Notes under the pieces: model-generated | What the model saw: the letters and a program-made list of their open reading frames with translations, nothing else | Database searches by the model: none | What the model was told of the DNA's origin: nothing | Translations under genes and position numbers: made by a program | Part shown: positions 1 through 64,000 of the stretch, piece by piece | How positions within the stretch are numbered: the first letter of the stretch is position 1 | Layout: the number at the start of each line of letters is the position of its first letter | DNA from: an uncultured Sphingomonadaceae bacterium | GTDB lineage: Bacteria > Pseudomonadota > Alphaproteobacteria > Sphingomonadales > Sphingomonadaceae | Direction: 5' to 3' | DNA length: 64,000 nucleotides | Assembly (NCBI GenBank): GCA_947497315.1 | Contig: CANMFX010000002.1 | Coordinates: 62,001-126,000 of the forward strand

Positions 1-2960
1 CCGACGATGATAACCGCCAGGCCGCGATAAATCGCACTGCCTGGTCCGGGCACCAAGGCCAGTGGCAGCATGCCCATGACGGACGTGCCTGTGGTCATCA
101 AGATTGGCCTTAGCCGCAGACGAAGCGCTGTCCGGGCAGCTTCTGATCGGTCCATACCTTCGGCCTCGTTTTCGCGCGCTTGTGCCATAAGCAGGATCGC
201 GTTGTTCACCACGATACCCAGCAATATTACAAATCCGATCATACCAAGAAGATCGAGCGGCGTTGGCTTGAACAGATTGAGTATCTGGATCGCGATCACT
301 CCGCCAACTGTAGCCAGGGGCAAAGCGATAATGACCAATGCCGCGTCGCGCGCAGATCGAAATACTGAAGCCATGATGACAAACAACAGCGCTGCGGCCA
401 GAATGAAGTTGGTACTGAGTGATTTTACCGCCTTAATCAGTGCATCGGCATCGCCGCCGTAACGCAATGTGCCATCATTTTGCAGCGCATCACGGATCGC
501 CGGTTCGGCAGTTGTCTGAATGATCTCCAAAGCTTCGCCAAGCGCCATACCTTGGGGTGGACTGATGTTGAGCGTTATTGTTTTGCGCCCGTCCACATGG
601 CTGATCTGTGTCGGTCCAACCCCGCGGAGTAGCGTTGCCACTTCGCCCATCGGCACTGTACCGGCATTTGGCGTTACCAGCGGGGCGCTCTCAATCGCTT
701 CCGGGTCGGAGGCTGCCGACCCGCGCATGATCACCCGCATCCGTTCTCCATCCGAGACATATTCGCCCAAATAAAGACCGTCGCCCAAAGCCCTGACGGC
801 ACGGCCGACCTGATCACGGGTCATACCGAGTTCCGCAATGCGGCGATCATTGGGCGTAAGGCGGAGTTCCGGCACAACCACATTTGGATCGGGATTGGGC
901 CTGACCATGCCGCCGGGCATAGCCGCCTGAATGGAATCTGTTGCAACCAAGGCAGCTTCCCGTAAGTTTTCATCATTTTCGGACTGCAGATAGAGTTCAA
1001 TGGAGCCATTGCCGCCGAAATTACCGAACAAGCTTCCTTGCTGAGCAAAGGCTTGAACGTCCGGAAAACCTGCCAATATCTCACTGTTTACAATGCCGGT
1101 CATTTCATCAATGCGGGATTGGTCCTTAATCCGGATGCCTGTATTGAGACCCCAGGGATTGACGAAAAGATAGTAGTTGAGCAGCTCGGGCTGCTTCTCT
1201 CCTTTCAAATAGGGATCAAGCCGCTCGACGACTTCTTCAGCAATTTCGGTTCGTGCTGACTCCAGTGTAGCGCCCGAGGGTAAACCAACCCAGGCATCGA
1301 CTGCATCACGTTTCACGTCGGGCAGGTAATCCGTCTGCGGCCACAGGAAATAAGAGATGACCAATGGCGCAATAATCAGCGAAGGAATCCAGATTTTCCG
1401 TTTCTTGTTGCTGTCGATCAAAGCAAATATGCGGTCGGCATATCCGTCCCAGCGACGTTCATTATCCTCCATATCGACCTGCCCGTAGTGGCGGGCTGCG
1501 GCAGGTAACAATGTAACGGCAACGATCAAGCTGGCTACAACGGAAATGGCTATGGTAAGCGCGAGGTCTGCAAATAGCTGACCTTCGACATCTTCGATAA
1601 ACATGATGGGAATGAAGATTGCTACGGTTGTTGCGGTCGATGCAAATAGAGCGGGCCAGACTTGTGATACCGCTTCCAAAGCTGCCTGTCCGGGAGACCG
1701 ACCGTGATTGCGCAATCGGACGAAATTTTCCATCACGACGATGGCGGCATCAAGCACCATACCGGTTGCAAAAGCCAAGCCGGCGAGCGAGATCACATTG
1801 ATTGTGCGTCCAGTCATGCCAATGACGGCGAGCGTCGCTAAGAGACAGACCGGTACAGTTGCGGCGATGATAAGGGTAGCGCGCCAGCGACGAACGAAGA
1901 GCCAGAGGAGCCCGATGGCGAGGAAGGTGCCAAGCAGCAAGTTCCCGCTGAGAAAGGACAGCGCGCGTTTTATGAAGACCGATGGATCAAAACTTTTCTC
2001 GATCCTGGCACCCATGCTGGCCAGTTCATTTTCGTTGAAAGTTTCTACCGTGGACAGAACACCATTGATAGCGTCGAGCGTGTTGCTGCCGGGCTGCCGA
2101 ACGACCCGCATCCCGATGGCCGGGTTGCCATTTTGATAGGTCACGCCGAAGGCCTTGTCTGGGCCAACGTTGATGTCAGCCACATCGCGCATGCGGATCA
2201 CGGTCGAACCTCGCTGCGCAACGGTTAGATCGCCAATCTGTTCGGCTGAAAAATTACCTTCAAAGCGCAGTGCATAGCCGCGGCGTCCAACATCTACAGT
2301 GCCGCCGCCAACATCCTGAAACCTTCCAACGGCGCTGGAAAGCTGTTCTATCGTAAGATTGAGCTGGGCAAGGCGCCACGGATCGAAGCGGATGCGCAAT
2401 ATCCTTTCACCGGTTGGTGCTTCCACTGAGACACCTTGAACCCCCTCAACGGATTCAAGTTCGGGGGTGATCGTATCGCGGGCAAATGTCGCAAGCGCTT
2501 CCGAGTCCAGATTGCTGTCCGGTAAGGCTTGAAGAAACAGATATATGAGCGACTCACCTTGATCGCCATTGGCGCCGCCTACCGAGGGACGATCGGCATC
2601 GAGTGGCCAGTTACGAACACGTTGGACGCGGCTCGAAACCTGGGCAAATGCCTTGTCCATATTAGTACCAAGCGCAAATTCAAGATTGAGCCAGACATTG
2701 CCATTGTTGGACCAGGACTGCACACTGGTCAGGCCAGGAAGGCCCCTCAGTTCATCCTCAATCGGAATGGTGATTTCAGACTCTATTTCCTTAGGGCTGG
2801 CCGCGCGCCAACCAGCCTGTACGGTCAGGGTAGGGCGTTCAATATTGGGGAAGAGCTGTATCGGCGTGCTGAAGGCCGATACAATTCCGATCAACGCTAT
2901 CAAAGCCAATGCCGCAGCTATGGCTGCAGGATATCTCAGGGCGATGTTGGTGAGGCTCAT
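1..2960 (-). CDS. RND-family efflux permease, 3' end cut by window edge
   Basis: Inner-membrane proton-driven resistance-nodulation-division permease, probably for drug or solvent efflux together with a periplasmic adaptor and an outer-membrane channel. About 986 codons are visible on the minus strand, starting at an ATG at 2960 with GAGGTGG a few bases upstream. The usual length is about 1,020-1,050, so only the last helix or so is missing. An N-terminal membrane helix (residues 10-30) ending in FSTPIQLFPNIE leads into a porter domain, then a transmembrane block from about residue 335. The TM4 proton-relay region reads GMVLDAAIVVMEN (about 400-412): it keeps one Asp where AcrB has two adjacent Asp, a variant seen in other HAE-1 type pumps. 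A partner adaptor is not visible and may lie beyond position 1. Substrate unknown. Confidence 0.93.
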   Translation of the reverse strand, partial: MSLTNIALRYPAAIAAALALIALIGIVSAFSTPIQLFPNIERPTLTVQAGWRAASPKEIESEITIPIEDELRGLPGLTSVQSWSNNGNVWLNLEFALGTNMDKAFAQVSSRVQRVRNWPLDADRPSVGGANGDQGESLIYLFLQALPDSNLDSEALATFARDTITPELESVEGVQGVSVEAPTGERILRIRFDPWRLAQLNLTIEQLSSAVGRFQDVGGGTVDVGRRGYALRFEGNFSAEQIGDLTVAQRGSTVIRMRDVADINVGPDKAFGVTYQNGNPAIGMRVVRQPGSNTLDAINGVLSTVETFNENELASMGARIEKSFDPSVFIKRALSFLSGNLLLGTFLAIGLLWLFVRRWRATLIIAATVPVCLLATLAVIGMTGRTINVISLAGLAFATGMVLDAAIVVMENFVRLRNHGRSPGQAALEAVSQVWPALFASTATTVAIFIPIMFIEDVEGQLFADLALTIAISVVASLIVAVTLLPAAARHYGQVDMEDNERRWDGYADRIFALIDSNKKRKIWIPSLIIAPLVISYFLWPQTDYLPDVKRDAVDAWVGLPSGATLESARTEIAEEVVERLDPYLKGEKQPELLNYYLFVNPWGLNTGIRIKDQSRIDEMTGIVNSEILAGFPDVQAFAQQGSLFGNFGGNGSIELYLQSENDENLREAALVATDSIQAAMPGGMVRPNPDPNVVVPELRLTPNDRRIAELGMTRDQVGRAVRALGDGLYLGEYVSDGERMRVIMRGSAASDPEAIESAPLVTPNAGTVPMGEVATLLRGVGPTQISHVDGRKTITLNISPPQGMALGEALEIIQTTAEPAIRDALQNDGTLRYGGDADALIKAVKSLSTNFILAAALLFVIMASVFRSARDAALVIIALPLATVGGVIAIQILNLFKPTPLDLLGMIGFVILLGIVVNNAILLMAQARENEAEGMDRSEAARTALRLRLRPILMTTGTSVMGMLPLALVPGPGSAIYRGLAVIIV

Positions 2961-3413
2961 TGCTGACCACCTCGTGAAACACCTGATTCACTTTTTGACT
3001 TCCGCATGCAGACTCCCTCCCGTCTCCAATATGCTTCAGATAACTTGGAGAGACGGATTATCGTAACAAAAGAAACTTACTCAGGTGATTTCGACGAAGA
3101 TTATCTTGATTTCGATTAACAGCATTGGTGTTGATTGATGTCATCGCTTGGCCAACCAAAACCAAAATGCCCGTCTGCTTACGGTAGACCTTGATGCTGG
3201 GAACAAGCAAAATCGCTGATATGTAGCCGATTATGAGAATAATCGAGTGCTCCAATCACAGTGATCATCATAATCATCGGGGCTGACCAATTTATGCTGT
3301 TGAAACATCCGGCGCAGCAACATATCTGCGCTGCGATTAAATAACTTAATCAATTGAATTCCGAGTCTGGAATGCAAGAAATATCGACAGTTTTTAGCGT
3401 AAAAGGTAAATAA
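2961..3413. other. Intergenic region between divergent RND permease and ahpC, with two inverted repeats
   Basis: No convincing gene. An open frame on the minus strand (3058-3255, 65 codons) has a hydrophobic start but overlaps no recognised domain. Upstream of ahpC there are two neat inverted repeats: GCGCAG-N8-CTGCGC at 3312-3331 and GATTAA-N5-TTAATC at 3335-3351. They lie 63-102 bp before the ahpC start and are reasonable operator candidates for a peroxide-responsive regulator. Neither clearly matches a textbook OxyR box, and no regulator gene is adjacent. Confidence 0.4.
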
Positions 3414-3977
3414 ATGACAACTATCAACAAGAAGATTCTGCCATTCTCCACCGAAGCATTTTTCCGCGGTGAATTCGTCAACGTTACGGAAGAACATGCT
3501 CAAGGGAAATGGGCCGTATTTTTCTTTTACCCTGCCGACTTCACGTTCGTGTGCCCAACCGAGCTTGAAGACCTTGCAGACCAATATGAAGAGCTGCAGC
3601 GCATGGGTGTAGAAGTCTATGCGGTTTCAACCGATACTCATTTCAGCCACAAGGCATGGCATGCCAGTTCCGATGCTATTGGCAAGATCAATTTCTATAT
3701 GCTCGGTGATCAGAACCACCAGATCAGCAACAATTTCGGTGTCCTTCGTGAAGGCCAAGGGCTGTCCGATCGTGCGACTTTTGTTGTCGATCCTGATGGC
3801 ATCGTCCAGGTAATGGAAATCACTTGCGAAGGTGTCGGACGCAACGCCGCAGAACTGGTACGCAAGATCAAAGCTGCACAATATGTTCGTGCCAACCCCG
3901 GTGAAGTATGCCCGGCCAAGTGGGAAGAAGGCGAAAATACTCTCGCGCCTTCTATCGAACTGGTCGGCAAAATCTAA
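3414..3977 (+). CDS. ahpC: Alkyl hydroperoxide reductase subunit C (2-Cys peroxiredoxin)
   Basis: Cytoplasmic peroxidase that reduces hydrogen peroxide, organic peroxides and peroxynitrite and is recycled by AhpF. The 187-residue protein has the normal length. The peroxidatic cysteine is Cys47 in [13 protein letters not shown] and the resolving cysteine is Cys166 in GEVCPAKW, as in typical AhpC. Its reductase ahpF follows 115 bp downstream in the same orientation, separated by a strong stem-loop. The ATG start has only a weak AAGGT ribosome site (tttagcgtaaaaggtaaata), but the protein aligns from its first residue with the family. Confidence 0.98.
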
Positions 3978-4002
3978 AGACCTTAGATAACATGACTATA
4001 GA

Positions 4003-4031
4003 GTGGCGGCCTGCTGAACGCTGGCCGCCAC
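4003..4031 (+). promoter_or_regulatory. Stem-loop between ahpC and ahpF
   Basis: GTGGCGGCC and GGCCGCCAC form a perfect 9-bp GC-rich stem around an 11-nt loop in the ahpC-ahpF spacer. No U-run follows, so it is more likely a 3' stabiliser of ahpC mRNA or a leaky attenuator than a full terminator. This would give more AhpC than AhpF, as is usual for this pair. Confidence 0.6.
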
Positions 4032-4092
4032 CGTTATCCGGCGACTATATTGATCGTCGGCAAGCCCTTTCCCTCGAGTACAAGAGTAACCC

Positions 4093-5655
4093 ATGGCCGT
4101 CCTTGATCAATCCACCACCGAGCAATTGAAATCCTATCTGACGAACTTGCGGCGCCCGATCAGCCTTGTTGCAACGCTAGATGAGAGCGAAAAATCATCT
4201 GAAATGCGCGAATTGCTGGAAACCATCGCTTCGCTGTCCGACAAAGTTGAAGCCGGATTTAATGGTACAAGCAGCAGGTGTCCTTCGTTCATGATAACTG
4301 CCGATGACGGTAAATCAGAGGTGGAGTTTGCCGGACTGCCGGTTGGTCACGAATTTTCCTCATTGATATTGGCATTGCTACATGTTGGCGGTCACCCGCC
4401 AAAGGAAGACGCTGAACTATTGGACAGTGTTCGTGATTTGGAGCGCAGTTTCCACTTCGAGACTTTCTTCTCGCTATCCTGCAAGAATTGCCCCGATGTG
4501 GTTCAGGCGCTTAACATCATGGCGGCGCTTAACCCGAATATCAGCCATACTGCGATTGACGGCGCGCTTTTCCAGGATGAAGTCGAAAAACGTAAGGTTA
4601 TGGCGGTTCCAACTATTTTGTTGAACGGTGAGCCATTTGGGTCTGGGCGTATGGATCTGGCGCAAATCGTCGCAAAGCTCGACAGCGATGTGTCGGCCAA
4701 GGCTGCAGAAAAGCTCTCGAGCAAAGATCCGTTTGATGTTCTTGTCGTCGGTGGCGGTCCTGCTGGCTCTGCCGCGGCAATTTATACCGCACGTAAGGGC
4801 ATTCGCACCGGTATCGTTTCCGAGCGATTTGGTGGCCAGCTTCTCGATACGCTTGGCATTGAAAATTTCATTTCAGTGCAACGTACGGAAGGTCCAAAAC
4901 TTGCAGCGGAACTGGAACAGCATGTTCGGGAATATGACGTTGATATTATGGATACCCAAAGGGCGGTAAAGCTAGCGCCGCCGAATGGTGATGGGTTACA
5001 TAAACTGCATCTGGAGAGTGGTGCTGAGCTCAAGGCAAAGACCATCATCCTGTCGACCGGTGCGCGCTGGCGCCAGATTGGGGTGCCGGGAGAAGACGAA
5101 TATCGCAACCGCGGTGTTGCCTATTGCCCACATTGTGATGGCCCATTGTATAAAGGCAAAGATGTCGCGGTTATCGGCGGCGGCAATAGCGGTGTTGAGG
5201 CGGCGATTGATTTGGCTGGGATAGTCAAACATGTGACACTGATCGAGTTTGATAGCAACCTGCGTGCTGATGCCGTGTTGCAATCAAAGCTCGCCAGTCT
5301 GCCAAATGTTGATGTTTTGAAATCCACCCAGACAACTGAGGTTCTGGGAGACGGCGATAAAGTAACTGGTCTGCGTTATACTGATCGTGACACCGAACAG
5401 AGCCATGACATTAATCTGGACGGCATCTTCGTGCAGATTGGACTGGTTCCCAATAGCGAATGGCTGACTGATACGCTTGCGCTAACGCAGCACGGCGAGA
5501 TTGATGTGAATGAAAACGGTGCGACGAATCTACCGGGTGTTTTTGCAGCGGGTGATGCTACCATCGCGCCCTATAAGCAGATCGTTGTCGCGATGGGTGA
5601 GGGGTCCAAAGCAGGATTGTCGGCGTTCGATTATCTCATCCGGTCAGGTAGCTGA
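4093..5655 (+). CDS. ahpF: Alkyl hydroperoxide reductase subunit F
   Basis: FAD- and NAD(P)H-dependent disulfide reductase that passes electrons to AhpC. Its 520 residues match the family. The N-terminal double-thioredoxin domain carries its CxxC at Cys130/Cys133 (SLSCKNCPD). The FAD-binding [10 protein letters not shown] motif is at about 220-229. The thioredoxin-reductase redox CxxC is Cys345/Cys348 (YCPHCDG), followed by the NAD(P)H-binding [12 protein letters not shown]. The C-terminal FAD motif is GVFAAGD. It lies directly downstream of ahpC and is presumably co-expressed with it. Confidence 0.98.
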
Positions 5656-5695
5656 CACTGCGATTGTTTTGGCTCTGTGGCCAAAAAACTCTTTC

Positions 5696-5724
5696 CATCT
5701 CACCGGTTATTAACCGGTGAGATG
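5696..5724. terminator. Perfect palindromic stem-loop after ahpF
   Basis: Fourteen bases (CATCTCACCGGTTA) are repeated as their exact reverse complement around a single central base, 40 bp after the ahpF stop. It is likely the ahpF transcription end or an mRNA 3' stabiliser. No long T-run follows, so it could instead be an operator-like palindrome. Confidence 0.5.
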
Positions 5725-5762
5725 GCTATGATTCAGATCTGAGCCAATCTCAAATCTCTGGC

Positions 5763-5783
5763 CGTCATCATGCCATGATGACG
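5763..5783. repeat. Short perfect inverted repeat
   Basis: CGTCATCAT and ATGATGACG flank a 3-base centre. It lies 39 bp after the previous palindrome, in the non-coding stretch between ahpF and the TonB receptor. It could be an operator or part of a small structured element; function unknown. Confidence 0.4.
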
Positions 5784-5795
5784 CAACAGCTTCGC

Positions 5796-5948
5796 TTACT
5801 CTGGAACGCCTGCAATTCCACAAATCTTTGTGGCAGCCCTTTTGGAATCGGCTTCTACCGCTGACGGACGAATGGATTCCAAGCCTGCATAGCCACCATG
5901 CTTTCGGATCGAACGGATGATTTCCGGGTGTCGCCACACTTGCATCAT
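5796..5948 (-). other. Possible 50-codon ORF or gene remnant
   Basis: A minus-strand frame starting MMQVWRHPEIIRSIRK and ending GIAGVPE lies in the ahpF-TonB receptor gap. Its composition looks protein-like (KHGGYAGLESIRPSAVEAD), but there is no good ribosome site and I recognise no family. The rest of the 377-bp gap holds the two palindromes and a Fur-like box. Confidence 0.15.
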
Positions 5949-5984
5949 TTTTAGTTTGACAGTTTCCAATGACGAACTCTAAAG

Positions 5985-6003
5985 ACGAATGAGAATCATT
6001 TGC
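5985..6003 (+). promoter_or_regulatory. Fur-like box upstream of TonB receptor
   Basis: The 19-bp site with core AATGAGAATCATT matches 13 of 19 positions of the GATAATGATAATCATTATC Fur consensus. It ends 29 bp before the receptor start codon, a position suited to iron-dependent repression of the receptor and the gene behind it. Confidence 0.65.
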
Positions 6004-6032
6004 ATTAGCAATAAGAGTTGAGGGATCTCTCT

Positions 6033-8285
6033 ATGAAAATATGTTCGCGCTGGCATCGGCCAGGCCTGACATGCAGCATGCTTGCGTTGTGCTTTTCACA
6101 TGCTGCTCGTGCGGCGGAGGACGTCGGTGATGCGTTCGATGATGAAAAAGGTATCACGGTTACAGCAACCCGTGCGCCTGTTGCCGTGGTGGATGCGCCA
6201 GCCACGGTAACGGTTATTGATGCGGAGCGCTTGGCCGACGAACTGGCAACCGATGTTCGCGATGTTGTTCGTTTTGAGCCCGGCATTTCGGTGCGCCGTG
6301 CTCCGGCTCGTTTTGGGGCGGCCCTGGGTTCAACCGGCCGAGCGGGGAATGAGGATTTCAACATTCGCGGCATTGGCGGTAACCGGGTACTTATTCAAGT
6401 GGATGGTATCCGTTCACCACAGGGTTTCAGCTTCGGTGCGCAGAGCGTTGGTCGCGGCAATGCGACGGATGTTGGCCTGATCAAGTCAGTGGAAGTTCTG
6501 CGCGGTCCGGCCTCAGCGCTCTATGGCAGCGACGGATTGTCCGGTGTTGTGAGCTTCACCACATCTGACCCGGTTGACTTTATTGCTGATGGCAAAGTCA
6601 TTGGGGGCTTCGCACGCGCGCAATATAGTTCGGCGGACGAGGAGTTCTCCGAAACAGTCGCTATCGCCGGACAGACGGGAGGTTTTTCTGCGATGCTGGC
6701 CTATTCGCGCCGTGATTTTAAGGAGCTTGATAATCAGGGTACGAACGATGTCGAGGGCTCTGCGAGGACAACGCCAAATCCACAAGATGGTGAATCCAAC
6801 GCGTTTCTGGGCAAGCTTGTATGGAATGACGGTAACCATCGTGTCCGATTGACCGGTGAGTATCTGGAGCGGGAGATTTCATCCAATGTCCTCTCCGGCT
6901 TGGGGCCTGTTTTCCTGTTTCCCGGGCCGCCGAGCTGGATTGTGGATAGTCTTACTGCTGAAGACAGTACTGAACGGGTGCGGGCGTCGTTCGACTGGAC
7001 TTACAATTCCGATGAAGAAGGTGCGGGATTCATCGATTATGCCCATGTTGCCGCCTATTGGCAGGATGGCGAGGATGTGCAATTCGCGAACGAGGACCGG
7101 ACAGCGACCGGGGCAACGCCGCGCCCGGATCGGGAGCGATTGAATACGTTCAACAATCGCGTTTATGGGCTTGCTGCAGACTTCCGGTCCAGCTTTACAA
7201 CTGGCCCTATTAAGCACACGCTTACCTACGGTGTTGATTACAGCATTACCCGTCAGGATGGTTTGCGCGACGGCGTCGTTCCGCCATTCGGTGAAGCCTT
7301 TCCGTCCCGCGCCTTTCCCGTAACTGACTTTTCATTGGGCGGTTTTTTCCTCGGTAACGCTATGGAATTTGGCGATGGTGCTTTCACGCTCTATCCTGCT
7401 TTGAGGTTTGATTTCTACGACCTCGATCCCAAAGATGACCCTCTATTGCCCGGTTTTGTACCGACTGGACAAGACGGGTCGAAAGTTTCGCCGAAAATTG
7501 GCGCTGTCTGGAAATTGGGTAATGACGTACGCCTGTTCGGCAACTATGCCCGCGGTTTTCGTGCACCCACCCCCAGTCAGGTCAATAATTTCTTTGAAAA
7601 TCTGGCCTTTGGTTACACATCGCTACCCAATCCTGACCTTGATCCAGAAACGAGCGAGAGTTTTGAAGCTGGGGTTCGCTACAATGCAGATGGCATTAAC
7701 CTCGGGCTGACAGCCTTTTCTGCCAACTATGATAATTTTATCAGCCAAGAAGTAGTTTCTGGATCATTTAGACCAGGCGATCCGGCCGTGTTCCAGTTCG
7801 TCAACCTGAACAGCGTGGATGTTTATGGCATCGAGGCCCGCGCTTCTTATGAAGCCGAAAATGGTTTTCGTGCGCGATTTGCCATTGCTTTTGCAGATGG
7901 CACTGTTGAAGCGCCTGATGCAGCCGACATATCTTTGTCGACGATAGACCCACTCAACGCGATACTCGGCGTTGGATATCGTGATCCCGGCAACCGGTTT
8001 GGCGGCGAGATGATTATATCCTATAATGCACGCAAAGAAGCCGACGAAACCGTTGGGGTGTGCAGCGAGCCCTGTTTCCGGCCAAGAGAATCTGCGATTA
8101 TTGACGCGACCGCTTTTTATCGGATCACCGAAAACTTTACGATCCGGGCTGGTATATTCAACATTACAGACAAAAAATATGCCTTGTGGAGCGATGTCCG
8201 CGGACTGAACGCGTCATCGAATATTACCGACGCGTTCACTCAGCCTGGGCGGAACGCAAGTATTTCGATCAGTGCCAATTTTTGA
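6033..8285 (+). CDS. TonB-dependent haem/haemoglobin-type outer-membrane receptor
   Basis: Outer-membrane barrel that imports iron complexes, most likely haem, using TonB energy. I chose ATG 6033, which has GAGGGA 7 bp upstream and gives 750 residues, over an in-frame TTG at 6018. The signal peptide ends near SHAARA-AED. A plug domain follows (VTATRAPVAVVDAPATVTVI, then a FNIRGIGGNRVLIQVDGIR core), then a long barrel with the C-terminal FNITDKKYALW region and a terminal SISANF. The overall pattern resembles the TonB haemoglobin/transferrin/lactoferrin receptor family. The Fur-like box upstream and the DUF6607 gene 25 bp downstream point to iron control. The exact ligand is inferred. Confidence 0.88.
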   Translation: MKICSRWHRPGLTCSMLALCFSHAARAAEDVGDAFDDEKGITVTATRAPVAVVDAPATVTVIDAERLADELATDVRDVVRFEPGISVRRAPARFGAALGSTGRAGNEDFNIRGIGGNRVLIQVDGIRSPQGFSFGAQSVGRGNATDVGLIKSVEVLRGPASALYGSDGLSGVVSFTTSDPVDFIADGKVIGGFARAQYSSADEEFSETVAIAGQTGGFSAMLAYSRRDFKELDNQGTNDVEGSARTTPNPQDGESNAFLGKLVWNDGNHRVRLTGEYLEREISSNVLSGLGPVFLFPGPPSWIVDSLTAEDSTERVRASFDWTYNSDEEGAGFIDYAHVAAYWQDGEDVQFANEDRTATGATPRPDRERLNTFNNRVYGLAADFRSSFTTGPIKHTLTYGVDYSITRQDGLRDGVVPPFGEAFPSRAFPVTDFSLGGFFLGNAMEFGDGAFTLYPALRFDFYDLDPKDDPLLPGFVPTGQDGSKVSPKIGAVWKLGNDVRLFGNYARGFRAPTPSQVNNFFENLAFGYTSLPNPDLDPETSESFEAGVRYNADGINLGLTAFSANYDNFISQEVVSGSFRPGDPAVFQFVNLNSVDVYGIEARASYEAENGFRARFAIAFADGTVEAPDAADISLSTIDPLNAILGVGYRDPGNRFGGEMIISYNARKEADETVGVCSEPCFRPRESAIIDATAFYRITENFTIRAGIFNITDKKYALWSDVRGLNASSNITDAFTQPGRNASISISANF

Positions 8286-8310
8286 GGCGTCTAAGACGAG
8301 GAGAACAATC

Positions 8311-9309
8311 ATGAAAATTAGATATTATGCAGGCTTTTTTGCTCTAGCACTTGCTCCATCTCAAGCATGGGCCAGCCAGCCGACAACCAGTCAAATTGAA
8401 GGGACACAGAAGACAGCATTCGAGCAAGATCGTGCCGATATCCTGGCCATGGCTGGAAACTACAAAGTGCGTTTTGATATGCAGGAATCAACTGCTTGGC
8501 GGGAGGACTATGAACCTCGCGAGCGCAAAATTTCCGGCGGCAACGAAGTGGTGAGGGTGATTGAAGATACCGGTACCAAAATCATTCTGCAGCATCTTCT
8601 GGTTGTTGATATGGGTGATGGCAAAGACTTCATAGTAAAGCACTGGCGTCAGGACTGGGAATATGAACCAGAGGATATTCTTGTATATTCCGATCGCCAT
8701 CGCTGGTCGTTAGAGGCTGTTCCGGCAGAACAACGAAAAGGAAAGTGGTCGCAAACCGTCTATCAGGTTGATGACAGTCCGCGCTATGCTGGAATCGGTG
8801 CGTGGGAAACCGAGGCAGGCGTGCGGCGCTGGAGTTCCAACTGGACCTGGCGTCCGTTGGCACGGCGTGATGCGGTCCGCGACCCCGTTTACGACCGCTA
8901 TTATGCGATTAACCGGCATTCTCCGATGCCCGGTGGCTGGATCCATTTTCAGGACAATACCAAATTGGGCATGGTTGAAGGCAAACTCGCGCCGATCGTG
9001 CAGGAATATGTACTGAATACGTACACCAAGTTTGACGACTATAATGTCAAGGCAGCAGATGACTATTGGTCAAAGACCAAGGGCTATTGGGCTGAGGTTC
9101 GTGCCTCATGGGACAAGGCCTTTGCCTCTCATCGTGGTGTAACAGTGGAAGAAGAAGCGCAGACCGGTACAGTGATCAGCGGCGAATTGCTGTCTATGGG
9201 AACAAAAATCGCTGATGGTGAAATGGATGCGCAAGCGGCTACGCAGAAAGCCCGTACCCTGATTGCCGATGCAACAAAGCCGGGCGCCGTGCAAACTGCA
9301 CAGAAGTAG
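8311..9309 (+). CDS. DUF6607 family exported protein
   Basis: Predicted periplasmic or outer-membrane-associated protein of unknown function, 332 residues from ATG 8311, which has GACGAGGAGA just upstream. The signal peptide is MKIRYYAGFFALALAPSQAWA. The body is rich in aromatic residues (KHWRQDWEYEPEDI, SRWSSNWTWRPLARRD-like stretches), typical of DUF6607. These proteins are commonly found next to TonB haem receptors, as here, where it begins 25 bp after the receptor. A role in haem or iron handling is inferred only from context. A short inverted repeat (TCACCCA...TGGGTGA, 9320-9352) follows and may end transcription. Confidence 0.75.
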   Translation: MKIRYYAGFFALALAPSQAWASQPTTSQIEGTQKTAFEQDRADILAMAGNYKVRFDMQESTAWREDYEPRERKISGGNEVVRVIEDTGTKIILQHLLVVDMGDGKDFIVKHWRQDWEYEPEDILVYSDRHRWSLEAVPAEQRKGKWSQTVYQVDDSPRYAGIGAWETEAGVRRWSSNWTWRPLARRDAVRDPVYDRYYAINRHSPMPGGWIHFQDNTKLGMVEGKLAPIVQEYVLNTYTKFDDYNVKAADDYWSKTKGYWAEVRASWDKAFASHRGVTVEEEAQTGTVISGELLSMGTKIADGEMDAQAATQKARTLIADATKPGAVQTAQK

Positions 9310-9438
9310 AAGGATCCTATCACCCATTGTTGGAACTGCCGGCCTTGGGTGAGAAAGATAATAATATGCATTCTTACAATTTTTTTGCGTAGTAACTGGC
9401 TTATACTCTGTTAATGACATCTCGGATGGCGACCGAGC

Positions 9439-9458
9439 TTAGTCCACTACTGGACTAA
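9439..9458. promoter_or_regulatory. Perfect 8-bp inverted repeat, candidate operator of the fbp operon
   Basis: TTAGTCCA-N4-TGGACTAA lies 37-56 bp before the fbpA start, directly after a second small inverted repeat (CTCGG-N7-CCGAG, 9421-9437) and a TATACT -10-like hexamer at 9402-9407. It does not look like the Fur box found at 5985, so a different metal or redox regulator may act here. Confidence 0.45.
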
Positions 9459-9494
9459 ACTTGGTTTCAAATCTTATCTTACAAGGAACAACTC

Positions 9495-10532
9495 ATGCGT
9501 TTTGGTATCTTCGGTCTCGTCATAGCAATTCTGGGATTGTCGGCATGTAGCGACGGCACGCCCGGCGGTGCTGGCGCTTCTGACGGAAAGATGCTGGTGG
9601 TCTTTTCGTCCCGCCATTATGATTCGGATTATGCGTTGTATGACGCCTTTGAAGAGGCAACCGGTGTGGAAGTACGCACGATTGAAGCGGATGGCGACTT
9701 GCTCGTGGAACGCTTGAAAGCCGATGGCGAACGCAGCCCGGCCGATGTCATTGTAACTGTTGATGCGGGCAGGCTCTGGCGGGCGGAACAGGAACAGCTG
9801 TTTGCTCCGCTTTCATCTGAAAAGCTGGACGCTGCCGTGCCGGCTGGGATGCGCCACCCTGATGGACTTTGGTATGGTCTGGCAAAACGCGCACGCGTGC
9901 TGGTCTATGCTCCGGACCGGGTCGATGAAGCAAAACTGACCGGTTATGAATCGCTCGCGGACCCTGCTTTCAAAGGTAAAGTTTGTGCACGTTCGTCGGG
10001 CAATATATACAATATCTCGCTGCTGGCAGCGCTAATTGACCGCTGGGGTGAAGAAAAAGCGCAGGATTGGGCGAGCAACGTGGCTGGTAACTTTGCGCGC
10101 GATCCACTCGGCGGCGATACCGATCAGATCAAGGCTGTCGCGGCACGCGAATGCGATATTGCATTGGTCAATCACTATTATTTTGCCCGGCTGATGAACG
10201 ATGAAAAAGATAAGAATATTGTTGAAGATTTGGCCGTTTACTGGCCGAATGCTGACGCAGGCGTTCACGTCAACCTGTCTGGCGCAGGTGTTGCAAAAAA
10301 TGCGCCCAATCCAGAGCTGGCCCGTCAGTTCATCGAATTTGCGATGACCGAACAGCCACAACGTTTTTTCGCAGAATTGACCAACGAATATCCAGTGGTT
10401 CCATCTGTTGAATATAAAAATGCTGCGCTGGAAAAGCTCGGTGACTTTAAAGAGGATCCGATAGCATTATCCAAACTGGGTGAAAACCAGGCCGAGGCTC
10501 AGAAGCTCTTCGATCGGGCTGGCTGGCCTTGA
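9495..10532 (+). CDS. fbpA: Ferric iron ABC transporter, substrate-binding lipoprotein
   Basis: Binds ferric iron outside the inner membrane and delivers it to the FbpBC importer. The 345-residue precursor has a lipoprotein signal with lipobox LSAC, so Cys18 would be lipidated. The core VVFSSRHYDSDYALYDAFEEATG and the motif NHYYFARL, with adjacent tyrosines that ligate iron in FbpA/FutA proteins, are present. It heads a three-gene operon with permease and ATPase directly downstream. AAGGAAC precedes the ATG. Manganese or another oxyanion complex is a less likely substrate. Confidence 0.9.
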   Translation: MRFGIFGLVIAILGLSACSDGTPGGAGASDGKMLVVFSSRHYDSDYALYDAFEEATGVEVRTIEADGDLLVERLKADGERSPADVIVTVDAGRLWRAEQEQLFAPLSSEKLDAAVPAGMRHPDGLWYGLAKRARVLVYAPDRVDEAKLTGYESLADPAFKGKVCARSSGNIYNISLLAALIDRWGEEKAQDWASNVAGNFARDPLGGDTDQIKAVAARECDIALVNHYYFARLMNDEKDKNIVEDLAVYWPNADAGVHVNLSGAGVAKNAPNPELARQFIEFAMTEQPQRFFAELTNEYPVVPSVEYKNAALEKLGDFKEDPIALSKLGENQAEAQKLFDRAGWP

Positions 10533-10550
10533 TCTTAGCTCACGGATGAT

Positions 10551-12161
10551 ATGGGGCAATATATAGACAGAATTTGGCGTGGGATTAGCCCTACGCCAAT
10601 AGGGGTATTCGCTGCCCTTATATGTACGCTTCCCGTCATCGCCCTTATTCCTTTGGGATTGTCTGGCGGTGGCACGCATATGGCACATCTGTTTGATACA
10701 CAGCTTTCTACATATGTCCGCAACTCGGCCGCTCTTCTGATCATTACTGTTTCAGGCACCCTGCTGTTGGGAGTGCCGACAGCTTGGCTGACGTCGCGGT
10801 ACAGTTTCCCAGGCAGGCGATTATTTGTCGTTGCGCTGCCCCTTTCATTGGCAATGCCAAGTTATGTTTCCGGCTATGCCTGGATGTCGATGACCGCTGT
10901 TGGTGGACCGGTTCATGATGCGACGGCTGGCTTTATACCCACTATCAGCGGGCTTTTCGGGGCCGGTTTTGTGTTCTCAATATCTTTCTATCCCTATGTT
11001 TATCTGCTCGCGCGGCAAGCTTTTGAGAATAGCGGTACCCACAGTTTTGAGGCTGCGCGGACATTGGGGGCCAGCCCGTCGAAAGCCTTTTTCAAGGTCT
11101 CGTTGCCGCTCGCCCGCCCCGCGATCATGGCTGGAACCGCATTGGTGGCGATGGAAACCCTTGCTGACTATGGCACGGTCGATTTCCTAGGTACTCCAAC
11201 TTTTACAGTCGGTATTTTACGCTCGTGGATTTCTTTTGGCGATCCACAGGCTGCGGCCCGTCTGGCTCTGATTCTGCTGCTAGTGACACTAGTGATTTTC
11301 GGCGGCGAACGATTGGCCCGACGCGGTACCCGCGTGGCAGAGGCCGGCGGCCGCAACAAACCGCAGCACCGCGTCCAACTGTCGCCACGTGCCGCGGTGA
11401 TTGCAGTCTTGTCTTGCACGGTGCCGGTATTTTTCGGCCTGATAGCGCCTGGCCTGCATCTCTTGTCGCTAGCGCTGGAGACTCAACCCATCCGTTCGCC
11501 TGCTGCTGCCTTTTGGGGCACTATAATGGTGGCATCTTCATCTGCAGCCATTGCCGCTATGCTTGGCTTAGGGGCGGCTTATGCGGCACGTACCGGCGGC
11601 TGGTTTGCAAATGCTTCGGTTCGTGCGGCCCACACAGGCTATGCTGTTCCAGGCGCGGTTGCAGCGCTTGGTGTCATCGCACTACTTGCTGCGTCACAGA
11701 ATTTGCTCGATACGGTTTCGGGATCGACGGCACCGATGATCGCGGGTGGCGGGCTGGTTGCCTTGCTGTTCGCTTATCAGGCACGGTTTGCGGCGGCCGC
11801 TATCGGTCCGTGCGAAAGCGCATTGGTTCGCATCACACCGTCAATGGATCAAGCGGCCCGGTCACTGGGAGCCAGCCCATGGACGGTTATCGGCCGCATT
11901 CATTTTCCGCTGGCCTTCAGCGGTATTGCCACAGCGGCTTTGTTGGTGTTTGTGGAAGTGATGAAAGAACTTCCTGCCACCATGATTTTGCGTCCACTGG
12001 ATTTTGAAACGCTGGCTGTCAGCGCACATCATTATGCTTCGGACGAGCGATTGTCCCAGGCCGCTCTGCCATCGTTGATGCTTGTTGCTATCGGTCTGCC
12101 GATCATGATGACCGTCAGCTGGCTCGTATCGCGCCGCCAAACCGAAAGTGCCCGGACATGA
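10551..12161 (+). CDS. fbpB: Ferric iron ABC transporter, permease
   Basis: Inner-membrane channel of the iron importer. At 536 residues it has the two-module layout of FbpB/FutB permeases, about twelve membrane segments. Each half carries an EAA loop that couples to the ATPase: EAARTLGASPSKAFFKVSLP in the first half and AARSLGASPWTVIGRIHFP in the second. It starts 18 bp after fbpA and its last codon overlaps the fbpC start by 4 bp, so the operon is translationally coupled. Confidence 0.93.
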   Translation: MGQYIDRIWRGISPTPIGVFAALICTLPVIALIPLGLSGGGTHMAHLFDTQLSTYVRNSAALLIITVSGTLLLGVPTAWLTSRYSFPGRRLFVVALPLSLAMPSYVSGYAWMSMTAVGGPVHDATAGFIPTISGLFGAGFVFSISFYPYVYLLARQAFENSGTHSFEAARTLGASPSKAFFKVSLPLARPAIMAGTALVAMETLADYGTVDFLGTPTFTVGILRSWISFGDPQAAARLALILLLVTLVIFGGERLARRGTRVAEAGGRNKPQHRVQLSPRAAVIAVLSCTVPVFFGLIAPGLHLLSLALETQPIRSPAAAFWGTIMVASSSAAIAAMLGLGAAYAARTGGWFANASVRAAHTGYAVPGAVAALGVIALLAASQNLLDTVSGSTAPMIAGGGLVALLFAYQARFAAAAIGPCESALVRITPSMDQAARSLGASPWTVIGRIHFPLAFSGIATAALLVFVEVMKELPATMILRPLDFETLAVSAHHYASDERLSQAALPSLMLVAIGLPIMMTVSWLVSRRQTESART

Positions 12162-13192
12162 CAGATATTGTGATGGCCGGCCAGAGACTGGTGAAATCCC
12201 ACAGGGGGCGACGCGTACTCGACAATGTCGATATAGAATTGAAGCAAGGATGTATTACCGCAATTCTTGGCCCGTCAGGAGCCGGCAAATCGACTTTGTT
12301 GCGGGTAATGGCGGGCCTTGAGGATGTTGATTCAGGACAAGTTGCAGGATCTGGAAGACGTCTGACTGACGGCCACGTGATTGTTCCGCCGGAAAAACGC
12401 AGCGTTGGCCTAGTATTCCAGGACTTTTCGCTTTTTCCACATCTTACGGCCTTGGATAACGTCATGTTCGGTTTGCGGTCGGGCTCCGCTTCTTCGCGCC
12501 GGGAAACTGCTATGGCCCGACTTGCGGCGGTGCAAATGGATGACAAGGCAGGGGCCTATCCACACACGTTATCTGGCGGAGAACAACAACGTGTTGCTCT
12601 TGCTCGCGCTTTGGCACCGGAGCCGGAAATTGTCCTGCTGGACGAGGCTTTTTCAGGGCTTGATGCGCGTTTACGGTCGGAACTGCGCGATATGGCGGTG
12701 CACGAACTGAAGAAATCCGGCGCCGCTGTCCTGGTCGTCACGCATGACGCGGAAGAAGCGCTCTTCATGGCCGATGAACTGGTTCTCATGGTTGATGGCG
12801 TGATTGTTCAGTCCGGGACACCTTCGGACGTGTATCTGCGGCCTGTTTCATTATCTGCGGCTCGTTTGCTCGGAGATGTCAATATCTGGACCGGCCCTGT
12901 TTCTGATGGCGTTCTGCACAGTCCTTTTGGAACGGTGAATGCCGATCATTTCGGCAATGCCGTCGAAGCCACGTTGTTAGTGCGGCCAGAGGGCGTGATC
13001 CTGGATAGCAAGGCTTCTGACGGCCGATTTGCCGTGATGGAAGCCCATTCCCTTGGCGCCACGACTGCAATTGGGGTTCAGGCTCCTTCCGGAGAGACCT
13101 GGCAGGCAAGAGTGCCCACTGCATCAGGAGTAAGCGCCGGAGACATGGTTGGCGTCGGCTTGGATCCATCTCTTACAAGCATAGTACCATAG
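12158..13192 (+). CDS. fbpC: Ferric iron ABC transporter, ATPase
   Basis: ATPase that drives FbpB. The Walker A motif GPSGAGKST is at residues 38-46, the signature LSGGEQQR is followed by Walker B IVLLDEAF, and the H-loop is VTHDAEEA. The C-terminal part (after about residue 240) looks like the TOBE regulatory domain of FbpC/PotA-type ATPases (ATLLVRPEGVIL). The ATG overlaps the fbpB stop by 4 bp. The gene converges with putP, 33 bp away. Confidence 0.94.
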   Translation: MTDIVMAGQRLVKSHRGRRVLDNVDIELKQGCITAILGPSGAGKSTLLRVMAGLEDVDSGQVAGSGRRLTDGHVIVPPEKRSVGLVFQDFSLFPHLTALDNVMFGLRSGSASSRRETAMARLAAVQMDDKAGAYPHTLSGGEQQRVALARALAPEPEIVLLDEAFSGLDARLRSELRDMAVHELKKSGAAVLVVTHDAEEALFMADELVLMVDGVIVQSGTPSDVYLRPVSLSAARLLGDVNIWTGPVSDGVLHSPFGTVNADHFGNAVEATLLVRPEGVILDSKASDGRFAVMEAHSLGATTAIGVQAPSGETWQARVPTASGVSAGDMVGVGLDPSLTSIVP

Positions 13193-13225
13193 CGGCGGTG
13201 CGGAGCTGATTTCAGGGACAAATAA

Positions 13226-14722
13226 TCACTTCTGTGATTTCATTGCGCCGGCCATTTTAAGAAACAGATTGCCGACTGCCGGATTTTGTTTCCGTCCCAT
13301 CAGGCTGACAATCACCGAGGCAAGCATTCCCAGAATGAATCCGGGGACAATTTCGTAAATCCAGCTAGACAGGGAACCACCAGCAATGGTCAAAGGGGCG
13401 TATAGCCAGAACAACACGGTGGCTGCACCGACCACCATTCCAGCAAGCGCACCATCGCGTGTTAGTCCATTCCAGTATAAACTCAATAATATGATCGGAC
13501 CAAACGCTGCTCCAAATCCGGCCCAGGCATTACTGACCAGGGAAAGCACATTGCTGTCACGGTCAAAGGCCAGTCCGATCGCCACTAGCGATACAGCCAG
13601 AACCGAAAGTCGGCCGATAAGTACCAGCTCTTTTTGGGATGCGGATTTGCGGACGAATATCTTGTAGAAATCTTCGGTCAACGAGCTTGAGGAGACCAGC
13701 AATTGTGAAGAGATCGTGCTCATGATTGCCGCCAGGATGGCAGCTAAAAGGAAGCCGGAGACAAGCGGGTGGAAAAGAACTTGCGAGAGCAGAATGAAAA
13801 TTGTTTCCGGATCATCAAGAGCCAGACCTTCAGACGTGACATAGGCCAGCCCAAAAAGGCCGACAAGGACCGCGCCGATGACGGTAACAACCATCCAGGT
13901 CATGCCTATCCGTCTGGCCACGCCAATGTCTTTGAGGGATCGGATCGCCATGAAGCGAACAATGATGTGAGGCTGCCCGAAATATCCTAAGCCCCAAGCC
14001 AGACTTGATATGATACCCAATATGGTAGCACCCTCGAACCAGGTCAAAGCGTCTGTGTTGACGGAATTTATCGCTACCTCAGTCGGACTCCAGCCTCCCA
14101 ATACCTGCAGGGTGACAACCGGGACTATGACCAGTGCCAAAAACATGATGCAACCTTGCACAAAATCGGTCAGGCTAACGGCCAGAAATCCGCCGAAAAG
14201 CGTATAGGCGATGACCACGCCAGCGGTAATGAAAAGTCCCAGCTCGTAGTCAAAGCCAAATGAAGCCTCGAACAGCTTGCCACCCGCGACAATCCCGGCT
14301 GACGTATATAGCGTAAAAAATACAACTATGACCAAGGAGGAGATGATACGCAGCGCACGGGACTTGTCCTGAAATCGCTTTTCAAAATAGTCCGGTATGG
14401 TGATCGCGTCATCAGCCATTTCGGTAAACACCCGCAACCGCGGTGCGACCAGCAGGTAGTTTAGATACGCACCGATGATCAGGCCTACGGCGATCCATGC
14501 AGCACTGAGCCCTGACAGATAGATAGCTCCGGGCAGTCCCATCAACATCCAGCCGCTCATATCCGATGCACCCGCCGAAAGCGCACCGACGGCCGGATGC
14601 AAATTTCGCCCTCCAAGCATATATTCGGAAACGTTGCTGGTCGACTTGCGCCAGGCATAAAGCCCTATGGCCATCATCAGCAAGAAATAGGCTGCAAGCG
14701 AAATCATCTCTCCGAAATTCAT
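13226..14722 (-). CDS. putP: Sodium/proline symporter
   Basis: Sodium-coupled proline importer of the SSS family in the inner membrane. About 498 residues from ATG 14722, chosen because GGCGGGG lies 6 bp upstream; another ATG at 14728 and a TTG at 14758 are in frame. Family marks include SEYMLGGRNL near the N-terminus, GALSAGASDMSGWMLMGLPG, and WGLGYFGQPHIIVRFMAIRS. About twelve to thirteen membrane helices are present. It lies 124 bp downstream of putA in the same direction, so uptake and breakdown of proline are probably co-regulated. Confidence 0.95.
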   Translation of the reverse strand: MNFGEMISLAAYFLLMMAIGLYAWRKSTSNVSEYMLGGRNLHPAVGALSAGASDMSGWMLMGLPGAIYLSGLSAAWIAVGLIIGAYLNYLLVAPRLRVFTEMADDAITIPDYFEKRFQDKSRALRIISSLVIVVFFTLYTSAGIVAGGKLFEASFGFDYELGLFITAGVVIAYTLFGGFLAVSLTDFVQGCIMFLALVIVPVVTLQVLGGWSPTEVAINSVNTDALTWFEGATILGIISSLAWGLGYFGQPHIIVRFMAIRSLKDIGVARRIGMTWMVVTVIGAVLVGLFGLAYVTSEGLALDDPETIFILLSQVLFHPLVSGFLLAAILAAIMSTISSQLLVSSSSLTEDFYKIFVRKSASQKELVLIGRLSVLAVSLVAIGLAFDRDSNVLSLVSNAWAGFGAAFGPIILLSLYWNGLTRDGALAGMVVGAATVLFWLYAPLTIAGGSLSSWIYEIVPGFILGMLASVIVSLMGRKQNPAVGNLFLKMAGAMKSQK

Positions 14723-14846
14723 CTGCATCCCCGCCTGTTCTGTGATCCCAGAAATCAACTACGCGTTTGCCCGTCTCTATGCACGAAATATCTGCCAGAT
14801 ATCTGAAGGGGTTCCGGCACAACAACTATCGATCGAAGAAGACTGG

Positions 14847-17800
14847 CTACGCAAGCAGCGACACATTCCCGCCTGCAGCCGTTGTATCAATACAGACGTG
14901 CCGCTCGACGAGACAGTGGTTGGCAAAATCCTTTTCGGTGATGAGCGGAATCAAGGGACCGTCGCGGCTGGCCAGCGCCTTGCGGATATCCCGAATATCT
15001 TCCGCTTCACTCCAGCATACGACTGCATCTACTCCGGATAGCTGGGCAAGATGTTCGCGGCTCAAAAATCCGTCCAGCGCATTTTCTCCTGCCGCTTCGG
15101 GAGTAACAATCAACGCTTCACACCCTTGCTCACGCGCCGTTTTTGCCTGTGTCTGCGCATCCGCTGATGACGGACCCAGACACAATATCGTTCCGCGAGC
15201 ATAAGTGAACAATTCATTGGACTCCCCGGTGGGTCCGGGCATCACTTCATGGTCACGCGGTCGGGGATCGACAGATGGCAGGTTGTTGATGGCCGTCTGA
15301 ACCGTTTCCAGCGCCAGAGTTTTCCCTGTAACGATTGAGTTTCTCGGACTGTTGCTTTTGAAAAAGCGCGGCAAATAATGTGGTCCTCCGGCCTTTGGCC
15401 CCGTCCCTGACAGACCTTCTCCACCAAACGGTTGGGAACCGACGACCGCGCCCACCTGATTGCGATTCACATAAATATTGCCAACCTTCATCGCTGAACT
15501 CAGTTTGTCGATCCGCCGTTCGATCCGGGTCTGAAGGCCGAAGGTCAATCCGTAACCGCGATTATTGATATCACTGACAACGTTTTCCAGGTCCTCGTTT
15601 TCAAATGTCGCAACATGCAAAACCGGGCCAAATATCTCTTCGTCAAGATCATCGACGCCATTTATCCTGATCACTGCCGGTCCCACAAAATAACCACCTT
15701 CAGGACAGCCCAATTGCTTCATCAGTCTGCCCTCCTCTTTTGCGCGCTTTACATGAGCTGTGATTTTCTTGCGAGCCGCGTCGTCAATTACGGGCCCGAT
15801 ATCCGTGGACAGCCACCACGGATTTTCCAGTTCCAGTGCATCCATTGCACCGTTCAGCATTTTCAGAAACGGCGTGGCAATATCCTTGTGCAGATATAAA
15901 ACCCGCAAGGCCGAGCACCGTTGCCCGGCTGACTGAAATGCTGATGTGATGATGTCGCGTACCGATTGTTCCGGTAACGCCGTGGAATCCACAATCATGC
16001 AATTGAGGCCGCCGGTCTCTGCGATCAAAAGAGCATCAGCTTCCCCATTTTGAGAGAGATTCCGGTTGATGGTCTGCGCCGTTGCGGTTGAGCCGGTAAA
16101 GCATACGCCCTGAATGCGTTTGTCACCGCTAATGGCCTCGCCCACTATTGCCCCCGCACCCGGCAGCAATTGCAGGGACGCAAGGGGCACCCCCGCTTCA
16201 TGCAGCAGATTGGTGGCCAGAGCGGCAATCAAAGGTGTCTGATCTGCCGGTTTTGCTAGTACGGCGTTGCCAGCCGCCAGCGCCGCGGCAATCTGTCCCG
16301 TGAAAATGGCCAGCGGGAAGTTCCAGGGCGAAATACAACTGATAATTCCGCGCGGTTCTTTTTCCGGCGCCTGTTCGACCTCCTTGGCATAGTAGCGCAG
16401 AAAATCGACCGCTTCGCGCAACTCGGCAATCGTATCAAACTGTGTTTTGCCAGCCTCCCTTGCCAACAACGCGAAAATCTCACCATGATGCTGCTCAAAA
16501 AGATCAGCTGCCCTTCGCAAGACGGCAGCGCGTTCATTGACCGGTGCATCCCAGATATGCGCATCTTCTATTGCGTTGGTGGCTTGTGACACATCCGCTT
16601 CGATTACTTCTCCTACCTGGTTTTCGCGCAAGGCGGGATTGAATATCTTGCGTGTTGTATCGCTGGTGACAGGTCGGACGGTGATTGGCGCGGCCCGCCA
16701 GAGTTTTTCAGCAAATGGAGCGCGCTCAGACACATATTCGTTCATGTCCATACGATTGGCCAGATCCCAGCCGCGGGAATTGACGCGATCTGGTTGATAT
16801 AAGTCCGAAGGTTTGACGATCTTTGACAGATTTTGCTGCTGATCGGTTGCCAGAGTCTCGAAAGGATCGGTGGCAATCATTTCAGCGGGGACGGCGTGAT
16901 TGGCCAGTTGATTTACAAAGGATGAGTTTGCACCGTTTTCCAACAAGCGCCGAACCAGATAAGCTAGCAATTCGCGGTGCTTGCCTACCGGAGCATAAAT
17001 CCGTGATCGGACTTTTTCGTTGCGTAGCAATGCAGCGTGCAATGTTTCACCCATGCCATGCAGCCGTTGAAACTCATAGTCTTTGCTGTTGCCGGCCATC
17101 TCAAGAATGGCCGCGACGCTGTGCGCGTTATGCGTGGCAAACTGCGGGTAAATGCGATCTGTCATTTTCAAAAGCTGCGCCGCGCAGCAGATATAGCTTA
17201 TATCCGTTGCTGACTTGGTGGTGAATACAGGAAAATCGGGGACGCCGTCCATTTGCGCGCGCTTAATCTCGCTGTCCCAATAGGCCCCTTTGACCAACCG
17301 AACCATGATCTTCCTGTCGAGCTGCGTTGCAAGTGTGTAAAGCCAATCAAGAACAAAGCTGGCCCGCTTGCCAAACGCCTGCACCACAACGCCAAAGCCG
17401 TCCCACCCTGCGAGACGTGGATCGCTTAGCACCAATTCAATCATATCTATGGACAGGCCAAGCCGGTAAGCCTCTTCGGCATCAATATTTAAACCAATAT
17501 TCGCGTCGCGTGCTGTACGTGCGAGCTCGCCTACCCGTTCCGCAAGAGCGGGAACCGCTTTTGCCTGCTGACTCATCTCATAGCGTGGGTAAAGGGCGGA
17601 TAACTTGATCGAAAGGCCGGGGTTTTGACGCAGATCGTCGGAATGCGAGACGCGTGCTATTTCGGTTATCGCGTCAGAATAAGCCTTGAAATAACGATCC
17701 GCATCATCCTGTGTGATCGCCGCCTCACCGAGCATATCATAGGAATAAGTTGCCCCCTTGGCCTTCCATTTTTCAGCACGCTTCAATGCCAGTGTCATGT

Positions 17801-18326
17801 CTTCGCCGAGTACAAATTGATTGCCGAGCTCTTTCATGGCCTGGCGGACGGCAACCCGGATCACAGGCTCGCCCAACCGCTTAATTGCGCCCCTCAGAGC
17901 CTCAAGCGGTCCTCGGCTTTCCGGTTCCTGTATTACACTACGAGTCATCGTCAGTGCGTAAGTCGATGCATTGACCAGCGCGCTGTCTGACTGACCGATA
18001 TGGTCTCGCCAGTTCGAGGGTCCGATCTTGTCCTCAATCAGGTCATCAATCGTCTCGTTATCTGGAACGCGCAACAGGGCTTCCGCTAATGTCATTAGCG
18101 CGAGACCTTCGTCAGAGGAAAGGCCATATTCGCCCAAAAAGCTCTCAGTCAGTGTCGGTCCTGACGCGCGTCTGACCTCCTGAACGACTTGTATAGCGCG
18201 TTCCCGAATACGGATGCGCGTGTTTTCATCAGGACCGAATGTTGATGTGAGATATTCCAGAATTTCCGCTTCGTCAGCGCGATGATAGGCACGAATTTTT
18301 TCACGGTGATCAAGCAGAATATTCAT
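14847..18326 (-). CDS. putA: Bifunctional proline dehydrogenase / glutamate-semialdehyde dehydrogenase
   Basis: Oxidises proline to glutamate in two steps with channelled intermediate: an FAD proline dehydrogenase followed by an NAD-dependent aldehyde dehydrogenase. It has 1,159 residues. The dehydrogenase barrel carries MVRLVKGAYWDSEIKRAQ. The aldehyde dehydrogenase half has ISPWNFPLAIFTGQIAAALA, the general-base region ETGGLNCMIVDS and the catalytic cysteine in SAGQRCSALR. The C-terminal tail ends IDTTAAGGNVSLLA, typical of longer PutA forms. There is no N-terminal ribbon-helix-helix, so unlike E. coli PutA it should not repress its own operon. That fits with the separate regulator encoded divergently at 18703. 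Confidence 0.97.
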   Translation of the reverse strand: MNILLDHREKIRAYHRADEAEILEYLTSTFGPDENTRIRIRERAIQVVQEVRRASGPTLTESFLGEYGLSSDEGLALMTLAEALLRVPDNETIDDLIEDKIGPSNWRDHIGQSDSALVNASTYALTMTRSVIQEPESRGPLEALRGAIKRLGEPVIRVAVRQAMKELGNQFVLGEDMTLALKRAEKWKAKGATYSYDMLGEAAITQDDADRYFKAYSDAITEIARVSHSDDLRQNPGLSIKLSALYPRYEMSQQAKAVPALAERVGELARTARDANIGLNIDAEEAYRLGLSIDMIELVLSDPRLAGWDGFGVVVQAFGKRASFVLDWLYTLATQLDRKIMVRLVKGAYWDSEIKRAQMDGVPDFPVFTTKSATDISYICCAAQLLKMTDRIYPQFATHNAHSVAAILEMAGNSKDYEFQRLHGMGETLHAALLRNEKVRSRIYAPVGKHRELLAYLVRRLLENGANSSFVNQLANHAVPAEMIATDPFETLATDQQQNLSKIVKPSDLYQPDRVNSRGWDLANRMDMNEYVSERAPFAEKLWRAAPITVRPVTSDTTRKIFNPALRENQVGEVIEADVSQATNAIEDAHIWDAPVNERAAVLRRAADLFEQHHGEIFALLAREAGKTQFDTIAELREAVDFLRYYAKEVEQAPEKEPRGIISCISPWNFPLAIFTGQIAAALAAGNAVLAKPADQTPLIAALATNLLHEAGVPLASLQLLPGAGAIVGEAISGDKRIQGVCFTGSTATAQTINRNLSQNGEADALLIAETGGLNCMIVDSTALPEQSVRDIITSAFQSAGQRCSALRVLYLHKDIATPFLKMLNGAMDALELENPWWLSTDIGPVIDDAARKKITAHVKRAKEEGRLMKQLGCPEGGYFVGPAVIRINGVDDLDEEIFGPVLHVATFENEDLENVVSDINNRGYGLTFGLQTRIERRIDKLSSAMKVGNIYVNRNQVGAVVGSQPFGGEGLSGTGPKAGGPHYLPRFFKSNSPRNSIVTGKTLALETVQTAINNLPSVDPRPRDHEVMPGPTGESNELFTYARGTILCLGPSSADAQTQAKTAREQGCEALIVTPEAAGENALDGFLSREHLAQLSGVDAVVCWSEAEDIRDIRKALASRDGPLIPLITEKDFANHCLVERHVCIDTTAAGGNVSLLA

Positions 18327-18702
18327 GGTTTATCAGTGTCCTCGGAAACTAATGGATGAACTCTCGGGGCTGTGCATTCGAATGTAGAAATGGTGAAGGT
18401 TTTTGCCTGATATTCTGATTCGATAATATCGCTTCGCCTTCAATTTTACGGGTATCGCAATTTTGGCTTTGAACACAAGCTTTGTGAAATCATGCTGTCA
18501 ATTTGAAGCGAGGCAAGCGTTGCATAAACCGTAACCCATCCCTTGTGTGATACCTTAGCGGCGCTAATACCCTACGATTGTGACCGCCCAGCGATTTTGG
18601 TTCCGGAAAGCAGATATTTGCGAAATCTTACTATTATCTTCCCCAAGTCATTTAATGTCAGCCCTATTATTTAGTAAAATCAGCGCCTATATTCCCGGAC
18701 TC
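18327..18702. promoter_or_regulatory. Divergent putA/regulator control region
   Basis: This 376-bp gap separates divergent putA and the double HxlR gene. It contains TTAGCG-G-CGCTAA at 18555-18567, flanked on both sides by TACC, a good-looking operator candidate. No other gene is seen. Earlier in-frame starts for the regulator (GTG 18580, ATG 18655) would place this repeat just upstream of, or at, its start. Confidence 0.4.
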
Positions 18703-19644
18703 ATGAGCCTCTCCGTCAAGCAAATTGAATCTCCAATGATCAAGACATGCTCCATCTGGCGGTCTTTGGAAATTCTTGGTGATACGCCGATATTGCTCAT
18801 TCTGGAATCAATGTGGTTGGGTTCAACCCGGTTCACGGAGCTTAAGGATCGCACGGGTTTGCAAAAAGCTTTGCTTTCAAATCGTTTGCATCGACTCATC
18901 AAAAACGGCCTGCTTCGTAAAGGACAGTCCGCCGGCGGTTCCAAGCATCTGGAATATCGATTGACCGAGAAAGGGGTCGACCTGTTTCCGACTGTCCTGA
19001 CGCTTTATGTGTGGGAGCGAAAATGGGGGTCAGCTGATAGTCGGCGCAATCTGGAGCTTCAGCATGAAGCCTGCGGGTCGCGGTTAAAACCGGTTCCGGT
19101 TTGTAAGTCATGCGGCAAAGCTTTTAGTTTGTATGAAGTTTCTTTCGTCGAAGGCCCGGGCGTCGGGGTGATGCCCGCATCTTATAGCCGCAGACGCAAT
19201 CAAGTGACCTTTCAGTCGGATCAACCCTCCCTGTTGAGAGGTTCGGTGGAAATTTTGGGAGATCGCTGGTCTGCCCTGATCATGCGAGCAATCTTTACCG
19301 CGTTACGGCGTTTTGACGAGATCGAGGCTGATACCGGCGCTTCGCCAGCTGTGGTTGCCGATCGTCTGAAAAATCTTGTCGCAATCGGTGTCCTGAAAGC
19401 GAGGCCCTATAATCATCACCCTTTAAGGAATGAGTATTTCCTGACGACCAAGGGGTTGGAATATTATTCCGTGATCATGATGCTGATGCTTTGGGGAGAC
19501 AAATATTACGGTGCCGCAGATGGGCCGCCGGTTATCCTGACTCACACCAGCTGTGGAGCCCATTTGATTCCGGAAATTTCGTGTGGCAGCTGTTACAAGA
19601 CCGTCGCGCCGCAAGATGTCGCCATTGTCGGCCTGAACGACTGA
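18703..19644 (+). CDS. Tandem double HxlR-type winged-helix transcription regulator
   Basis: DNA-binding protein with two HxlR domains in one chain. The first (from about residue 15) contains CSIWRSLEILGDTPILLILE and LSNRLHRLIKNGLL; the second contains SVEILGDRWSALIMRAIF and VVADRLKNLVAIGVL. Each is followed by the same metal-site-like pattern H-x2-C-x9-C-x2-C (HEACG...CKSCG and HTSCG...CGSCY). From ATG 18703 it has 313 residues; earlier starts in frame are possible and none has a strong ribosome site. Its position divergent from putA suggests it controls proline catabolism, which is inferred. The tandem arrangement suggests a single chain acting as a pseudo-dimer. Confidence 0.85.
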   Translation: MSLSVKQIESPMIKTCSIWRSLEILGDTPILLILESMWLGSTRFTELKDRTGLQKALLSNRLHRLIKNGLLRKGQSAGGSKHLEYRLTEKGVDLFPTVLTLYVWERKWGSADSRRNLELQHEACGSRLKPVPVCKSCGKAFSLYEVSFVEGPGVGVMPASYSRRRNQVTFQSDQPSLLRGSVEILGDRWSALIMRAIFTALRRFDEIEADTGASPAVVADRLKNLVAIGVLKARPYNHHPLRNEYFLTTKGLEYYSVIMMLMLWGDKYYGAADGPPVILTHTSCGAHLIPEISCGSCYKTVAPQDVAIVGLND

Positions 19645-19675
19645 TGCCGCTCTTCTGAAAATGAATGGATATCGC

Positions 19676-19705
19676 TTGACGATAGCGGCGAGATGCTCTT
19701 TAGAT
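19676..19705 (+). promoter_or_regulatory. Candidate sigma70-type promoter of the oxygenase-thiolase genes
   Basis: TTGACG (19676-19681) is followed after 18 bp by the weak -10-like TTAGAT (19700-19705), 44 bp before the TTG start of the oxygenase gene. The -35 is good and the -10 is poor. Confidence 0.35.
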
Positions 19706-19748
19706 TAGTAACTTTAATAACCATACCAAAATATGGAGTCCCCATCTA

Positions 19749-21206
19749 TTGTCCCAGTCAGCTACCACAGTGAAAACTACATTGTCGCCAAACGATCACC
19801 CCTATCTCAACGGCGCATGGACACCTAATTTTGAAGAGCATGACAGTGATGATCTTGAAATTATTGGTGAAATCCCAGCAGATATTGACGGTATATATGT
19901 ACGCAACACGGAAAATCCGGTGCATGAAGCCATAGGCCGGTACCATCCTTTTGACGGTGACGGGATGCTGCACATGATGCAGCTTTCGGGTGGAAAGGCG
20001 GAATATAAAAACCGTTTCATCCGCACCCGTGGTTTCGAGGCGGAGCAGGAAGCCGGGCGTTCCTTGTGGATTGGCTGCATGGGCAACCCCAAAAAATCGG
20101 AACGAGCCGGTTGGGGCGCGCACGGGCATATCAAGGACAGTTCGTCAACCGATGTGGTTGTTCATGCTGGCAGTATATTGTCGACATTCTGGCAATGCGG
20201 GGAAGGCTATCGCCTTGATCCGGCGACACTCGAGACGCTGGGCATAGAGGGTTGGGCGCCGATTGATGGCATTTCAGCCCATCCCAAACTGGACCCCAAA
20301 ACTGGTGAGTTGCTCTTCTTCAACTATTCCACCCATGCGCCTTACATGCATTACGGGGTTGTCGGAGCAGACAATAAGTTGAAACATTATATTCCTGTTG
20401 AGCTGCCAGCGCCGCGTTTGCCTCATGATATGTGCTTTTCGAAAAACTATTCCATCCTGAATGACTTCCCGATGTTCTGGCCGCAGGCTGCAATCGATAA
20501 TGGTTTCTACATCCCTGTCTTTGACAAGAATATGAAGTCACGATTTGCTGTAATTCCGCGCCATGGGAACCCGGAAGACATAAAATGGTTTGAAGCGGAT
20601 TCAACCTATGTTCTGCACTTTATGAATGCCTATGAAGAAGGCCATGAATTGATCATGGACGGCTATTTTCAGGAAGATCCGCGGCCGGATCCGCTGCAAT
20701 CCATGCCCGACGAATATAAAGCCATGGGATCCAATCTCGATCTTCATTCCCTGAAAACCCATCTGCATCGCTGGCGGTTCAATCTGGAAACTGGTGAGAC
20801 GGTTGAGGAGCGTTTGTATGATGACGAGATTGTCGAATTTGGTACAATCAACCCAGCTATTGCAGGCGAGAAGCATCGCTATGTCTACAGCGTAACTGGT
20901 GAAGATGGCTATTTCCTGTTCACTGGTATGATCAAACATGATCTGGAAACCGGTGAAACCCAGCATTATGAATTCGGTCCAGGCCGCTATGGTTCCGAAG
21001 CCCCATTCATTGCACGCAAAGATGGGAAATCGGAAGATGATGGCTATTTGATCAGTTTTATTACAGACATGAATCTCGATCGTTCGGAATGCGTGATAAT
21101 GGACGCGAAAAATCTGGAAGCGGGACCAATATGCCAGATCGTATTGCCGCACAGGATTTGCAGTGGCACACATGCCGTATGGGCAGATGCGGATGAACTG
21201 CGCTAA
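19749..21206 (+). CDS. Carotenoid oxygenase family (carotenoid/stilbene cleavage dioxygenase)
   Basis: Non-haem iron dioxygenase that splits a C=C bond in a carotenoid, apocarotenoid or stilbene-like substrate. The 485 residues form the family's beta-propeller. The four iron-ligand histidines can be placed at about His178 (GISAHPKL), His226 (LPHDMCFS), His290 (VLHFMNAYEEG) and His475 (SGTHAVWAD). The start is a TTG at 19749 with GGAG about 11 bp upstream; no ATG gives a complete N-terminus (NDHPYLNGAWTPN). It leads a run of thiolase and thioesterase genes, hinting that the cleavage product is fed into beta-oxidation-like steps. Substrate unknown. Confidence 0.9.
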   Translation: MSQSATTVKTTLSPNDHPYLNGAWTPNFEEHDSDDLEIIGEIPADIDGIYVRNTENPVHEAIGRYHPFDGDGMLHMMQLSGGKAEYKNRFIRTRGFEAEQEAGRSLWIGCMGNPKKSERAGWGAHGHIKDSSSTDVVVHAGSILSTFWQCGEGYRLDPATLETLGIEGWAPIDGISAHPKLDPKTGELLFFNYSTHAPYMHYGVVGADNKLKHYIPVELPAPRLPHDMCFSKNYSILNDFPMFWPQAAIDNGFYIPVFDKNMKSRFAVIPRHGNPEDIKWFEADSTYVLHFMNAYEEGHELIMDGYFQEDPRPDPLQSMPDEYKAMGSNLDLHSLKTHLHRWRFNLETGETVEERLYDDEIVEFGTINPAIAGEKHRYVYSVTGEDGYFLFTGMIKHDLETGETQHYEFGPGRYGSEAPFIARKDGKSEDDGYLISFITDMNLDRSECVIMDAKNLEAGPICQIVLPHRICSGTHAVWADADELR

Positions 21207-21217
21207 GGGAGTTTATT

Positions 21218-22447
21218 ATGTCTCGGAAAATCTATGTTCTAGGCGGTCATCAAACCGATTTTGCCCAAAACTGGACGCGGGAAGACATGTCCCTGTTCGA
21301 TCTGTTCTCGACATCGGTTCTTAAGGCATTAGAAAAAACAAAGCTTGAACCGAAAGATATAGAAGTCGGCCATGTCGGCAATTTCGTTGCAGAATTGTTC
21401 ACCGGTCAGGGTATGTTGGGCGGTTTTTTCGGCCATGTGCATAGAGATTTTGCTGGCATGCCAGCGTCCCGTCATGAAGGTGCCTGTGCGTCCGGATCGC
21501 TGGCGATTTTAGGCGCGATGACAGACATTGAAAGTGGCCGTTATGATCTGGCCTGTGTGGCCGGCGTGGAACTGATGCGCAATGTGTCCGGTGGGCAGGC
21601 TGCAGATAATCTGGGTGCCGCTATTTATGTTGGTGAAGAGGGGCAGGATGCCAAATATATCTGGCCCGCCATGTTCTCTGATCTCGCCGAAGAATATGAC
21701 AAGAGATATGGTCTGCGCCACGAACATTTGATGGAGATTTCCAAAACCAATTTTGACAATGCGCGGCGCAATCCCAATGCGCAGAGCCGGGACTGGACGT
21801 TTGGCGACAAGAGCTTCACGCAGGATGATGAGTATAATCCTGTTATCGAGGGCTGGATGCGTAGACAGGATTGCGGGCAGGTGTCCGATGGAGCCGCCGT
21901 AGTCATTCTGGCGTCCGAGGAACGCGCAAAGCGCTATGCCGACGCGCACAATGTAACGTTGGAAAGCCTACCGCAGATTAAAGGATGGGGCCATAGCACC
22001 GCGCCGATGTTGATGCGTACCAAATTGGCCGATAGCGCAAATGATGACTATGTTCTGCCGTGGACAAGAAAAGCCATCACTGACGCGTACAGGCGTGCTG
22101 GCATCGCTGGGCCGGAACAACTGGATGCGATCGAAACCCATGATTGCTTTTCAGTGACCGAATATATGGCGATTGAACATTTCGGGATCACTGCACCCGG
22201 CGAAGCCTGGAAAGCGATTGAAGAGGGTGTGATCGCTTTTGACGGTAGCTTGCCAGTCAATCCATCGGGCGGACTGATCGGAATGGGACATCCGGTTGGC
22301 GCGACAGGTGTCCGGATGCTGCTTGATGCAGCAAAGCAGGTAACGGGGAAAGCCGGAGACTATCAGGTTGAGGGTGCAAAAACTGTCGGCACGTTTAATG
22401 TCGGAGGTTCAGGCACGACAAATTGTTCCTTTGTCGTCGGAATTTAA
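21218..22447 (+). CDS. SCP2-type thiolase (acetyl-CoA acyltransferase)
   Basis: Thiolase-fold enzyme that would cleave a 3-ketoacyl-CoA or make a C-C bond. The 409 residues include the nucleophile Cys90 in HEGACASGSLAI and the C-terminal GMGHPVGATGVRM histidine motif. The start MSRKIYVLGGHQTDF is typical of the SCP2-like group linked to sterol or branched-chain degradation. It begins 11 bp after the oxygenase stop. No DUF35-type OB-fold partner, usual for some of these thiolases, is next to it. Confidence 0.88.
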   Translation: MSRKIYVLGGHQTDFAQNWTREDMSLFDLFSTSVLKALEKTKLEPKDIEVGHVGNFVAELFTGQGMLGGFFGHVHRDFAGMPASRHEGACASGSLAILGAMTDIESGRYDLACVAGVELMRNVSGGQAADNLGAAIYVGEEGQDAKYIWPAMFSDLAEEYDKRYGLRHEHLMEISKTNFDNARRNPNAQSRDWTFGDKSFTQDDEYNPVIEGWMRRQDCGQVSDGAAVVILASEERAKRYADAHNVTLESLPQIKGWGHSTAPMLMRTKLADSANDDYVLPWTRKAITDAYRRAGIAGPEQLDAIETHDCFSVTEYMAIEHFGITAPGEAWKAIEEGVIAFDGSLPVNPSGGLIGMGHPVGATGVRMLLDAAKQVTGKAGDYQVEGAKTVGTFNVGGSGTTNCSFVVGI

Positions 22448-22461
22448 GGGGGGTTTTAGCG

Positions 22462-23331
22462 GTGAACTCAAAAATACTGATCGGTCTTGTCATATCCATT
22501 GGGCTGGGCGCAGCTGTTGCGTTTGCGGGTAGTCAGGGCGGAATGATATTTGGCGCCATGCCCGTGTTTTTGCTGTGCGGTATCCTGGCCTATGCCATCA
22601 ACTGGCTGGCTTTCATCCCTGCTAATATGGCTCAGACAGAAAAATTCTATGATCTTACTGGTTCCATCACCTATCTCACAATCATGGTCGTCGCATGCGC
22701 GTTGTCAGCGCCGCTGGATCTTCGCGCCGTAATTGTGGCCGCGATGGTTGCGGTCTGGGCGCTTCGACTAGGATCGTTTCTGTTCTTGCGGATAAAGGCG
22801 GATGGTCATGATCAGCGGTTTGACCAGATAAAAATTTCGCCGCCGCGTTTTTTTCTAACTTGGACTTTGCAGGGGCTTTGGGTTCTGCTGACAGCAGCCA
22901 GTGCCCTGGTCATCATTACCAATGCCACGCGACTTCCGCTGGATGTTTTTGCCTATGTCGGTATCGGCCTGTGGATTGCCGGTTTCGCGATTGAAGCAGT
23001 TGCTGACCGGCAGAAAAGAACATTCCGGAAAAACCCGGAAAACAAGGGGCGCTTCATTTCCTCCGGTCTGTGGGCCTGGTCCAGGCACCCTAATTATTTC
23101 GGCGAAATCCTTCTCTGGACAGGTATTACGATCATGTCATTGCCGCTTCTGTCTGGTTGGCAGTGGGTGACGATTATCTCGCCGATTTTTGTCGCAACCT
23201 TGCTGATGCGGGTCAGCGGCGTCCCCAAACTGGAGGCTGCTGGGCAGAAAAAATGGGGAGACGATCCGGATTATATCAAATATTGCAAATCGGTTCCCGT
23301 CCTGATCCCCAGGCCGCCCAAGATCAGCTAA
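22462..23331 (+). CDS. DUF1295 membrane protein, steroid 5-alpha-reductase-like
   Basis: Polytopic inner-membrane protein of the DUF1295 family, 289 residues. A GTG start at 22462 is chosen because AAGGGGGG lies about 8 bp upstream. It has about seven membrane helices. The C-terminal half carries the signature of this methyltransferase/reductase superfamily: NKGRFISSGLWAWSRHPNY, then FGEILLWTG. Relatives reduce steroid double bonds or methylate prenyl-cysteine; the true reaction is not known. It lies between two thiolases, which suggests a hydrophobic isoprenoid or steroid-like substrate. Confidence 0.82.
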   Translation: MNSKILIGLVISIGLGAAVAFAGSQGGMIFGAMPVFLLCGILAYAINWLAFIPANMAQTEKFYDLTGSITYLTIMVVACALSAPLDLRAVIVAAMVAVWALRLGSFLFLRIKADGHDQRFDQIKISPPRFFLTWTLQGLWVLLTAASALVIITNATRLPLDVFAYVGIGLWIAGFAIEAVADRQKRTFRKNPENKGRFISSGLWAWSRHPNYFGEILLWTGITIMSLPLLSGWQWVTIISPIFVATLLMRVSGVPKLEAAGQKKWGDDPDYIKYCKSVPVLIPRPPKIS

Positions 23332-23427
23332 GCAGGTCTGTGGTGGCCGCGATGCCATATTCCCTGACCATGGCTTGACAAGGTCCCAAATCGATTTAGG
23401 CCGTCACCATCAAATGGAGATTTTATC

Positions 23428-24600
23428 ATGCGTGAAGCAGTCGTCGTATCTTATGCCCGTACCGGGCTCGCCAAAGCAGGGCGGGGTGGGTTTAACATCA
23501 CACCGCCGATGACGATGGCGGCGCACGCCATCAAGCACGCCGTTGCCAAGTCGGGCGTCGAGAGTGACTTTGTCGACGACAGCCTGATGGGCAATGTCGC
23601 CCATGCTGCGCCAAATATCGGTCGCAATGCCGCGCTTCTTGCCGGGCTGCCCAAAACCACCGCTGGTGCCACGATCAACCGCTTCTGTTCGTCAGGGATG
23701 CAGGCAATCGCCATGGCTGCAAACCATATTCGCGGTGATGGCGCGGATTGCGTTGTCGCTGGCGGGGTCGAGAGCATTTCAATGCAAGGACAGCGCGCGC
23801 CGGAAGGCAGCATCGATAACGAAATCCTGAAAATCGCACCCGATATCTTCATGCCCATGATTGATACGGCGGATATTGTGGCGGAGCGTTACAATGTCAG
23901 CCGCGAATATCAGGACGAATATTCCCTGCAATCACAGCAACGAATGGCCAAGGCTCAGGAAGCCGGGCTTTTCGCCGATGAAATCGTACCGATGCAGACG
24001 AAGATGAAAGTCGTCGACAAGGAAACCAAGGAAGAAAGTATTGTCGACTACACGGTCGATCGAGACGAGTGCAATCGTCCGACCACGACCCTGGAAGGTC
24101 TCGCCAAACTGCAACCGGTCATGGGTGAAGGCAAATTTATAACCGCCGGCAATGCCAGCCAATTGTCCGATGGTGCGGCTGCGGTATTGTTAATGGAAGC
24201 CAAAGAAGCCGAACGGCGGGGGCTGGAACCTCTAGGCCGTTTCGTATCCTGGGCTGTCGCCGGGTGTGAACCGGATGAAATGGGCATTGGTCCGGTCTTT
24301 GCGGTTCCCAAGCTTCTAGAAAGACAAGGCCTGACGGTTGATGATATCGATATCTGGGAACTCAACGAAGCCTTTGCCAGCCAGTGCCTGTACAGCCGCG
24401 ATCGTCTGGGTATTGATCCGGAAAAATATAACGTCAATGGCGGGTCCATTTCGATCGGCCATCCCTTTGGCATGACCGGCGCGCGCTGTGCCGGGCATTT
24501 GTTGCAGGAAGGTCGCCGTCGCGGCGCGAAATGGGGCGTTGTGACCATGTGTATCGGTGGCGGTCAGGGCGGAGCAGGCCTGTTCGAGATCTACCCCTGA
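23428..24600 (+). CDS. Acetyl-CoA C-acyltransferase (thiolase, FadA type)
   Basis: Last enzyme of a beta-oxidation cycle, splitting 3-ketoacyl-CoA with CoA. The 390 residues carry the nucleophile Cys87 in INRFCSSGMQAI, the histidine motif GHPFGMTGARC and the second catalytic cysteine in CIGGGQGGAG. It likely works with the FadJ-type protein at 27348-29384. The ATG has AGATTTT rather than a strong ribosome site in front, but the N-terminus MREAVVVSYARTG is complete. Confidence 0.93.
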   Translation: MREAVVVSYARTGLAKAGRGGFNITPPMTMAAHAIKHAVAKSGVESDFVDDSLMGNVAHAAPNIGRNAALLAGLPKTTAGATINRFCSSGMQAIAMAANHIRGDGADCVVAGGVESISMQGQRAPEGSIDNEILKIAPDIFMPMIDTADIVAERYNVSREYQDEYSLQSQQRMAKAQEAGLFADEIVPMQTKMKVVDKETKEESIVDYTVDRDECNRPTTTLEGLAKLQPVMGEGKFITAGNASQLSDGAAAVLLMEAKEAERRGLEPLGRFVSWAVAGCEPDEMGIGPVFAVPKLLERQGLTVDDIDIWELNEAFASQCLYSRDRLGIDPEKYNVNGGSISIGHPFGMTGARCAGHLLQEGRRRGAKWGVVTMCIGGGQGGAGLFEIYP

Positions 24601-24641
24601 ACTTTCGAGACAACACGCACATTTAAGGAATAGAAGCAGTT

Positions 24642-25571
24642 TTGGATCAACTAACGGACGAACAAGTCGAACGCCGGCTTTCGGAAGCTTTGGCCAATCG
24701 CTCCTCCGTGCCTGCGGAGAAGCTGATAGCCAGATTGCTCCGCACCTTTAAACTCACGGCAGACGCTGATGACGAGTTTCTCTATCCCGCGCTATCGTCG
24801 ACGGCACGCGAGCGTATTTTTGGCGGGCAGGTGATTGCACAAGCTATTGTCGCGGCGGATCATACCGTTGATGACGAGAAGACCATTCATTCGCTGCATT
24901 CCTATTTTCTGCGCGCGGGAGACGAGACCAAGCCTTTGCATTTTCGGGTGCACCGCGATTTTGACGGACGCAGCATTTCCAACCGCCGGGTTGTTGTGCG
25001 TCAGGATGAAAAGGTCATATTCAATCTGACGGCCTCTTTTCAAAAACCGGCTGACGGGCTCCATCACCAAGTGCCCATGCCAGATGTTCTGCCACCAGAC
25101 CAATGCATGAGCATGATGGAGCAAATAGCCCGTAACCCGCAAATTTCGGACAAGCACATAGAGCGGATGAGCATGCCGCGACCCTTTGATGTTCGCAGCG
25201 TTCGTCCGCAAGGGAAAGCGCAGCCTGCCCGTCAATATCAGTGGTTCAAGACGGTTGCGCCGCTGCCAGATGATCCGCTGACCCACCGGGCCACACTGGC
25301 CTTCGCATCCGATATGGGATTGCTCTCCACTTCGATGATCCCGCACGGATTGCATTGGACCACGCCCGGATTATTCTCGACCAGCCTCGATCATGCGATG
25401 TGGTTCCATGACGATTTCAGGATGGATCAATGGATTTGCTATGTCATGGACAGCGACTGGACCGGCGGCACGCGCGGCCTCAATCGCGGTTCGCTGTACA
25501 CGCAAGATGGCAAGCTGGTTGCGTCCGCGGTGCAGGAAGGCCTTATCCGCGTGATACCGAAAAGCGGTTGA
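24642..25571 (+). CDS. tesB: Acyl-CoA thioesterase II
   Basis: Hydrolyses acyl-CoA to free acid and CoA, probably to release CoA or drain stalled intermediates. The 309 residues have the double hot-dog fold of TesB: IFGGQVIAQAIVAADHTV near the N-terminus, then FDGRSISNRRVVVRQDEKVIF, and SLDHAMWFHDDFRMDQWICY near the C-terminus. The start is TTG 24642 with AAGGAA about 11 bp upstream. It follows the FadA-type thiolase by 41 bp and converges with the acyl-CoA ligase gene. Confidence 0.92.
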   Translation: MDQLTDEQVERRLSEALANRSSVPAEKLIARLLRTFKLTADADDEFLYPALSSTARERIFGGQVIAQAIVAADHTVDDEKTIHSLHSYFLRAGDETKPLHFRVHRDFDGRSISNRRVVVRQDEKVIFNLTASFQKPADGLHHQVPMPDVLPPDQCMSMMEQIARNPQISDKHIERMSMPRPFDVRSVRPQGKAQPARQYQWFKTVAPLPDDPLTHRATLAFASDMGLLSTSMIPHGLHWTTPGLFSTSLDHAMWFHDDFRMDQWICYVMDSDWTGGTRGLNRGSLYTQDGKLVASAVQEGLIRVIPKSG

Positions 25572-25574
25572 ATT

Positions 25575-27317
25575 TTAAAATAGCGACTTCAGATCGCGTT
25601 TCAATATTTTGCCATTGGCGTTGCGCGGCAAGCTGTCTTTGCTGAACAGCACTTTTACCGGCACTTTGAAATTTGCGAGCCGGGCACGGACCCATTCCTG
25701 CAATTCGGCTTCAGTGGCGGTTTGGCCCTGCACCAGATTCACGACCGCTGCCGGTTCTTCGCCCAAAGTCTTATGCTCAATGCCGATCAAGGCCGCATCC
25801 ATCACCGCCGGATGATCATAAAGGACATTCTCGACCTCGGATGAATAGATATTCTCCCCGCCGCGAATGATCATGTCTTTCGCGCGGTCGACAATATGGC
25901 AGAAGCCTTCATCATCCAGTCGCGCCAGATCGCCGGTACGCACCCATCCATCGACAAAGGTTTCAGCAGTTGCGTCTGGCCGGTTCCAATAGCCTTTCAC
26001 CACCATCGGCCCGCGCGCCCAAAGTTCGCCCACTTCGCCAATCGGCATTTCGTCGGCACCATCCTCGCTCATGACTTTCAGATCGGCCGCAGCCACCGGC
26101 GGGCCGCAGCTGGTTGGGCGATTGAGATAATCCTCGGCGCTGTGTGATGTGACCGTCGCCATGGTTTCGGTCATGCCCCAGCCATTGCCGGGCAGGGCGC
26201 CAAAAACCTCGTAGATTTTGCGGGCCAGCTCGGGCGCAGACGGCGCGCCGCCATAGCTGATCGCGTCAATCGAACTCAGATCATATTTGTCGCGGTCGGG
26301 ATGCTCGATCAATTGCCAAGCGATAAACGGGACGCCGCCGGTCGCATTGACCTTTTCCCGCTCTATAATCTCCATTGCCCGCACCGTGTCCCACTTATGA
26401 AGGAAGACCATTTTATGGCCGCCATGCACAGTCGGCATCATGATCGCCGAACAGGCGGTGCAATGGAACATCGGCACCACCGTCAGGCCGACCCGAACCG
26501 TGGGCTCGGGTAGCTCATTGCCCCGGCGCAAGGCCGCTGCCGCGCCCGAATAGCCCACCGAAATAGCATTGGTGGTCAGGTTGCGATGCGTTCCGAGTGC
26601 GCCCTTGGGCTGGCCGGTTGTACCGCTGGTATAGAATATCGTTGCCGGGTCATCGGGGGCCATGTCGACAACCGGCAGGTCCTGATCCGGAAGATTGCCA
26701 TAATCATTGGGCCGCCCGATAATCTCTTCCAGCGCCCGCGCCGGATCGGCCAATGCGCTCTGGTTCCGCGCCACAATGACATGTTTCAGATCAGGCAGAT
26801 CGCTGAGATGCGAGGAAATCCGGTCCCATCGCTCGGCATCGCAGAGCAGCACGCTGGTTTCCGAATTTGCGAGGCCAAAGACCAGCTCCTGATCCGTCCA
26901 CCAGGCGTTGAGCGGCACAACAATGGCGCCGATAGAGGCAGCCGCGAAGAAGATCACCGGCCATTCCGGCAAATTGCGCATGGCGAGCGAAACCCGGTCG
27001 CCCTTGGAGACTCCGATATTCTGAAGCTCCACTGCCAGAGCCGCCACGGCGCGATACCAATTGGCATAGGTAACGCGCTCATCCTCAAATATCAGAAATT
27101 CGCTGTCGCCATGGCCACGCGCATGTTCCGCCATCGCCGCTAGCGTAGGATGGGCATTTTTCCATACGCGGGTCAGGACGCCATCAATATCGACCATCTC
27201 CATTTCAAACGGCTGGCCCGGCGCGCATAGCAAGGCGTCTACCTCTTTGCGTGATCGTACGGGCCATCCAGCGGGCGGTGTCCACTTTTCCAGCGGATCT
27301 ATAGCTTCAGCTGACAA
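25575..27317 (-). CDS. Acyl-CoA synthetase / AMP-dependent ligase
   Basis: Activates a carboxylic acid to its CoA thioester via an acyl-adenylate. The 580 residues have the P-loop FYTSGTTGQPKGALGTHRN, the adenylate motif GWGMTETMATV, WVRTGDLARLDDEGF and the C-terminal lysine region LPRNANGKILKRDL. It lies 30 bp upstream of fadJ on the minus strand, facing thiolase and thioesterase genes, so it likely supplies the same pathway. Substrate chain or ring type cannot be read from sequence. Confidence 0.94.
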   Translation of the reverse strand: MSAEAIDPLEKWTPPAGWPVRSRKEVDALLCAPGQPFEMEMVDIDGVLTRVWKNAHPTLAAMAEHARGHGDSEFLIFEDERVTYANWYRAVAALAVELQNIGVSKGDRVSLAMRNLPEWPVIFFAAASIGAIVVPLNAWWTDQELVFGLANSETSVLLCDAERWDRISSHLSDLPDLKHVIVARNQSALADPARALEEIIGRPNDYGNLPDQDLPVVDMAPDDPATIFYTSGTTGQPKGALGTHRNLTTNAISVGYSGAAAALRRGNELPEPTVRVGLTVVPMFHCTACSAIMMPTVHGGHKMVFLHKWDTVRAMEIIEREKVNATGGVPFIAWQLIEHPDRDKYDLSSIDAISYGGAPSAPELARKIYEVFGALPGNGWGMTETMATVTSHSAEDYLNRPTSCGPPVAAADLKVMSEDGADEMPIGEVGELWARGPMVVKGYWNRPDATAETFVDGWVRTGDLARLDDEGFCHIVDRAKDMIIRGGENIYSSEVENVLYDHPAVMDAALIGIEHKTLGEEPAAVVNLVQGQTATEAELQEWVRARLANFKVPVKVLFSKDSLPRNANGKILKRDLKSLF

Positions 27318-27347
27318 ACATATTCTCCTAGATCGATAGACGCGACC

Positions 27348-29384
27348 CTATCCGTTAAATTTGCCGCCTGCAGCAGCTTTTTCTTCCAGCAACTTGGTCA
27401 CTGGCAGGCCATGTTTTTTGAGCCCCGCAACCATGTTGTCGAGCCCGACCGTATCGGCCCAGAACATTGGACCGCCGGTATAAAGCGGCCAGCCATAGCC
27501 ATTGATCCAGACCACATCGATATCACTCGCCCGCTGGGCCATGCCTTCTTCGAGGATTTTCGCGCCCTCATTGACCATCGGATAGAGCAGGCGCTCGCGG
27601 ATTTCGTCCTTTGAAATTTCGCGCTGCTCCTTGCCCGCCTTGGCAGCGAATTCAGAGATAATCTGTTTGACCTCATCGGCTGGGGTGCGTTGCCGCGCTT
27701 CATTATAGTCATAAAAACCTTTGCCGACTTTTTGTCCCCAGCGACCGGCGGCACATAAGGCATCCCGCAATGTTTCAATGCGCTCGGGATCGCGGTGCCA
27801 GCCAATATCAACGCCGGCGAGGTCGGACATCTGGAACGGCCCCATCGGAAAGCCGAAGTCCAGCAGCACATCGTCCACGTCCCAGTAGTTGGCGCCTTCC
27901 ATGATCATGATATTCGCCTGTTCCTGACGCGGGCTGAGCATCCGGTTGCCGATAAAGCCGGGGCAAACGCCAGAGACTGCCGCGACCTTGCCGATTTTCT
28001 TCGACAGCTTCATCGCTGTCATCAGCACGTCATCCGCTGTCTTCTCACCTCGCACAATTTCGAGCAATTTCATGATATTGGCCGGCGAGAAAAAGTGCAG
28101 ACCGAGAACATATTCAGGCCGCTTGGTCACCGAAGCAATCTCGTCAATATTCAGATAGCTGGTGTTGCTGGCAAGGATCGCGCCCTGTTTTACAATGCCG
28201 TCGAGCTTGGCGAAGACCTCCTTTTTGACATCCATATTCTCGAACACCGCTTCGATCACCAGATCGCAATCGGCCAAATCATTATAGGATAAGCTGGGCG
28301 TCAAAAGGCTCATCGCGCCTTCGACCTGCTCTTCAGTCATTCGTCCGCGTTTTGCTGTATTTTCGTAATTTTTGCGGATCACGCCAACACCGCGTTCCAG
28401 TGCTTCTTCTTTCAGTTCGACAATGGTCACGGGAATACCGGCAGACAGAAAGTTCATGCCAATGCCGCCGCCCATGGTTCCGGCACCCAATATGCCGACT
28501 TTCTTGATCGGGATCAGCTCGATTTTGGGGTCAATGCCGTCGATCTTGTTCGCCGCGCGTTCGGCGAAGAAATAGTGGCGCATGGCTGCCGACTGAGTGC
28601 CGGTCATCAGCTTCATGAAAAGCTCGCCCTCTTTCTTGACACCATCGACATAAGACAGCTCGCCCGCGGCCTTTACGGCCTGAATGCCCGCTTCCGGCGC
28701 ATCGAACCCGCGGATTTTACGGCCGTTCTTTTGGCGGAATTCATCAAATATTGCTGGATTTTTGATACCATCTTCATTGGCGGTGCCCTCCGAAGAACGC
28801 GGCGGTGCCTTGCCAATCTGTTCGCGCGCAAAGGCGATCGCATCTTCGGCCAGACTGTCTTCGCCGACAATCTGGTCGACCAGGCCGATAGCATGCGCCT
28901 TCTTCGCAGAAATTGGATTGCCGATGACGACCATAGGCAAAGCCGCCTCTGCGCCAACCACCCGCGGCAAGCGCTGCGTTCCGGCGGCACCGGGGATCAG
29001 GCCCAGTTTTACCTCGGGAAGGCCCATTTTGGCCGATGGCACTGCGACACGGTAATGGCACGCCAAGGCAACTTCACAGCCGCCGCCAAGCGCCGTCCCG
29101 TGGATCGCCGCGACAACCGGCTTGTTGCTGGCTTCCAACCGGTCAATAGCCTCGCCCAGATTCGGCCCCTGCATAGGCTTGCCAAACTCCGTAATGTCCG
29201 CACCGGCAAAAAATGTCCGTCCGTCACAGCGAACGACCACGGCCTCAATCTCGTCGTCAGACAAGGCCTCTTCAATGCCGTCGACAAGTCCCTGTCGAAC
29301 TGCTGCACCGAGCGCATTGACCGGCGGATTGTTCGAGACAATGACCAATATATTCTGATGTTTCTCAGTGGTGATGACAGACAT
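27348..29384 (-). CDS. fadJ: Enoyl-CoA hydratase / 3-hydroxyacyl-CoA dehydrogenase fusion
   Basis: Two consecutive beta-oxidation steps on one chain: hydration of enoyl-CoA and NAD-dependent oxidation of 3-hydroxyacyl-CoA. It has 678 residues from ATG 29384, which has AGGAG 7 bp upstream; a longer frame to 29468 lacks this. The N-terminal crotonase domain shows [20 protein letters not shown] and [21 protein letters not shown]. The dehydrogenase half begins [20 protein letters not shown], with [14 protein letters not shown] and GFIGNRM further on. Either fadB or fadJ naming would fit; this length and order match monofunctional-partner FadJ. Confidence 0.95.
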
Positions 29385-29616
29385 TTTTTTCTCCTGCAAA
29401 AATCCCGTTTGGTTAACGAAGAGAGGCGGCGTGGCGCGAAGGTGAAGCTCGAAAACCAAGCAGGCCAACCGAGTATCACAAAGAAAGAGAATTTCAAATC
29501 AGGCTTTTGTTTTATTGGGCTAAATGTAGGAAAATTCGATGATTGCTGATCTCGGAAATCCCTATGTTTTAGGCAACTAACGCCGTCAGAGAACCGTCTG
29601 TCGCAAGCATCAGATG

Positions 29617-29634
29617 TTAAGCCCTGTTAACCAT
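29617..29634 (+). promoter_or_regulatory. Candidate CtrA site upstream of sciP
   Basis: TTAAGCCCTGTTAACCAT contains two TTAA arms 6 bp apart, close to the TTAA-N7-TTAAC CtrA consensus, and the TTAACCAT half-site. It lies 79-96 bp before the sciP start. The rest of the 328-bp gap between divergent fadJ and sciP holds no evident gene. Confidence 0.5.
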
Positions 29635-29712
29635 AGAAATTTAGACGCACTTAACATCCTCAGAGCATTTTTATGCACGGGCATAGGAACAGGGCAACGC
29701 CGAAAGGCAGAA

Positions 29713-30021
29713 ATGAGGTTCCATATGAAACATGTTACGATACCAAAAGCCACCAGAGTCATCGGTCCGCTTGGGGAAGCGCTCGCCGAACATGACTTGC
29801 CACCCGCGGACACAACCCGCTGGGTAATAAGGCGTAAAGCCGAGGTCGTCGCCGCCGTGAATGGCGGGCTGTTGACCACGGATGAAGCCTGTGAACGTTA
29901 TGATCTGTCGCTGGAGGAGCTTATTTCCTGGCAGCAGGCGATCCATCGTTCTGGCATGTCTGGTTTACGTATTACCCACTTACAGGAATATCGCGACCAA
30001 AGCTTCAATCAGGATATGTGA
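29713..30021 (+). CDS. sciP: SciP-type CtrA inhibitor (DUF1153)
   Basis: Small helix-turn-helix protein that binds CtrA and represses CtrA-dependent genes in the alphaproteobacterial cell cycle. From ATG 29713 it has 102 residues; ATG 29725 is equally possible (GAGG 7 bp upstream). The diagnostic core is DLPPADTTRWVIRRKAEVVAA followed by TDEACERYDLSLEELISWQ and a GLRITHLQEYR end. A CtrA-like site lies upstream, as in the known feedback loop. It is divergent from the fadJ operon. Confidence 0.95.
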   Translation: MRFHMKHVTIPKATRVIGPLGEALAEHDLPPADTTRWVIRRKAEVVAAVNGGLLTTDEACERYDLSLEELISWQQAIHRSGMSGLRITHLQEYRDQSFNQDM

Positions 30022-30166
30022 ACGGCTTTTAAATCAGGCCAGGGGGCTTGGTACGACAAGCTCAAAAGCCTGAACGCTTTTCCTTACATTTTTAAATTTT
30101 CACTCTTTCGCTCGGCCCCATTTGCAGGACCGTCGTAGCGAAACCCAATCTAATGAAGGTGCCCCT

Positions 30167-31333
30167 ATGTCCCCCACAACATCCTCCGCAATGCCTCCAA
30201 CAATGTCGACAGCCAAAGTCATTATTGTTGAAGAAGAAAACGCGCTTTCCAGGTCATTGCAAGATGATCTAGAGGCCAATGATATTTCCGTCGCTTGTGT
30301 ATTTTCCAAACTGGATGAGGAAGCCAGTCTCGTTTTCGGCCCGGATGCTCTGGTCATTGATCCCAAAACCATCAGGGAAAATGGCAGCGAGTTGCTTGAC
30401 CGGTTTTCCGGACTGCGATCTTCCATGCCGGTCATATTAACGCCGAACCCAAAGGATAGCGGCGATGATGAGCTGGCCTTTGATGCTGCCAGTGTCGTCC
30501 AGCGATTACAAAAACCCTATGCGGTCCCAACTCTGTGCAATCTGATCGGACGGATGGCAGATGTTAGCGGTCATGCGGTCAACGACCTCGATTATGTTTG
30601 TGCGCTGGTCGAAACGGACAGGTTGCTACCAAATCTTTCGGTCGAATTTCAGTCCAAACAGTCTCTGGATAATGACAAGATCGTCGGTTACGAAGCGCTG
30701 ACCCGGGTGAAAACCCGGCGTGCTTTGAACCCCGCCATTATCTTTTCTGATCTTGTCGATGTCGCAGTCGAGGTGGAAGCCACCCTGGTCGTGGTAGATG
30801 AATCTATCAAGCTCGCCACCGCTTTGGCAAAACGGGGCCGGGCGGTTCCCGTGTCCTTCAACTGCAGCGCGATCATGATGACTTACCGGCGCTTTGTCGA
30901 TGCACTTATCAGCCGGTTGAAACATGCGGATATTCGGCCCGGCCAACTGATGCTCGAAATAACTGAAGAGTCCCGTGTGGTCGATGTCGATCGCCTTGCG
31001 GCAGTGTGCCATTCGCTCCGCGGCCATGGACTGGGCATCTCAATTGACGATTATGGGACCGGTCTTGCCAATCTCGACCGGATATCAAAAATCCCGTTTG
31101 ATGAATTGAAAATCGACAAAAATATTTTCAATGCCTGCTATGACGGCGATATTCCGATTTCGCTACTCGCTTCGATGCTGGAATTCTGTCGCGGCCGCAA
31201 AGCACGGTCGGTCATCGAAGGGATCGAAACCAAACATCATCTGGCGCAGGCACGCCTGCTCGGCGCCGATTTCGGTCAGGGTTTCTATTGGGGTTGTGCA
31301 GTCCCACCAAAATATTTCGTCCCTGGTTGGTAG
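30167..31333 (+). CDS. EAL-domain cyclic-di-GMP phosphodiesterase with REC-like N-terminus
   Basis: Predicted cytoplasmic enzyme that breaks down c-di-GMP, 388 residues from ATG 30167 with GAAGGTG upstream. The first 120 residues (KVIIVEEENALSRSLQDDL..., ALVIDPK, and a PVILTPN strand) look like a receiver domain with a plausible but non-standard Asp in IDPK. The EAL half keeps the key residues: YEALTR, N of FNCSAIM, EITEES, DDYGTGLAN, KIDKNIF and EGIETK, so it is probably active. It sits between sciP and the thiamine operon; no partner kinase is nearby. Confidence 0.88.
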   Translation: MSPTTSSAMPPTMSTAKVIIVEEENALSRSLQDDLEANDISVACVFSKLDEEASLVFGPDALVIDPKTIRENGSELLDRFSGLRSSMPVILTPNPKDSGDDELAFDAASVVQRLQKPYAVPTLCNLIGRMADVSGHAVNDLDYVCALVETDRLLPNLSVEFQSKQSLDNDKIVGYEALTRVKTRRALNPAIIFSDLVDVAVEVEATLVVVDESIKLATALAKRGRAVPVSFNCSAIMMTYRRFVDALISRLKHADIRPGQLMLEITEESRVVDVDRLAAVCHSLRGHGLGISIDDYGTGLANLDRISKIPFDELKIDKNIFNACYDGDIPISLLASMLEFCRGRKARSVIEGIETKHHLAQARLLGADFGQGFYWGCAVPPKYFVPGW

Positions 31334-31419
31334 GAAATTCGCGCTTCGTCACGCAGCTTCTATTGCTACCCCTACCAATCTTCACTGGACCTTCTGGGAT
31401 GACCGCACTAACCTGCGAC

Positions 31420-31515
31420 TCATCCCCGGGGAGCCTGTGCGTGAACGCAGGTTGAGAGCGGAATAAGCCGCGACCCGTTGAACCTGATCCCGTTAACCCG
31501 GGCGGAGGGAGGGAG
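31420..31515 (+). ncRNA. TPP riboswitch (THI element)
   Basis: Leader RNA that binds thiamine pyrophosphate and turns down thiC. Hallmarks are all in order: CCCCGGGGAGCC, a P3-like arm CCTGTGCGTGAACGCAGG, the TGAGAG core, then GACCCGTTGAACCTGATCCC and GTTAACCCGGGCGGAGGGA. It ends about 50 bp before the thiC start. Confidence 0.96.
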
Positions 31516-31524
31516 CGGTGTTAG

Positions 31525-33477
<1,953 letters not shown>

Positions 33478-33482
33478 AACGC

Positions 33483-33965
33483 ATGAAAACTTTATTGACA
33501 TCACTCACCGCCGCCATGGCGATCATCGGGGCTACCTCGGCTGCAAAGGCGGAGCCCAAGCAAACCCTTATGCCCGACAGCGAGCAGGGCCGCGCCTTCA
33601 TGGAGCAGTTCGGTTTTTCCCAGGCCGTCATCCACAACGGCACGGTCTATCTGTCAGGTGTCATCGCCGGTCCGACGCCGGAGGGCATGACCGACGAGGA
33701 AAGCTATGCCCGCACCTTCACCTATCTGGGCACGATACTGAAGCGTGCCGGGTCAAGCTGGGACGATGTGGTCGATATCACCACCTATCATGTCGATATT
33801 GACCAGTCGATGCCGCCTCTCGCCGCCGCCAAGAACCGCTTTGTGAAAGCGCCTTTTCCGGCCTGGACCGCAATTGACGTTGACCGCCTCTACACGCCTG
33901 ACGGGTTGGTAGAGATCAAGATCACAGCGCGCCTGACGCCAAAAGGGAAAGAACCAGCAGAATGA
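33483..33965 (+). CDS. RidA/YjgF-family protein with signal peptide, catalytic Arg missing
   Basis: RidA-fold protein of 160 residues with an N-terminal signal MKTLLTSLTAAMAIIGATSAAKA, so it is predicted to be exported, unusual for a family that mostly clears reactive enamines in the cytoplasm. Fold marks include VIHNGTVYLSGVIAG and VEIKITARL. Where RidA enzymes have the substrate-binding Arg (PARS type) it reads FPAWTA (Trp128), so enamine deaminase activity is doubtful. It starts 5 bp after thiC, probably in the same riboswitch-controlled operon, and overlaps the next gene by 4 bp. Confidence 0.85.
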   Translation: MKTLLTSLTAAMAIIGATSAAKAEPKQTLMPDSEQGRAFMEQFGFSQAVIHNGTVYLSGVIAGPTPEGMTDEESYARTFTYLGTILKRAGSSWDDVVDITTYHVDIDQSMPPLAAAKNRFVKAPFPAWTAIDVDRLYTPDGLVEIKITARLTPKGKEPAE

Positions 33966-34420
33966 GCATGAAGTTCCTCGCCCCCTTGGCGCTGTTATTC
34001 GCCGCACCAGCACAGGCCGGTGACAAGCCGCCTGAATTTCTTGACAATGGTGGTGCCTTTCCCCTGTCCGAAGCCGTGCAGGTTGGGAATATCATCTATC
34101 TGTCGGGCCAGCTCGGCATCGACGAAAGCGGCCGGGCGCTAATCACTGGCGGTATTGAACCGGAAACCAAACGGACAATGGACCGGATTGGTACCACGCT
34201 CGCCAAATATGGCCTGGATCATGATGCCTTGTTCAAATGCACCGTGATGCTGGCGGATATTGGCGACTTTGCGGCCTTTAACACCGTCTATAAAAGCTAT
34301 TTCAAACCGGGCCGCTATCCGTCGCGTTCTGCTTTCCAGACCGCTGGACTGGTGCTGGACGCGCGGGTGGAGGTGGAATGCTGGGCATGGAACCCGCAAG
34401 GCGAAGAACCAACAGAATGA
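33962..34420 (+). CDS. RidA/YjgF-family protein with signal peptide, catalytic Arg kept
   Basis: Second exported RidA-fold protein, 152 residues, signal MSMKFLAPLALLFAAPAQA. It keeps the Arg at residue 122 in YPSRSAFQ that binds the substrate carboxylate in RidA, and EVECWAW at the conserved glutamate region, so it could be an active enamine/imine deaminase. The ATG overlaps the previous stop (ATGA). The two paralogues differ strongly in sequence, so the pair is not a recent duplication. Confidence 0.85.
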   Translation: MSMKFLAPLALLFAAPAQAGDKPPEFLDNGGAFPLSEAVQVGNIIYLSGQLGIDESGRALITGGIEPETKRTMDRIGTTLAKYGLDHDALFKCTVMLADIGDFAAFNTVYKSYFKPGRYPSRSAFQTAGLVLDARVEVECWAWNPQGEEPTE

Positions 34421-34444
34421 GCTGACACTATAGAGGAGATCATC

Positions 34445-34669
34445 ATGCAGGAACCCTATGAACTGGCGTTGGAATCCGCTCGGCAGGAGCTCGAAAAAGC
34501 GCGGGCATTGTTGCTACAGGATATCTCCGAATATCCGCACCCGATTTCTGGATGCGACTATCAATATGTCCGACTGATCAGTGATCGTACAAGGATATCC
34601 AACAGCCTGCGTGCTATGGAACACCGTCCCTTTGTCGCAACGCCGAGGATATTGGAACCAGCGGAGTAA
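34445..34669 (+). CDS. Small hypothetical protein in thiC operon
   Basis: A 74-residue predicted soluble protein with GAGGAG 6 bp before the ATG, so translation is likely. The N-terminal half is a charged helix (ELALESARQELEKARALLL) and the rest is loop-rich. I recognise no family. It lies 24 bp after the second RidA gene and 9 bp before the next gene. It ends ILEPAE, like its neighbours. Confidence 0.6.
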   Translation: MQEPYELALESARQELEKARALLLQDISEYPHPISGCDYQYVRLISDRTRISNSLRAMEHRPFVATPRILEPAE

Positions 34670-34678
34670 ACCCGTCCC

Positions 34679-35209
34679 ATGGCCCTGTCTGCCGCCGCCT
34701 TGCTTAACCGTCTTCAGGCCTTTGATGGCCGGGCGGTCAGCATCTTGGGGGAGATTGAGGCGGCATATGGAGGTGAGCCAGCCTATCTTGACGCAGTGAT
34801 CGCGCTTGCGGCGCATGATCAAGCGGCGGTGTCGAGCGGTGCGACATGGCTGATCAAAGCGGCGCTCGAACGCGGGGAGGCGCTTTCCGCCGCGCAGAGC
34901 GAAGCCTTATGGGATGAAATCCCGGCAATCCGATATTGGCAGGCGCAGCTGCATATCTGTCAGTGCGCGGCCTATCTCACCTTCTCCGCCGACGGTGCAG
35001 CAACTATGGATCGCTGGCTCACGCCGCTGCTCCACCATGACCGCCCGTTTCTGCGCGCCTGGTCGGTGGATGCGCTGTGCCGAATCGCTGCCCAGCATCC
35101 GGAATATGGCCATGCCGCCCGGGATGCCGCCCGCGCCGCAGCCAAGGACAGCGCCGCCTCGGTTCGCGCCCGCATCCGCCAGCTGAGCGATCTGTTGGCC
35201 GATCTGTAA
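34679..35209 (+). CDS. Hypothetical helical repeat-like protein
   Basis: A 176-residue alanine-rich, all-helical protein, predicted cytoplasmic. Repeating helical pairs (residues 35-70, 85-120, 120-170) such as RAWSVDALCRIAAQHPEY and ASVRARIRQLSDLLADL resemble HEAT-type adaptor repeats. No catalytic motif is seen. It follows the previous gene by 9 bp, so it is likely last in the thiC transcript. Function unknown. Confidence 0.65.
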   Translation: MALSAAALLNRLQAFDGRAVSILGEIEAAYGGEPAYLDAVIALAAHDQAAVSSGATWLIKAALERGEALSAAQSEALWDEIPAIRYWQAQLHICQCAAYLTFSADGAATMDRWLTPLLHHDRPFLRAWSVDALCRIAAQHPEYGHAARDAARAAAKDSAASVRARIRQLSDLLADL

Positions 35210-35261
35210 ATTTGCCAATATGCAGACAAGGTGGCAGGACCGCAAATGCCCACAGCCCCTT

Positions 35262-35292
35262 CGTCATCCTGAACTTGTTTCAGGATCCATCC
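35262..35292. repeat. REP-like palindromic element
   Basis: The sequence contains ATCCTGAA-CTTGT-TTCAGGAT within a GTCATCCTGAACTTG... frame. This form of extragenic palindrome is frequent in sphingomonad genomes. Only one copy is seen here, between the helical-repeat gene and the hydrolase gene. Confidence 0.65.
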
Positions 35293-35308
35293 ATGAAAGC
35301 CACCACCC

Positions 35309-36208
35309 ATGACCATTGAAAACCCCGCTCCAATCACCCCGAAAAGCGCAGAGCAATGGCGCAAGGACGGACAATTTGTCGACTGGCAGGGCCACCAGAT
35401 ATTCGTCCGCACCGGCGGCGACCCATCCGCGCCGCCGCTCCTCCTGCTCCACGGCTTTCCGACCTCCAGCCTCGACTGGCTGCCGCTATGGGCGGATCTG
35501 ACGGCGCGTTATCGGATGGTGGCGTTTGATTTTCTCGGCTTTGGCTTTTCCGACAAGCCGAAGCGGCATCACTATGATTTGCAGGAACAGACTGATCTCG
35601 CGGCGCATCTGGCCGAGACTTTATTGGGTCAGGATTTCCATCTGCTCGTCCATGATTATGGCGTCAGCCCGGGGCAGGAACTGCTCGCGCGCCATGGCGA
35701 GGGCAGGCTGGCGCACAGGGTGCTGAGCTGCGCTTTTCTCAACGGCGGCCTGCTGCCCGCGCAGCATCGCGCGCGGCCTATTCAAAAGCTGCTCACCGGA
35801 CCCTTTGGCTGGCTGTTCGTGCACCTGATGAGCCGGGAGCGTTTCGGCAAAAGCTTTAGCGAGGTTTTCGGCAAGGATACGCAGCCCGGCGCAGCGGAAC
35901 TCGACGCCTATTGGGGCGTCATCTGCACAAATGGCGGCGACCGGCTGCAACATAAGTTGCTCCACTATATCGCCGACCGCCGCACCCACGGTCCCCGCTG
36001 GGAAGCCCAGCTCACCCACCCGCCATGCCCGATCGCGCTGATTAACGGCACCCAGGACCCGGTCTCCGGCGGCCATCTGGTCGACGCGGTCGCGGCGCTG
36101 AACCCGCGGGTTCCGGCGTGGCGGCTGGACCATCTGGGCCATTATCCGCAGACCGAAGGCGCAGCGGATGTGATGGCGGCTTATGCGGAGTTTCGGGGTG
36201 GGTTGTGA
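35309..36208 (+). CDS. Alpha/beta hydrolase, MEST/haloalkane-dehalogenase-like
   Basis: Cytoplasmic alpha/beta hydrolase of 299 residues. The oxyanion region is LLLLHGFPTSSLDW, the nucleophile elbow VHDYGVS puts an Asp (116) as nucleophile, the likely acid is in NGTQDPVSGGH and the base in LGHYPQTEG. An Asp nucleophile indicates epoxide-hydrolase or dehalogenase chemistry, or a MEST-like protein, rather than an esterase. It borders the AT-rich RT island on its 3' side. Confidence 0.85.
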   Translation: MTIENPAPITPKSAEQWRKDGQFVDWQGHQIFVRTGGDPSAPPLLLLHGFPTSSLDWLPLWADLTARYRMVAFDFLGFGFSDKPKRHHYDLQEQTDLAAHLAETLLGQDFHLLVHDYGVSPGQELLARHGEGRLAHRVLSCAFLNGGLLPAQHRARPIQKLLTGPFGWLFVHLMSRERFGKSFSEVFGKDTQPGAAELDAYWGVICTNGGDRLQHKLLHYIADRRTHGPRWEAQLTHPPCPIALINGTQDPVSGGHLVDAVAALNPRVPAWRLDHLGHYPQTEGAADVMAAYAEFRGGL

Positions 36209-36319
36209 GGGGGAAGATTAATATTGTAAAAACATGTGGATAAACTTCCAATTCCCATTTCCAACTACCGAAGAACATGGTAGGAACAAAATCGGCAGCG
36301 ACACCGTAAGCCGGTTTGC

Positions 36320-36349
36320 TTGACTAAGTGAGAACTCGGTCTTTTTGAT
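36320..36349 (+). promoter_or_regulatory. Candidate promoter at left edge of RT island
   Basis: TTGACT (36320-36325) is followed after 18 bp by TTTGAT (36344-36349, four of six matches to TATAAT). Initiation would fall near 36356, almost at the first base of direct repeat copy A (36353). Weak on its own; the position makes it notable. A CTACC-N9-GGTAG inverted repeat lies upstream at 36265-36283. Confidence 0.3.
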
Positions 36350-36352
36350 TTG

Positions 36353-36457
36353 GTGCGTCATTCCGACGAATATGCCTGCATCGCCTTTGAGGCGCCTATT
36401 GGGCAATTGGTCGACATGGCTTCAGCCGTAAGTCCAAGATTGGACCCAAGGCGCACT
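36353..36457 (+). repeat. Direct repeat copy A (105 bp) of the RT island
   Basis: Perfectly identical to copy B at 36689-36793, offset by 336 bp (a multiple of 3). It begins GTGCG and ends CGCACT, so its ends can pair, and inside it CGCC-TTTGA-GGCG and GTCCA-AGAT-TGGAC can form hairpins. It is open in the frame of the small ORF downstream, encoding VRHSDEYACIAFE... to ...LDPRRT (35 codons), but lacks a good start codon of its own. Confidence 0.97.
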
Positions 36458-36478
36458 ATTTGGAAAGGAGATCGTAAA

Positions 36479-36820
36479 ATGCCTCATATTACCCCGAGAA
36501 CTTATGAGGTTGGGGATCACTTCTGTCGGAGGCTTTCTGGCTCGCGGCCTAGCATATCAGCCGTTCCGGTTGATCAGCCCGCTACCATCTGGCGCGGCGA
36601 AAGGTTTGTTCATGTTATGTTCCGGCCTTTAGTTGCAATAGCTGGGGCGTTTATGCTAATGTTTCAATGCGCGTACAGCATTAATGCTGTGCGTCATTCC
36701 GACGAATATGCCTGCATCGCCTTTGAGGCGCCTATTGGGCAATTGGTCGACATGGCTTCAGCCGTAAGTCCAAGATTGGACCCAAGGCGCACTGGTGTAC
36801 CGCTAACTTGGGTAATTTAA
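36479..36820 (+). CDS. Small ORF of RT island, C-terminus encoded by repeat copy B
   Basis: A 113-residue frame from ATG 36479 with a strong AAAGGAG 8 bp upstream. Residues 1-40 are polar (PHITPRTYEVGDHFCRRLSG), 43-68 form one likely membrane segment (FVHVMFRPLVAIAGAFMLMF), and residues 71-105 are exactly repeat copy B, followed by GVPLTWVI. I recognise no family. The same frame is open upstream through copy A from 36350. It precedes the RT by 21 bp. It could be an RT partner protein, a toxin-like membrane peptide, or a chance frame in a structured RNA. Confidence 0.45.
   Translation: MPHITPRTYEVGDHFCRRLSGSRPSISAVPVDQPATIWRGERFVHVMFRPLVAIAGAFMLMFQCAYSINAVRHSDEYACIAFEAPIGQLVDMASAVSPRLDPRRTGVPLTWVI
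36672..36693 (+). repeat. Palindrome abutting repeat copy B
   Basis: ACAGCATTAATGCTGT (36675-36690) is a perfect 16-bp palindrome whose right end overlaps the first two bases of copy B. In RNA the stem can extend three more pairs (one G-U) to 36672-36693. Copy A has no such palindrome at its start. Confidence 0.8.
36689..36793 (+). repeat. Direct repeat copy B (105 bp) of the RT island
   Basis: Identical at all 105 positions to copy A (36353-36457), including every adenine. It lies 49 bp before the RT start and forms the last third of the small ORF. The identity implies recent duplication or active homogenisation. Confidence 0.97.
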
Positions 36821-36841
36821 GTGAATGTTGGCGGCAACTAG

Positions 36842-38044
36842 ATGACAAATTCTTTCAACAATGCTTTTTCGACAAGAAGTTTGAATTCTGTTTGGGGGTT
36901 TGAAAAAAGCCGGCTGACTAGGTCTTGCTTTGGAATAGATCGCAAATCTGGCAAAGATTTCCAAGCAAACCTTCACTACGAGTTATTCAAAATTCGAGAA
37001 CGAGTAAACGGCAAATTCAAAGCCTCCAACCTTTTGGCAATTGCAAAACCAAAACTCACCGGTGGTAACCGAATTATTTGTGTTCCCACAATATCGGACA
37101 GGTTGATTCAGTTTGCTCTTTTGACCGAGCTTCGGCCATCATTAGTTCAAAAAGGTCTCTTAAACTCAATAAGCTATGGTTTGGTGAGGGATGCAAATCG
37201 CGGAGTTGTGGATGCAAGAAAGAGAGCATTGGAATTTCGACGCCACCATCAATGGGTTTACAAGGCCGATATCCAAAAATTCTTCGATAACATCCCTAGG
37301 GAAGAGCTTAAAAAACTCACCAAACGGGCTGTAAGGCGGACATCCTTACATAAGATCATTTTGCCATTTGTTGATTGTGAAATATCGGATGGGTTTGATC
37401 AAGATTGGCAAACAATTATTTCGAAAGCAGGAATAGTTACCGGTCATGGAGTCAGGCAAGGAATGCCTCTTTCTCCTTACTTTGCGGGCATAATTTTGAG
37501 TCCTTTGGATAAAATTTTGGAAAGCAGGCAATATCGTGTAATCCGTTATGTAGATGATATTGTTGCTTTTTTTGACACAAAAAAAGAATGTGATGACTTC
37601 CATAATTTACTTGTCGAACAATTGTCGGAAATCGGTCTTTCTATTGGTTCAATTGGCGAAGCGAATTCAAAGACCAATATTTATGAACCGCTTCAATCCG
37701 CAGAGTTTCTTGGCATGGAAATCTGTGCCAAAAACAGCGAGGGATATGAATTGAGAATTCCGCAATCATCTATTGAAAAAGTGACGGCAAAATTCGCAGA
37801 TTCTGGCGATATAGATGTTTTGTTGAGGAAAAATATCTCGCTAACTCGGCTAGGCGCTTACTTGGATTCAATGCAATCAGGTTATCATCAAGCATACTCT
37901 GGCGCTGCCAATTATAATGAACTGCGTGCACAGACGGAAAATTTGAAAGAAGCTGCCATGACCCAAGTTCTGGAGGAACTTTTTGGAGAAGCGGCACTAT
38001 CAAAACTATCGAGTAAAAAACGTAAGTTCATTGGGGTCAGTTGA
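36842..38044 (+). CDS. Reverse transcriptase, group II-like / unknown-group type
   Basis: RNA-directed DNA polymerase, 400 residues, with an intact catalytic core: fingers motif GGNRIICVPTISDRLIQ (74-90), SYGLVRDANRG (111-121), palm Asp in KADIQKFFD (Asp143), RQGMPLSP (205-212), YVDDI (Asp238/Asp239) and a distal FLGMEI (289-294). A GID-type N-terminal segment (31-33) resembles RT0 of group II-like enzymes. After residue 300 there is only a helical tail of about 100 residues: no maturase X domain typical of introns and no HNH. Motif 4 is QGxxxSP, not the xGxxxSQ of diversity-generating retroelements. Base composition is far more AT-rich than the neighbours, indicating transfer. Likely a defence or retron-like RT; the class needs phylogeny. 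Confidence 0.9.
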   Translation: MTNSFNNAFSTRSLNSVWGFEKSRLTRSCFGIDRKSGKDFQANLHYELFKIRERVNGKFKASNLLAIAKPKLTGGNRIICVPTISDRLIQFALLTELRPSLVQKGLLNSISYGLVRDANRGVVDARKRALEFRRHHQWVYKADIQKFFDNIPREELKKLTKRAVRRTSLHKIILPFVDCEISDGFDQDWQTIISKAGIVTGHGVRQGMPLSPYFAGIILSPLDKILESRQYRVIRYVDDIVAFFDTKKECDDFHNLLVEQLSEIGLSIGSIGEANSKTNIYEPLQSAEFLGMEICAKNSEGYELRIPQSSIEKVTAKFADSGDIDVLLRKNISLTRLGAYLDSMQSGYHQAYSGAANYNELRAQTENLKEAAMTQVLEELFGEAALSKLSSKKRKFIGVS

Positions 38045-38117
38045 ATCTTGATTTCAGGATTATGATGACAGTTTATCAAATTCCTATAACCCTCGAACCT
38101 CCAACCCAACACCACCC

Positions 38118-38660
38118 TCAACTCTGATCCGTCACCCTTACCAAACTCCAATCATAGCCAAGCTCCTTCACCCGCGCCTCAATCCGGGCGCGCACTTGCG
38201 GTTCGGGCTGCGCCTGACGCGTGAGCATCCACAGGTAACGCCCGCTGGGTTCGCCGACAATCGCCCAGCTATAATCTTCCGCCCGGTCCAGCACCCAATA
38301 ATCGCCGTAAAAGGGGCCAAAGAAGGAGACTTTCAGCTTCGCATTCCCGCTACCCTCGACGATTTTCGCCTTGCCCTTGGCGGTGGTGGTCTTGCCCTCT
38401 TTGGTGCAGCTGTTGATGACCTTGATCTTGCCGTCTTTGCGCAGGGAATAGTCGGCGGTCACGCCGTCGCAGCCTTTTTGAAAGGGCGCTTCATAGCGCG
38501 CCATTTCAAACCATTTGCCGAGATAGCGATCCAGTTCCACCGCCTTGGCGGGCTCTGGCACCGCGTTGTTGCCAACGGGCCCGGGCTTGCCAGCGCACGC
38601 ACTGATCAGGGCAAAGGGTAACAGGCTAAGCGCGAGCTTTTGGGTGGCCGATAGTGTCAT
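38118..38660 (-). CDS. Lipocalin family lipoprotein (Blc-like)
   Basis: Outer-membrane-anchored lipocalin that binds lipids or other hydrophobic ligands. From ATG 38660 (GGAG 6 bp upstream) it has 180 residues; lipobox LISAC predicts lipidated Cys22. The lipocalin signature LDRYLGKWFEMARYEAPFQKGC is followed by the barrel strands VTADYSLRKDGKIKVINSC and YGDYWVLDRAEDYSWAIVGEP, ending in LWMLTRQAQPEPQV. An upstream ATG at 38672 is in frame. It converges with the RT gene, 73 bp away. Confidence 0.92.
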   Translation of the reverse strand: MTLSATQKLALSLLPFALISACAGKPGPVGNNAVPEPAKAVELDRYLGKWFEMARYEAPFQKGCDGVTADYSLRKDGKIKVINSCTKEGKTTTAKGKAKIVEGSGNAKLKVSFFGPFYGDYWVLDRAEDYSWAIVGEPSGRYLWMLTRQAQPEPQVRARIEARVKELGYDWSLVRVTDQS

Positions 38661-38775
38661 GTTGGTCTCCATAGCGATGCAGCATAGCTAGGCGCGCGTG
38701 AGTGCATTATGAATATGGGTTTTGGTGCATATTATTCCATGATATGCTCGCGTCACGTCAGAAAGAGGCAACACG

Positions 38776-39246
38776 ATGAACCTGCTCGAAAACCCCGCCC
38801 TTAAATGGATCCACTTCACCGACGCGGACAAGCGCTTCGCCTATCCCATCGACTATCACGGCGCGGTGCTGTCCGTGCGGCCGGACGCGGATGGTGCGGG
38901 CGGGCATATTGATCTGCTCTACCGCTGGGCGCCGAACGCCTATTGCCATTTCCACCGCCATGTCTGCGCGACCACCTCGACGGTGCTGGCGGGCGAGCTG
39001 CATGTGATTGACTATGACAATGGCGTGGCCGGGGAGAAGCGCATTCGCGCCGCTGGCGACTATGCCGCGAAGGATCCGGGCGATGTCCATATGGAACATG
39101 GCGGGCCGGAAGGCGCGCTGGTGCTGTTCAATCTCTATGCGCCCGATGGCCGGCTTGCCGATTTTCTCGGCCCCGATGGCGAGACGCTGACGACCATCAC
39201 GCTGGAGGATATGACCACCGGGCGGATTGCCCAGCAGGCGGCCTAA
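38776..39246 (+). CDS. Cupin-domain protein
   Basis: Small cytoplasmic beta-barrel protein, 156 residues, AAGAGGCAACACG before the ATG. Metal-binding positions are visible: His pair in YCHFHRHVCATT, Glu in LAGELHVIDY, and His in VHMEHGGPEG, the pattern of a cupin that binds a divalent metal. Related proteins are annotated as dioxygenase- or anti-sigma-like cupins; no reaction can be assigned. It stands alone in orientation with the DUF6632 gene downstream. Confidence 0.75.
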   Translation: MNLLENPALKWIHFTDADKRFAYPIDYHGAVLSVRPDADGAGGHIDLLYRWAPNAYCHFHRHVCATTSTVLAGELHVIDYDNGVAGEKRIRAAGDYAAKDPGDVHMEHGGPEGALVLFNLYAPDGRLADFLGPDGETLTTITLEDMTTGRIAQQAA

Positions 39247-39270
39247 ATTGCAGGCGGCCTGGATTACACG

Positions 39271-39312
39271 CTAAGCGGCGCGCGGAACGCGAGGGGTTTT
39301 TCCGCCACCTTC
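39271..39312 (-). pseudogene. Remnant of a second diguanylate-cyclase 3' end
   Basis: Read on the minus strand this encodes EGGGKTPRVPRAA followed by a stop, matching 36 of 42 bases of the C-terminal end of the GGDEF gene at 39857-39898 (EGGGKAPRIPRAA). Similarity continues a little beyond the stop (GGATTACAC versus GGATTGCAC). Upstream of the remnant the frame hits a stop after DGK. It looks like the leftover tail of a duplicated gene. Confidence 0.6.
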
Positions 39313-39387
39313 CCGCCCGCTATTTGCCATCCTGGTCCACCAAGCCTAGCATAGCCTTACCCACGGGTTGCAAAGGGAGGAAAAGAT

Positions 39388-39783
39388 ATGCTTGGCCGTT
39401 ACACTTATCTGCAAGTTGCGCTGGTTTTGTTCGGGGCGATATTCTGTCTCATCTATCCGCTTGCCCTGGTCTGGCCGTCGGGCTGGATGTGGCATGATGG
39501 CGCGCCTTATAGCTCGCATTATTATATGATGATCGTCGGGGTATATGCGACGCTGGGGGTCATGTTGATCCGCGCGGCATCCAATCCTGCCGCGCATCGC
39601 TCGCTCATCTGGTTCACGGTGTGGTCGAGCGTCGTCCATGCGGTCATCATGGCGGTGCAATCGCTGCAAAATCCGGAACATATGGGCCATATGCTCGGCG
39701 ATGTTCCAGCGCTGTTGCTGGTGGCCGTGGTCCTCGGTTTTCTGGTGCGCGGAACCGGAAATGAGAGTGTATCGACCGGTTGA
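39388..39783 (+). CDS. DUF6632 family membrane protein
   Basis: Inner-membrane protein of unknown function, 131 residues, GGGAGG before the ATG. Four hydrophobic segments: VALVLFGAIFCLIYPLALVW, YYMMIVGVYATLGVMLI, IWFTVWSSVVHAVIMAVQSL and ALLLVAVVLGFLVRG, with the conserved MWHDGAPYSSHYYMMI and PEHMGHMLGDV loops of the family. It lies between the cupin gene and the convergent diguanylate cyclase. Confidence 0.7.
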   Translation: MLGRYTYLQVALVLFGAIFCLIYPLALVWPSGWMWHDGAPYSSHYYMMIVGVYATLGVMLIRAASNPAAHRSLIWFTVWSSVVHAVIMAVQSLQNPEHMGHMLGDVPALLLVAVVLGFLVRGTGNESVSTG

Positions 39784-39856
39784 CGGCTGACCTCGATAAA
39801 TTTGGTCTTGCCGTCATGCTATGTCCGGAGGTGGTCCGGATTGCACTGCAAGTGGC

Positions 39857-41053
39857 TTAGGCGGCGCGCGGTATACGAGGGGCTTTTCCGCCACCTTCTG
39901 ACACGCAGACAACCCGGTTGCGGCCCTGTTCTTTGGCTTCATACATCGCGCTATCCGCGCTCTTGAATGTCGATGAAAAGGCACTGGCGGGGCCATGTGC
40001 TACGCCCAGCGAGCCGGTGACCCGCAGCCGCGCAGGCCAGTCCTGATGCGTCAGTTTCGCAACCGCAGCGCACAATCGTTGCGCGATATCATCAGCACCG
40101 GTTTCGCAGCCGGGCAGGGCGATAATAAACTCCTCCCCGCCCCAGCGTGCCGCCAGAGCACCGGGTGCCGCTTCGTCTAGTGTTTCGCGGATACAGACGC
40201 TGACCGCGGCAATCACTTCGTCACCCTGTCCGTGGCCATAGCTGTCGTTGATCTGCTTGAAATGGTCGATATCGAGCAGGATCAGCGGCGTCTGCATGTC
40301 TCCAAGTTCTCCAATACGATCTTGCAGGGCGGAGCGGTTTAACAAACTGGTCAGGCTGTCATGACGCGACAACCAGGACGTGCGCCGCAGCTCTTCCGCC
40401 AGTCGCTGGCTCAGTCGTTCCACCTCGATACCGTCGCGGCAGCTTTTATGGGCCTGAAAATTGACCGCCTTGGCAATGATGAATAGCGCGACGCACATGA
40501 AGATGAGCGCCATCTGGGCAAAGCTGCTGAAATCCTTGTCGAACAGCAATATGCCCGCGATGCCCGCAGCAGTAAATCCGCTGAGCAGCGGAAAGGCAAT
40601 GCCGGCAATCGGTGCCGCGAGCAGGATGGATACAACCATCGTCACCAATATCGTGACCCAGGTGGTCAGCACCGCATCCGACCCGCCGATAAGTGTCCCG
40701 ACATCCAGCATCATCGCGGCCCATATGATGCCGCTGGATGCCTCTGCCATCATCCACAGGTTTTTGCGAATTGTTGTGCTCTTGCCGGTTTCGATCGCGC
40801 GGCGCAGCCATTGGGACGAAGCGGCGATGGCCAGCTGCGTCAATAGCTGCAGGCCCAGAAATATCCAAAGGGCGCTGTTGCTGGTCTGGCTTGCTATCCA
40901 TCCGATCACTCCGACGGGGATGATGACGCTCAGCTGCCCGGCAATCCGCCGCTCAAGACCGTCGATCAGCAGTTTGTGCGAGACTTCCGTCTTATCAATA
41001 GCGGAAATGTCCGGCGCGCCGGTATAGCTGTCCTGATAAGCGGCGTCCGCCAT
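39857..41053 (-). CDS. Membrane-bound diguanylate cyclase (GGDEF domain)
   Basis: Makes c-di-GMP from two GTP. The 398-residue protein has about six membrane helices in residues 40-200, a linker, then a GGDEF domain starting HDSLTSLLNRSAL with ILLDIDHFKQINDSYGHGQGDEV and the active-site GGEEF at residues 305-309. The RxxD inhibitory site expected five residues before GGEEF is absent (EAAPGALAARW), so product inhibition at an I-site is unlikely. The N-terminal sensor is not a family I recognise. Confidence 0.93.
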   Translation of the reverse strand: MADAAYQDSYTGAPDISAIDKTEVSHKLLIDGLERRIAGQLSVIIPVGVIGWIASQTSNSALWIFLGLQLLTQLAIAASSQWLRRAIETGKSTTIRKNLWMMAEASSGIIWAAMMLDVGTLIGGSDAVLTTWVTILVTMVVSILLAAPIAGIAFPLLSGFTAAGIAGILLFDKDFSSFAQMALIFMCVALFIIAKAVNFQAHKSCRDGIEVERLSQRLAEELRRTSWLSRHDSLTSLLNRSALQDRIGELGDMQTPLILLDIDHFKQINDSYGHGQGDEVIAAVSVCIRETLDEAAPGALAARWGGEEFIIALPGCETGADDIAQRLCAAVAKLTHQDWPARLRVTGSLGVAHGPASAFSSTFKSADSAMYEAKEQGRNRVVCVSEGGGKAPRIPRAA

Positions 41054-41197
41054 TCCATCCCCCTGATGAATTGGAAACAGACATATGAGTTTTTGGATAA
41101 CAGATTGTTAATGGACGGAAAAACAACGTGTTTGCAGGATGAAAGAGGTGACGGAACGTGCTTCCCCAAGCCGGTTCATATTTGCTAGGGTCCTGAC

Positions 41198-42115
41198 ATG
41201 GCCCAAATATCTGACACACCGCTGATCATCGAAGTTTCGCTCAACGGATCGGTTAAGCCAGAGCAGAATCCTCACGTTCCTTATGAGGATGACGATATTG
41301 TCGCGCAGGCGGTCGCCTGTATGGAGGCGGGGGCGGCGCTGGTGCATAATCATACGCGCGATCCGGTCTTTGGCGGCACCGGTGTGATGAATGCAGAAGA
41401 CTATGCCCGGCCGTGGCGCAAGCTGTTAAAGCTGCGCCCTGATGCCATTCTCACCCCGACCATGCCGGGCAAGGAGGGCGTGCCGGTCGAAGAGCGCTAT
41501 GCCCATATCGAGGCGATGGCGCAGGAGGGTCTGATCGCGCAGGGCCTCTGTGATCCGGGTAGTTTCAATGTCTCGGTTGCGGGTGAGGATGGTGCCTTTG
41601 CGCCGACCAATCTGATCTATCGCAATGACATGCAGGACAGCTATTACTATGTCGAGGCGTGCCGACGACTGAAGTTGGGGATGAGCATTTCAATTTTTGA
41701 ACCCGGCTTCGTCAAGTTCATCATGTCACTGCACCGCGCCGGTAAGTTGCCGCCGGGCGGGATTATGAAATTCTATTTCGGTGCGGATGACCAGCCCTTT
41801 GGCCTGCCGCCGACGGCGACCGCACTCGATGCCTATCTCGAGATGATCGAAGGCAGCGGCCTGCCATGGCTGGTGTCGAGCTTTGGCGATGATTGTGTTG
41901 GTTGCGGTCTGGCGGAAGCGGCAATCGTGCGCGGTGGCCATGTGCAAGTCGGGATCGAACCCTATGGGGGCTCGCGCACGCCGAAAAATGTCGATTTGGT
42001 GCGTGAAGTCGTCGAACTGGCACAGCGGTTGGGCCGACCGATTGCAACGCCGCAGCAGGCGGCGAAGATCATGAATTTGCCAACCTATCCGGCGCCGTTT
42101 GAGGCGGTATCCTGA
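41198..42115 (+). CDS. BKACE-family beta-keto acid cleavage enzyme
   Basis: Zinc enzyme that condenses a beta-keto acid with acetyl-CoA and splits off acetoacetate, as in 3-keto-5-aminohexanoate cleavage. The 305 residues include the metal histidines in ALVHNHTRD (His50, His52), the barrel motif FGDDCVGCGLAEAAI, and GGHVQVGIEPYGGSRTPKN with the metal-binding Glu. The substrate varies widely in this family. A lipoprotein gene and a racemase-like gene follow closely, possibly in one operon. Confidence 0.9.
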   Translation: MAQISDTPLIIEVSLNGSVKPEQNPHVPYEDDDIVAQAVACMEAGAALVHNHTRDPVFGGTGVMNAEDYARPWRKLLKLRPDAILTPTMPGKEGVPVEERYAHIEAMAQEGLIAQGLCDPGSFNVSVAGEDGAFAPTNLIYRNDMQDSYYYVEACRRLKLGMSISIFEPGFVKFIMSLHRAGKLPPGGIMKFYFGADDQPFGLPPTATALDAYLEMIEGSGLPWLVSSFGDDCVGCGLAEAAIVRGGHVQVGIEPYGGSRTPKNVDLVREVVELAQRLGRPIATPQQAAKIMNLPTYPAPFEAVS

Positions 42116-42138
42116 TCATTTCAGGGAGATAGCGAGCC

Positions 42139-42534
42139 ATGATCCACCCTCTGCATTTTTCCATCACCGCAGCAGCCTTTTTGGCTCTTGGTGCCTGTGC
42201 TGCTGGCGGCGTTTCAAACAACGCACTGCCATCGAACGCTACCGTAGAGGCAGAACAGCGTCAGCGCGTCACCCTTATCGGATTTGATTGCGGCGATAAC
42301 TGCTATCTCCACTATCGCCCGTTTGGCCAGTTTGATGGCGATTTCCAGACCGCGTTGTGCAGCGTCGGTCCGTGCAGCGAATGGTTCGAGGAACAGGCGA
42401 TGGGTGCACAATATGTCGCGCGAACCGCCATCATTTCCCTTGGCACGGGGAAGCAATATGATGGCGGCGGCAACGTGATGAGCGACGATTTTCCTGCGAT
42501 TAAGTCAATGATATTGGAACCAGCATCACAATGA
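42139..42534 (+). CDS. Hypothetical lipoprotein
   Basis: A 131-residue exported protein with lipobox ALGAC (lipidated Cys20). Cysteine pairs in DCGDNCYLHY and CSVGPCSEWF suggest disulfides in the periplasm. No family recognised. GGGAGATAGCGAGCC precedes the ATG. Its end overlaps the next start by 4 bp, so it is co-translated with the racemase-like gene. The last residues are LEPASQ, encoded by GATATTGGAACCAGC, which also occurs at the end of the gene at 34445-34669. Confidence 0.65.
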   Translation: MIHPLHFSITAAAFLALGACAAGGVSNNALPSNATVEAEQRQRVTLIGFDCGDNCYLHYRPFGQFDGDFQTALCSVGPCSEWFEEQAMGAQYVARTAIISLGTGKQYDGGGNVMSDDFPAIKSMILEPASQ

Positions 42535-43262
42535 GCGAACCATTGCATATCGGTATATTGGCCCACAGCGCGGAAGGCGCCACACTGTCTTACCGGACAG
42601 TGTGGCAGGAGGGTGTGCGAAAAATGGGCGCGCACGAGCATCCGCGGATCACAATGAGCGGCGGGGCGATGGCACCGACGCTTGATCTCTGGGAGCGCGG
42701 CGATCTCGCGGCGCTGCGGCAGATTTTCTGCGAAGACGTTGGGCGGTTGGCCGCGGCGGGGGCAGATTTCTTTATCCTACCTGACAATACCGCGCATATT
42801 GCGCTGGAACAGCCGGGTCCGGATTTCTCTATCCCCGGCCTCCACATCGCTGAAGTTGTGGCGGCACAGGCTGAGGCGGACGGACGGCGGCATATTGGCG
42901 TGCTCGGCACCAATTGGACGATGGAAGGTCCCGTGTACAAGGGCGCGCTGACTCGCAGATCGCTCGAGCGCTCCATCCCGGCTACCGAGGACCGCGAGAT
43001 TATTCACAACGCGATTTTCGACGAACTTTGCCTCGGCGATTTCCGTCCAGAGACCCGCGCGGAGTTTATTCGGATCATTGGTGATCTGAAACAAAAGGGC
43101 TGCGACGCTGTCGCACTCGTCTGCACGGAAATCCCGCTACTAATTACGGACGAGGTGTCGCCACTGCCAATATTGGATAGCACGCGGCTGCAGGCCAAGT
43201 CAGCGGTGGCGGTGGCGCTGGGCGAGCTTTCGATGCCAACCTGGCGGGGTGGAGCGGTTTGA
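42531..43262 (+). CDS. Aspartate/glutamate racemase-family protein with one catalytic Cys changed
   Basis: Asp/Glu racemase-superfamily fold, 243 residues (LHIGILAHSAEGATLSYRT start). Classical racemases use two cysteines. The first, in the CNTAH loop, is here PDNTAH, with Asp85 in place of Cys. The second is kept as Cys198 in ALVCTEIPLLI. It may act as a decarboxylase, isomerase or one-base enzyme instead of a racemase. It shares a 4-bp overlap with the lipoprotein gene and follows the BKACE gene. Confidence 0.85.
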   Translation: MSEPLHIGILAHSAEGATLSYRTVWQEGVRKMGAHEHPRITMSGGAMAPTLDLWERGDLAALRQIFCEDVGRLAAAGADFFILPDNTAHIALEQPGPDFSIPGLHIAEVVAAQAEADGRRHIGVLGTNWTMEGPVYKGALTRRSLERSIPATEDREIIHNAIFDELCLGDFRPETRAEFIRIIGDLKQKGCDAVALVCTEIPLLITDEVSPLPILDSTRLQAKSAVAVALGELSMPTWRGGAV

Positions 43263-43265
43263 GTT

Positions 43266-43291
43266 CACTTTTCTGCTTTGCGCCAAAAGTG
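43266..43291. terminator. Possible stem-loop between convergent genes
   Basis: CACTTTT and AAAAGTG can pair around a 12-nt loop just after the racemase-like gene, which converges with ppc. Weak stem and no clear T-run. Confidence 0.3.
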
Positions 43292-43360
43292 GAGATTTGT
43301 TTGCCGACATAGGCCCGATTGTTCAGGAAAACGCGGTTCTCGATTTTTAGCTATGGCCGT

Positions 43361-46078
43361 TTAACCGCTATTTCTTAAAGCCGTTGCAATAGCATTGAGC
43401 GACAATTGTATCCCTTCACCAATACGCGGATCATCTTCACCAGCACGAAGGCGTTTCATGAGTTCGATCTGCAGGTGGTTAAGCGGTTCGATATAGGGCA
43501 AGCGTAGTTCGATGCTGTTGAACAGGGATGGATTTTTCGCCAGCAAATGAGGCTGGCCAGTGATTTCCAGCAATATATCACGGGTTTGTTCCCAGCTTGA
43601 CCGGATGCGATTGAAATAGCCCTCGCGCATGGCTTTGTCTTCTACCAGTTCAGCGTAACGTGCCGCGATACCCATGTCAGATTTGGCGAGAACCATTTCC
43701 ATATTGGACAGGCTCGCCTGAAAAAATGGCCAGCTTTGCGCCATGTCTTTCAATTTTTCGACATCGTCAAAACCATTCAGCGCCTGTCCGACACCAAACC
43801 AGCCTGGCAGCATCACGCGGGCTTGTGCCCAGCTGAAGACCCAGGGAATGGCCCGCAAATCCTCTATCTTGTCGCTTTTCGTTCGACTGGCGGGGCGTGA
43901 TCCTATTTTGAGCTTCGCAATTTCAGTGAGCGGTGTCATCTGGCGAAAGAAGGTCCGGAAACTGTCATTGCCGTAAACCAGATCACGATATTCGGTGAAG
44001 GCGGCCCGCGAAATCTCGTTCATCGCATCGGCAAAGCCGGTTTGGACTTTTTGGTCCGAAGGATCTGGTTCTAGCGAGCGGAGCAAGACCGCCGAAGTCA
44101 TGGCTTCCAGATTGGTCTCTGCGACGCCCATCGCACCATATTTGGCGGCAATAACTTCTCCCTGTTCGGTAATACGGATGCGACCATCGACCGTACCTTT
44201 CGGCTGCGCCTTAATCGCGCCAAAGGCTGAGCCGCCACCACGCCCAACAGCGCCGCCACGGCCGTGAAAGAGCTGCATCTTCACGCCAGCATTCTCGAAA
44301 ACGGGGGTTAGCGCCTGACTGGCTTTGAACAGGCTCCAGGTAGAGGTCAAATACCCGCCATCCTTGTTGCTGTCGGAATAGCCGATCATCACTTCCTGTG
44401 CACCACGTGCGCGAGTGAGGCCGTGCATTTCCGAGAGGGCAAAAAAGTCGGTCATGACCTGCGGCGCGTTTTCCAGATCGGCTACAGTCTCAAACAGCGG
44501 CACAGCCATGATGGGGCAGGTGGGGGCTGCCTTTTCATCCGCAGATGCGCGGTAAAGGCCAGCCTCCATAAGGAGAACATAGACTTCCAGAATATCGGAT
44601 ACGGTTTCGCCGTTGCTGATGTTGTAATTGACAATGACTTCCGGGCCATATTGATCATGGGCTTCGGCGGCCGCGCGTAAAATCGAAAGCTCCTTGGCTG
44701 TCTCTTCGCTATAGTTGATCCATGGGCTCACCAAAGGCCGGTTGTTTGTGAGTTCCTGCCTCAGGATGTCAACGCGCTTGTCTTCGTCGAGTGAGAGATA
44801 GTCGGCCTCAACGCCGGCTTCGGAGAGCAATTCAGCGACGACGCGCTCATGAATGCGGCTATTCTGCCGCATGTCGAGTGTAGCGAGGTGAAAACCGAAT
44901 AGCTCCACGGTTCTGATCAGGCGCCCTAATGCTCCTGATGTTGCAAATACGCCTTTGCCACCGGAGCGCAGACCATGAGCGAGTGTGACAAGATCCTCGC
45001 GCAATTGCTGGGGATTGTCATAAGGTTTGGCCACTATGGGTGATGGGCGCCCGGGAACATGACCGCAGAGTTTCAGATGAGTGGCGGACAGACGGGCATA
45101 GATGCCGGACAGCGCACGGCGATAGGGTTCGTCCTTGCGACTTGGCGCATCATCACCACTAGCCTCGGCGAGGGTGATTACTTCATCTGGCACATCTGCC
45201 AGTTCGGTTGAAATGCTGAGTTCAGCACCCATGGCATGGATGCGCGCAAGATAGTAGCCGATAACCGTTTCTGCGGCCCGCGACAAAGCCTCGCGCATGG
45301 CATCGGCGTCGACAAAGGGATTGCCATCGCGGTCGCCGCCGATCCAGCTGCCGAGCTTCAGGAAATTGGGAAGACGGGCGCCCAGCACCTTTTCCCATTT
45401 GCCATAAAGTTTGGGTAATACAGGAAGGAAAACATCCCGCATGTAGCTTTGCGAGATCTGCACCTCATCGGTCACAAACAGGCGTTCGCGGCGCAGTGGC
45501 CGGGTCTGCCAAAGCAGTGCGATTTGCCGCATGATTGCTTCATCGAGCACGTCGCCTTCGGGTGTATTGTCGGCCCCGGCATCTTTCATCAGCAACAACT
45601 CGGCAATTCTTGCCTTGTGGTCGATCATGCTCTTGCGCCGTACCTCTGTGGGGTGAGCGGTCAGCACGGGAGCAATCAAAGCGTCGTCAAGTAGCGCCAG
45701 TATCGCCTTTTCGTCCACACCTTCATTGGCCAATTTTTTAACTGCTTCGGCAACGCTCGCGCCTTCTTCTGCCGCAACGCCCTGGCGGTCCTCGGCAAGA
45801 TTGGCGAGCAGCGAAAAGAGCATGAAACCCCGGACAAAGGCGGTGGTTTCATCAAGCGATAGTGCATCCAGACCCGGATCAATCGCATCTGCATCTGCCA
45901 GTCCGCGATGCCGGTCCACGCTGGTGGAGCGGATATATTCGGTTCGGCGGTAGAGTTCCTCCCCGCCATAGGAACGGATCACATCGCCCAGCAATTTGCC
46001 GAGATATTTAATGTCAGGGTTTTGGCGAACAACCAATGACGGTGTTGCCGATGAATCTTTGGGGAGGGTATCGGTCAT
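43361..46078 (-). CDS. ppc: Phosphoenolpyruvate carboxylase
   Basis: Adds bicarbonate to PEP to make oxaloacetate and refill the TCA cycle. About 905 residues from ATG 46078; a GTG at 46093 is an alternative, and neither has a clear ribosome site. Catalytic marks are VLTAHPTEVRRKS, SWIGGDRDGNPFVD, GYSDSNKDGGYLTS and the FHGRGGAVGRGGGSA glycine loop. Length and motifs match the bacterial enzyme. The HNH gene lies 51 bp upstream on the same strand. Confidence 0.97.
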   Translation of the reverse strand: MTDTLPKDSSATPSLVVRQNPDIKYLGKLLGDVIRSYGGEELYRRTEYIRSTSVDRHRGLADADAIDPGLDALSLDETTAFVRGFMLFSLLANLAEDRQGVAAEEGASVAEAVKKLANEGVDEKAILALLDDALIAPVLTAHPTEVRRKSMIDHKARIAELLLMKDAGADNTPEGDVLDEAIMRQIALLWQTRPLRRERLFVTDEVQISQSYMRDVFLPVLPKLYGKWEKVLGARLPNFLKLGSWIGGDRDGNPFVDADAMREALSRAAETVIGYYLARIHAMGAELSISTELADVPDEVITLAEASGDDAPSRKDEPYRRALSGIYARLSATHLKLCGHVPGRPSPIVAKPYDNPQQLREDLVTLAHGLRSGGKGVFATSGALGRLIRTVELFGFHLATLDMRQNSRIHERVVAELLSEAGVEADYLSLDEDKRVDILRQELTNNRPLVSPWINYSEETAKELSILRAAAEAHDQYGPEVIVNYNISNGETVSDILEVYVLLMEAGLYRASADEKAAPTCPIMAVPLFETVADLENAPQVMTDFFALSEMHGLTRARGAQEVMIGYSDSNKDGGYLTSTWSLFKASQALTPVFENAGVKMQLFHGRGGAVGRGGGSAFGAIKAQPKGTVDGRIRITEQGEVIAAKYGAMGVAETNLEAMTSAVLLRSLEPDPSDQKVQTGFADAMNEISRAAFTEYRDLVYGNDSFRTFFRQMTPLTEIAKLKIGSRPASRTKSDKIEDLRAIPWVFSWAQARVMLPGWFGVGQALNGFDDVEKLKDMAQSWPFFQASLSNMEMVLAKSDMGIAARYAELVEDKAMREGYFNRIRSSWEQTRDILLEITGQPHLLAKNPSLFNSIELRLPYIEPLNHLQIELMKRLRAGEDDPRIGEGIQLSLNAIATALRNSG

Positions 46079-46129
46079 GCCGCTTTGCTGCACTGCAGCG
46101 CAGGCAGGGTCAAGGTTTTCCTGCGGGAT

Positions 46130-46696
46130 TTATCCCTCCAGTTCAATATCCCAGTACAGCCAGTCATGCCATGTATCGTGGAGGAAATTAGGTGGGAAGG
46201 CGCGGCCATGTTCCTGCAGCTGCCAATTGGTCGGTTTGATCGGCCTGTTCGAAAGCTGCATATGCGCTTCTTTCGGCGTGCGGCCACCTTTTTTCAGGTT
46301 GCAGGGCAGGCAGGCCGTAGCCACATTTTCCCACGTCGTGCGGCCTTTTTGACGGCGCGGAATGACGTGGTCGAATGTCAAATTGTCGAGGCTGCCGCAA
46401 TATTGGCAAGAAAACTTGTCACGCAGGAACAGGTTAAACCGGGTGAAGGCTGGGTATTCCGACGGCTTTACATAGTTTTTCAGCGCAATCACGGACGGAA
46501 TCTTCATGTCGAGATTGGGGCTATGCACTTCGCGTTCATAGCTTGAGACAATATTTACCCGGTCCAGGAACACCGCCTTGATCGCGGTTTGCCAAGGCCA
46601 TAGGCTTAAGGGATAATAGGATAGCGGCGTATAGTCAGCGTTCAGCACCAGTGACGGGCAACTTTCGGGATGCCGCAACAGGTCGGGATGATACAT
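46130..46696 (-). CDS. HNH endonuclease family protein
   Basis: Zinc-containing HNH nuclease domain protein, 188 residues, common as a single housekeeping copy in alphaproteobacteria and of unclear role. Domain: CQYCG (first zinc pair), LTFDHVIPRRQKGRTTWEN (DH catalytic pair) and ACLPCNLKKGGRTP (second pair), at residues about 90-140. The N-terminus LVLNADYTPLSYYPLSLW is typical of this subgroup. It is divergent from gluQRS. Confidence 0.9.
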   Translation of the reverse strand: MYHPDLLRHPESCPSLVLNADYTPLSYYPLSLWPWQTAIKAVFLDRVNIVSSYEREVHSPNLDMKIPSVIALKNYVKPSEYPAFTRFNLFLRDKFSCQYCGSLDNLTFDHVIPRRQKGRTTWENVATACLPCNLKKGGRTPKEAHMQLSNRPIKPTNWQLQEHGRAFPPNFLHDTWHDWLYWDIELEG

Positions 46697-46793
46697 AGTC
46701 TAACTACTCCCTTAGTCTTTGACTGACTGCTCTTTATCCGCAAGAACATGACATGGTCATTACAACTGATATGCAAAGAACATTATCTGCCCT

Positions 46794-47684
46794 ATGACGT
46801 CAAGAGGGGATATTGGCCAAGATGTTGTGGTGCGCTTTGCGCCCAGCCCCAATGGCTTGTTGCATTTGGGGCATGCCTATGCCGCCTGTTTCGCCCATGA
46901 CTACGCACGCGAGAGGGATGGGAAGTTACTGCTACGGATCGAGGATATTGACGGTGGGCGCAGCAAGCCCGAATTTATTGACGCGATTTTTGCCGATTTG
47001 CGATGGTTGGGTCTCGATTGGGATGGAGAAGCAGTTTTCCAGTCCCGGCGGCTTGAGAGCTACACTGACGCGGCCGAGCGCCTGAAAAGAAAGAGTTTGC
47101 TATACCCTTGTTTTTGCACGCGATCATCCATGCGCGCTATCCAGGAAAAAGAAGGATTGGAGGAGGGGCCGGATGGCCCGATTTACCCCGGGACTTGTCG
47201 GGGTCTCGTCAGGGATGAGGTTGCCGAAAGACTTAATAGGGAACCGCATAGTTGGCGGCTTGATGTTAAAAAGGCGATCGATATGGTGGGTTATATAGGC
47301 TGGCATGACGAGCGTCGCGGGGATCAGATTGCTGATCCGGCGGCATTGGGAGACGTTGTGTTGATACCAAAGGATACGCCCGTCAGTTATCATTTGGCTG
47401 TGACATTGGATGATGCGCGTGACGGGATCACTCATGTCGTACGCGGGGAGGATCTATTTGCCTCGACCCATATACACAGACTGCTGCAATCCTTGATGGA
47501 TTTACCGGTTCCCAGCTACGTTCATCACCCGATTTTACTTGATGAAACAGGGGTAAAGTTGTCGAAAAGCCTAGACTCTGCATCTTTGGCCGTATTGCGA
47601 GAAGCAGGCACGGATGGTTACCTGTTAGCCGATAAATTACGAAAAAATATTTTCCCGGTTGGAATAACTTTATCAAAGGGGTAA
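46794..47684 (+). CDS. gluQ: Glutamyl-Q tRNA(Asp) synthetase
   Basis: Truncated glutamyl-tRNA synthetase homologue that attaches glutamate to queuosine in tRNA(Asp). It has 296 residues and lacks the anticodon-binding domain. The HIGH motif is APSPNGLLHLGHAYA, the KMSKS-type motif is VKLSKSLDS, and the zinc region is YPCFCTRSSM followed by TCRGL. The HIG1 gene begins 9 bp after it. Confidence 0.93.
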   Translation: MTSRGDIGQDVVVRFAPSPNGLLHLGHAYAACFAHDYARERDGKLLLRIEDIDGGRSKPEFIDAIFADLRWLGLDWDGEAVFQSRRLESYTDAAERLKRKSLLYPCFCTRSSMRAIQEKEGLEEGPDGPIYPGTCRGLVRDEVAERLNREPHSWRLDVKKAIDMVGYIGWHDERRGDQIADPAALGDVVLIPKDTPVSYHLAVTLDDARDGITHVVRGEDLFASTHIHRLLQSLMDLPVPSYVHHPILLDETGVKLSKSLDSASLAVLREAGTDGYLLADKLRKNIFPVGITLSKG

Positions 47685-47693
47685 TCAAAGAAT

Positions 47694-47924
47694 ATGAGTT
47701 ATGTACTGATCCTACTAATCTTGTTGGCAGCTGGCGCCGTTGTTTATGCTTTGGTCCGCGGTTTGATTGCTTTCGTCAATATGGAGCCGGAAGACGTTGA
47801 TGCTGATGGCGTGACGGCTTCGCACAAAAAACAGAATGAAATGATGTTCGCTCGGGTGAAATATCAGGCAATCGCAGTCATATTGGTTGCGCTGCTATTG
47901 TTGCTTGCCGGCGGTCAAAGCTAA
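47694..47924 (+). CDS. HIG1-domain twin transmembrane protein
   Basis: Small inner-membrane protein of 76 residues with two helices (YVLILLILLAAGAVVYALV and YQAIAVILVALLLLLA) and the HIG1 loop KKQNEMMFARVKYQ. Bacterial relatives are thought to associate with cytochrome oxidase. It lies between gluQRS and the adenosyltransferase gene with 9- and 11-bp gaps, so the three likely form an operon. Confidence 0.85.
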   Translation: MSYVLILLILLAAGAVVYALVRGLIAFVNMEPEDVDADGVTASHKKQNEMMFARVKYQAIAVILVALLLLLAGGQS

Positions 47925-47935
47925 GACCAGCCTTT

Positions 47936-48514
47936 ATGGTCAAGCTCAACAAAATCTACACAAAGACGGGCGATGACGGAACTACGGGGCTGGTCGATGG
48001 ATCACGCTTGGCCAAGAGCGATATACGCATGGCAGCCATTGGTGACGTTGATGAACTCAATAGTGCGTTGGGTGTAGCAATTTGCGAAGTTAGTGATGCG
48101 GCGTTGGTGCAGTCGCTCAAGTTGATTCAAAATGATTTGTTCGACCTTGGGGCTGATCTGGCAACGCCCGCTGGCGAGGGGGACGATTTCACACCATCGG
48201 ATATGGTCCTTCGGGTTACGCCATCACAGGTCGAGAGGCTCGAAAGCGAAATTGATAGGGTCAATGACAATCTTGATCCGCTGACCAGCTTTATTTTACC
48301 GGGTGGCAGTAAGACTGCCGCATCCATCCATCTGGCGCGCGCCGTTGCCCGGCGTGCAGAACGAACCGCCGTAGGTGCTGCACAGGCTATGGCCATCAAT
48401 CCGCAGGCCTTGGCCTACATCAACCGGCTATCGGATTATCTTTTCGTGCTCGGTCGGATGCTTAATGATGGCGGCAAAGCTGACATCTTGTGGGTTCCTG
48501 GGGCCTCACGCTGA
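47936..48514 (+). CDS. Cob(I)alamin adenosyltransferase, PduO type
   Basis: Transfers the adenosyl group of ATP to cob(I)alamin, making coenzyme B12. The 192 residues include the N-terminal ATP-binding KIYTKTGDDGTTGLVDG, and the conserved RAVARRAERTAV and YINRLSDYLFVLGRMLN helices. It ends the gluQRS-HIG1 run. The following 156 bp before egtB hold no evident gene. Confidence 0.95.
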   Translation: MVKLNKIYTKTGDDGTTGLVDGSRLAKSDIRMAAIGDVDELNSALGVAICEVSDAALVQSLKLIQNDLFDLGADLATPAGEGDDFTPSDMVLRVTPSQVERLESEIDRVNDNLDPLTSFILPGGSKTAASIHLARAVARRAERTAVGAAQAMAINPQALAYINRLSDYLFVLGRMLNDGGKADILWVPGASR

Positions 48515-48670
48515 AGGGGTTTTGTATCGCGTAAACGCACCGCAAGACATAAATTTGCAACCTGCTGGCGCAAATATAAGCGGTTGACCCTAATCTCGTT
48601 CGCTCTATGTTCTTAATACGCCCAATAAGCGGATGGAGTAGGAAAGATCGCAGGCCAAGCCGAAACTATC

Positions 48671-49867
48671 GTGACATCGCCTCAGATCGACCGAAAAACC
48701 AATCGGCGTTCGGTTCTGAAAGAAAACTTTCAAAAAGTCCGTGCACATAGCAGTTCGCTGGTCACTGGCTTGAGCGATGCTGATGCAACCGTTCAATCAA
48801 TGGACGATGCGTCCCCAGCCAAATGGCATCTGGCGCACACGAGCTGGTTTTTTGAAACTTTCCTGCTGCGCGATCATGTAGACGGCTATCGGGTGTTTGA
48901 TGAGTCTTATGCTTATTTGTTCAATAGTTACTATGAAGCCGAGGGCGCAAGGCATGCGCGACCAGATCGAGGTCTGTTGACCCGGCCATCGTTAGAAGAC
49001 GTGCTTGATTATCGCGCACATGTAGATGACGCAATGATCGAAGCCATGGAAAGCTTTTCCGATGAGTCTCTGAATCTGATCGAGTTGGGATTGCATCACG
49101 AGCAACAACATCAGGAACTGTTGCTCACAGATATATTGCACCTGTTTTCCCACAATCCGCTTGGCCCCGCTTTCATGGAACCCAAGCCGCGCCCGGCGAT
49201 TATCGAAGCGCCATTGCACTGGATTGAGGGCGCAAATGGTGTTCAAGCCATAGGCCATGATGGAGAAGGGTTCGCCTTTGATTGCGAAGGACCGCGCCAT
49301 GAGGTCTTGCTGCAGCGTTATGTCATAGCCGACCGCCCTGTTACAAATGGTGAGTGGCAGGATTTTATGGCTGATGGTGGTTATGCCGACCATCGTTATT
49401 GGTTGTCCGATGGTTGGGCCTGGGTACAGCAAGAAAAGGTCGCAAAACCCCTCCATTGGCGCACTTGCGATGGTGTGATGGAAGAATTCACCTTGCAAGG
49501 ATGGCGTGAAATCGTGTTGTGCGCGCCGGTTCGTCATATCAGTCTTTATGAAGCCGACGCCTATGCGTGCTGGGCAGATGCCCGGCTTCCAACTGAGGCC
49601 GAGTGGGAAGTCGCGGCGCATAATGGGTTGCCAGGCACCGGCAGCGTGTGGGAATGGACTGGCAGTGCTTATCGCCCTTATCCCGGTTTTAAAGCCGCAG
49701 AGGGCGCAGTTGGTGAATATAATGGCAAGTTCATGTCTGGGCAGTTTGTATTGAAAGGCGGCAGTGTTGCCACACCGCCGGGCCATATCCGCGATAGCTA
49801 TCGCAATTTCTTTTACCCCCATCAGCGTTGGCAGTTTACCGGCCTTCGCCTCGCTAAAGATCTTTGA
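48671..49867 (+). CDS. egtB: Ergothioneine biosynthesis protein EgtB
   Basis: Iron-dependent sulfoxide synthase that joins a thiol donor to hercynine. The 398 residues from a GTG start show the DinB-like domain with iron ligands His56 (HLAHTSWFFE), His143 and His147 (HHEQQHQELL). The C-terminal sulfatase-modifying-type domain contains RLPTEAEWEVAA and SYRNFFYPHQRWQFTGLRLA. egtD follows within 34 bp. No egtC/egtE is nearby, as expected for the EgtB type that uses cysteine or gamma-glutamyl-cysteine with external partners. Confidence 0.96.
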   Translation: MTSPQIDRKTNRRSVLKENFQKVRAHSSSLVTGLSDADATVQSMDDASPAKWHLAHTSWFFETFLLRDHVDGYRVFDESYAYLFNSYYEAEGARHARPDRGLLTRPSLEDVLDYRAHVDDAMIEAMESFSDESLNLIELGLHHEQQHQELLLTDILHLFSHNPLGPAFMEPKPRPAIIEAPLHWIEGANGVQAIGHDGEGFAFDCEGPRHEVLLQRYVIADRPVTNGEWQDFMADGGYADHRYWLSDGWAWVQQEKVAKPLHWRTCDGVMEEFTLQGWREIVLCAPVRHISLYEADAYACWADARLPTEAEWEVAAHNGLPGTGSVWEWTGSAYRPYPGFKAAEGAVGEYNGKFMSGQFVLKGGSVATPPGHIRDSYRNFFYPHQRWQFTGLRLAKDL

Positions 49868-49900
49868 TCGACAAATTTGGCCGCCAAGGACGGCTTTCTC

Positions 49901-50860
49901 ATGGATATGACAGTTAGCCGGGTGGACCCGGGCTTTGAAAAAGATGTTATGCGCTGTTTTCAAGAGCAGAACTACGCAATTCCAGCCCGTTGGCTCTATG
50001 ACCGTCAGGGTTCGGAACTATTTGAACAGATTACAGAGTTACCCGAGTATTATCCGACGCGAACGGAAACAAGCTTGCTGGAACGGTACAGCGCTGAAGT
50101 CGGAGAGATGAGTGGCACAGACTGCGCTGTTGTTGAATTCGGTTCCGGCAGTTCCACAAAAACACCGCATCTTTTGAGTGCTACCCATCCTGCAGCTTAT
50201 GTCCCGATAGATATTTCCGGAGAGTTTCTCGCCGCCAGCGCTGCGCAGTTGCAGACACAGTTTCCTGAACTCCCCATCTATCCCCTAGAGGCCGACTTTA
50301 TGCGACGGATAAACTTACCGAGCGGAGTGGCCAATATGCCCAAGCTGGGTTTTTTTCCGGGCTCTACAATCGGTAATATGATTGCGCGTACCTCCGTTGA
50401 TTTGCTTCGCTTTATGAGAGAGACACTTGGTACAGGATCGCAGTTGCTGATCGGCTTCGACCGAATCAAGGATACAGACACTCTGGTCGCGGCTTATGAC
50501 GATAGTGCTGGAGTAACTGCGCAGTTTTCGCTAAACTTACTGCACCGAATTAATCGAGAAATGGCTGGTACAATCCCGGTGGACCAGTTCCGCCACATCG
50601 CGATGTGGAATGATCTTTACGCGCGAATTGAAATCTATCTAGAAGCCGAGGCAGATGTGCACTTTACCATCGGTGACAACCAGTTCGACATGGATAAGGG
50701 CCAGAAAATTCATATCGAGAACAGCCACAAATATGGTTTGCGTGATGCGCGTTTGATGCTGCGTGCAGGCGGCTGGTCACCGGTTCGTGAATGGAGCGAC
50801 GAGAGAGATTACTTCTCACTGATCCTGGCTGAAGCGCATCCTTTTAAAAATGCGCCATAA
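49901..50860 (+). CDS. egtD: L-histidine N(alpha)-methyltransferase EgtD
   Basis: SAM-dependent enzyme that trimethylates histidine to hercynine, the first ergothioneine step. It has 319 residues from ATG 49901 (AAGGA about 10 bp upstream); a TTG at 49877 is less likely. Family signatures: IPARWLYDRQGSELFEQIT, EFGSGSSTKTPHLL (SAM loop), YVPIDISGEFL, FFPGSTIGN and HKYGLRDARLMLRAGGW. Paired with egtB. Confidence 0.96.
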   Translation: MDMTVSRVDPGFEKDVMRCFQEQNYAIPARWLYDRQGSELFEQITELPEYYPTRTETSLLERYSAEVGEMSGTDCAVVEFGSGSSTKTPHLLSATHPAAYVPIDISGEFLAASAAQLQTQFPELPIYPLEADFMRRINLPSGVANMPKLGFFPGSTIGNMIARTSVDLLRFMRETLGTGSQLLIGFDRIKDTDTLVAAYDDSAGVTAQFSLNLLHRINREMAGTIPVDQFRHIAMWNDLYARIEIYLEAEADVHFTIGDNQFDMDKGQKIHIENSHKYGLRDARLMLRAGGWSPVREWSDERDYFSLILAEAHPFKNAP

Positions 50861-50863
50861 AAC

Positions 50864-51988
50864 CTATTCTACCGCTTCTTCGGTATCCGGTATTTGCTGG
50901 GCCAGCTCTTCGGCCTTTTGATATTTTGCGCGCCAGGTTGTGATCCACTTGTAGGCTCCGCGACATTCCTGCATACCGCTGGCTTCAATCAAACGGAATT
51001 GCTCGCCATCCCAGACGAAGCTCTCGGCATTGCCGCAATCGCCAATGCCTCTACCTTTTGCCAAGCTGCTCAAGATTTGACGATTTTCTTCCCAATGGGC
51101 GTTTACCAGCAAGGGTGGGCGATCTTCGCCGCCCCAGGCGGGTTGCAGGTCATAGGTTGCCGGACGGAATGCCCAACTGGCGCCCTCTTTCTCATCACCT
51201 TTGATTTCGCCAATATAGGCGGCGCTAGAAAAGTTGTAGGCACCAGAACCACATGACATCAAAATGAGCGCACGATAGCGGCCATCTTTCTGACCCAAAG
51301 GAAATATCTGATCCTCGACGACACCAAATCTTTCATCCTTGCAGGGAGAATTCTCCACCAGATCAACGATTTCGGTTGTTGCGGGAATTCGTTTCGCGGG
51401 TGCCCATTGGTCAACGACTACAACTGGAACTTCTTTTTTTTCGGGCCTGAATGTACGGCGACCTTTGGATATTAAAGCGGTCGATGTGCGCACTCGTTTC
51501 TGTTGCTGATCAATATAGCGCAGCGCGGCGGTAGAGCCTGATAAAGAAATCTTCGTCAGGCTATCCCCATTTGGTGCTCTGATTTCCAGTTTTCGGCCGC
51601 GAGCGATAGCAGTTGCCGCTTTCTTGGCTTCTTCGCCCATAATTTCGACAGGGTAATCGTCCTCGGCCATAGGGCCAGTGACTATGACCTTGCCGTCTAC
51701 GACCAGTTCATAACGTCCGATGCCTGTGACTTGTAACAGTGCCCGGATTTTTAAAACATCATCTGCGCCAGCCGTGCGGGTAACAGTAATCGGGCCACCC
51801 CAATCATCAAAACCGCGGCTGGCATCATCGACCAAGGAGATCGCTTGACAATCGCCGCCATTGTCACAGCCTACCGACCAATCTTTGAAGACTTTTACCT
51901 CACCCGGATTAGGGATCGGCTGCACGTCGCTGGCTGCCGTTGTCGCCGCAAGTGCCATGAGGGCAATGGTAGAAATAATAGGGGACAT
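50864..51988 (-). CDS. DUF1176 exported protein
   Basis: Predicted periplasmic protein, 374 residues, with a signal peptide ending near ATTAAS. The DUF1176 pattern is visible: VKVFKDWSVGCDNGGDCQAISL at the start, GRKLEIRAPNGDSLTKISLSG in the middle, and C-terminal ESFVWDGEQFRLIEASGMQECRG with paired cysteines. Function unknown. It ends 4 bp after egtD on the opposite strand, and diverges from the next gene. Confidence 0.88.
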   Translation of the reverse strand: MSPIISTIALMALAATTAASDVQPIPNPGEVKVFKDWSVGCDNGGDCQAISLVDDASRGFDDWGGPITVTRTAGADDVLKIRALLQVTGIGRYELVVDGKVIVTGPMAEDDYPVEIMGEEAKKAATAIARGRKLEIRAPNGDSLTKISLSGSTAALRYIDQQQKRVRTSTALISKGRRTFRPEKKEVPVVVVDQWAPAKRIPATTEIVDLVENSPCKDERFGVVEDQIFPLGQKDGRYRALILMSCGSGAYNFSSAAYIGEIKGDEKEGASWAFRPATYDLQPAWGGEDRPPLLVNAHWEENRQILSSLAKGRGIGDCGNAESFVWDGEQFRLIEASGMQECRGAYKWITTWRAKYQKAEELAQQIPDTEEAVE

Positions 51989-52079
51989 ATTTGCAATCTA
52001 GCCAGTTTGCTCGACAATCGCTAGTGCCTTGTTACATCAGCATTAACGGCTCGGTTATGATAAGGAAAAAGGACGGCAA

Positions 52080-52949
52080 ATGAAATCAATCGGTATCATT
52101 GGATCAGGACAAATGGGAGCAGGAATTGCGCAGGTTTCCGCGCAGGCCGGATACCATGTTTACTTGTCTGATATGAATCAGGAGATAGCCGAGAAGGGCA
52201 AGGCAGGAATTGCCAAACAATTGTCGCGACTGGTCGAAAAAGATAAGATTGAGCAACAAGTCGCGCAAACCACTCTGGACCGGATCGAAACGATCGGTTC
52301 CCTGGATCCGATGGCAAGTGCGGATATCATTATCGAAGCGGCCACCGAGCGGGAGGATATCAAGCGCCAGATTTTTGGAGCAGCTTCTGAAGTTTTGGGT
52401 CATCAATCGCTTATGGCCACCAACACATCGTCCATATCCATCACGCGATTGGCGCAGTCGGTTAAAGACCCGTCCCGCTTCATTGGCGTACATTTTTTTA
52501 ATCCCGTACCGTTAATGGGCTTGGTCGAGGTCATTCGTGGCCTTGCGACCAGCGACCACAGTGTCGCCATGGCCAACGATTATGTGAAGGCGCTCGGTAA
52601 ACAGGCGGTTCTGGCCAAAGATTCGCCATGCTTTGTGGTCAATCGAATATTACTGCCCATGCTCAATGAAGCATTTTTTGCTCTGGGAGAGGGCACGGCC
52701 TCTATGGAAGACATAGATCGCGGCGTACAATTGGGCCTTGGTCATCCAATGGGGCCTATCACATTGGCGGATATGATCGGACTTGATACGTTGCTGGAAA
52801 TTTTGCGCGTGCTGCAAAATGATTTTGGCGATCCCAAATATCGGCCGGCACCTCTATTGCTGAAATATGTCGAAGCTGGTTGGCTGGGCCGGAAAACTGG
52901 TAAAGGCTTTTACGATTATTCGGGTGAAGTGCCGACGCCTACGATGTAA
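52080..52949 (+). CDS. 3-hydroxybutyryl-CoA dehydrogenase (3HCDH family)
   Basis: NAD-dependent short-chain 3-hydroxyacyl-CoA dehydrogenase, 289 residues. The Rossmann motif [22 protein letters not shown] leads the protein, then [13 protein letters not shown] and [17 protein letters not shown] with the catalytic histidine. The tail GFYDYSG is typical. AAGGACGGCAA precedes the ATG. The epoxide hydrolase gene follows 24 bp later. It could serve butyrate/PHB metabolism or a local aromatic or terpene pathway. Confidence 0.93.
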
Positions 52950-52973
52950 GCTGGATAAAATGGAGACGATGCG

Positions 52974-54119
52974 ATGAGCGATGATATCAGGGATTTTCAG
53001 ATTGATATTCCGCAATCGGCATTGGATGATTTGCAAGCTCGGCTGGCAAGCGTCCGTTGGCCTGATCCAGAACCGGTAGACGACTGGTCCCAAGGCATAC
53101 CGCTGGCTTATACTCAACAAGTTACCGACTATTGGCGCGAGAATTATGACTGGCGGCGCTGTGAAGCGGCACTAAACCAGTATTCGCATCATATGACCGA
53201 GATTGACGGGGTCGATATTCATTTCATGCATATCCGCTCGCCCGAGGCGGATGCACGGCCGTTAATCATGACACATGGCTGGCCGGGGTCGATTGTCGAA
53301 TTTATGGATGTTATCGGGCCGCTGACGGATCCGGTTGCCCACGGTGGTGATGCCGGAGATGCTTATCATCTCGTCATTCCTTCGCTGCCCGGATATGGTT
53401 TTTCTGGCAAGCCCACCGAAACCGGATGGGGCGCAGAGAAGATCGCGCGCACCTGGGATGTGTTGATGACGCGGCTGGGCTATAATCGCTATTTTGCTCA
53501 AGGCGGTGATTGGGGTGCACTGGTGACTTCTGCCATTGGCGTACAAAATCTCGGGTCTTGCGCTGGTATCCACATTAATCTCGTTGTTGTCGGCACACCA
53601 CCAGAAGAAGTGATGAAAAATCCCACGCCAGAGGAACAGGCGTCGTTAGCGCGCTTTGCTGAGTATCAAACACAGGGCGGCGGCTATGCCGAAATTCAAC
53701 GCACCAAACCGCAGACTTTGGGTTATGGTCTGGCGGATTCGCCTGTGGGTCAGATGGCATGGGTTTTGGAGAAATTTCAGGGTTGGTCTGATGGCGCGAT
53801 GACGCCCGATGATAGTTTTGATCGTGATCGCTTGCTCGATAATATCATGCTCTATTGGCTCAACAATGCCGGAGCCTCTTCCGCGAGGCTGTATCGTGAG
53901 AGTTTTGGCAACCCCAATGTCGAGCCTGTCGATCTTGCAACGGGATGCAGTATTTTCCCGAACGAGATTATGGCCCCTTCTCGTCGCTGGGCAGAACAGC
54001 GTTTTAAAAACCTGCAATATTGGGGTGAAGCGGACAAAGGCGGCCATTTCGCCGCCATGGAAGTACCTGAATTGTTCATCAACGAAGTGCGCGGCTGTTT
54101 TGGCCAGATGGAGCTGTAA
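52974..54119 (+). CDS. Epoxide hydrolase with EHN domain
   Basis: Alpha/beta hydrolase that opens epoxides to diols, 381 residues. The N-terminal EHN segment is DFQIDIPQSALDDLQARLAS, then IHFMHIRSPE, the HGWPGSIVEFMDVIGPL oxyanion region and the Asp nucleophile in QGGDWGALVTSA. C-terminal GHFAAMEVPELF supplies the catalytic His. It is in a run with a 3-hydroxyacyl-CoA dehydrogenase and an oligopeptide-type ABC transporter (6 bp to the next gene). Confidence 0.93.
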   Translation: MSDDIRDFQIDIPQSALDDLQARLASVRWPDPEPVDDWSQGIPLAYTQQVTDYWRENYDWRRCEAALNQYSHHMTEIDGVDIHFMHIRSPEADARPLIMTHGWPGSIVEFMDVIGPLTDPVAHGGDAGDAYHLVIPSLPGYGFSGKPTETGWGAEKIARTWDVLMTRLGYNRYFAQGGDWGALVTSAIGVQNLGSCAGIHINLVVVGTPPEEVMKNPTPEEQASLARFAEYQTQGGGYAEIQRTKPQTLGYGLADSPVGQMAWVLEKFQGWSDGAMTPDDSFDRDRLLDNIMLYWLNNAGASSARLYRESFGNPNVEPVDLATGCSIFPNEIMAPSRRWAEQRFKNLQYWGEADKGGHFAAMEVPELFINEVRGCFGQMEL

Positions 54120-54125
54120 CGCCCC

Positions 54126-55046
54126 ATGTTAGCGCTGGTCGCAAGACGGTTGATGACAGCGATCCCGACGCTGCTTGCGATTATATTGGCTTCCTTTTTT
54201 TTGATGCGGCTGGCCCCGGGTGGTCCATTTGACGGTGAGCGGCCGTTGCCGCCTGAGACACAGGCTGCCCTGCAAACCGCCTATGGGCTCGATAAGCCGC
54301 TTTGGGAGCAAGCGTGGATTTACATTTCGCGGCTGGCGCAGGGTGATTTTGGACCGTCGCTGGTTTATCGCGATTTTACAGTTTCCGAACTTGTGGCACA
54401 GGGATTGCCGATATCACTGACTCTCGGCGGTCTGGCGATAGCTTTGGCATTGCTGATTGGAGTTTCCGCTGGGTTATTTGCAGCGGTGCGGGCTGGCAAG
54501 GCGGCGGACAAGACAATCATGATGTTGGCAACCGTTGCAACTGCATTGCCGACCTTTGTTACCGGACCGGCATTGGCTCTGCTTTTCGGACTTTGGCTGG
54601 GATTATTGCCAGTCTCGGGCACAGGGGAAGGCTGGTCTTGGTTGACCATGCCGGTGGTTGCTCTGGCGTTGCCGGTTTCTGGGGCCATCGCCAAACTGAC
54701 CAGAGCGGGTCTGGCGACAGTGCTGAAACAGGACCATATCCGCACCGCAAGGGCGCGGGGACTGCCTGAAACGAAAATCCTGTTCAAACATGGGTTGCGT
54801 CCGGCGCTCGTTCCGGTGGCCAGCTACCTCGGGCCGGCCGCAGCCGGTTTGCTCACTGGCGCTGTGGTTGTGGAAACTGTCTTCGGACTACCGGGACTGG
54901 GCCGTTATTTTGTTCAGGGTGCGCTAAACCGGGATTATCCTTTGGTTCTCGGCGTGGTCACGCTCTATGCCGCGCTCATTATCCTGTTTAACCTGTTTGC
55001 TGACCTGATTTATGGCTGGCTCGATCCAAGGATGCGGGACGGATGA
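54126..55046 (+). CDS. Oligopeptide/nickel-type ABC transporter permease (B subunit)
   Basis: Inner-membrane permease of the OppB/DppB family, 306 residues, six helices. It has the conserved N-terminal MLALVARRLMTAIPTLLAI and the ATPase-coupling loop KQDHIRTARARGLPETKILF. It begins 6 bp after the epoxide hydrolase stop and overlaps the next gene by 4 bp. Uptake of peptides or similar solutes is the family role; substrate unknown. Confidence 0.92.
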   Translation: MLALVARRLMTAIPTLLAIILASFFLMRLAPGGPFDGERPLPPETQAALQTAYGLDKPLWEQAWIYISRLAQGDFGPSLVYRDFTVSELVAQGLPISLTLGGLAIALALLIGVSAGLFAAVRAGKAADKTIMMLATVATALPTFVTGPALALLFGLWLGLLPVSGTGEGWSWLTMPVVALALPVSGAIAKLTRAGLATVLKQDHIRTARARGLPETKILFKHGLRPALVPVASYLGPAAAGLLTGAVVVETVFGLPGLGRYFVQGALNRDYPLVLGVVTLYAALIILFNLFADLIYGWLDPRMRDG

Positions 55047-55843
55047 GGCAGTTGCTAAATCGTGTCCATTGGCCGCTATGGGTAGTTCTGATCCTGATCG
55101 GCTTGGCGTTGATTCTGCCGCTCGTATTGCCATGGACCTTTGATCAGATTGACTGGGAGGCCGTGCGCGCGCCTGCTTTCAGCGGATCGCATATATTTGG
55201 CACAGATGAGATAGGCCGCGACCGGCTCGCGCGCCTTGCAGCCGGGACGCAGGTCACGCTGATGGTAGCGATAGCGGCCGCTCTGGTATCTCTGGTCGTC
55301 GGCATTGCCTGGGGCGCGACTGCGGGTTGGATTGGCGGAAAGGTTGATGAAGCGATGATGCGTTTTGTCGATGCGCTCTATGCGCTACCGTTCATGTTCA
55401 TCGTCATTCTGCTGATGGTGATTTTCGGTCGCTCGATTTTGCTGGTCTTTATTGGTATTGGACTGGTTGAGTGGCTAACCATGGCGCGTGTGGTGCGCGG
55501 ACAGGTGATGGCGCTAAAACAGAGGCCTTTCATATTGGCTGCTGAAGCCGCTGGAACGCCGCCACGTACCATTATACTGAAACATGTCTTGCCCAATATC
55601 GCTGGCGTTGCGCTGGCCTATTTGATGCTTACCGTACCGCAGGTGGTTATGGTCGAGAGCTTCCTTTCATTCCTGGGTTTGGGTGTGCAGGAGCCGCTGA
55701 CATCGCTGGGTATTTTGGTCAAGGAAGGCGCCGATGACATGGATATGACACCCTTGGGTTTGCTGTTACCCGGCGGACTTTTGGTTATCATTCTGGTTTG
55801 TCTGACAATTGAGGGTGAACGCCTGCGAGATATCTTCTCATGA
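55043..55843 (+). CDS. Oligopeptide/nickel-type ABC transporter permease (C subunit)
   Basis: OppC/DppC-type permease partner, 266 residues. Marks are HIFGTDEIGRDRLARLAAGT near residue 50 and the coupling loop LAAEAAGTPPRTIILKHVLPNI, followed by VESFLSFLGLGVQEP. Start and stop overlap its neighbours by 4 bp each, so the transporter genes are translationally coupled. Confidence 0.93.
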   Translation: MRQLLNRVHWPLWVVLILIGLALILPLVLPWTFDQIDWEAVRAPAFSGSHIFGTDEIGRDRLARLAAGTQVTLMVAIAAALVSLVVGIAWGATAGWIGGKVDEAMMRFVDALYALPFMFIVILLMVIFGRSILLVFIGIGLVEWLTMARVVRGQVMALKQRPFILAAEAAGTPPRTIILKHVLPNIAGVALAYLMLTVPQVVMVESFLSFLGLGVQEPLTSLGILVKEGADDMDMTPLGLLLPGGLLVIILVCLTIEGERLRDIFS

Positions 55844-57387
55844 GCCTTTATGAGATACGTGACATGGTCATTCAAATTGATGGCAAGCAGCTGGTAAAAG
55901 GCGTTAATATCTCGGTCGAAGCTGGTAAATGCACTGCGATTATCGGTGCGTCCGGTTCGGGAAAAAGCCTTTCCTGTCTGACGCCATTTGATTTAACACC
56001 GGGTGAAGCGGCCGGATCCATCAAGCTGGACGGCATCGATTTGTTAAAGGCGAACGCGCATCAAAAACTGAAGGCCCGCAGCCATTTGGCGGGCTTTGTA
56101 TTTCAACAGCCATTGACTGCTTTGACGCCGCATCTGACCATCGGTGCACAGCTTAAGGAAGCGGCGGCTCAGGCCGGATCACCAGCCTTGTCCAGGCACG
56201 AACTGGCGCAAAAACTGGAACGGGTAGGCTTGTCACGAGCGGATGAACGACTGGACCAGTTTCCTCATCGGTTATCGGGAGGGGAACGTCAGCGTGTCAT
56301 GATCGCGGCTGCGATTGCCCACCAGCCCAAGCTGCTTGTCGCCGACGAACCGACCAGTGCGCTTGACGCCAGCCTGCGCGGAGAGATCATGACGCTGCTC
56401 GACGAGCTACGCGAAGAGCAGGGGCTTGCGATGTTGCTGGTCAGTCATGACCTTGCCTCGGTAGAGAATCATGCTGATCATCTGATTGTTATGGAAGAGG
56501 GCAGGGTGGTGGAAAGTGGCCCCACAGTCGATTTGATCACGCGCCCGCAAGAAGATTATACCAAGCGACTGATGGCGGCGACGCCGCGACTGGATGAACC
56601 GGCGCCTGACCTTCCCGCGACTGGCAAGGTCTTGGTCGACACCAAAGACGTAAGTGTCATTTTTCCAAAACCAGGTTGGCGACGAGGAAAAATTAAGGCT
56701 GTTGTCGATGCGTCTTTGGCCGTGAGAAAGGGTGAGGCACTAGCCGTTGTCGGCGGGTCCGGGTCCGGCAAATCCACCTTGGGAAGGGCAATAGCGGGAA
56801 TTGGCCCGCTTACATCGGGGGCGATCAGCTGGCAGGGTGAGCATTTACCCGGACGTCGCGACCGCGATCTTGCCATGCGGGCGCTGATCCAGCCAGTATT
56901 TCAGGACCCGGTAGCGAGTCTGGATCCGCAATGGAAAGTGCGCGATATCATCGCAGAACCGCTGAAAAACCTCCAACCCGATATCAACCATTCGAATCGT
57001 GAAACGATGGTGCTCAAAGCGCTCTGTGATGTAGGATTGGGCGAAGAGTATCTTGACCGGACTCCGGCAAGCCTTTCCGGCGGTCAGGCGCAACGTGTGG
57101 CTATCGCCCGGGCCATAATAGCCGGTCCCGAACTGCTGGTCCTCGATGAGGCAACCTCTGCGCTTGATCCGTTGGTGGGGTCATCCATCTTGCAACTGCT
57201 TGCCGAACTGCAGCGGAGCAAGGAAATCAGCCTCATTCTGATCACGCATGATATCGCCTCTGCGCGGCGAATCTGCCATCGGATTGCGGTGCTTGACGAG
57301 GGGCATATTGTCGAGATGGGAGAGATGGAATCTGTAATAGGTGATCCGCAAGCCGCGGCTACCCAGAAACTAGTAGCGGCCAGCTGA
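55840..57387 (+). CDS. Fused two-domain oligopeptide-type ABC ATPase (DF fusion)
   Basis: Single chain with both ATPases of an Opp/Dpp system, 515 residues. The first domain has Walker A GASGSGKSLSC, LSGGERQRVMIAA and LLVADEPTSALD; the second has GGSGSGKSTLGRA, LSGGQAQRVAIARA and LLVLDEATSALD. The fusion is also known in YejF-type proteins. No substrate-binding protein gene is next to it, so the importer may use one encoded elsewhere or act as an exporter-like system. Confidence 0.95.
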   Translation: MSLYEIRDMVIQIDGKQLVKGVNISVEAGKCTAIIGASGSGKSLSCLTPFDLTPGEAAGSIKLDGIDLLKANAHQKLKARSHLAGFVFQQPLTALTPHLTIGAQLKEAAAQAGSPALSRHELAQKLERVGLSRADERLDQFPHRLSGGERQRVMIAAAIAHQPKLLVADEPTSALDASLRGEIMTLLDELREEQGLAMLLVSHDLASVENHADHLIVMEEGRVVESGPTVDLITRPQEDYTKRLMAATPRLDEPAPDLPATGKVLVDTKDVSVIFPKPGWRRGKIKAVVDASLAVRKGEALAVVGGSGSGKSTLGRAIAGIGPLTSGAISWQGEHLPGRRDRDLAMRALIQPVFQDPVASLDPQWKVRDIIAEPLKNLQPDINHSNRETMVLKALCDVGLGEEYLDRTPASLSGGQAQRVAIARAIIAGPELLVLDEATSALDPLVGSSILQLLAELQRSKEISLILITHDIASARRICHRIAVLDEGHIVEMGEMESVIGDPQAAATQKLVAAS

Positions 57388-57400
57388 ACCATATAGGTCG

Positions 57401-57433
57401 AAAAAAGGCCGCTCTCCCCGAGAGCGGCCTTTT
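57401..57433. terminator. Bidirectional rho-independent terminator
   Basis: GGCCGCTCTC and GAGAGCGGCC form a perfect stem around a CCC loop, with AAAAAA before and TTTT after. It works for both the converging ATPase gene (plus) and the porin gene (minus). Confidence 0.93.
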
Positions 57434-57470
57434 ATGACGAACCTAAGTGTGAATTCAGACCCAATGGGTT

Positions 57471-58247
57471 TTAGAAGGATACGCCTAATGTAAATACAAC
57501 TGCGCTGTCAGTGAAGTTATTGACTGATGGTGCGTCTGTATCGGTGTAGGCGACGCTTGCAGTGAGGTTTTCGGTAATTGCCCAATCCGCGCCAAGCATC
57601 CAATCAATGTAATTGTCATCACCAAAGACGCCAACAGGGTTACCCAATGAGCCATCATTGATACCAATATTTGCATTCAGCGTGATCGGAGTATTTGGAA
57701 TTCCGCCAGAAACACCGGTATAAATGTAAATATTGTCACTGTTTCCGAGGCTGTCCTGAGACCAGGCGTAAGCGAGGCCGGATGTCAGTTCAACAGGGCC
57801 GAGCGTAGTCGAAACAGAAGCATAGGGTTCAAAATAGTCGCTTGGGCCAGCGGCTCCGCCTTCACCATTTGGATAGACATAGTAGAGCAGCCCAACGTCA
57901 AGCGTAAGGCCATCCGTGACATCGCCGGACCAACCGCCATAGAGGTCAAGCTCTGTGTGGCCAAAGGTCGCGCTGTCTTCGATAGAAGAAGCCCAGGTAC
58001 CGATGTAGAAGCCACTTTCATGAGCGACGTCAATTCCGCCTTGAACAGCGATGTCGCCGTCTGAGAAAGACAGGCCGCGGAAGCGGTAGTCAGATGTGAG
58101 AGCAGCATTGCCGGAAATCGTAATTCCGCTGCCTTCAACTTCTTGAGCGAGGGCAGGTGATGCTGCGGTTGCTAGTAAAATAGCCGAAAGACCAATGATC
58201 CCCGATTTAGTTTTTTTGCCAAATTTGGCTTTTGTGGACGTGCGCAT
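57471..58247 (-). CDS. TorF-family putative porin
   Basis: Outer-membrane beta-barrel of the TorF/TIGR02001 putative porin group, 258 residues from ATG 58247 (AAGGGA 5-6 bp upstream). The signal peptide runs to SPALAQEVEG. Barrel features include ALTSDYRFRGLSFSD near the start, alternating aromatic strands and the C-terminal FTLGVSF. A bidirectional terminator follows. Expression is probably high. Solute unknown. Confidence 0.88.
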   Translation of the reverse strand: MRTSTKAKFGKKTKSGIIGLSAILLATAASPALAQEVEGSGITISGNAALTSDYRFRGLSFSDGDIAVQGGIDVAHESGFYIGTWASSIEDSATFGHTELDLYGGWSGDVTDGLTLDVGLLYYVYPNGEGGAAGPSDYFEPYASVSTTLGPVELTSGLAYAWSQDSLGNSDNIYIYTGVSGGIPNTPITLNANIGINDGSLGNPVGVFGDDNYIDWMLGADWAITENLTASVAYTDTDAPSVNNFTDSAVVFTLGVSF

Positions 58248-58484
58248 GAAAATCCCTTTCTGGTTGATGCGTATCGCCCCTCCTGGAATTTGTCCCGGTT
58301 GTCTTTTTATTGCGTCAACAGAGCCAACGACAGACAATCTCAAAACATGCAGGAAAAAGCTGCATCATATTGCTGCGCCGCACAACAAAAAAATGACAGC
58401 AAATATGACATATTTTGATAGTGTTGCAAATCAGCACCATGTGACTGATTGGCTGCAAACCGCTCTGTTTAGGACTTGTTAACT

Positions 58485-58874
58485 ATGGCAACCTATCTGA
58501 AAGCTATGTCGAAAATTGATTCTATAGAAAAGGCGGATAATTGTAGTAGCGGCTTTGTCGGCAGCTTTGAACGCCTGCAGGCTGTCGAATCGGTTGTCGG
58601 ACTCGTAGCGCATATGACGAATGCGTCGGATTCTCACGCATTGGTGTTGTCTGACCCTGCGGCGATGGAATCGGCCTACAAACATAGTTTGCCGATGACC
58701 CAGAAATGTTTTGATCGTGGATGTGATGATTTGGCCGTTATGGCGCAATCAGGGGCGAAGGCTTTGCTACACTTGAATTCAACGGGGCGAGGCCGAGTCG
58801 ATATCGCTGCCCAGAGGTTGATGCAGGAAATCCAAATGTCCGGACGCCGGACCCTGGATCTGCTTCAAAAATAG
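58485..58874 (+). CDS. Hypothetical protein, phasin-like in outline
   Basis: A 129-residue predicted soluble, mainly helical protein from ATG 58485, with AGGA 10 bp upstream. The C-terminal helix pattern (MAQSGAKALLHLNSTGRGRVDIAAQRLMQEIQ) looks a little like phasins, but no family can be assigned. It converges with the MscS gene, 5 bp apart, and diverges from the porin gene. Confidence 0.6.
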   Translation: MATYLKAMSKIDSIEKADNCSSGFVGSFERLQAVESVVGLVAHMTNASDSHALVLSDPAAMESAYKHSLPMTQKCFDRGCDDLAVMAQSGAKALLHLNSTGRGRVDIAAQRLMQEIQMSGRRTLDLLQK

Positions 58875-58879
58875 ATCAG

Positions 58880-60175
58880 CTATTTGGCCGAAATCTGGAC
58901 CGCTCCCGTCTCCGGAAGCGATCTGATATGCACATCGCGCTGCGGGAATGGGATTTCCACGTCATTTTCCTTAAATAGATCCCAGACCCTTTTGAGTACG
59001 GCTGCCTTGAAATTACCGACACCTGACTCCGGATCCTTTATCCAGCACCGGATTTCAAAATTCACACTATTGTCGCCAAATTCGAGCATCCAGACCACCG
59101 GTTTTGGATGATTGAGAACGCGGGGGACATCCACGCAGGCCTGCTTCATCAGTTCGATGACCTGATCCATATCGCTATCGTAAGAAACCCCTACCGGAAT
59201 GCTGATCCGGACATTCTTGTTCGAGTAGGACCAGTTTTCCACCTCTTGCGTCATCAGATTTTCGTTGGGAATCAGATGCTCTTTGCCTTCCCGGGTGAGG
59301 ACAGACACCGCGCGAACACCGATTTTGTTGACCCAGCCAAAACTGTCACCAACGGCAATCACGTCACCGGGTTTGATTGACCGATCCATCAAAAGGATGA
59401 TCCCGGCAATCAAGTTGCCGATTGTCTTCTGCATCCCGAAACCGATGGCCAGACCAAATGCGCCTGAAAAGACTGCCAGTGCGGTTAGGTCAATGCCCAA
59501 AACGTCAAGGCCTAGCATGAACGCGGCGGCCAATATGGCGACGGTTGCCAGTTTCTGGCCAAGCACTTTTTGCGCTCCGTCGAGATCGCTATTGCCGATG
59601 ACATGAGTGACAAGCTTCATCAATACGCGGGCGACGGCGAGCAGAATGACTGCTGTCATGATGGTTGTGACAACAGCGAGCAGTGATATGCGGTTGGTTC
59701 CCACATCAATGCCCACTCGCTCCAGCGCGATAGTAATACGGTCGATATTTCCGACAAGACCAAGTGCTGCCGAGACAAAGACGGTCAGCCCCATGGCGGT
59801 GCCAAGCCAGTCTGGCATCCGAACCCCGCGGATCAGGTCATTGGTGAACAGACCCATGGTAATTGCAATGGTCAGCGCAAAGATAACTTGTGGAATGAGC
59901 TGCCATTGCCAGATCGCAAGAAAGAAGCCGCATAATATGAAGGTCGTCGCTCGCCGCGTCATGTCGCGGATGCGCCTCCCGGCCAGGTCGCTTTCATAGC
60001 CTGCCCGTGTTTCCCAGATATGCCGTAACTTCGGACCTATATATTTGCTTAGGAACCAGCCGCAAACCAGCGCGAACACGACCAGGCCAGCGGCGACGCC
60101 ACTTTCAATATATTGGACATTGCGCGGTGTATCAGGCGCCAGGGATTCAAGGTAGCCGACTATTTGTTGCATCAT
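58880..60175 (-). CDS. Small-conductance mechanosensitive channel (MscS family)
   Basis: Inner-membrane pressure-relief channel, 431 residues. An N-terminal extension of several helices precedes the MscS core: VFSGAFGLAIGFGMQKTIGNLIAGIILLMDRSIKPGDVI, then GWVNKIGVRAVSVLTREGKEHLIPNENLMTQEVENWS of the beta domain. C-terminal EIPFPQRDVHIRS is typical. The ATG overlaps the downstream stop of the PLP lyase gene by 4 bp on the minus strand. Confidence 0.93.
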   Translation of the reverse strand: MMQQIVGYLESLAPDTPRNVQYIESGVAAGLVVFALVCGWFLSKYIGPKLRHIWETRAGYESDLAGRRIRDMTRRATTFILCGFFLAIWQWQLIPQVIFALTIAITMGLFTNDLIRGVRMPDWLGTAMGLTVFVSAALGLVGNIDRITIALERVGIDVGTNRISLLAVVTTIMTAVILLAVARVLMKLVTHVIGNSDLDGAQKVLGQKLATVAILAAAFMLGLDVLGIDLTALAVFSGAFGLAIGFGMQKTIGNLIAGIILLMDRSIKPGDVIAVGDSFGWVNKIGVRAVSVLTREGKEHLIPNENLMTQEVENWSYSNKNVRISIPVGVSYDSDMDQVIELMKQACVDVPRVLNHPKPVVWMLEFGDNSVNFEIRCWIKDPESGVGNFKAAVLKRVWDLFKENDVEIPFPQRDVHIRSLPETGAVQISAK

Positions 60176-61380
60176 AAGGCATTGTTATAGTGTTCAAAGG
60201 CTTTGGCAAGATCGGCGATTAAATCGTCGGGATCTTCAAGGCCAACATGAAGTCGCACCAACGCACCCTTCATCGTCCACTCGGTGGCGGTGCGATATTT
60301 GCCGGGGTCAACGGGTAGAGCCAGACTTTCAAAGCCACCCCAGCTGTATCCAATGCCAAAGAGAGCCAGCGAATCTATAAAAACCGCTCTCGACTTTTCA
60401 TCGCCGTCGATCAACTGGAAGGAAAACAGCCCTGATGCACCGTCAAAGTCGCGCTTCCAGATTTCATGCCCCGGGCAATCTGGCAGGGCAGGATGTAATA
60501 CTAGCCCGACTTCGGCTCGTTCTTTCAGCCAATGAGCGATGGTTAGTGCCGATTGTTCGTGCTGTTTCAACCTGACTTCCAAAGTCCGCAATCCCCGGGC
60601 AGCCAGATAGGCATCATCCGGCGAAACGACCTGACCTAACCGCTGCGCGGTGCGCCGAAGTCGCGTCCAATATTTATCATGAGTTGTGGCCGCACCCATC
60701 ATGACATCGCTATGGCCGACGATATATTTGGTTGCAGCGACGATGGATATATCAACACCTTTATCCAAGGCCTGAAAAAAACGGGATGTTGCCCATGTAT
60801 TGTCCAGCAAAGTTGTAATGCCAGCTTCTTTTGCTGCCGAGCAGATGGCCGGAACGTCTTGTACTTCAAAAGTCAGACTGCCTGGACTTTCAAGCAATAT
60901 CGCTTTTGTCTTGTCAGTGAAAAGGCTGCCAATGTCAGCACCAATCAGCGGGTCATAATAGCGCGCCGTTATACCCATGCGTTTCAGGAAGGCATCAGCA
61001 TAGCTTCGGCTTGGATCATAGCTGCTGTCTGTAAGCAGCACTTCGTCTCCAGGCTTGACGACCGCCAACATCGCGCAGGCAATGGCCGCGACACCGGAAG
61101 GATAGAGCATGGTACCGGCGGCACCGGGCTCCATTTCGGTGAGTGCATCGGCCAGAGACCATTGCGTAGGAGAACCGCGCCGACCGTAGAAAAACTGACC
61201 GTCAGCGTTAGATGAGAGGCCTGCTCTTAAATCGGCAACACTGTCGTAGAGATGCGTGCTGGCGCGCCAGACGGGCGGATTGACCACCGCCTCGGTCCAT
61301 TCCTTGCGCCTGCCGCTGGTAACTGCCTGTGTTGCAGGCTTTTTCGAGTTTTGTGAGCTATCGGTCAATTGCTGTTCCAA
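60172..61380 (-). CDS. metC: Cystathionine beta-lyase / PLP-dependent Cys/Met metabolism enzyme
   Basis: Gamma-family PLP enzyme that splits cystathionine to homocysteine, or desulfhydrates related thioethers. The 402 residues contain FYGRRGSPTQWSLADALTEME, the cofactor Asp193 in LLDNTWATS and the PLP-binding Lys218 in VAATKYIVGHSDVMMG. The same strand carries sseA 15 bp upstream, so sulfur metabolism genes are linked. A cystathionine gamma-synthase or methionine gamma-lyase assignment cannot be excluded. Confidence 0.9.
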   Translation of the reverse strand: MEQQLTDSSQNSKKPATQAVTSGRRKEWTEAVVNPPVWRASTHLYDSVADLRAGLSSNADGQFFYGRRGSPTQWSLADALTEMEPGAAGTMLYPSGVAAIACAMLAVVKPGDEVLLTDSSYDPSRSYADAFLKRMGITARYYDPLIGADIGSLFTDKTKAILLESPGSLTFEVQDVPAICSAAKEAGITTLLDNTWATSRFFQALDKGVDISIVAATKYIVGHSDVMMGAATTHDKYWTRLRRTAQRLGQVVSPDDAYLAARGLRTLEVRLKQHEQSALTIAHWLKERAEVGLVLHPALPDCPGHEIWKRDFDGASGLFSFQLIDGDEKSRAVFIDSLALFGIGYSWGGFESLALPVDPGKYRTATEWTMKGALVRLHVGLEDPDDLIADLAKAFEHYNNAL

Positions 61381-61395
61381 TAGCCTTCGAAAACA

Positions 61396-62232
61396 TTAGG
61401 CGGTTGCTTTGGGTGTATCCGCGTCAGCACCCCATTCGGCCCAACTGCCATCGTAGAGTGCTACTTTTTCGCCGCCCGCCACCGCAGCAGCAAAGGATAC
61501 CACCGCCGCTGTCATGCCGGAACCACAGGTCGTAACAACGGGCTTGGCAAGATCAACGCCTGCTCCGTCAAAAAGAGCTTTCATTTCATCGGCGCTTTTC
61601 CAGGTACCATCGGCATTGAAAAATTCGCTATGCGGAATGTTGACGGAACCCGGAATGTTGCCGGAAACAATACCGGGACGTGGATCTTCTTCTGCGCCAG
61701 AGAAACGCGCCGCGGGGCGAGCGTCGATAACCTGCTCATCCTTGCTGTGCAGATTTGCCAGCATGTCGGCTTTGGTGCGGATGTCCTTGTCATCTTTCCA
61801 GACTGTGAAATGGCGGTGGCGCAACGCCTCCTTACCGGTTTCAAGCGGACGGCCTTCGGCTTTCCATTTGGCAATGCCGCCGTCCAATATAGCGACTTCA
61901 TGGGCTCCAAATATGGTCAGCATCCACCACGCACGAGCAGCGCTTTTCAGCGGACTGTCATCATAAAGAACGATGCGACTACCGTCACCAAGGCCGAGAG
62001 ATTGCATGCGGCTGGCAAATTTTTCCGGCGGCGGCAACATGTTTTCGACAGGGTTACTGGTATCTGTAAGCTCGCTGAGGTCCATGAAAACAGCGCCTGG
62101 AATATGGCCAGCTTCATATTCAGCAGCAGGATCGCGCCCCGCATCGGGCATGAATTTGGTGGCATCAACAATGCGCAAATCCGATGCGCCCAGTTCATTT
62201 GCAAGCCAGTCTGTTGTTACCAGCAATTCCAT
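61396..62232 (-). CDS. sseA: 3-Mercaptopyruvate sulfurtransferase
   Basis: Two-domain rhodanese that moves sulfur from 3-mercaptopyruvate, 278 residues from ATG 62232 with AAGGAG 7 bp upstream; a longer frame to 62286 lacks this signal. The inactive N-terminal rhodanese domain is followed by the active one with Cys236 in TTCGSGMTAAV, matching the CG[ST]G[VM]TA sulfurtransferase loop. It precedes metC. Confidence 0.93.
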   Translation of the reverse strand: MELLVTTDWLANELGASDLRIVDATKFMPDAGRDPAAEYEAGHIPGAVFMDLSELTDTSNPVENMLPPPEKFASRMQSLGLGDGSRIVLYDDSPLKSAARAWWMLTIFGAHEVAILDGGIAKWKAEGRPLETGKEALRHRHFTVWKDDKDIRTKADMLANLHSKDEQVIDARPAARFSGAEEDPRPGIVSGNIPGSVNIPHSEFFNADGTWKSADEMKALFDGAGVDLAKPVVTTCGSGMTAAVVSFAAAVAGGEKVALYDGSWAEWGADADTPKATA

Positions 62233-62540
62233 TTTATGCTCCTTATGCAAGCGGAGGATCAAATTGCCTCTGCTTCGAAATATCAACGTTTATCGATTCG
62301 TGTTCAAGCCGTCGAGGCTATAACGCATTGAAGATGGAATCCACAGCTTATGTGGCTTTTCGGCAAATGATTGATTTATAACTGTTCCAGAAACTTTTTG
62401 GCACTGGCGCGAAGCTGCTTCCGGGAATTGATATCATCATCAAGAGAATGCAAAGTTTGTGTTCCTAGTGAGGTATCAGAGGATAATCTATCACCGCATA
62501 TGGGAAGCGGCTTTGTCATGCATTGTTAAGATGCTGCTTT
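62233..62540. other. Intergenic region upstream of sseA
   Basis: No gene is supported in these 308 bp. A CCACA-gctta-TGTGG hairpin at 62341-62355 is followed by CTTTT and could be a weak terminator on the plus strand, where there is no gene before it. It probably holds the sseA promoter region. Confidence 0.4.
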
Positions 62541-63965
62541 TCAGACATTTAACGGGCGCTGTCCGACTGGGCTGAAATTCCGCGGTCCAAGATCAAGTCT
62601 GAAGGGGGCCATTTTCGGGCGTGGTGGTTCATATTCCCGGCCTACGATAAACGATGCAGACTGCTCGTTCTCGACATCTTGATGGTCGGTATACTGAACC
62701 ACAAATCGGGCGAGAGGTATAAACAACGCCTGTGATTTGAATGTGATCGGGCGGATGGCGCTGAGCGGCAGGCGTATATCTCCCTCGAGGGTCACGGTTT
62801 CGCCGGCGGGCAGGCTTTGAGCCTTATGAAGCAGCTCATCCTTTTGTGCATCATGATTTCTGGCAATTTCGGAGTCTGCCTGCATCATCAGGCCGGATAG
62901 GCAAATATCCCGCATATCTTCATCTGACATATTGGAGAGGGTGATTGCATAGTTGAGGACTGCGTTTAGCAGCGTGGAGGACGCTCCGGTGGCCGTAAAT
63001 TCTATTCGAAGATGATCGGATGAAACCTTTTTTGCTCCGCCTGTTGGTCTTAAGGTCGCTGGCGGAGGCAACGGGGCAGTTGGTGCTGCTCCGGGAGCAA
63101 TGCCTAGATTAGACACGATAAAACCGTTTGACGATATCGGTGATGGTTTCTCAGGCTCCGCTGGATTGGGCGGCGAATAGATTTTGGGCGTCGGCTTACG
63201 AGATGTCGGCTCGAGCACCGGCTGGGCCGCTGGCTCATGCTGCAGATCGTCAACAACTTCCTGTTCGTGGACGGGCATGGCTGCTTTGCGCCGCCAGAAA
63301 AATACTCCTAACCCGCCAAACAACAGAAGGGCTAAGCCTCCGGCGAGATAATGGAAGATATTAGCTTCAGAACCTGTTGCAGGAAGGGTCGCGGATGGGG
63401 CGGCCTCTGGAGCGATATCCGGAGCCGGTGCGTCTGACGGCAGCGGCTGACCGGGTAAATCGATTGTGAAACCGGGCTGTGGCTGATTTTCGTTTATGGA
63501 TGGCGCGCGAGGCGTCGGGGTAGCATTTGAATTGCTGTTTGGTTGCTGTGCTGATGTTACGGGCGGCACGGAACTGACTGGTGTGCTCGGGCGCGCATTT
63601 TCCTGCCGCGTTGACTGATTTGCATTGCTATTTGTCGGAGTGGTTCCGGTCTGTGGCAAGGGTGTGACGGGTACCGGTTGAGCATTCGGTGCAATGGTGC
63701 CGGGACTTGGCGTAGCCTGTGGCGCCGCCGCGTTTTCTTCGACCGGTCCCTCGGCCTGATTGCTGGCAGGCGTCTGATCGTCGCCAGGAGGCAATGAATA
63801 GTCGCTAACTGATGGGAGTTCGGGTAGCGGCTCCGGCGGTAATGACCGGGGTACGGCCTGACCTTGTGCGGATGGTGCATATACCGCAGACAGTCCAAGC
63901 ACACCGGCAATCATCAATGCCAGCGATCTTGCGCGCATCATTGGTTTCATGAAATTTATTGCCAT
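62541..63965 (-). CDS. Exported proline-rich single-span protein with internal LPATG motif
   Basis: A 474-residue protein I cannot assign to a function. It has an N-terminal signal segment (residues 10-36), then about 150 residues of Pro/Ala/Asn/Thr-rich low-complexity sequence, LPATG at 194-198 followed by a membrane span (about 204-224) and WRRK. A second LPxTG-like string, LPQTG, is at 103-107. After the span, a folded C-terminal domain of about 170 residues begins near DHLRIEFTATGASSTL and ends GPRNFSPVGQ. This LPxTG-TM-RRK order resembles a Gram-positive sortase signal but sits mid-protein. The start at 63965 has GAAGGGCG immediately upstream (spacing short). Confidence 0.8.
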   Translation of the reverse strand: MAINFMKPMMRARSLALMIAGVLGLSAVYAPSAQGQAVPRSLPPEPLPELPSVSDYSLPPGDDQTPASNQAEGPVEENAAAPQATPSPGTIAPNAQPVPVTPLPQTGTTPTNSNANQSTRQENARPSTPVSSVPPVTSAQQPNSNSNATPTPRAPSINENQPQPGFTIDLPGQPLPSDAPAPDIAPEAAPSATLPATGSEANIFHYLAGGLALLLFGGLGVFFWRRKAAMPVHEQEVVDDLQHEPAAQPVLEPTSRKPTPKIYSPPNPAEPEKPSPISSNGFIVSNLGIAPGAAPTAPLPPPATLRPTGGAKKVSSDHLRIEFTATGASSTLLNAVLNYAITLSNMSDEDMRDICLSGLMMQADSEIARNHDAQKDELLHKAQSLPAGETVTLEGDIRLPLSAIRPITFKSQALFIPLARFVVQYTDHQDVENEQSASFIVGREYEPPRPKMAPFRLDLGPRNFSPVGQRPLNV

Positions 63966-64000
63966 CGCCCTTCGTGACCCTGAACCGCATTCTTACCGCT

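What the first reader, a model, noticed from the sequence alone, without database searches (positions are those of the whole stretch)
36209..38044. AT-rich reverse-transcriptase island with two perfect 105-bp direct repeats: candidate undescribed RT system
Seen: an intact YVDD reverse transcriptase, clearly more AT-rich than all neighbours, is preceded by copies A (36353-36457) and B (36689-36793), identical over 105 bp and 336 bp apart, around a short ORF. Known: RT-based defence loci (retrons, DRT/unknown-group RTs) carry a non-coding RNA upstream of the RT, and some recently described ones copy a repeated template. Inference: this may be an RT plus repeat RNA system that makes repetitive or structured cDNA. 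The identical repeats suggest recent or active copying.
Basis: partly seen in the sequence, partly recalled or inferred. Interest (0 to 1): 0.88.

Follow-up and report, generated by a model that had tools for sequence, protein, structure and literature searches.

The report
Reverse transcriptase with long-repeat endless gene
A bacterial reverse transcriptase sits behind a short cassette bracketed by two identical RNA-forming repeats, a layout that recurs across its enzyme family and is best explained as a template for long tandem DNA copies that read as an endless protein, probably to stop phages.

Summary
It is not a local oddity. RT relatives (22-59% identity) in other Sphingomonadales, Methylobacterium, Acinetobacter and viral contigs share the layout: 21 of 26 family loci have a repeat pair (63-150 nt, 96.8-100% identical within a locus; nine of 19 repeats compared match no other). 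In 20 of 21 the repeat-to-repeat distance (12 lengths) is a multiple of three, and exactly one sense frame is stop-free around the circularised unit; the 21st lost one base. The copies evolve in concert, the Sphingomonadales repeats covary as RNA, and a hairpin stands between repeat B and the RT. The site holds defence genes in relatives.

Best reading: the RT copies this RNA, jumps from copy A back to copy B, and makes tandem cDNA encoding an endless membrane protein. This resembles DRT2 (neo) in outcome and DRT10/telomerase in A-B-A' logic, but with ~100-nt instead of few-nt repeats and on the sense strand. It is not a DGR or a group II intron; its UG class is unresolved. cDNA, protein and phage defence are not shown.

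The parts
36303..36315 (+). small hairpin (ACCG..CGGT) upstream of copy A; possible 5' template boundary
   Evidence: seen by eye in the sequence; not in the consensus fold; role inferred
36353..36457 (+). repeat copy A (105 nt), structured RNA, leader of the linear ORF
   Evidence: 100% identical to B; fold -43 kcal/mol, z -3.55; consensus fold on relatives
36458..36688 (+). spacer: Shine-Dalgarno AAGGAG 36465-36470, start ATG 36479, one hydrophobic segment about 36608-36664
36353..36688 (+). predicted tandem cDNA unit, 336 nt = 112 codons, stop-free sense frame when circularised (other five frames 4-8 stops)
36479..36820 (+). linear ORF (113 aa): membrane segment, then repeat B, then 8 unique residues and stop
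36689..36793 (+). repeat copy B, coding (C-terminal) and structured
36800..36834 (+). hairpin CCGCTAAC/GTTGGCGG between B and RT, ORF stop codon in its loop; possibly RT docking or start site (inferred)
   Evidence: 98.4% of cells paired; stem in the MFE of 13 of 15 loci folded
36842..38044 (+). reverse transcriptase, 400 aa, YVDD; RVT_1 the only Pfam match over its cut-off

Best explanation
A two-part anti-phage module: a structured RNA cassette (A - spacer - B - hairpin) and its RT. Inferred mechanism: the RT binds the transcript near the hairpin behind B, copies B, spacer and A, and at the 5' end of A the nascent cDNA re-anneals to the identical B and goes on, giving tandem cDNA with a 336-nt unit. 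Every unit carries a Shine-Dalgarno site, start codon and membrane segment and has no stop in the sense frame, so the double-stranded product can encode a very long repeated membrane protein, probably a toxic effector released on infection. Shown here: anatomy, conservation, period in threes, stop-free frame, RNA covariation, concerted evolution, defence genes at the same site in relatives. Inferred: template jumping, second strand, expression, toxicity, defence.
For: Repeat pair in 21 of 26 family loci. Period divisible by 3 in 20 of 21, with 12 different lengths (303-453), and exactly one stop-free sense frame around each of those 20 units. Dinucleotide-shuffled units have an open sense frame in 0-44% of 1000 trials, under 3% for the window, L103 and each of the eight Acinetobacter units tested. 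L103 was found after the rule was formed and obeys it (453 nt; other sense frames 9 and 14 stops). In 15 of 19 loci examined a start with a Shine-Dalgarno match of at least 4 nt lies 20-97 nt downstream of A, so a linear gene from there would not need A to be in frame. The leader between A and the assumed start is open in 20 of 20 loci tested. Concerted change: L006 against L023, 14 sites changed identically in both copies (17 differ in A, 15 in B); L012/L013 6 of 6; L017/L018 2 of 2. RNA structure: 86.9% of cells paired, 15 pairs changed on both sides against 8.0 in shuffles, 0/500. Eight relatives of the same genus carry other genes between the same two neighbours, PADLOC-matching in 4 of the 7 relatives scanned. 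DRT2 was argued with the same two signs (PMC12039810, passages).
Against: No cDNA, RNA or protein data. Substitutions between close units are nearly even over codon positions (24/25/26 in L012/L013; 7/7/12 in L022/L023), so the amino-acid sequence is hardly conserved. An open leader is unremarkable in single loci (shuffled leaders open in 20-100%; only L103, 2%, stands out), and the Shine-Dalgarno criterion is lax: the window, L006, L010, L012 and L025 also have a 4-nt match before a start inside A. L010, L017 and L028 have an in-frame ATG upstream of A, so a linear protein with two copies of the repeat is possible. L026 breaks the frame by 1 nt. L008 has no repeats; L014 and L020 have a single copy. 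Because A equals B, the tandem product makes no new junction, so no new promoter arises as in DRT2, and the promoter scans, 2 hits each, were no better than shuffles. One unit (L025) lacks a clear hydrophobic segment. Four of ten repeats fold no better than shuffles (L006, L017, L023, L025). Distances in threes are not independent between related loci.
Confidence: 0.57

Rival explanations
1. Ordinary small membrane-protein gene plus RT: the repeat is a structured RNA that the RT binds at two places (leader A and tail B), or a peptide present once or twice in a linear protein; the copies are kept alike by RecA gene conversion, and no tandem product exists.
For: SD and ATG downstream of A and a stop soon after B make a normal linear gene; some loci have an in-frame start in or before A; the repeat is structured RNA; single-copy loci L014 and L020 suggest ordinary recombination between copies, or that one copy may suffice.
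Against: Does not easily explain why the period is a multiple of three and A, leader, spacer and B are open in one frame in 20 of 21 loci; amino-acid sequence is little conserved.
Confidence: 0.21
2. The tandem unit is made as circular RNA or circular DNA (repeats processed or recombined), and the RT only copies the circle by rolling-circle synthesis.
For: Gives the same unit and the same endless frame; structured repeats could carry the processing site.
Against: In the cassette of the window no Rfam family matched at gathering threshold, and only two implausible families below it; the relatives were not searched. By eye no recombinase or RNase gene is a constant neighbour (neighbours not scanned).
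Confidence: 0.12
3. Diversity-generating retroelement or non-mutagenic retrohoming from A to B.
For: RT, two ~100-nt copies, one of them at the 3' end of an ORF; copies kept alike.
Against: RT motif is RQGMPLSP, not the GNxxSQ type, and the family is a separate clade. 26 differences in 2358 bp, 16 of them with an A, in either copy, while nine DGR controls have 83-100% of differences at A of one copy and none at A of the other.
Confidence: 0.06
4. Decayed or degenerate group II intron RT with an accidental duplication.
For: Best NCBIfam model is TIGR04416, 139 bits.
Against: Below its cut-off of 300, while four group II references score 376-421; no maturase domain, no group II RNA in the window; the duplication recurs across the family.
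Confidence: 0.04

Closest known systems
DRT2 (RT + ncRNA, neo)
   Same: RT with a cis-encoded RNA; unit length divisible by three and a stop-free frame across the unit in the theoretical products of 42 homologues (PMC12039810, passages); expected product a repeated toxic protein
   Different: neo unit 111-129 nt, opposite strand to its ncRNA, jump at 3-nt ACA motifs, promoter made at the junction (PMC12039810 and PMC11100668, passages). Here 303-453 nt, sense strand, 63-150-nt repeats, no new junction; 33.5 bits to Drt2 and at most 61 bits in six relatives scanned, where group II references reach 63
DRT10 / UG17 and telomerase
   Same: A-B-A' template logic with re-annealing of the cDNA to the second copy (PMC12632851, passages and two sections)
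   Different: A is a few nt there (2 nt in two systems; passages); a SLATT protein and a 137-nt ncRNA are parts of DRT10. The window neighbours are an abhydrolase and a lipocalin; the UG17 model gives 114 bits here against 140-179 for nine hits that include group II and DGR RTs
Diversity-generating retroelements
   Same: RT and two ~100-nt near-copies
   Different: no one-sided adenine differences, different RT motif and clade
Group II intron RTs
   Same: nearest NCBIfam model
   Different: under half the score of four references, no maturase domain, no intron RNA in the window

Membership tests
DRT2 | RT reaches the Drt2 model cut-off (390 bits) | tested here: not met
   33.5 bits; at most 61 bits in six relatives scanned
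DRT2 | unit divisible by three with a stop-free frame across it | tested here: met
   20 of 21 repeat-bearing loci; but on the sense strand
DRT2 | concatemeric cDNA and Neo protein made on infection | not testable with these tools
   needs cDNA and peptide sequencing
DRT10 / UG17 | RT belongs to UG17 | tested here: inconclusive
   114 bits to RT_UG17, but nine hits that include group II and DGR RTs score 140-179 on that model; no verified UG17 RT was at hand for a tree
DRT10 / UG17 | adjacent SLATT gene | tested here: not met
   window neighbours are an abhydrolase and a lipocalin. Neighbours of the other loci were listed but not scanned, so this holds for the window only
DRT10 / UG17 | A-B-A' template in an RNA next to the RT | tested here: inconclusive
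   A and A' of 63-150 nt are present, but that they act as template is not shown
DGR | adenine-specific differences between template and variable repeat | tested here: not met
   with nine DGR controls
DGR | DGR-type RT | tested here: not met
Group II intron | maturase-type RT above TIGR04416 cut-off and intron RNA | tested here: not met
   138.8 against 300; no Rfam match in the cassette
Retron | retron RT model and msr/msd RNA | tested here: not met
   48 bits against cut-off 235 for retron_St85, the best retron model; no Rfam match in the cassette
Anti-phage defence system | protects against phage | not testable with these tools
   only context: defence-type genes at the same site in relatives

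The most novel reading that the evidence does not exclude
A family of RT systems outside the named DRTs that uses gene-sized A-B-A' templates: the RT jumps between two ~100-nt identical, self-folding repeats to write tandem genes of 300-450-bp units coding an endless membrane polymer. It would join the DRT2 outcome (never-ending ORF) with the DRT10/telomerase logic, and homogenise its own repeats through the cDNA.
Probability: 0.45. Interest if true: 0.92.

Novelty: new variant of a known kind. Interest (0 to 1): 0.8.

Why it matters
If true, never-ending genes written by reverse transcription are not a DRT2 peculiarity but arose at least twice, with another jumping device (long identical repeats instead of 3-nt motifs) and on the other strand. 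The rule 'identical repeats, period in threes, one endless frame' is a simple search rule for hidden genes, and the small cassette (about 1.8 kb) is easy to test.

Tried and rejected
DGR: rejected by RT motif, clade and difference pattern. Decayed group II intron: rejected. UG17/DRT10 by HMM: the hit looked promising until nine hits including group II and DGR RTs scored higher on the same model. Known RNA family or ribozyme in the cassette: none. Drt2 model search: 1 of 200 genomes, two partial hits below the cut-off. Search for true UG17 in the class of G446: 0 of 48 at E 1e-60 (that class turned out small and not the one hoped for). Family-profile search in the same 48 genomes: 10 of 48 at 143-182 bits, at several of the same places as the UG17 hits; rows not followed further. 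Promoter scans uninformative. Viral scan with one Acinetobacter RT found no relative. Conservation of the endless protein at the amino-acid level: tested, weak. Seven paper searches for defence RTs with such repeats or endless frames listed no description of this layout (open-licence PMC only, listings seen).

Full report
WHAT IS THERE. The window holds a 400-aa RT (36842-38044) preceded by two identical 105-bp copies, A 36353-36457 and B 36689-36793, period 336. GC drops to 0.39-0.43 over the RT. RT and upstream region matched once each in the genome. Between the copies lie a Shine-Dalgarno site and an ATG (36479); the stop codon stands 25-27 nt behind B, in the loop of a hairpin that precedes the RT.

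THE FAMILY. RT relatives were found in 4 of 396 genomes of the order, own genome included; among the top rows of a capped list of plasmid records; in the species-genome collection by two peptide patterns, not exhaustively (27 loci, 17 of them family, L012-L028; five of the other ten carry a DGR motif); and in viral contigs (L039, L102, L103). A quick tree of 51 RTs puts the 21 family members given together (SH-aLRT 98), apart from 6 group II and 17 DGR references; L102 and L103 were assigned by alignment and motif only. References for UG classes were lacking, so the place among UG/DRT RTs is open. Models: PADLOC generic RT 143 bits, group II 139 (cut-off 300), UG17 114. The UG17 score is no evidence: nine hits at 140-179 bits on that model include four group II RTs over the TIGR04416 cut-off (L058, L061, L063, L065) and one with a DGR motif (L064).

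THE REPEAT PAIR RECURS. Of 26 family loci (window, L006-L010, L012-L028, L039, L102, L103) 21 have a pair of 63-150 nt. The five without: L008 none; L014 one copy, whose outer flanks look by eye like those of the pair in L013, as if A and B had recombined, or an assembly collapse; L020 one copy, 78% like that of L103 over 88 nt; L021 and L102, whose contigs begin 69 and about 150-200 nt before the RT. Within loci the copies are 96.8-100% identical, 12 of 21 without any difference. Between loci they differ strongly: of 19 repeats compared by BLAST (E 1e-3), similarity appears only among L006/L022/L023/L027 and among L012/L013/L016-L019; the window's and eight others match none, though the Sphingomonadales repeats can be aligned by MAFFT.

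CONCERTED EVOLUTION. L006 against L023: 17 differences in A, 15 in B, 14 shared with the same letters; L022 against L023: 12, 9, 9; L012/L013: 6, 6, 6; L017/L018: 2, 2, 2. L023 against L027, the closest of the differing Acinetobacter pairs, shows the opposite: 2, 2, none shared. Something copies one repeat onto the other; RecA conversion or RT-made cDNA would both do. A three-base difference at repeat positions 36-38 persists in L006, L007, L022 and L026 and is unexplained.

THE ENDLESS FRAME. The period is a multiple of three in 20 of 21 loci: 303, 306, 336, 339, 342, 378, 381, 387, 396, 399, 423 and 453 nt. In each of these 20, exactly one sense frame has no stop around the circularised unit; other frames have up to 24. 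L016 and L039 also have open antisense frames, so the antisense frame is not the conserved one. L026 has a period of 395 owing to one lost base in the leader. A linear gene starting behind A explains an open spacer and B, but not that A and the leader share the frame. A start with a Shine-Dalgarno match of 4 nt or more is 20-97 nt behind A in 15 of 19 loci; in L022, L023 and L027 it is weaker and in L103 it is not evident (L007 and L026 not included). The criterion is lax: five loci also have such a match before a start inside A. An in-frame stop lies 0-32 codons before A in 19 of the 20 loci with an open frame and 86 in L018, but L010, L017 and L028 have an in-frame ATG in that stretch, so two-copy linear proteins are not excluded. 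Seventeen of 18 units tested have a 19-residue window of hydropathy 1.8 or more (L025: 0.99). Amino-acid constraint is weak: openness and hydrophobicity, not sequence, seem to be kept.

RNA. On nine Sphingomonadales B regions (that of L016 cut before the hairpin, L014 a solo copy), 34 pairs give 86.9% paired cells; 15 pairs have changes on both sides (shuffles 8.0, 0 of 500 as high); slid controls 25-46%. The structure came from the same alignment, which favours it on cells paired; RNAalifold's own covariation term was slightly unfavourable (+0.3 to +0.5). The window repeat folds at z -3.55, but four of ten repeats folded are near random. A hairpin between B and the RT is in the MFE fold of 13 of 15 loci; in L010 and L019 an 8-bp stem is present by eye but another fold is preferred.

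CONTEXT. Of 32 genomes of the genus 12 match the lipocalin flank (own included, two only weakly), and only the own genome has the repeat region (1 of 32). In eight relatives the same abhydrolase and lipocalin flank other genes. Ten of the 15 ORFs listed between them, from seven relatives, were scanned: PADLOC matches in four relatives (restriction-modification; PDC-M41A/B; PD-Lambda-5 A/B; HNH effector-like), none in three. This marks a likely defence hotspot and is the only evidence for a defence role.

MECHANISM. The same two arguments, unit divisible by three and a stop-free frame, were made for DRT2 alongside its experiments (PMC12039810, passages). The A-B-A' principle is that of DRT10 (PMC12632851, passages and two sections). 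Here A is about 100 nt, so re-annealing needs no special motif, and no new sequence arises at the junction. Where a promoter for the tandem gene would lie is not known. Alternatives are given with their weights in the rival list.

NOVELTY. A 2026 table of DRT1-DRT9 (PMC13213688, first of two parts read) has no system with long template repeats; seven library searches listed none; passages of PMC13174585 and PMC8934634 mention none. Subscription papers and most preprints are not in that library. I therefore call it a new variant of a known kind.

Noticed in passing
window 31417-33477: TPP riboswitch and a thiC-like ORF (named by eye and recall) lie 2.9 kb upstream; similar ORFs are the next listed ORF upstream of the RT cassette in L012 and L014, and one ORF further in L015, perhaps a shared insertion spot.
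   Followed up: partly
L006, L007, L022, L026: repeat positions 36-38: A three-base difference between copies A and B persists although the rest is almost fully homogenised; it may mark a functional asymmetry such as the jump or start site.
   Followed up: partly
window 36208-38118: Likely defence hotspot between abhydrolase and lipocalin genes; relatives carry restriction-modification, PD-Lambda-5, PDC-M41 or HNH genes there.
   Followed up: yes
L014 about 4542-4640: Solo repeat with both outer flanks kept, as left by recombination between A and B, or an assembly collapse.
   Followed up: partly
L011 4043-4808: In this Acinetobacter record the repeat region equals that of L009, but a 766-bp stretch of the RT gene is inverted, so the RT is broken there.
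   Followed up: no
L008 6041-6356: Short-period tandem array within the gene annotated downstream of the repeat-less Acetobacter RT.
   Followed up: no
L013 6280-6467 and 7401-7588: 188-bp direct repeat, 87% identical, downstream of the RT.
   Followed up: no
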